Source of the DNA: Candidatus Hodarchaeota archaeon | GTDB taxonomy: Archaea; Asgardarchaeota; Heimdallarchaeia; Hodarchaeales; YT1-057 | Assembly (NCBI GenBank): GCA_016839955.1 | Contig: JAEOTI010000754.1 | Location: 1-15,876, forward strand | Direction: 5' to 3' | DNA length: 15,876 nt | Shown: positions 1 to 15,876 of the stretch, in pieces | How positions within the stretch are numbered: position 1 is the stretch's first letter | Layout: the number at the start of each line of letters is the position of its first letter | Program-made: the position numbers and the translations under genes | Notes under the pieces: model-generated | Seen by the model: the letters and a program-made list of their open reading frames with translations, nothing else | Database searches by the model: none | What the model was told of the DNA's origin: nothing

Positions 1-128
1 AACTCGATCACCCGCCCCCCAATGAATGTCTGGAACTCCCTTGTGATGATGCTAATTTCTCTTTGGAGGTGTCCCCAGTGGTCTAGCGCAGCTATTTTAT
101 AAACTCCCGCTCTAGCGAGTATAGCCAA
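1..128 (-). other. G+C-rich window end, possible partial CDS on the minus strand
   Basis: This stretch is close to 50% G+C, against about 30% for the rest of the window. Read on the minus strand from a TTG at 128, it is open to the window edge and gives a protein-like sequence beginning LAILARAGVYKIAALDHWG. The same frame stays open further upstream, antisense to the next gene, so the start is not defined. Two plus-strand frames are also open over most of the stretch (one ends at TAA 100-102), so coding on the minus strand is not certain. I do not recognise the product. A tRNA was considered and not supported. Confidence 0.25.
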
Positions 129-180
129 ATATTGTAAAAAAGAGTTTCCAAAAGAATATAAGACGGATCCTATTTCATTT

Positions 181-747
181 TTGAGCGAAAAAGAAGGAGA
201 AAATGTTATAAGTTCAGTTGGAGGAGGAGACCTTTTAAAGAAAATTTCTAGCAAGAGATTGAATATTCTTGATTTTTCAGAATCTATCAATAAAGCTCTA
301 TATACAGTGAAAATTACTAGTTCATTAACACATCAAATGGGAAAAGTAAAACATATAAATCCCATCGAAACGGTTTTGATTTTCTTTAAAGATTTAGATT
401 CCCTTTTAGATCAAGTAAATCATCTAATTAGTTATATTTCGACTACTTATTCCATTAATATTGAAGAAAATCTACTTAACCAATTTTCTATGGAATATAA
501 CGAGATGAAAATGAATTATCAAAGATTAAGAAGAATCACAAAGATAATCTTATTTATATCAGTAATTCTGTCTGTAATACTAGGTCTAATTTTAGTATAT
601 CAGTTAATGCTCGTTTTTTTTCCAGAAAATACATCTATAAGCTTCTTGATGGTCATAGTGGAAATAATCAGTTTTATTTTAACACTTTTTACAATGATGC
701 AGTTAGGAAGGTATTTCAACAGATTGTTTCCGGATTATAGTGAATGA
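181..747 (+). CDS. Small membrane protein with two C-terminal helices, possibly 5'-truncated
   Basis: This is a 188-residue protein from the TTG at 181. Residues 1-118 are polar and mostly helical. Two strongly hydrophobic segments follow at about 121-147 and 153-172, so the protein is probably anchored by a C-terminal hairpin with a cytoplasmic N-terminal part. I recognise no family. The start is weak: there is no Shine-Dalgarno site before 181, and the frame is open and protein-like back to 103, just after TAA at 100-102. No ATG, GTG or TTG occurs between 103 and 181, so the original N-terminus may have been lost. The gene ends 39 nt before the ATPase gene and is probably its operon partner. 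A membrane effector driven by the ATPase is an inference from gene order. Confidence 0.65.
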   Translation: MSEKEGENVISSVGGGDLLKKISSKRLNILDFSESINKALYTVKITSSLTHQMGKVKHINPIETVLIFFKDLDSLLDQVNHLISYISTTYSINIEENLLNQFSMEYNEMKMNYQRLRRITKIILFISVILSVILGLILVYQLMLVFFPENTSISFLMVIVEIISFILTLFTMMQLGRYFNRLFPDYSE

Positions 748-786
748 TAGAAGTTACATCATGGAGATAAAGAAGGAAGGATAAGT

Positions 787-2466
787 TTGACGGAGAGTTA
801 TGAATTCTCAGTAGATCAAGAAGCGATTCAAAACATTTTGGGAAATACCCAAACTGAAAGAATACCAAATGACGATTTAATCATAGATTATTTCTCGCGT
901 CCAACTGATTATCAAAAGATTTTCAATAATATCCCAGCAGTTTTGGATGGGGTACGGGGAACCGGAAAATCCATGTACCTCCGCTACTTCCAAATAGGGA
1001 ATCAGCTCAAACTCATCAATCAAGATATGTCATTACGGATTTTTCCTGTGTATTTTAAAATAAATGATCAGTTTTTCATTCATTTCCATTCAAAGAATTT
1101 CAAAGACATTAATAGATTTGCAGAAGTCCTAAGGCATTACTTCAATTTGAATATTGTCCTACTGGTTTTGAATCTTCTACTCAAAAATAAGAAAGTGATG
1201 AAAGGACGATCAAGGTTTAAAACTGTACTTAAGAATTTTCTTCTAAAAAATCGCATAATTCCTTCTGAGGCTGAATCCGCGTCGAGAAATCTAAAGGCTT
1301 TTAAAAATTTTTGTGAAAACACCAGGTATAATTTGATAGAATCATTAAGAGAATGGAGATTAGAAGGGGAAAAATATGATAAATGTTTCACCTTCTTCGA
1401 AGACGTTGATTTCATATTTGAATTCTTTGAATTAATTAAGATCCTATTTTTCGGAAAAGAACCCACTAAGCTTTTCATCTTATTGGATGAGTACGATAAA
1501 CTTAATGAAAAACAACAATCGGTCATTAATTCTTTGGTTAAAGAGAGAAACACAAATGTGACATTTAAACTGGCCTGTAAAACTGGAAATTTTCATAATA
1601 GATGTTTCCCGAATCAATCTATTGATACTATTCACGATATAAGCTGGCATACGATTAATCAGACGTTTTTCAGTAGAAATATTTCAGAATTTAAAAAATA
1701 TGTTGAGGATATTGTTAATAAACGTTTTATGAGTTTAGACGAGAGGTTCTCTATAAATAAAATTTTAGGTAAATCTGAATCTATTAAAAATAGACTTACA
1801 AAAATAAAAGAGACAAAAAAAAGAGGGGGACTGAAATTGTCATATTTTGGAGCAACAGATGTAGTACGTGTTTCTGCTGGTGTTGTCAGATATTATATGG
1901 ATTTGTGTAATCAGATATTATCTGAAGGAGCTACAAACGGTTCAATAAAAAGTATCCCCCATCAATTACAAAATAACGCAATAATCTCATACTCCCAGAG
2001 ACAACAAAGATATGCGCAAAATTCAGTTCATGGAGAAGAATTTTTAAAATTGATCACTGCACTTACTCATCTTTTCCGTTATAGGTCACTCCAGGATTAC
2101 GTCCACTCCTCAACATTGAGTTTTAATATCCGGAATTTAGTAAATTTAAATAAAGAATCTAAGATGTTAATTAAAAACGCTGAAAGTGAAGGTATTATTA
2201 TAAGATTTGCGCGTCAAGAACCAGATGGACATTCTACGCAAATGGCATATGGCCTGAATGCAGTTTATGCACCAGCATACAATCTTCTACCGATATATCC
2301 TGATGCTGTCCAAATATCTGCTGATGCTTTTGATTTAATCTTGGATTCTCAAAATGAATTCTATAAGCGTATGAGAATTTCCCCTCAACCTCTGCAATTA
2401 CCCAAAATTCAGAATTTAGACAAATTTTTTCCTGATCCTAATCAAAATGATGATGTGAGTTCCTAA
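787..2466 (+). CDS. P-loop ATPase of ORC/Cdc6-like AAA type, putative defence ATPase
   Basis: This is a 559-residue soluble ATPase. A Walker A motif, GVRGTGKS, lies at residues 55-62 after a short N-terminal region. A Walker B motif, FILLDEYDKL, lies at about 230-239 with D234 and E235. The long spacing between them (about 145-330) is lysine- and phenylalanine-rich and probably helical. The C-terminal third (about 370-545) looks like a winged-helix or sensor region. The pattern AVLDGVRGTGKSMYLRYF resembles the ORC/Cdc6-family AAA or STAND-like ATPases that are annotated in prokaryotic conflict loci; this is from memory of the family. The start is TTG at 787, well supported by the Shine-Dalgarno site GGAAGGA just upstream. 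The stop at 2464-2466 overlaps the next ATG by one base, so translation is coupled. It probably uses ATP binding or hydrolysis to switch its neighbours on or off. Confidence 0.8.
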   Translation: MTESYEFSVDQEAIQNILGNTQTERIPNDDLIIDYFSRPTDYQKIFNNIPAVLDGVRGTGKSMYLRYFQIGNQLKLINQDMSLRIFPVYFKINDQFFIHFHSKNFKDINRFAEVLRHYFNLNIVLLVLNLLLKNKKVMKGRSRFKTVLKNFLLKNRIIPSEAESASRNLKAFKNFCENTRYNLIESLREWRLEGEKYDKCFTFFEDVDFIFEFFELIKILFFGKEPTKLFILLDEYDKLNEKQQSVINSLVKERNTNVTFKLACKTGNFHNRCFPNQSIDTIHDISWHTINQTFFSRNISEFKKYVEDIVNKRFMSLDERFSINKILGKSESIKNRLTKIKETKKRGGLKLSYFGATDVVRVSAGVVRYYMDLCNQILSEGATNGSIKSIPHQLQNNAIISYSQRQQRYAQNSVHGEEFLKLITALTHLFRYRSLQDYVHSSTLSFNIRNLVNLNKESKMLIKNAESEGIIIRFARQEPDGHSTQMAYGLNAVYAPAYNLLPIYPDAVQISADAFDLILDSQNEFYKRMRISPQPLQLPKIQNLDKFFPDPNQNDDVSS

Positions 2467-3503
2467 TGTATCTTTCTACTCAGAAAATAAAAGTGCTCTC
2501 TAAACCTCCATCTTTCTTGATTTTAGTTGCTGGATTCGAGGAAAGATGTCTTGGTATACTTGATTTAATCAGAGATTTAGATCTTCAAAGAACATTAATT
2601 CTAATGTTAAGATACCAATCCACTGATTTAGAAATAGAAAGGTCAAACAAAAAAAATGAAGAAAAAATTGAATTGTTTCTTAAGAAAAGAGGATATTCAT
2701 TTTATGAAATTGACATAGATCATCTGAATCCCTTCAAAACTCTAATCAAAATGAAAAAAATTCTGGAAAAGTGTTCTAAAGTTGAAAGATTGGATATTAT
2801 ATTTGATGTTAGTGGATGCATTGATGGATTAATCCCAATATTGACCAACCGTTTAATTTCGTTAAATCCAGCAAATTTTTCCCTTGTCTATACCAAACCT
2901 AGGACATACAAATTAATCAAATTTTATGAGCAAGGACGATTTACTAGCATTCAGAAACTTTATTCTGATCCGAAACTCAGCAAGCAATTTATGATGACGA
3001 GCGGGTTAGATAGAGTAGATTTCTATGAAGGATTGGAAGGGAATCCAAACCCTCTAAATCCTTATCGGATAATTTTTTTGGCAGGTTTCGAATTAAATAA
3101 AATTGAGGTAGTCTGCGATCAATATAGTGATTCTAGAAAGGAAATTCTGTTCGGCCAAAGTAAACTATTCAACACAAAAAAAGAGCAAGACCTCTCAAGA
3201 AAGATACATGAAAACTTAGATCCTGTTCTTCAGTTTGAAAAAGGAGTAATTGAGAATTTTAATGTCCAAGAAATTCTCAACGAGTTAAAGAATAGAGTAG
3301 AAGGATATCAAAAAGAAAATATTCTGATTTGCTGCTTTGGTACTAAACCTCAATTAGTAGCAAGTACCATAATAGGTTTGCAGAAAAGAGAAATTGGATT
3401 GGTTCGAGTACTATTAAAAGACTATCATCCAAAGTATTTCTCTGAAGGAAAATCGTCCTCCCTCCTAATTACTTTGAAAGGATTTGTTCAGGAGGGCGTC
3501 TGA
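2466..3503 (+). CDS. Alpha/beta protein with repeated AGFE motif, conflict-system type
   Basis: This is a 345-residue protein, probably soluble. The N-terminal half alternates beta strands and helices in a Rossmann-like way. A hydrophobic strand leads into AGFEERC (residues 22-28), then another strand RTLILMLRY, and later LDIIFDVSG. The second half repeats the opening: a hydrophobic strand runs into AGFE again at 206-209, followed by a C-terminal unit with FGTKPQ at 291-296 and a DYHPKYFSEGKSS stretch near the end. I have seen this type beside defence ATPases, but I know of no biochemical function. A nucleotide-sensing or processing fold is an inference. The ATG overlaps the ATPase stop by one base. 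The TGA is directly followed by the mini-ORF ATG (TGATG). Confidence 0.7.
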   Translation: MYLSTQKIKVLSKPPSFLILVAGFEERCLGILDLIRDLDLQRTLILMLRYQSTDLEIERSNKKNEEKIELFLKKRGYSFYEIDIDHLNPFKTLIKMKKILEKCSKVERLDIIFDVSGCIDGLIPILTNRLISLNPANFSLVYTKPRTYKLIKFYEQGRFTSIQKLYSDPKLSKQFMMTSGLDRVDFYEGLEGNPNPLNPYRIIFLAGFELNKIEVVCDQYSDSRKEILFGQSKLFNTKKEQDLSRKIHENLDPVLQFEKGVIENFNVQEILNELKNRVEGYQKENILICCFGTKPQLVASTIIGLQKREIGLVRVLLKDYHPKYFSEGKSSSLLITLKGFVQEGV

Positions 3504-3613
3504 TGTCCTATCCTCTCATGTATAATAAGATTGTCTTATTACCTGAAGGAGTTTATAAATGCAAAAGTACCAAAAGGACTGTTGATATATTTCACTTCAG
3601 ATTATTTGTATGA
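3503..3613 (+). CDS. Mini-ORF, 36 residues, translationally coupled
   Basis: The ATG at 3503-3505 overlaps the preceding TGA by one base. It has an excellent Shine-Dalgarno site (AGGAGGG, about 3490-3496) at the right spacing, better than most genes in this window. The product starts MSYPLMYNKIVLLPEGVYKC and ends at TGA 3611-3613. It has no recognisable domain. The frame of the upstream gene is also open past its own TGA, up to TAA 3666-3668, and also gives protein-like sequence. One of the two may therefore be the relic of a longer gene. The initiation signals are real to see; that a product is made is uncertain. Confidence 0.4.
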   Translation: MSYPLMYNKIVLLPEGVYKCKSTKRTVDIFHFRLFV

Positions 3614-3696
3614 GAGAAAAAAGATGATGTATGGTAATTGTCTTAGGAGACCATGTCCGAAACCATAAAAATTAGAATGATTAGGTTTGAGGAAAT

Positions 3697-4632
3697 ATGG
3701 AAACCATCAAATCACTTGAGTATTGGGAACAAGATGATCACATTGATCAAAAGTTTTATACTGCGCATTCAATTATTGGTTCAGCCATTATTAGTTATTA
3801 CACTGGAAAAAAATTGTCAAAAAATGTTCCTTCAAATTGGAGCAATATTACATTCTATTATTCAATGGTGTTCTCTACCCGCTTATTGCTATTCCTTGCA
3901 GTAGGTGATTTTCCGACCCCTCATAGAGAACTTTGCAAACAAAACACGGATAGGACTCCGCTGATCAAATGTGATTGGTTCAATATATTTTTACAGGGAA
4001 AACCAAAGAAGAGAAGAAATGAGAGTAGACAAGAGTTCAGAGATAGGAGTAGGTATATTTACCAATCTTTTGCAATTTCTGATTTAACAGATTCTTTACG
4101 AGAATTTAACCCAGATAGTATTCAGGATTGCGACGAAATAATAAATGAAATGAGACATATTTTGTATATAGCAAAATTTACCCGTAATAATGAGAATTAT
4201 GATAGTCTCATAATCTATCATCATTTTGATCATCTCGATTTATCAATTCCCATAAAAAACTTATCTGGAACTCTTGAATCCATGTCAAAAAGGTTTATCA
4301 TCATCGCTTTAAGCTTCTTCAGAAAATTCATAAAAAAAACAAAGGAAGAAGATTATCTTGCATTTCTTAACTGGAGGGATCCTACTCACCGAGAAGGTAT
4401 ACATTATCTAGCAGATACCTTGTTCGAGTCACAATTGATAGACAATAGAGAGGAGATAAATGGATTTTTTACAAAGGATGATTTTTTCCGTCTTATGGTA
4501 GATGAAAATCTCGCAAAAAGGGTTCATGAGAACATTATTATGACTAAATTTGATTCAAAAACAAATCTTATGAAACAATTTAAAGAGAACGTAAGATGGT
4601 TGTCGAATTATCAAATCCCAGACAGATTTTAA
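3697..4632 (+). CDS. Hypothetical protein with weak HEPN-like helical segment
   Basis: This is a 311-residue soluble, largely helical protein. Residues 53-80 (FYYSMVFSTRLLLFL followed by GDFPTPHREL) recall the YYAMFHAARALLL...PKTHRG pattern of HEPN-like helical proteins. The match is partial, and I see no classical HEPN catalytic Rx4-6H motif, so a ribonuclease role is not supported. A second conserved-looking block is RNNENYDSLIIYHHFDH at about 170-185, followed by helices rich in lysine and aspartate. The start at 3697 is preceded by GAGG at 3689-3692, seven to eight bases upstream. The gene lies 193 nt after the AGFE-motif gene in the same direction, so it may belong to the same operon or have its own promoter. 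No family could be named with confidence. Confidence 0.65.
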   Translation: METIKSLEYWEQDDHIDQKFYTAHSIIGSAIISYYTGKKLSKNVPSNWSNITFYYSMVFSTRLLLFLAVGDFPTPHRELCKQNTDRTPLIKCDWFNIFLQGKPKKRRNESRQEFRDRSRYIYQSFAISDLTDSLREFNPDSIQDCDEIINEMRHILYIAKFTRNNENYDSLIIYHHFDHLDLSIPIKNLSGTLESMSKRFIIIALSFFRKFIKKTKEEDYLAFLNWRDPTHREGIHYLADTLFESQLIDNREEINGFFTKDDFFRLMVDENLAKRVHENIIMTKFDSKTNLMKQFKENVRWLSNYQIPDRF

Positions 4633-4663
4633 CCATCAAGAAAAGCACAGAGCGTTAGATTGT

Positions 4664-4671
4664 GTATATAT
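4664..4671 (+). promoter_or_regulatory. TATA-like box upstream of the small ORF at 4729
   Basis: GTATATAT lies in the 96-nt gap after the HEPN-like gene, about 58-65 nt before the ATG at 4729. It fits an archaeal TATA box only by sequence; no BRE is evident. Confidence 0.2.
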
Positions 4672-4711
4672 GGAGATAGAAATATTGCGACATCTAGTAA
4701 ATTTAAAAATG

Positions 4712-4725
4712 TACGGATTTCCGTA
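4712..4725. repeat. Perfect inverted repeat TACGGA-TT-TCCGTA
   Basis: Two six-base arms separated by two bases lie directly before the ATG at 4729. The position suits an operator or a small hairpin that affects initiation. No second copy was noticed in the window. Confidence 0.4.
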
Positions 4726-4728
4726 TGA

Positions 4729-4992
4729 ATGAATTCTATAACTATTATGTACATGTTACAAATTGAAGATGTGAATATTAAATATTCTAAACAGCTATGG
4801 GAGGAATGGTTAGTATTTTTATCAGAAGAAGAAAGTCAATTTGCACATTGGAAAAACAAAACTCAAATAGAACATGGCTCCTTCACCTTTTCTTTTGATC
4901 TATCCATCCTTAGCGGAGTTAAGAGACAAAAAGATGGTCATCATTCTAAATGTTCCTTCATGCAAGTCTTACACAAAACTATACTACAATGA
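4729..4992 (+). CDS. Hypothetical small protein, possibly a gene remnant
   Basis: This is an 87-residue ORF without a Shine-Dalgarno site. Residues about 10-68 look like real protein (for example KQLWEEWLVFLSEEESQF and GSFTFSFDLSILSGV). The last 17 codons lie antisense to the zinc-ribbon gene at 4941-5096, whose CxxC pattern is far more convincing. The ORF is probably either a short orphan gene that converges on its neighbour or the 5' part of a gene cut by a rearrangement near 4930. No domain is recognised. Confidence 0.35.
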   Translation: MNSITIMYMLQIEDVNIKYSKQLWEEWLVFLSEEESQFAHWKNKTQIEHGSFTFSFDLSILSGVKRQKDGHHSKCSFMQVLHKTILQ

Positions 4993-5096
4993 CCACAAGA
5001 TGTAATGATTCTATGTTCTCCACAATTTATACATCTCCCTTGCCAAGTTTTTTCTTTTAAAATCTCTTTAATCTTCTTTCCTTGATAAGTAGTCAT
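4941..5096 (-). CDS. Small zinc-ribbon protein at the end of the R-M operon
   Basis: This is a 51-residue ORF too short for usual gene finders. The ATG at 5096-5094 is followed by a basic helix and then CINC (residues 22-25), CGHC (34-37) and CKTC (42-45). That makes three CxxC pairs, enough to bind one or two zinc ions. A GAGGATGAG stretch just before the ATG can serve as the ribosome site. It overlaps the last 29 bases of the endonuclease gene in another frame, so it is probably translated by coupling. Small zinc ribbons often bind nucleic acid or protein partners. Its position suggests an accessory to the restriction enzyme, which is an inference. Confidence 0.65.
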   Translation of the reverse strand: MTTYQGKKIKEILKEKTWQGRCINCGEHRIITSCGHCSIVLCKTCMKEHLE

Positions 5097-5757
5097 TTAG
5101 CTCATCCTCAGTATCTGGAGTTTGGCGTATTCTAGGTAGAGTGATCTTATTTAGAAATTTATTCAAATTAAAACCTGTATACTTAATTAAAAAATCATTC
5201 ATCTCTTCTCCTTGATAAACTTGCCATCCTTTTTTCATCCATTGGTTAATTGCAGCTGGTACATTATCCGTGGATCTTATTAGGAAAGCTGGTTGCCATG
5301 TACCATTATCTATTTCCTTTATTTGATCATAAATTTTCAAATAGCCCTCACGGATTCTTCTGTCAGCTGATCCATACCGATTCTTAATTTCTAAAGCGAA
5401 CTTTTCCTCGTCAAAAATTACAGGATAATCACAAAGCTGTCTATTCTTTGGCAGCTTAAAGGGTTCAGGAATTGGGTCAGGAACAAAACGTTCTAAAAGA
5501 ATGCCTACAAATAATTCGTACTGTTTTCCTAAAAGGGAATTCCAATCTTTTTTCCGAATATGATATGATGATGAAGAGATATGAAATAATGAATAGTAAG
5601 GATCTTCTCGTAACAGCTTACGTACTTCTTTGACTTTTGGACTGAATTCATCGTCATATTTATCTTGTTTTTCTTGAACTGCAACATTCAGAGCAACTAG
5701 ATACTCATACAATCTCTCTTCAAGGTCATTTTCTAATGTAAATTTTGGATAACTCAT
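5068..5757 (-). CDS. Type II restriction endonuclease, ApaLI-like, PD-(D/E)XK fold
   Basis: This is a 229-residue endonuclease candidate. D110 and then E123-I-K125 (in CDYPVIF and ALEIKNR) form a D...ExK nuclease core. The run after it, NRYGSADRR followed by PAFLIRSTDNVPAAI and a KKGWQVYQGEE strand, resembles from memory ApaLI-family enzymes, which cut GTGCAC. The specificity of this one cannot be read from the sequence. The N-terminal 75 residues are helical and charged and are probably involved in dimerisation or DNA contact. The ATG at 5757 lies 12 nt after the methyltransferase stop, with a GGTAGGAG ribosome site overlapping that stop. It would cleave unmethylated foreign DNA in the cytoplasm. 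The length is typical for a type II enzyme, and no key residue is missing. Confidence 0.75.
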   Translation of the reverse strand: MSYPKFTLENDLEERLYEYLVALNVAVQEKQDKYDDEFSPKVKEVRKLLREDPYYSLFHISSSSYHIRKKDWNSLLGKQYELFVGILLERFVPDPIPEPFKLPKNRQLCDYPVIFDEEKFALEIKNRYGSADRRIREGYLKIYDQIKEIDNGTWQPAFLIRSTDNVPAAINQWMKKGWQVYQGEEMNDFLIKYTGFNLNKFLNKITLPRIRQTPDTEDELNDYLSRKED

Positions 5758-5769
5758 TATAACTGTCTC

Positions 5770-7554
5770 CTACCCATCATAACTTTGAATAACTGTTCCA
5801 TCACTATCGATAATTTTCGCATACGAACATTTCTCTTTAATGAGAGTAACATATTGTGAGTTAATCTCATAGCCAATACTATTCCGATTCATTTCTCTCG
5901 CCACCTTCAAAGTTGTTCCTGTACCAAGAAAGGGATCTAAAACTGTTTCCCCATCAAAAGTAAACATTCGAATAAGTCTTCTTGGGAGTAAATCTGGAAA
6001 CACAGCAGGATGCCCTTTCCTTTGAGACACTGGCAGAATTTCCCAGATTTGCCCAAAATGTTGCATCCATTCAGATTTATCAAATTTTGATAAGGCAATT
6101 ATTTCTGGTGCTGGTTTAACGCGTTTCCCTTGTTTTTTGAATGTTAGAATATATTCAATATCGTTATTGATGATTCCATTGGGTGGAAATGGGTATGACC
6201 CGAAAACTCCTCCCTTTATTCCACCACCACCAATCGATTTCCCGATCTTTTTCCAAAAAATAGTGTTCATATAGTCCATACCATTATCTTCACAATATTC
6301 AATGATTTTTGAATGGATTGCCATTACTTTATAGCGTCCAAAATGTTCTGTTGAAGTAAATACATCTCCGACATTGAAACATATTCGTCCTCCCGGTACA
6401 ATGACCCGAATACACTCTTTCAACACTTGAAATACTCGTGAAACATATTTATCAAAAGCTTCCTTGTAACCAATTTGTTTTATTTGATCTCCATAATTCT
6501 TTAAATTCCAGTAGGGAGGTGATGTTACGACTAGATGGACAGTCTCATCCTGAATTTCTCTCATTAATTCACTACTATTGATATAAACAGTTTGAGAGAT
6601 TTTTGGAGTGGTAACAATCTCTTTCTCTTCTTTCTCTTCTAAATAATCTTTCACTCGTTGTCTTATTCTATAATTTGAGGGGTTATCTTTCTCAATCCAT
6701 TCCATGATCTCTGAAAAGAACTCTTTTTCTATTTCATCATTATTTTCGAGTTCGGTCAACAAATCATGTCTTTCATTTAATCTCTGAATTTCTCCTCGAA
6801 TTTGATCGTTATTATACCCTAATTTCTCAAATTTCACCCTCAATTCTGAGATGGTAGCTGGTGTCTGATCCCAATAAAGGATTAGAATTTCTTCCAATTC
6901 TTTGATACGAGCTTTTTCGAGTTCTATTGTCTTGATTTGTTTTGTAGCTATTTTTTCTAAGGCTTCTGTGATTCTTTTTTTCCCCTCTTTTATCTTCATG
7001 AATTCCTCCCAAGCCATTTTCTGTGGATTCTTACCGTAAGGTGCAAGACGGACGATTTGTAGCGCGTGTTGAAGCTTAAATTTTTTTTTATTATTAACAA
7101 ATATTTCTTGCATCTCTGGACTTAGTTTAGTTAAAGAAGAGTAGTGCTGAACCATCGTCTCTGATATTTTGAATTTTTTTGCTATTTTTCCTCGTTTCAT
7201 TCCCTCATCCTTCAATTTTTTGAAATAGTAACCTTGTTCTATCGGGTGAAGATAACCACCTTCGTGGAATAAATTTGATTCGAAAGACCAAGTATTAGCT
7301 TCTTCATCTGTGAGTTCAACAACTCTAGCGGTGACTTTATCTTCCTTCAATAATTCTAGAGCTCTTAATCGGTTTTCACCAGAAATTAATTGATATCCTT
7401 TCTTTGATGGGTGTTTTCTCACAATTATTGGATTTTGTAATCCAATACGTTTGATAGAATCGGCTAGTGCCTGAATTTGTTTCTCTTTAAACCATTTACG
7501 GTTACAAAACGTTGTCCGATCAGAAATCTCTTTAATCTGTATTTCATTGTTCAT
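5770..7554 (-). CDS. ParB-like domain fused to DNA amino-methyltransferase (beta class)
   Basis: This is a 594-residue two-part protein. Residues about 20-90 form a ParB/sulfiredoxin-like nuclease-fold domain with the GENR box at 59-62. A helix-turn-helix (about 118-142, RGKIAKKFKISETMVQHY) follows, then a charged helical linker to about 320. The methyltransferase comes next: motif IV TSPPY at 344-348 and motif I DPFLGTGTT at 540-548. The order IV before I defines the beta class, and SPPY is most usual for N4-cytosine methylation, though N6-adenine cannot be excluded. It should protect host sites against the adjacent endonuclease. I chose ATG 7554, which overlaps the upstream stop by 11 nt. 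An ATG at 7596 would add 14 residues but overlap by 53 nt. ParB-methyltransferase fusions are known from phages and mobile elements, so transfer is likely. Confidence 0.85.
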   Translation of the reverse strand: MNNEIQIKEISDRTTFCNRKWFKEKQIQALADSIKRIGLQNPIIVRKHPSKKGYQLISGENRLRALELLKEDKVTARVVELTDEEANTWSFESNLFHEGGYLHPIEQGYYFKKLKDEGMKRGKIAKKFKISETMVQHYSSLTKLSPEMQEIFVNNKKKFKLQHALQIVRLAPYGKNPQKMAWEEFMKIKEGKKRITEALEKIATKQIKTIELEKARIKELEEILILYWDQTPATISELRVKFEKLGYNNDQIRGEIQRLNERHDLLTELENNDEIEKEFFSEIMEWIEKDNPSNYRIRQRVKDYLEEKEEKEIVTTPKISQTVYINSSELMREIQDETVHLVVTSPPYWNLKNYGDQIKQIGYKEAFDKYVSRVFQVLKECIRVIVPGGRICFNVGDVFTSTEHFGRYKVMAIHSKIIEYCEDNGMDYMNTIFWKKIGKSIGGGGIKGGVFGSYPFPPNGIINNDIEYILTFKKQGKRVKPAPEIIALSKFDKSEWMQHFGQIWEILPVSQRKGHPAVFPDLLPRRLIRMFTFDGETVLDPFLGTGTTLKVAREMNRNSIGYEINSQYVTLIKEKCSYAKIIDSDGTVIQSYDG

Positions 7555-7864
7555 TTTCTTCGTCTTCCCACAATTCATTGATCTGGTCGGGATCATTCCA
7601 TATATTCAAAAATTTTATAACGTTTATTTTAGGATTCTTCTTGAAAATTAGCTCAACATTAGGATGTACAACATAAGCAATATGGAATCCATGGCAAGTG
7701 ATCATACTTTTTGTACGAAGATAGTTGATGGACTTTTGAATTTCTTGAAAGGAGAAATTTTCCCCCTGCATTTTTTCTATAAGCAGATCACGGTAATATC
7801 CTTTATTGCTTCGAATATTTTTCAAGATTCGAAACGAGAGTTCTTCTATTTTCACGCTTACCAT
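7544..7864 (-). CDS. Small winged-helix-like protein, probable R-M regulator
   Basis: This is a 106-residue protein and the first gene of the minus-strand R-M operon. Residues about 8-65 alternate helices and a short hairpin (helices through IRSNKGYYRDLLIEKM and FSFQEIQKSINYLRTKSMI, then CHGFHIAYVVHP). This suits a winged-helix DNA-binding fold. The C-terminal tail is acidic (WEDEENEQ). Its stop overlaps the methyltransferase start by 11 nt. By position it is likely to control the operon as small C proteins do in other R-M systems, although it is not a recognisable C protein. The ATG at 7864 has no clear Shine-Dalgarno site. The fold is inferred from residue pattern only. Confidence 0.6.
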   Translation of the reverse strand: MVSVKIEELSFRILKNIRSNKGYYRDLLIEKMQGENFSFQEIQKSINYLRTKSMITCHGFHIAYVVHPNVELIFKKNPKINVIKFLNIWNDPDQINELWEDEENEQ

Positions 7865-7995
7865 CTTTTGTTATTTTTCACTAAATTCAGACGGATATGC
7901 TATTTTTCCCTCTGGTAGTTTCTAATTTAGATAATTAATATCTACTTTGATACTCAAAAATTTTGTTCCTCATTGATATAGAAAAGTATTGGCGT

Positions 7996-8010
7996 GAAAT
8001 ATTTATATTC
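7996..8010 (+). promoter_or_regulatory. TATA/BRE-like promoter for the MORC-like remnant
   Basis: GAAATATTTATATTC has a purine-rich BRE-like start followed by a TATA-like core. A start site about 25 bases downstream would fall inside the inverted repeat at 8021-8040. This is a sequence-only assignment. Confidence 0.3.
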
Positions 8011-8020
8011 TCTAAGTCAC

Positions 8021-8040
8021 TTTTCTAACATTTTAGAAAA
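8021..8040. repeat. Perfect inverted repeat TTTTCTAA-CATT-TTAGAAAA
   Basis: Eight-base arms flank a four-base centre just downstream of the TATA-like box. It could be a repressor site near the transcription start or a weak hairpin. Confidence 0.45.
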
Positions 8041-8086
8041 TATAAACAAAGTTTTTCTTTGAAAAGATTATTGAATTATAGTACAA

Positions 8087-8506
8087 TTGAAATCGTGGTG
8101 TTGTGATTATATAAGTCGTGACTTATCTCAAAGCAGAATTGTAATGGAGTTCGATATGAACACAATTCAGCATTTAGGAATATCAATGTATGCAAGATTA
8201 CCTCCAGTATTAGCAGAACTAGTAGCTAATTGTTGGGATACAGACGCGAGTGAAGAAATAATCGAGTTGTCTGACCAGGATCCTGTTAATAAAAAGATAA
8301 CCTTGACAGGTAATGGGTTTGGAATGAGTCTTGAAGAAATTAACCTTAGACTTTTAAAAATTAGGAGAAATAGAAGAGTTGCTGAAGATACAGATATGAC
8401 TCCTGACGGGAGGAAAGTAATTGGTAATAAGTCATATATCCAACGGTTAATGTCCAAATCCCATGAAAAATACCCATGTATTGTCATAAATTATAAAATT
8501 AGCTGA
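8087..8506 (+). pseudogene. Truncated MORC-like GHKL ATPase (N-terminal fragment)
   Basis: The family match is clear from the ATG at 8144: MEFDMNTIQHLGISMYARLPP, then the N-box ELVAN (E25, N29) and WDTDA. This is the ATP-binding half of MORC/HATPase-type proteins, which are usually 500 residues or more. Only about 120 residues remain. The ATP-contacting Asp of the DxGxG box is replaced by Gly (TGNGFGM, G56). The expected IGRNRR reads IRRNRR, and the glycine-rich box after VIG is lost. A short IIKLAEFQI relic in another frame (about 8490-8513), ending at a stop, recalls the GIGKLAEFG part of the family. The TTG at 8087 adds 19 codons and is less likely as start. The intact protein probably worked with the helicase that follows. 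Confidence 0.75.
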
Positions 8507-8718
8507 ATTTCAGATCTAAAAGGAATTCAATGATTTTAGTAGAGGAACTATCTCAACTTCGCAAAAGGCTGGTTTAGATTACGACTTTCGTAATAAAGTT
8601 GTTGTAACCTAAAAATGATAACTTCTTTAGACAAGATAGCACCTTCTAGAGAACAAGAATTGTTTGATAACAAAGTTTTAGTTTTTGACGATAATATTTT
8701 TAAATAAATTGATCCTAT
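8507..8718 (+). other. Decayed coding region between the MORC-like fragment and the helicase gene
   Basis: This is 212 nt with short protein-like runs in shifting frames, for example FNDFSRGTISTSQKAG, and a 30-codon ORF at 8615-8707 (MITSLDKIAPSREQELFDNK...). All frames contain stops. The likeliest reading is scattered remains of the MORC-like gene after a large deletion. The 30-codon ORF has no ribosome site and is not annotated as a gene. Confidence 0.4.
8697..8710 (+). promoter_or_regulatory. TATA-like box just before the helicase gene
   Basis: TTTTTAAATAAATT is centred about 24 bases before ATG 8728. That spacing would put the transcription start at or next to the start codon, as in archaeal leaderless genes. 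It also fits the lack of a Shine-Dalgarno site. Confidence 0.35.
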
Positions 8719-8727
8719 TTGAGACTT

Positions 8728-11700
8728 ATGGGAGAAGAAACATCAAGTATAGCTTTTACAAAAGTAGATATTAAAAAATCTGTTGAAAAAGCTTGGGATA
8801 CACAAATAGAAGCAACTAATATGATACAGGATTACTTCATCCATTATCAAAAAATCATTGAAAAGAAATCAGCACTTGTTTTTATGCCAACTGGTAGTGG
8901 AAAATCGGGTATTATTGCACTTGTTTCGCGAAATTTACCTTATATTGGAATGGTATTAATCCTTACTCCACGAACACTACTACGAGATCAGCTTTGCAGG
9001 AAAATAACCTTTGATTATTATAATACAATTAAATTTCCAATTAAGAATCTTCCTAAAGAGGTTCAAAACGTTACAAGTAGTCGTAATTTTGTTAAAAGTC
9101 GTTCACCAAGGAAACAAGTATTAGTAATGACAGTACAGATGTTAGTGAGCATTAAAAAGAAACGTGACAAAATTTTTAGATATATCCTTAAAAATACCTC
9201 TTTAGTTATTGTAGATGAAGGTCATTATGAACCTGCATACAGATGGAGTAAAATCATACGGAAAATTAAAACACCTAAAGTCCTACTCACTGCAACCCCC
9301 TATCGTAACGACTATAAAGCATTTGATATAGATTTAAACTATAAATATGTTCTTTCTTATAAATCAGCAGTCAGATCGAAATACTTACGTAAAGTAAAAA
9401 TCATAAATAGACCATCCAATAATCGAAATTCACCTGAACAGTTTGTTAATGATGTAATCAACTTCTATGATACCATGGTATCGAATGGTAACTATACTCC
9501 ACGTGTAATCATACGTTGTGATAATCGAGCTTCTATTAGGCAGCTAGCGGTAATATTTAAAAAAAAGAAAAGAGATTTTTTAGGAATTCATGATAAATTC
9601 AAAAATACTAAAGATTGGGAAAGGAGAACAGTCCCAGATCCAAAAGATGAGAGTGCTATATTTTGGATACATCAATTTAAATTGTTAGAAGGGTTTGATG
9701 ATCCTAGGTTTCAAGTTTTAGCAATTTATGAGAAAATTGGAACTACCAAGTCATTTGTTCAACAGGTAGGAAGAATTATTCGCAATACAGATATAACGAA
9801 AACTGAAATAGCCTATTTTTTAGAACATTGGGATGGGTATCATACAGAATTATGGAATGGATTCCTTGAAACAGATAATATTATTGAAATAGAAGGAATT
9901 GAATTTTTTTATTTATCAAATGAAAAGGGTTTTCTACATGAATTGATTGAACACCAACCTAAGATTGCTTATGTAGATGGTAGATTTAGGTCAGAATTTA
10001 ACTTAGAAGAAATTGATCCAGAAAAAGATATTAAACTACCTTTAAGAGTTAATTTATACGAAAAATTGGAAAATTTTAAAATTGATTCATGTTTAAACTC
10101 TATTAAAGAACATTTTGAAGAAAAAGATCGTGTTGTTGAAAAATATGACACTTCTAAAGAAAATCTAAGAATCATTATATCGGTTTTGTGTAAAAACTCT
10201 TATTTTTTAAAAAATCACGTATTTTTTGAAGCTCACATTCATATTACAGTGCTCTTAGAATGTAAAAATTATATTTGCTTTTATGATAGCTCTGGATTAA
10301 AATTAATAAATGAAGACCAATTAGGTATTGGTAATCCTGTGGATGTTAAGAAGTTAAAGAGATTATTTATTAGTGGAAAAGGTAAAAAACTTGTAAAAGT
10401 ATCTTTGGAAAATTCTAACTTGGGAATATCTTCAATAAGATCTAGAAGCATTAGAGCTACTGCTATTGAAAATACTATACCAATGTTTGATGACAATGCG
10501 CAAATTTGCACTACAGCTGAAGGATATGGTTTCAGCAATCATAGACATTATGTGGGGTTCAAACGGGGACGAATTTCGCAATATATAGGCTATAGACACT
10601 TCCCCGAATATATAAATTGGCTAGAAAAAATAGAGAAGATAATAGAGACTGATCAATCTGTTCTTGAAATCTTTAGAAGATATGCCGAAGAAGTTCCAAC
10701 ACCAACCAATCCTGAACCTACAAGTATTTTAATAGATATAGAAGAAATAAGAGAAGTTTATTACCGTACCGGAACTGAGAATAATAGAGAATACATTAAT
10801 ATTGAAGATAAATGTATAGACATATCTAATAACACGTTTACAATTATTCATATAAATGAAGAAAACTTTGAAAATGAAGAAGCAAACACAAAATTGGAAA
10901 TTAAAGTTACCTTTGAGAAAGGAAAATATCACCTTCATAGTAAAATGGTTGAATCATTCTATACTCGAGAATCAGATGAATTTCCCCCTGATGTGATTAC
11001 ATATTTGAATAATTTCCAAGAATTTAGAATCCTACCTAAAGATACAAGATACGTTTATGTAAAGGGTAAATTTTACAAACCAGGTTTTTCGATTGGGAAA
11101 GATTTTGATAAAAACACGTATTCTTTAGGAAAGTGTTTCATTATTGATAAAAAAATTGGTGAATGTCGGCAAGAGAAGGGAACTGCTGAGTATTACAAGA
11201 ATAATACTAATAATTGGGATCCTAAATCTCTATTTGGTATAATTTCAAGGAAAGGTGAAAATACAACCATTTCACAGGAATTTGGAGATCCAACCTATTT
11301 TATCTGTGATGATGGAGCATTAGAGATGGCAGACTTCATTTTATGTGATGAAGGGTTATCTAAAATTGTTTTAATACATGCCAAAGCATCTGATGATTCT
11401 GTAAGTAAGTGTTATACAAGTAATTTGCATGATATCTGTGGACAAGCAATAAAAAATTTAAAATATTTATCAAGATATAATAAGTTCATTCCTCCAAATT
11501 TAAATAATTGGAACAATAACTGGAGTAGTAAAGTCAGTGGAGGATGGGGAGTTGTTAAAAAGAGAATTATAATTTCCCCAGGAGAACAAACTCCTCAAGA
11601 AGTCTGGAAACGAATCAGAACAGTTATAGAAAATCCTCATTCAAATAAAGAAGTCTGGCTTTTCCTCGGAAATACATTATCAAAGAAATACTTTGAGAAA

Positions 11701-11814
11701 GAACTCGGTAATAATAATCCTAAACCTAATGTCATTCATGCAGCCTACTTATTAGAAGGTACAATGTCAACAATAGGTGTAGAGGCAAAAATGAAAATAT
11801 TTTGTAAAGAATAA
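8728..11814 (+). CDS. SF2 DEAD-like helicase fused to PD-(D/E)XK-like nuclease domain
   Basis: This is a 1028-residue protein counted from ATG 8728; TTG 8719 would add three residues. The N-terminal half is a full superfamily 2 helicase: motif I MPTGSGKS (53-60), motif II DEGH (163-166), motif III TATPYR (188-193) and motif VI QQVGRIIRN (345-353). Residues about 400-820 are an unrecognised, beta-rich middle region. The C-terminal part has EMADFILCDEG with D869, then LIHAKAS with H884 and K886, and a downstream QAIKNLKYL. This is a PD-(D/E)XK-like arrangement in which His replaces the usual Glu. Such helicase-nuclease proteins unwind and cut foreign DNA in R-M-like systems. The MORC-like fragment upstream is a known type of partner. 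There is no Shine-Dalgarno site, but a TATA-like box lies about 24 nt before the ATG. Confidence 0.8.
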   Translation: MGEETSSIAFTKVDIKKSVEKAWDTQIEATNMIQDYFIHYQKIIEKKSALVFMPTGSGKSGIIALVSRNLPYIGMVLILTPRTLLRDQLCRKITFDYYNTIKFPIKNLPKEVQNVTSSRNFVKSRSPRKQVLVMTVQMLVSIKKKRDKIFRYILKNTSLVIVDEGHYEPAYRWSKIIRKIKTPKVLLTATPYRNDYKAFDIDLNYKYVLSYKSAVRSKYLRKVKIINRPSNNRNSPEQFVNDVINFYDTMVSNGNYTPRVIIRCDNRASIRQLAVIFKKKKRDFLGIHDKFKNTKDWERRTVPDPKDESAIFWIHQFKLLEGFDDPRFQVLAIYEKIGTTKSFVQQVGRIIRNTDITKTEIAYFLEHWDGYHTELWNGFLETDNIIEIEGIEFFYLSNEKGFLHELIEHQPKIAYVDGRFRSEFNLEEIDPEKDIKLPLRVNLYEKLENFKIDSCLNSIKEHFEEKDRVVEKYDTSKENLRIIISVLCKNSYFLKNHVFFEAHIHITVLLECKNYICFYDSSGLKLINEDQLGIGNPVDVKKLKRLFISGKGKKLVKVSLENSNLGISSIRSRSIRATAIENTIPMFDDNAQICTTAEGYGFSNHRHYVGFKRGRISQYIGYRHFPEYINWLEKIEKIIETDQSVLEIFRRYAEEVPTPTNPEPTSILIDIEEIREVYYRTGTENNREYINIEDKCIDISNNTFTIIHINEENFENEEANTKLEIKVTFEKGKYHLHSKMVESFYTRESDEFPPDVITYLNNFQEFRILPKDTRYVYVKGKFYKPGFSIGKDFDKNTYSLGKCFIIDKKIGECRQEKGTAEYYKNNTNNWDPKSLFGIISRKGENTTISQEFGDPTYFICDDGALEMADFILCDEGLSKIVLIHAKASDDSVSKCYTSNLHDICGQAIKNLKYLSRYNKFIPPNLNNWNNNWSSKVSGGWGVVKKRIIISPGEQTPQEVWKRIRTVIENPHSNKEVWLFLGNTLSKKYFEKELGNNNPKPNVIHAAYLLEGTMSTIGVEAKMKIFCKE

Positions 11815-11876
11815 TGTTTTAATAAAGCATTCTCTCCAGACAGATTGAATATTATTTTATTTGTCAATGAAAAGCA

Positions 11877-11914
11877 CATGAGAAGAATGGTTTCCTAGAT
11901 GTATACTTCTCATG
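11877..11914. repeat. Inverted repeat CATGAGAAG / CTTCTCATG with 20-nt spacer
   Basis: Perfect nine-base arms lie at 11877-11885 and 11906-11914, ten bases before a strong TATA-like box. The spacing (about three helical turns between arms) suits a dimeric regulator. A stem-loop that ends the helicase transcript is the alternative. Confidence 0.5.
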
Positions 11915-11924
11915 CATAAATAAA

Positions 11925-11934
11925 TTATATAAAT
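11925..11934 (+). promoter_or_regulatory. TATA-like promoter for the 370-residue gene and nitrilase operon
   Basis: TTATATAAAT in the 189-nt gap is the best TATA match of the window. It lies about 70-80 nt before the ATG at 12004, so a leader of about 45 nt is expected. It suggests that the two downstream genes can be made separately from the helicase. Confidence 0.4.
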
Positions 11935-12003
11935 AGGATTTTAAATAAATAACAAAGGAAATACCAAATAAAATTTTCATTTAATAAAATTTGTGGGAAG
12001 ATT

Positions 12004-13116
12004 ATGGAAATTAAAGGAGTTTATTTTGGTTTATGTGAAAAAAACACATCTGAACCTTCTTCAGAACGTTTTTTTATAATAAATCATCATCAAAACCCGA
12101 TAACTAGAGAATTAGACACATTACTGACAGCATATTTACAAAAGGTAATTGAATTTGGTAGATCAAAAAATGTAACAGAAGAATCATTTGGAGGAGAAAT
12201 TAGAGAAATAGATCATTCAGACCCAAAGTTGAAAAAAATTTCTATTAAGACTATTTTCGAGGATCTTATCCAACATTGTGATGATCCATCTAAGTTTGAA
12301 AACTACTTAACTCAATATGGATATGTACTAGGTAAGAAATATATTAAAATTGAGAACTCTAGAACAGGTTTATTATTCTTAGTTGTTTTCTCCTTAAATG
12401 CTGGATATTATATTTCATGTATTCGCACAGATTTGACAGAAAAACAAGAAATGTACTTCTTTGATAAAAAAAATAAAAATATTGAAGAAACTGTTCTAGA
12501 GCTCATACTACCTCAAGTTCGAGCTCTTTCTAAAGCTGGACTCTATCCTTCAATTATTGGAGGAAAAACCAAACCAAATAGAATAAAAATCATTCAAAAA
12601 GCTGGTTCTGCTGAATACATTAGAAAATTTTTCGAAATCGAAAGTTATCTTCACCCTTATGATGAGTCCGAATGGTTTTTTAAGACCATTCGTGAAAGTA
12701 ATTTAGATCAAGAACCAATAAGAGTAAATGAATTAAAAACAGAATATGAAAATCTCAGGAGTAATGAATATTCACCTCAGGAATATGAAGAACATCTTGT
12801 TCAACAATATCCAACAAAATTTTCAAAAAACAAAGTAGCTACTTTTTCAAAAAAGAGAAAAGCTTTAAGAGATAATTTACCTAAAACAAATAAGAAATCA
12901 TATGATAAAACAAGAATAGCATTACGAATACTCGATACTCGCTTTTTATTTGATATGGATAATCTCGAAGAAACTGTATTTCTTGCTGAAAAAGGGGAGT
13001 ATAAATATCTTATAATAAAAGATACAAGTGTAGATGTAGAATCTTTTTATGACAACCAGAAATTAAATGTTGAATTTAGTACATTAGATGAAGTCCTAAA
13101 GAAACTTGATGAATAA
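12004..13116 (+). CDS. Unrecognised 370-residue protein next to helicase and nitrilase genes
   Basis: I do not recognise a family. The protein is soluble and has two parts. Residues 1-230 mix beta strands and helices: a first strand IKGVYFGLC, a helix with LDTLLTAYLQKVIEF, and a hydrophobic strand pair TGLLFLVVFSLNAGYYISCI. Residues about 230-310 are charged and helical, with many Lys and Glu. The end (about 312-370) has strands YLIIKDTS and the helical tail STLDEVLKKLDE. There are no P-loop, nuclease triads or CxxC pairs. The ATG at 12004 has no clear Shine-Dalgarno site. The nitrilase gene starts 13 nt after the stop, so the two genes almost surely share a transcript and probably a function. 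It could be the adaptor or target-sensing part of the module, which is an inference only. Confidence 0.7.
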   Translation: MEIKGVYFGLCEKNTSEPSSERFFIINHHQNPITRELDTLLTAYLQKVIEFGRSKNVTEESFGGEIREIDHSDPKLKKISIKTIFEDLIQHCDDPSKFENYLTQYGYVLGKKYIKIENSRTGLLFLVVFSLNAGYYISCIRTDLTEKQEMYFFDKKNKNIEETVLELILPQVRALSKAGLYPSIIGGKTKPNRIKIIQKAGSAEYIRKFFEIESYLHPYDESEWFFKTIRESNLDQEPIRVNELKTEYENLRSNEYSPQEYEEHLVQQYPTKFSKNKVATFSKKRKALRDNLPKTNKKSYDKTRIALRILDTRFLFDMDNLEETVFLAEKGEYKYLIIKDTSVDVESFYDNQKLNVEFSTLDEVLKKLDE

Positions 13117-13129
13117 ATTTGTGTTGTAA

Positions 13130-15487
13130 ATGACCATAAATTTAATGGAATTGACAAATTTTCTCAAAAAATGGAAATCGAATGAAACTCCTTCCCTATT
13201 TAGTTGGAGAATTGAAGAGAATTTAGAAATTAAAAAACTAATTGAATTCTTCATTGATATTTCAGACCTTAAAGTTGAATACTCCGATTTACTCCGAATT
13301 AAGAAATCAGGTTTAGTGTTTAAATTTAACTTAGAATATAAGGACATAATACCTATTATTGATGATTTAGACAAAGAAGAATTTACAAAAATAATATCAG
13401 AGATAAATATTTGTGATACTCATTCTAAAAATTTTAAAGATTATTTCTTTAATTTTTATAATGGATCCTATAAGCAGAATTCACAATTTATTTCCCTCAT
13501 TTCAGATTTAAAGAAGTGTAATAATTGTAAATTCATTTTGAAAGGTCAAATTAATGTTAAAAAATCACAATTTATCAAAATAGTCAAACAAGAAATCCCT
13601 TTACCAAAAATACTTCTTTGGTATTCTTTGAAGTCATTTCAAAGTTATCTTGAACAGCATAACGTAATAGACCTTTTAAATGAAATATTTACTAGATATT
13701 CTCCATATTTTTTCCTTTTTTTAGATGGAGATGTTCCATGGACAATTGAAGACTTTTTTTGTTTTTTAAAACTTGATAATTCTGTTTTATCTAGACTTTC
13801 AAGTCTTAATTATGTATTCCAAGAGAAAGTCAAGGAATTAGGACGAATTAAAGATCAAATTGACAATTATATTGAAATTCAAAACGAAATGAATTTTCCT
13901 CCTCAACTATTTTATTCAAACTCATTTTATATTAATGGAAATTCGCTTTGGTTCAATTATGGAAAACATCTATTTGTATTTTCTGTTTTTAAAATGCTTC
14001 TTTCGGATGTAAAAATAGAAAATAAGAAAATTTTAGTGACAGAAAAGAGAGTTAATGTTTATTTTAATAACTCAGAGACATTGGTGATTGATAACATAAT
14101 TGTAGACATTGCTAATTGTCTACCTTCAGTTATCGAAATTTACATTAGAAGATTACTTGTTTTATCTAAAAATTCTTTAATAGAACTAAGAAATAAATTT
14201 AACAAGATTTTCCTTCAAAGAATTGATAGATTTGAAGAAAACTTCATTGAATTGGCTAGAAATTTAGGTATAAGATTTGAATCAATTGAGATTCCAAATT
14301 TTTCTTTGAATCCACGAATAGCAGCATTACAAATAAATATTGAATTTAACAAAGAAGTTTTTAGAGAATTTAAAACAGCAGGTTTATTTAACAATTGGAA
14401 TGATGAATTTAAGGAAAGACACAAACAAAAAATTATTCAAATTTTAAATTTAATTAAGCAATTGAATAAAAAGAAGAAAATTCATCTTCTTTTGTTTCCA
14501 GAATTATCTTTACATCAAGAATTTATTCCTATTTTAGAGGAATTTTCTAAAAATACATTAATTACTGTACTTAGTGGTGGAGTCTTTGAGAAATTACAGA
14601 TGGATCAAACAACTTTTTGGAAAAATACATGTCACATTATTGTTCCTGTAAGTGCAAATGAACCTGCTTTAATATATAAAAAAGAGAAGTTATTACCATC
14701 CAAATTTGAAAAAGGAGTAATGTCAGAAGAAAAAATTAAGATAGGGGATCTTTCTTATCGATTAACATATAAAAGGAAATCTATAATTATAGCTATATGC
14801 TCTGAATTTTTGAAATTAGAAGATACTTTTCCAAAAGAACAATTAGACGAATCACAAATGATTTTAGTCCCGCGAGCGACACCAATGAATCTAATGTTTG
14901 ATCATCAAAGCCTATTACTTAAGGATAAATTTGTGATACATGCAAGCCTATCTGGAACAAATATTGAACTGATGGGTCGAAGTGGTTTCTGGGGAGATTT
15001 AAATAAAGATTATGGAGGTATACGAGGTGAACGTTTACTAGATGAGTTATTTACGATTGGAGAGGGCTTAATAATTGCAAACTTTGATTTAACTCATCCC
15101 GAGGCAGCAAAGATGCCTACTAGCCCTGGATCTGTTAGTTGCAATTATGAAGATCCTCAAATGTTTGAATTTATCACAAAAGACAACAAAATAGTACTCA
15201 AAAATTTGCCTGTTCAAAGAACTTGGAGTAATTATTTTGATAAATTTCTTGAGACTGTAGGAAAGGTTATCAAGGATGAAATTATAAAAAGAAATGTAAT
15301 CTATACCTTCAATGAATTAAAACAATTGATTTCAGATGAAATAATACAGGAAAAAATTAATTTAAAAACAGATCTTGTTCCACATTTTTTATTTGCTTTA
15401 ATTAAAGAGAAAAAGAATTTTAGAATTTATGAAAAGCATAAAAAAAAGTTTAGAGAAAAAAAAGAAGATAATTACTCCCTACTCTAA
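13130..15487 (+). CDS. Nitrilase-family hydrolase with long unknown N-terminal half
   Basis: This is a 785-residue fusion. From about residue 398 (RIAALQINIEF) to about 690, it is a carbon-nitrogen hydrolase with the expected Glu-Lys-Cys triad: E458 in LLLFPELSL, K518 in YKKEKLLPS, and C557 in AICSEFL. The family cleaves or forms amide bonds of small molecules. Residues 1-395 are very lysine-, phenylalanine- and asparagine-rich, with no motif I know. I specifically looked for a reverse transcriptase YADD and a P-loop and saw neither. Residues 690-785 form a charged tail (KKKFREKKEDN). The ATG 13130 lacks a Shine-Dalgarno site and lies 13 nt after the previous gene. Nitrilase domains are fused to reverse transcriptases in one defence class (UG1/DRT type 1), so a role in defence is plausible; the fusion partner here is different. 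The substrate is unknown. Confidence 0.75.
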   Translation: MTINLMELTNFLKKWKSNETPSLFSWRIEENLEIKKLIEFFIDISDLKVEYSDLLRIKKSGLVFKFNLEYKDIIPIIDDLDKEEFTKIISEINICDTHSKNFKDYFFNFYNGSYKQNSQFISLISDLKKCNNCKFILKGQINVKKSQFIKIVKQEIPLPKILLWYSLKSFQSYLEQHNVIDLLNEIFTRYSPYFFLFLDGDVPWTIEDFFCFLKLDNSVLSRLSSLNYVFQEKVKELGRIKDQIDNYIEIQNEMNFPPQLFYSNSFYINGNSLWFNYGKHLFVFSVFKMLLSDVKIENKKILVTEKRVNVYFNNSETLVIDNIIVDIANCLPSVIEIYIRRLLVLSKNSLIELRNKFNKIFLQRIDRFEENFIELARNLGIRFESIEIPNFSLNPRIAALQINIEFNKEVFREFKTAGLFNNWNDEFKERHKQKIIQILNLIKQLNKKKKIHLLLFPELSLHQEFIPILEEFSKNTLITVLSGGVFEKLQMDQTTFWKNTCHIIVPVSANEPALIYKKEKLLPSKFEKGVMSEEKIKIGDLSYRLTYKRKSIIIAICSEFLKLEDTFPKEQLDESQMILVPRATPMNLMFDHQSLLLKDKFVIHASLSGTNIELMGRSGFWGDLNKDYGGIRGERLLDELFTIGEGLIIANFDLTHPEAAKMPTSPGSVSCNYEDPQMFEFITKDNKIVLKNLPVQRTWSNYFDKFLETVGKVIKDEIIKRNVIYTFNELKQLISDEIIQEKINLKTDLVPHFLFALIKEKKNFRIYEKHKKKFREKKEDNYSLL

Positions 15488-15496
15488 AATGAAACA

Positions 15497-15874
15497 TTAA
15501 ATTAACGATTGAATTATATCAAAATTAGGTTGGAAAATCAAAGGCTGGTAGTCTTTTCGCAAAATCATTAAGCGTTCATCTAAATCTGTATGTTCTAAAC
15601 TATTTTCCAAACATGAGTATAGATTTTGGATATGTGATTTATGAGCTGCCTCAAAGGACATCCAACGATCATTGTAGTAAATTTGCTTCGGAAATATCTT
15701 CTTTTTCACAATCATTCCCCGTAGCAATTTTACTAGCTGTTCTTTTGGCACATAATAAGGTAGTTTGTCATCATCATACTGCTTTTGAAAATCGAAAGGA
15801 CTGATAAATCCTTCAGCAACCGCTTCACATAATGTAAGTTGGGTGATGATCCTTCCTACTTCTTCAAGATCCAA
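15497..15874 (-). CDS. 3' part of an unrecognised gene, truncated by the window edge
   Basis: About 125 residues are visible from the window edge to TAA at 15497. The first codon that could start is TTG at 15874, but the frame is open to the edge, so the gene probably begins outside. The sequence is soluble and mixed: TQLTLCEAVAEGFISPFDF, a middle part with YYVPKEQLVKLLRGMIVKKK, then YYNDRWMSFEAAHKSHIQNL. The middle alternates like a helical DNA- or protein-binding domain, but I recognise no family. It converges on the nitrilase gene with only nine bases between the stops, so transcripts probably overlap. No terminator is visible there. Confidence 0.55.
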   Translation of the reverse strand: MDLEEVGRIITQLTLCEAVAEGFISPFDFQKQYDDDKLPYYVPKEQLVKLLRGMIVKKKIFPKQIYYNDRWMSFEAAHKSHIQNLYSCLENSLEHTDLDERLMILRKDYQPLIFQPNFDIIQSLI

Positions 15875-15876
15875 GT

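Follow-up and report, generated by a model that had tools for sequence, protein, structure and literature searches.

The window analysed here is a 15,876-nucleotide stretch of contig JAEOTI010000754.1, presumably from a Candidatus Hodarchaeota archaeon. It carries three large adjacent plus-strand genes, P8, P9 and P10 (Table 1), which an ORF check confirmed as genuine at the positions given by the sequence-only reading; in random sequence of the same composition, the longest stop-free run was at most 174 codons (100 trials). The gap between P8 and P9 is 189 bp and that between P9 and P10 is 13 bp, and the latter two genes are probably co-transcribed as one operon. GC3 was 0.20 in P8, 0.16 in P9 and 0.19 in P10 versus 0.24–0.35 in nine further window ORFs, and GC was 0.302, 0.284 and 0.263, respectively, versus 0.275–0.349; ORF 181–747 was the sole other ORF with GC below that of P8 and P9, the remaining eight being higher. 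Low GC3 and GC are common to all three genes and thus leave room for their joint arrival. The surroundings are defence-like, as had been proposed: an upstream remnant matches a BbrUII/HgiDII-type restriction enzyme (NCBIfam NF050001, 82.7 bits, positions 3–96 of 659; Pfam HATPase_c_3), and searches with Pfam, PADLOC and NCBIfam profiles revealed an ORC-CDC6-like ATPase and a CARF-type protein. The window also encodes a ParB-methyltransferase fusion with minus-strand neighbours.

Table 1 Features of the P8–P10 region, in window coordinates
Feature	Position	Strand	Description
GHKL-ATPase remnant	8087..8506	+	N-terminal, BbrUII/HgiDII-type restriction enzyme; setting, outside the proposed systems
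P8	8728..11814	+	SF2 helicase fused to PD-(D/E)XK-like C-terminal region; PDC-S71 family
P8 helicase core	8797..9927	+	~residues 24–400; Walker A 54–60, DEGH 163, TATP 188, motif VI 345
P8 conserved nuclease-like motif region	11173..11454	+	E816, E866, D869, H884-A-K886, Q906, K909
P9	12004..13116	+	370-aa rare protein
P10	13130..15487	+	785 aa; unknown N-terminal part and nitrilase
P10 N-terminal part	13130..14194	+	Residues 1–355, no detectable relatives
P10 nitrilase domain	14315..15199	+	~residues 396–690, both limits estimated; E458, K520, C557

P8 matched the Pfam ResIII/DEAD models and, with 158.3 bits, the PADLOC model PDC-S71 (PDLC05077), the latter over model positions 22–588 of 589 and P8 residues 450–1030. 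The predicted structure had a pLDDT of 86.3, and 252 homologues were found at E ≤ 1e-3. When 31 relatives were aligned, E816, E866, D869, H884, Q906 and K909 proved invariant and K886 nearly so, and E866, D869, H884 and K886 fit the strands and helix of the predicted model. Searched within the full chain, the C-terminal region gave no Pfam family match in P8 or the 31 relatives. The PD-(D/E)XK motif consists of conserved acidic residues and an (E/Q/H)xK element on an alpha/beta core, and we read the conserved C-terminal residues of P8 as a putative nuclease motif of this type. P8 is most likely a single-chain helicase–nuclease of the PDC-S71 family with predicted nuclease activity, in agreement with the helicase–nuclease fusion that had been suggested. 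The nearest named locus, L001, belongs to a Hodarchaeota MAG (genome G001) and shows 51% identity. Across 227 genomes of the G001 phylum, P8 had 13 matches at 1e-3, the only close ones being in G001 (52%, full length) and G099 (residues 686–1031, 45%); the others look like generic helicase matches.

The two parts of P10 behaved differently in the searches. Residues 1–355 matched nothing in Pfam, PADLOC, NCBIfam or the protein searches, and a PHROGs row at E 0.33 was at chance level. Among 5.8 billion proteins, from which the best 7991 candidates by shared words were scored, P10 had no relative at E ≤ 1e-3 but itself, and plasmids and phages gave no match. The 227 genomes of the G001 phylum yielded none at 1e-3 and four rows at 0.006–0.08; the ORF at locus L103 resembles an alcohol dehydrogenase by eye. 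The C-terminal part matched PADLOC RTasNitrilase (39.9 bits, residues 428–564) and Drt1a (31.5 bits, model positions 866–1017 of 1176), the Drt1a match starting at P10 residue 356, ahead of the nitrilase, and hhalign aligned residues 421–597 with DRT1 (E 5e-5, probability 67%). In the alignments to DRT1 and TPR nitrilases, E458, K520 and C557 fall on the catalytic Glu-Lys-Cys triad. These matches support, at the level of homology, the nitrilase chemistry that the sequence-only reading had predicted for P10. P10 contained no reverse transcriptase family match (Pfam, PADLOC, NCBIfam) and no CARF match (PADLOC, Pfam, E ≤ 1).

We then placed the P10 nitrilase among its relatives. Of 21 aligned nitrilases, all have the Glu and the Cys; the Lys is in register in 14 of them, P10 among these, so that Lys520 pairs with a Lys in 13 of the other 20; because the six DRT1-type rows (five truncated by the locus boundary, the sixth being the stand-alone nitrilase G319 = L140) are out of register, as is G082, the correspondence of Lys520 to the DRT1 lysine rests on hhalign. 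Pfam CN_hydrolase (PF00795) was silent on P10 at E ≤ 1, but this model is no defining feature of the nitrilase superfamily, since the L140 nitrilase, with 418 bits against Drt1a, likewise fails it. When scored with small HMMs, the C-terminal half of P10 reached 25.6 bits for the DRT1 type (best of 200 shuffles, 2.6) and 25.1 bits for Asgard TPR nitrilases (4.8), whereas the LRR (7.6; shuffles 4.0) and UG (6.3; shuffles 5.6) scores were hardly above shuffles. A nitrilase tree put P10 on a long branch, with its placement not settled. Given the nearly equal DRT1 and TPR scores, the P10 nitrilase is, as judged from sequence, a divergent member of a broader group rather than a DRT1 nitrilase in particular.

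A single relative of P9 is known, encoded on a 2662-base contig of a Hermodarchaeota MAG. Together with the Hodarchaeota origin of the nearest named P8 locus, this makes an Asgard archaeon the probable host of the window. The 227 genomes of the G001 phylum gave 0 matches to P9 at E ≤ 1e-3 in a search that lacked a known positive. An HMM of the P9 pair produced five rows at 0.009–0.097 in the same genomes; the four inspected (L161, L162, L164 and L165) appeared by eye to be transporter-ATPase-like, TruB/Cbf5-like or other frames and were dismissed as chance. Viral contigs contained no match to P9, the P9 pair or P10, and in our searches the P9–P10 pair proved extremely rare. A low-confidence model suggests that P9 residues 1–194 possibly adopt a YejK-like fold. 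By sequence, the identification of P9 as NA37/YejK was rejected (no Pfam PF04245 match, hhalign probability 0.1%, scores among those of shuffles), and we keep YejK as a fold lead only, through which P9 is possibly a DNA-binding candidate. The YejK domain is listed among those newly validated in phage defence in the available text of one study (PMC13092281).

We read the span as two units in a defence-like region, P8 alone and P9 with P10, and give this reading an even chance. More tentatively, and on balance doubtfully, P9 and P10 may constitute an archaeal abortive-infection system of two genes that has not been described before; its DRT-type nitrilase would be released by a DNA-binding protein of YejK fold and not by reverse transcriptase or cyclic nucleotide. 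We consider it just as probable that P9 and P10 are a cellular amidase or nitrilase and its helper, similar to Asgard repeat-nitrilase proteins and placed in a defence-like region by chance. The same nitrilase model matched in 60 of the 227 genomes of the G001 phylum (taken as Asgard), where the nitrilases carry TPR-like, LRR or longin-like fusion parts (by eye; LRR from Pfam) and some lie in tandem arrays (TPR-like) or next to genes for Ras-like GTPase, JAB and E1-like proteins (by eye), in neighbourhoods that do not look like defence; moreover, P10 scores equally against the Asgard TPR group. The stand-alone Drt1a-like nitrilase of L140 sits amid polysaccharide-type genes (by eye), and given this setting and the frequency of the domain in the phylum, a nitrilase alone is no proof of a defence role. 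The cellular explanation is countered by the N-terminal part of P10, which is unmatched to the Asgard repeat-nitrilase proteins, and by the rarity of the P9–P10 pair and its position among defence-type genes.

A single three-gene module, as the sequence-only reading had it, was not supported and is somewhat less probable still. In such a module P8 would process DNA, P9 would bind the product, and the product would switch on P10. The common strand, the adjacency and the GC3 of the three genes, lower than in the nine other ORFs, fit this scheme, and the available text of the DRT1 study, in which T4 escape mutants map to a phage DNA helicase, makes nitrilase triggering via DNA processing plausible (PMC13275509). 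However, P8 belongs to PDC-S71, already listed as a single-gene candidate, and the gap that follows it is 189 bp as against 13 bp between P9 and P10. The shared-locus test set beforehand was carried out for P8 on 88 fetched loci of its relatives (75 genome and 13 viral; some short, and 12 of the 13 viral loci matching the helicase part only), whose ORFs of at least 60 aa were searched with P9, P10, the P9-pair HMM, an NA37 HMM and nitrilase HMMs. Outside the window, none of these loci held a P9 or P10 relative or a nitrilase of the tested DRT, TPR, LRR and UG profiles. At L001, the closest archaeal P8 locus (51% identity), the downstream genes lie on the opposite strand, and the largest neighbour clusters of P8 relatives comprised 6 of 77 loci (five ORFs each side, further helicase-like ORFs excepted). 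In these loci, the P8 family is independent of P9 and P10 and behaves as the single-gene family that PDC-S71 denotes. Among ORFs near P8 relatives, 110/291 matched 242 PADLOC models at 1e-10, compared with 110/273 far ORFs matching 92, a count that tallies models, not proteins, and is only a hint of defence-gene enrichment; it left out the window, L044, loci whose helicase scored no more than 150 bits, and ORFs of <130 or >1300 aa. That P10 is a decayed or rearranged, non-working remainder of a DRT-type reverse transcriptase–nitrilase gene is highly improbable, for despite the lack of a detected reverse transcriptase and the Drt1a homology beginning before the nitrilase, P10 keeps 785 open codons with E, K and C in place, and some 355 residues of coding sequence replace the rest.

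In the two-unit reading, P8 would act alone, translocating on or inspecting DNA, and its putative C-terminal nuclease would cut foreign or damaged DNA, as the Hachiman helicase and nuclease subunits do jointly. P10 would be a nitrilase effector lacking a reverse transcriptase; since it keeps the nitrilase with no reverse transcriptase detected, another trigger would be needed, presumably supplied by its N-terminal part together with P9, possibly YejK-like and hence DNA-binding. Activated P10 would hydrolyse a C–N bond of an essential small molecule and the cell would stop, as proposed for the DRT1 nitrilase. The P9–P10 proposal rests on one locus. If it holds, archaea and bacteria would couple nitrilase effectors, as exchangeable warheads, to many different sensors. 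In the field, it is an open question what defence nitrilases act on and what triggers them, and the DRT1 study likewise leaves open the nitrilase substrate and the full activation pathway (PMC13275509). A nitrilase of this kind with another sensor and no reverse transcriptase would allow the effector to be studied apart from DNA synthesis, would suggest that the transferable part is the nitrilase and not the polymerase, and would extend a field described mainly in bacteria by a probable archaeal example.

Searches of open-licence PubMed Central found neither a described system with this gene set nor a description of a nitrilase effector paired with a YejK-like protein, consistent with the novelty that had been claimed for the set. 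The earlier reading had coupled an amide hydrolase to DNA processing and had not named the published parallel, which, from the available text, is DRT1 (PMC13275509). All 31 aligned P8 relatives match PDC-S71, a putative single-gene defence candidate of PADLOC, as P8 does, but P8 in the window precedes two genes absent beside its fetched relatives. PDC-S71 itself was found in no paper text of open-licence PubMed Central, and according to PMC12988326 the majority of PDCs lack validation. With Hachiman (HamA DUF1837 nuclease and HamB SF2 helicase; PMC12278908, available text), P8 shares an SF2 helicase and a nuclease, its helicase part matching the PADLOC HamB models at 1.6e-6 and weaker, but P8 is one fused chain instead of separate subunits, and HamA was absent from the PADLOC matches of P8, P9, P10 and the other scanned window proteins (for protein 5, from its best 25 of 64). 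The BbrUII/HgiDII restriction enzymes (GHKL ATPase type) are represented in the window by an N-terminal piece alone, and P9 is without sequence similarity to E. coli YejK/NA37 (PF04245). Stand-alone DRT-like nitrilases L136, in a defence-like setting, and L140 also have no reverse transcriptase in the same gene, so its lack in P10 is not unique; their settings differ, and both are without the N-terminal part of P10. The Asgard TPR-, LRR- and longin-like proteins are likewise larger proteins with a divergent C-terminal nitrilase, but have other N-terminal parts and are multi-copy and widespread. CARF-nitrilase (PADLOC CARF_m7) and UG5-nitrilase, whose models both match L136 and L139, resemble P10 in fusing a sensor to a divergent nitrilase, although P10 matches neither model. 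DRT1 (UG1 reverse transcriptase–nitrilase) shares with P10 the nitrilase with aligned E, K and C and a homology that starts before it, and differs in that P10 has another N-terminal part and a separate partner gene, P9, and is without a detectable reverse transcriptase. P8 is thus a candidate already known, and P9–P10, if working as proposed, would be a new sensor–nitrilase variant beside DRT1, UG5 and CARF-nitrilase.

Two gene pairs lie elsewhere in the window. The ORC-CDC6-like ATPase and the triple-CARF-type protein possibly form a signalling pair. The second pair, a ParB-methyltransferase fusion and a 229-aa protein, is a possible restriction-modification pair; the 229-aa protein matched no family above the cut-off and by eye is PD-(D/E)XK nuclease-like in sequence.

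A relative of P8, the helicase-nuclease of the window, was found at L090. The start of this ORF resembles the P8 N-terminus and its match to P8 covers residues 686-1031. It appears to be a helicase-free version, either natural or made by assembly.

Feature coordinates in the window and in loci (L) of other genomes
Feature	Coordinates	Details
ORC-CDC6-like ATPase gene	window 787-2466	directly before CARF-type gene
Triple-CARF-type protein gene	window 2466-3503	CARF6 profile, 4e-14
ParB-N6/N4-methyltransferase fusion (608 aa), then 229-aa protein	window 5068-7864	minus strand
P8 relative	L090:1363-2526	387-aa ORF
LRR-nitrilase fusions	L137:8027-10099, L138:7851-9656	
TPR-like/longin-like nitrilase proteins	L157:5255-17021, L160:3224-11010, L158:2721-5336, L159:2940-5624	names by eye
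SF2-helicase-like gene	L106:3284-4539	Duganella; directly behind the RT-nitrilase gene
DRT-like nitrilase	L136:91-1479; subsequent genes up to 11889	99 bits
Stand-alone nitrilase	L140:8761-9642	Drt1a match, 418 bits

The nitrilase model matched in 60 of the 227 genomes searched from the phylum of the Hodarchaeota genome G001, taken as Asgard. TPR/alpha-SNAP-like repeat proteins of this phylum (~1280 aa) carry a DRT-type nitrilase at the C-terminal end and form tandem arrays, each with two or three copies; an 871-aa variant has a longin-like start, with Ras-like GTPase, JAB and E1-like genes nearby (all named by eye). A divergent nitrilase fused to leucine-rich repeats was also present in the phylum.

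In a Duganella genome, an RT-nitrilase gene is directly followed by an SF2-helicase-like gene, the helicase being named by eye. The DRT-like nitrilase of L136 has a C-terminal extension and no reverse transcriptase. Genes close to it were identified by eye as one R-M-like gene, a pair of TIR-like genes and one large gene of P-loop type. The L140 nitrilase, from a Pseudomonadota genome, lies among polysaccharide-biosynthesis-type genes; with these neighbours assigned by eye, the locus looks like a metabolic cluster holding a DRT1-type nitrilase minus its reverse transcriptase.
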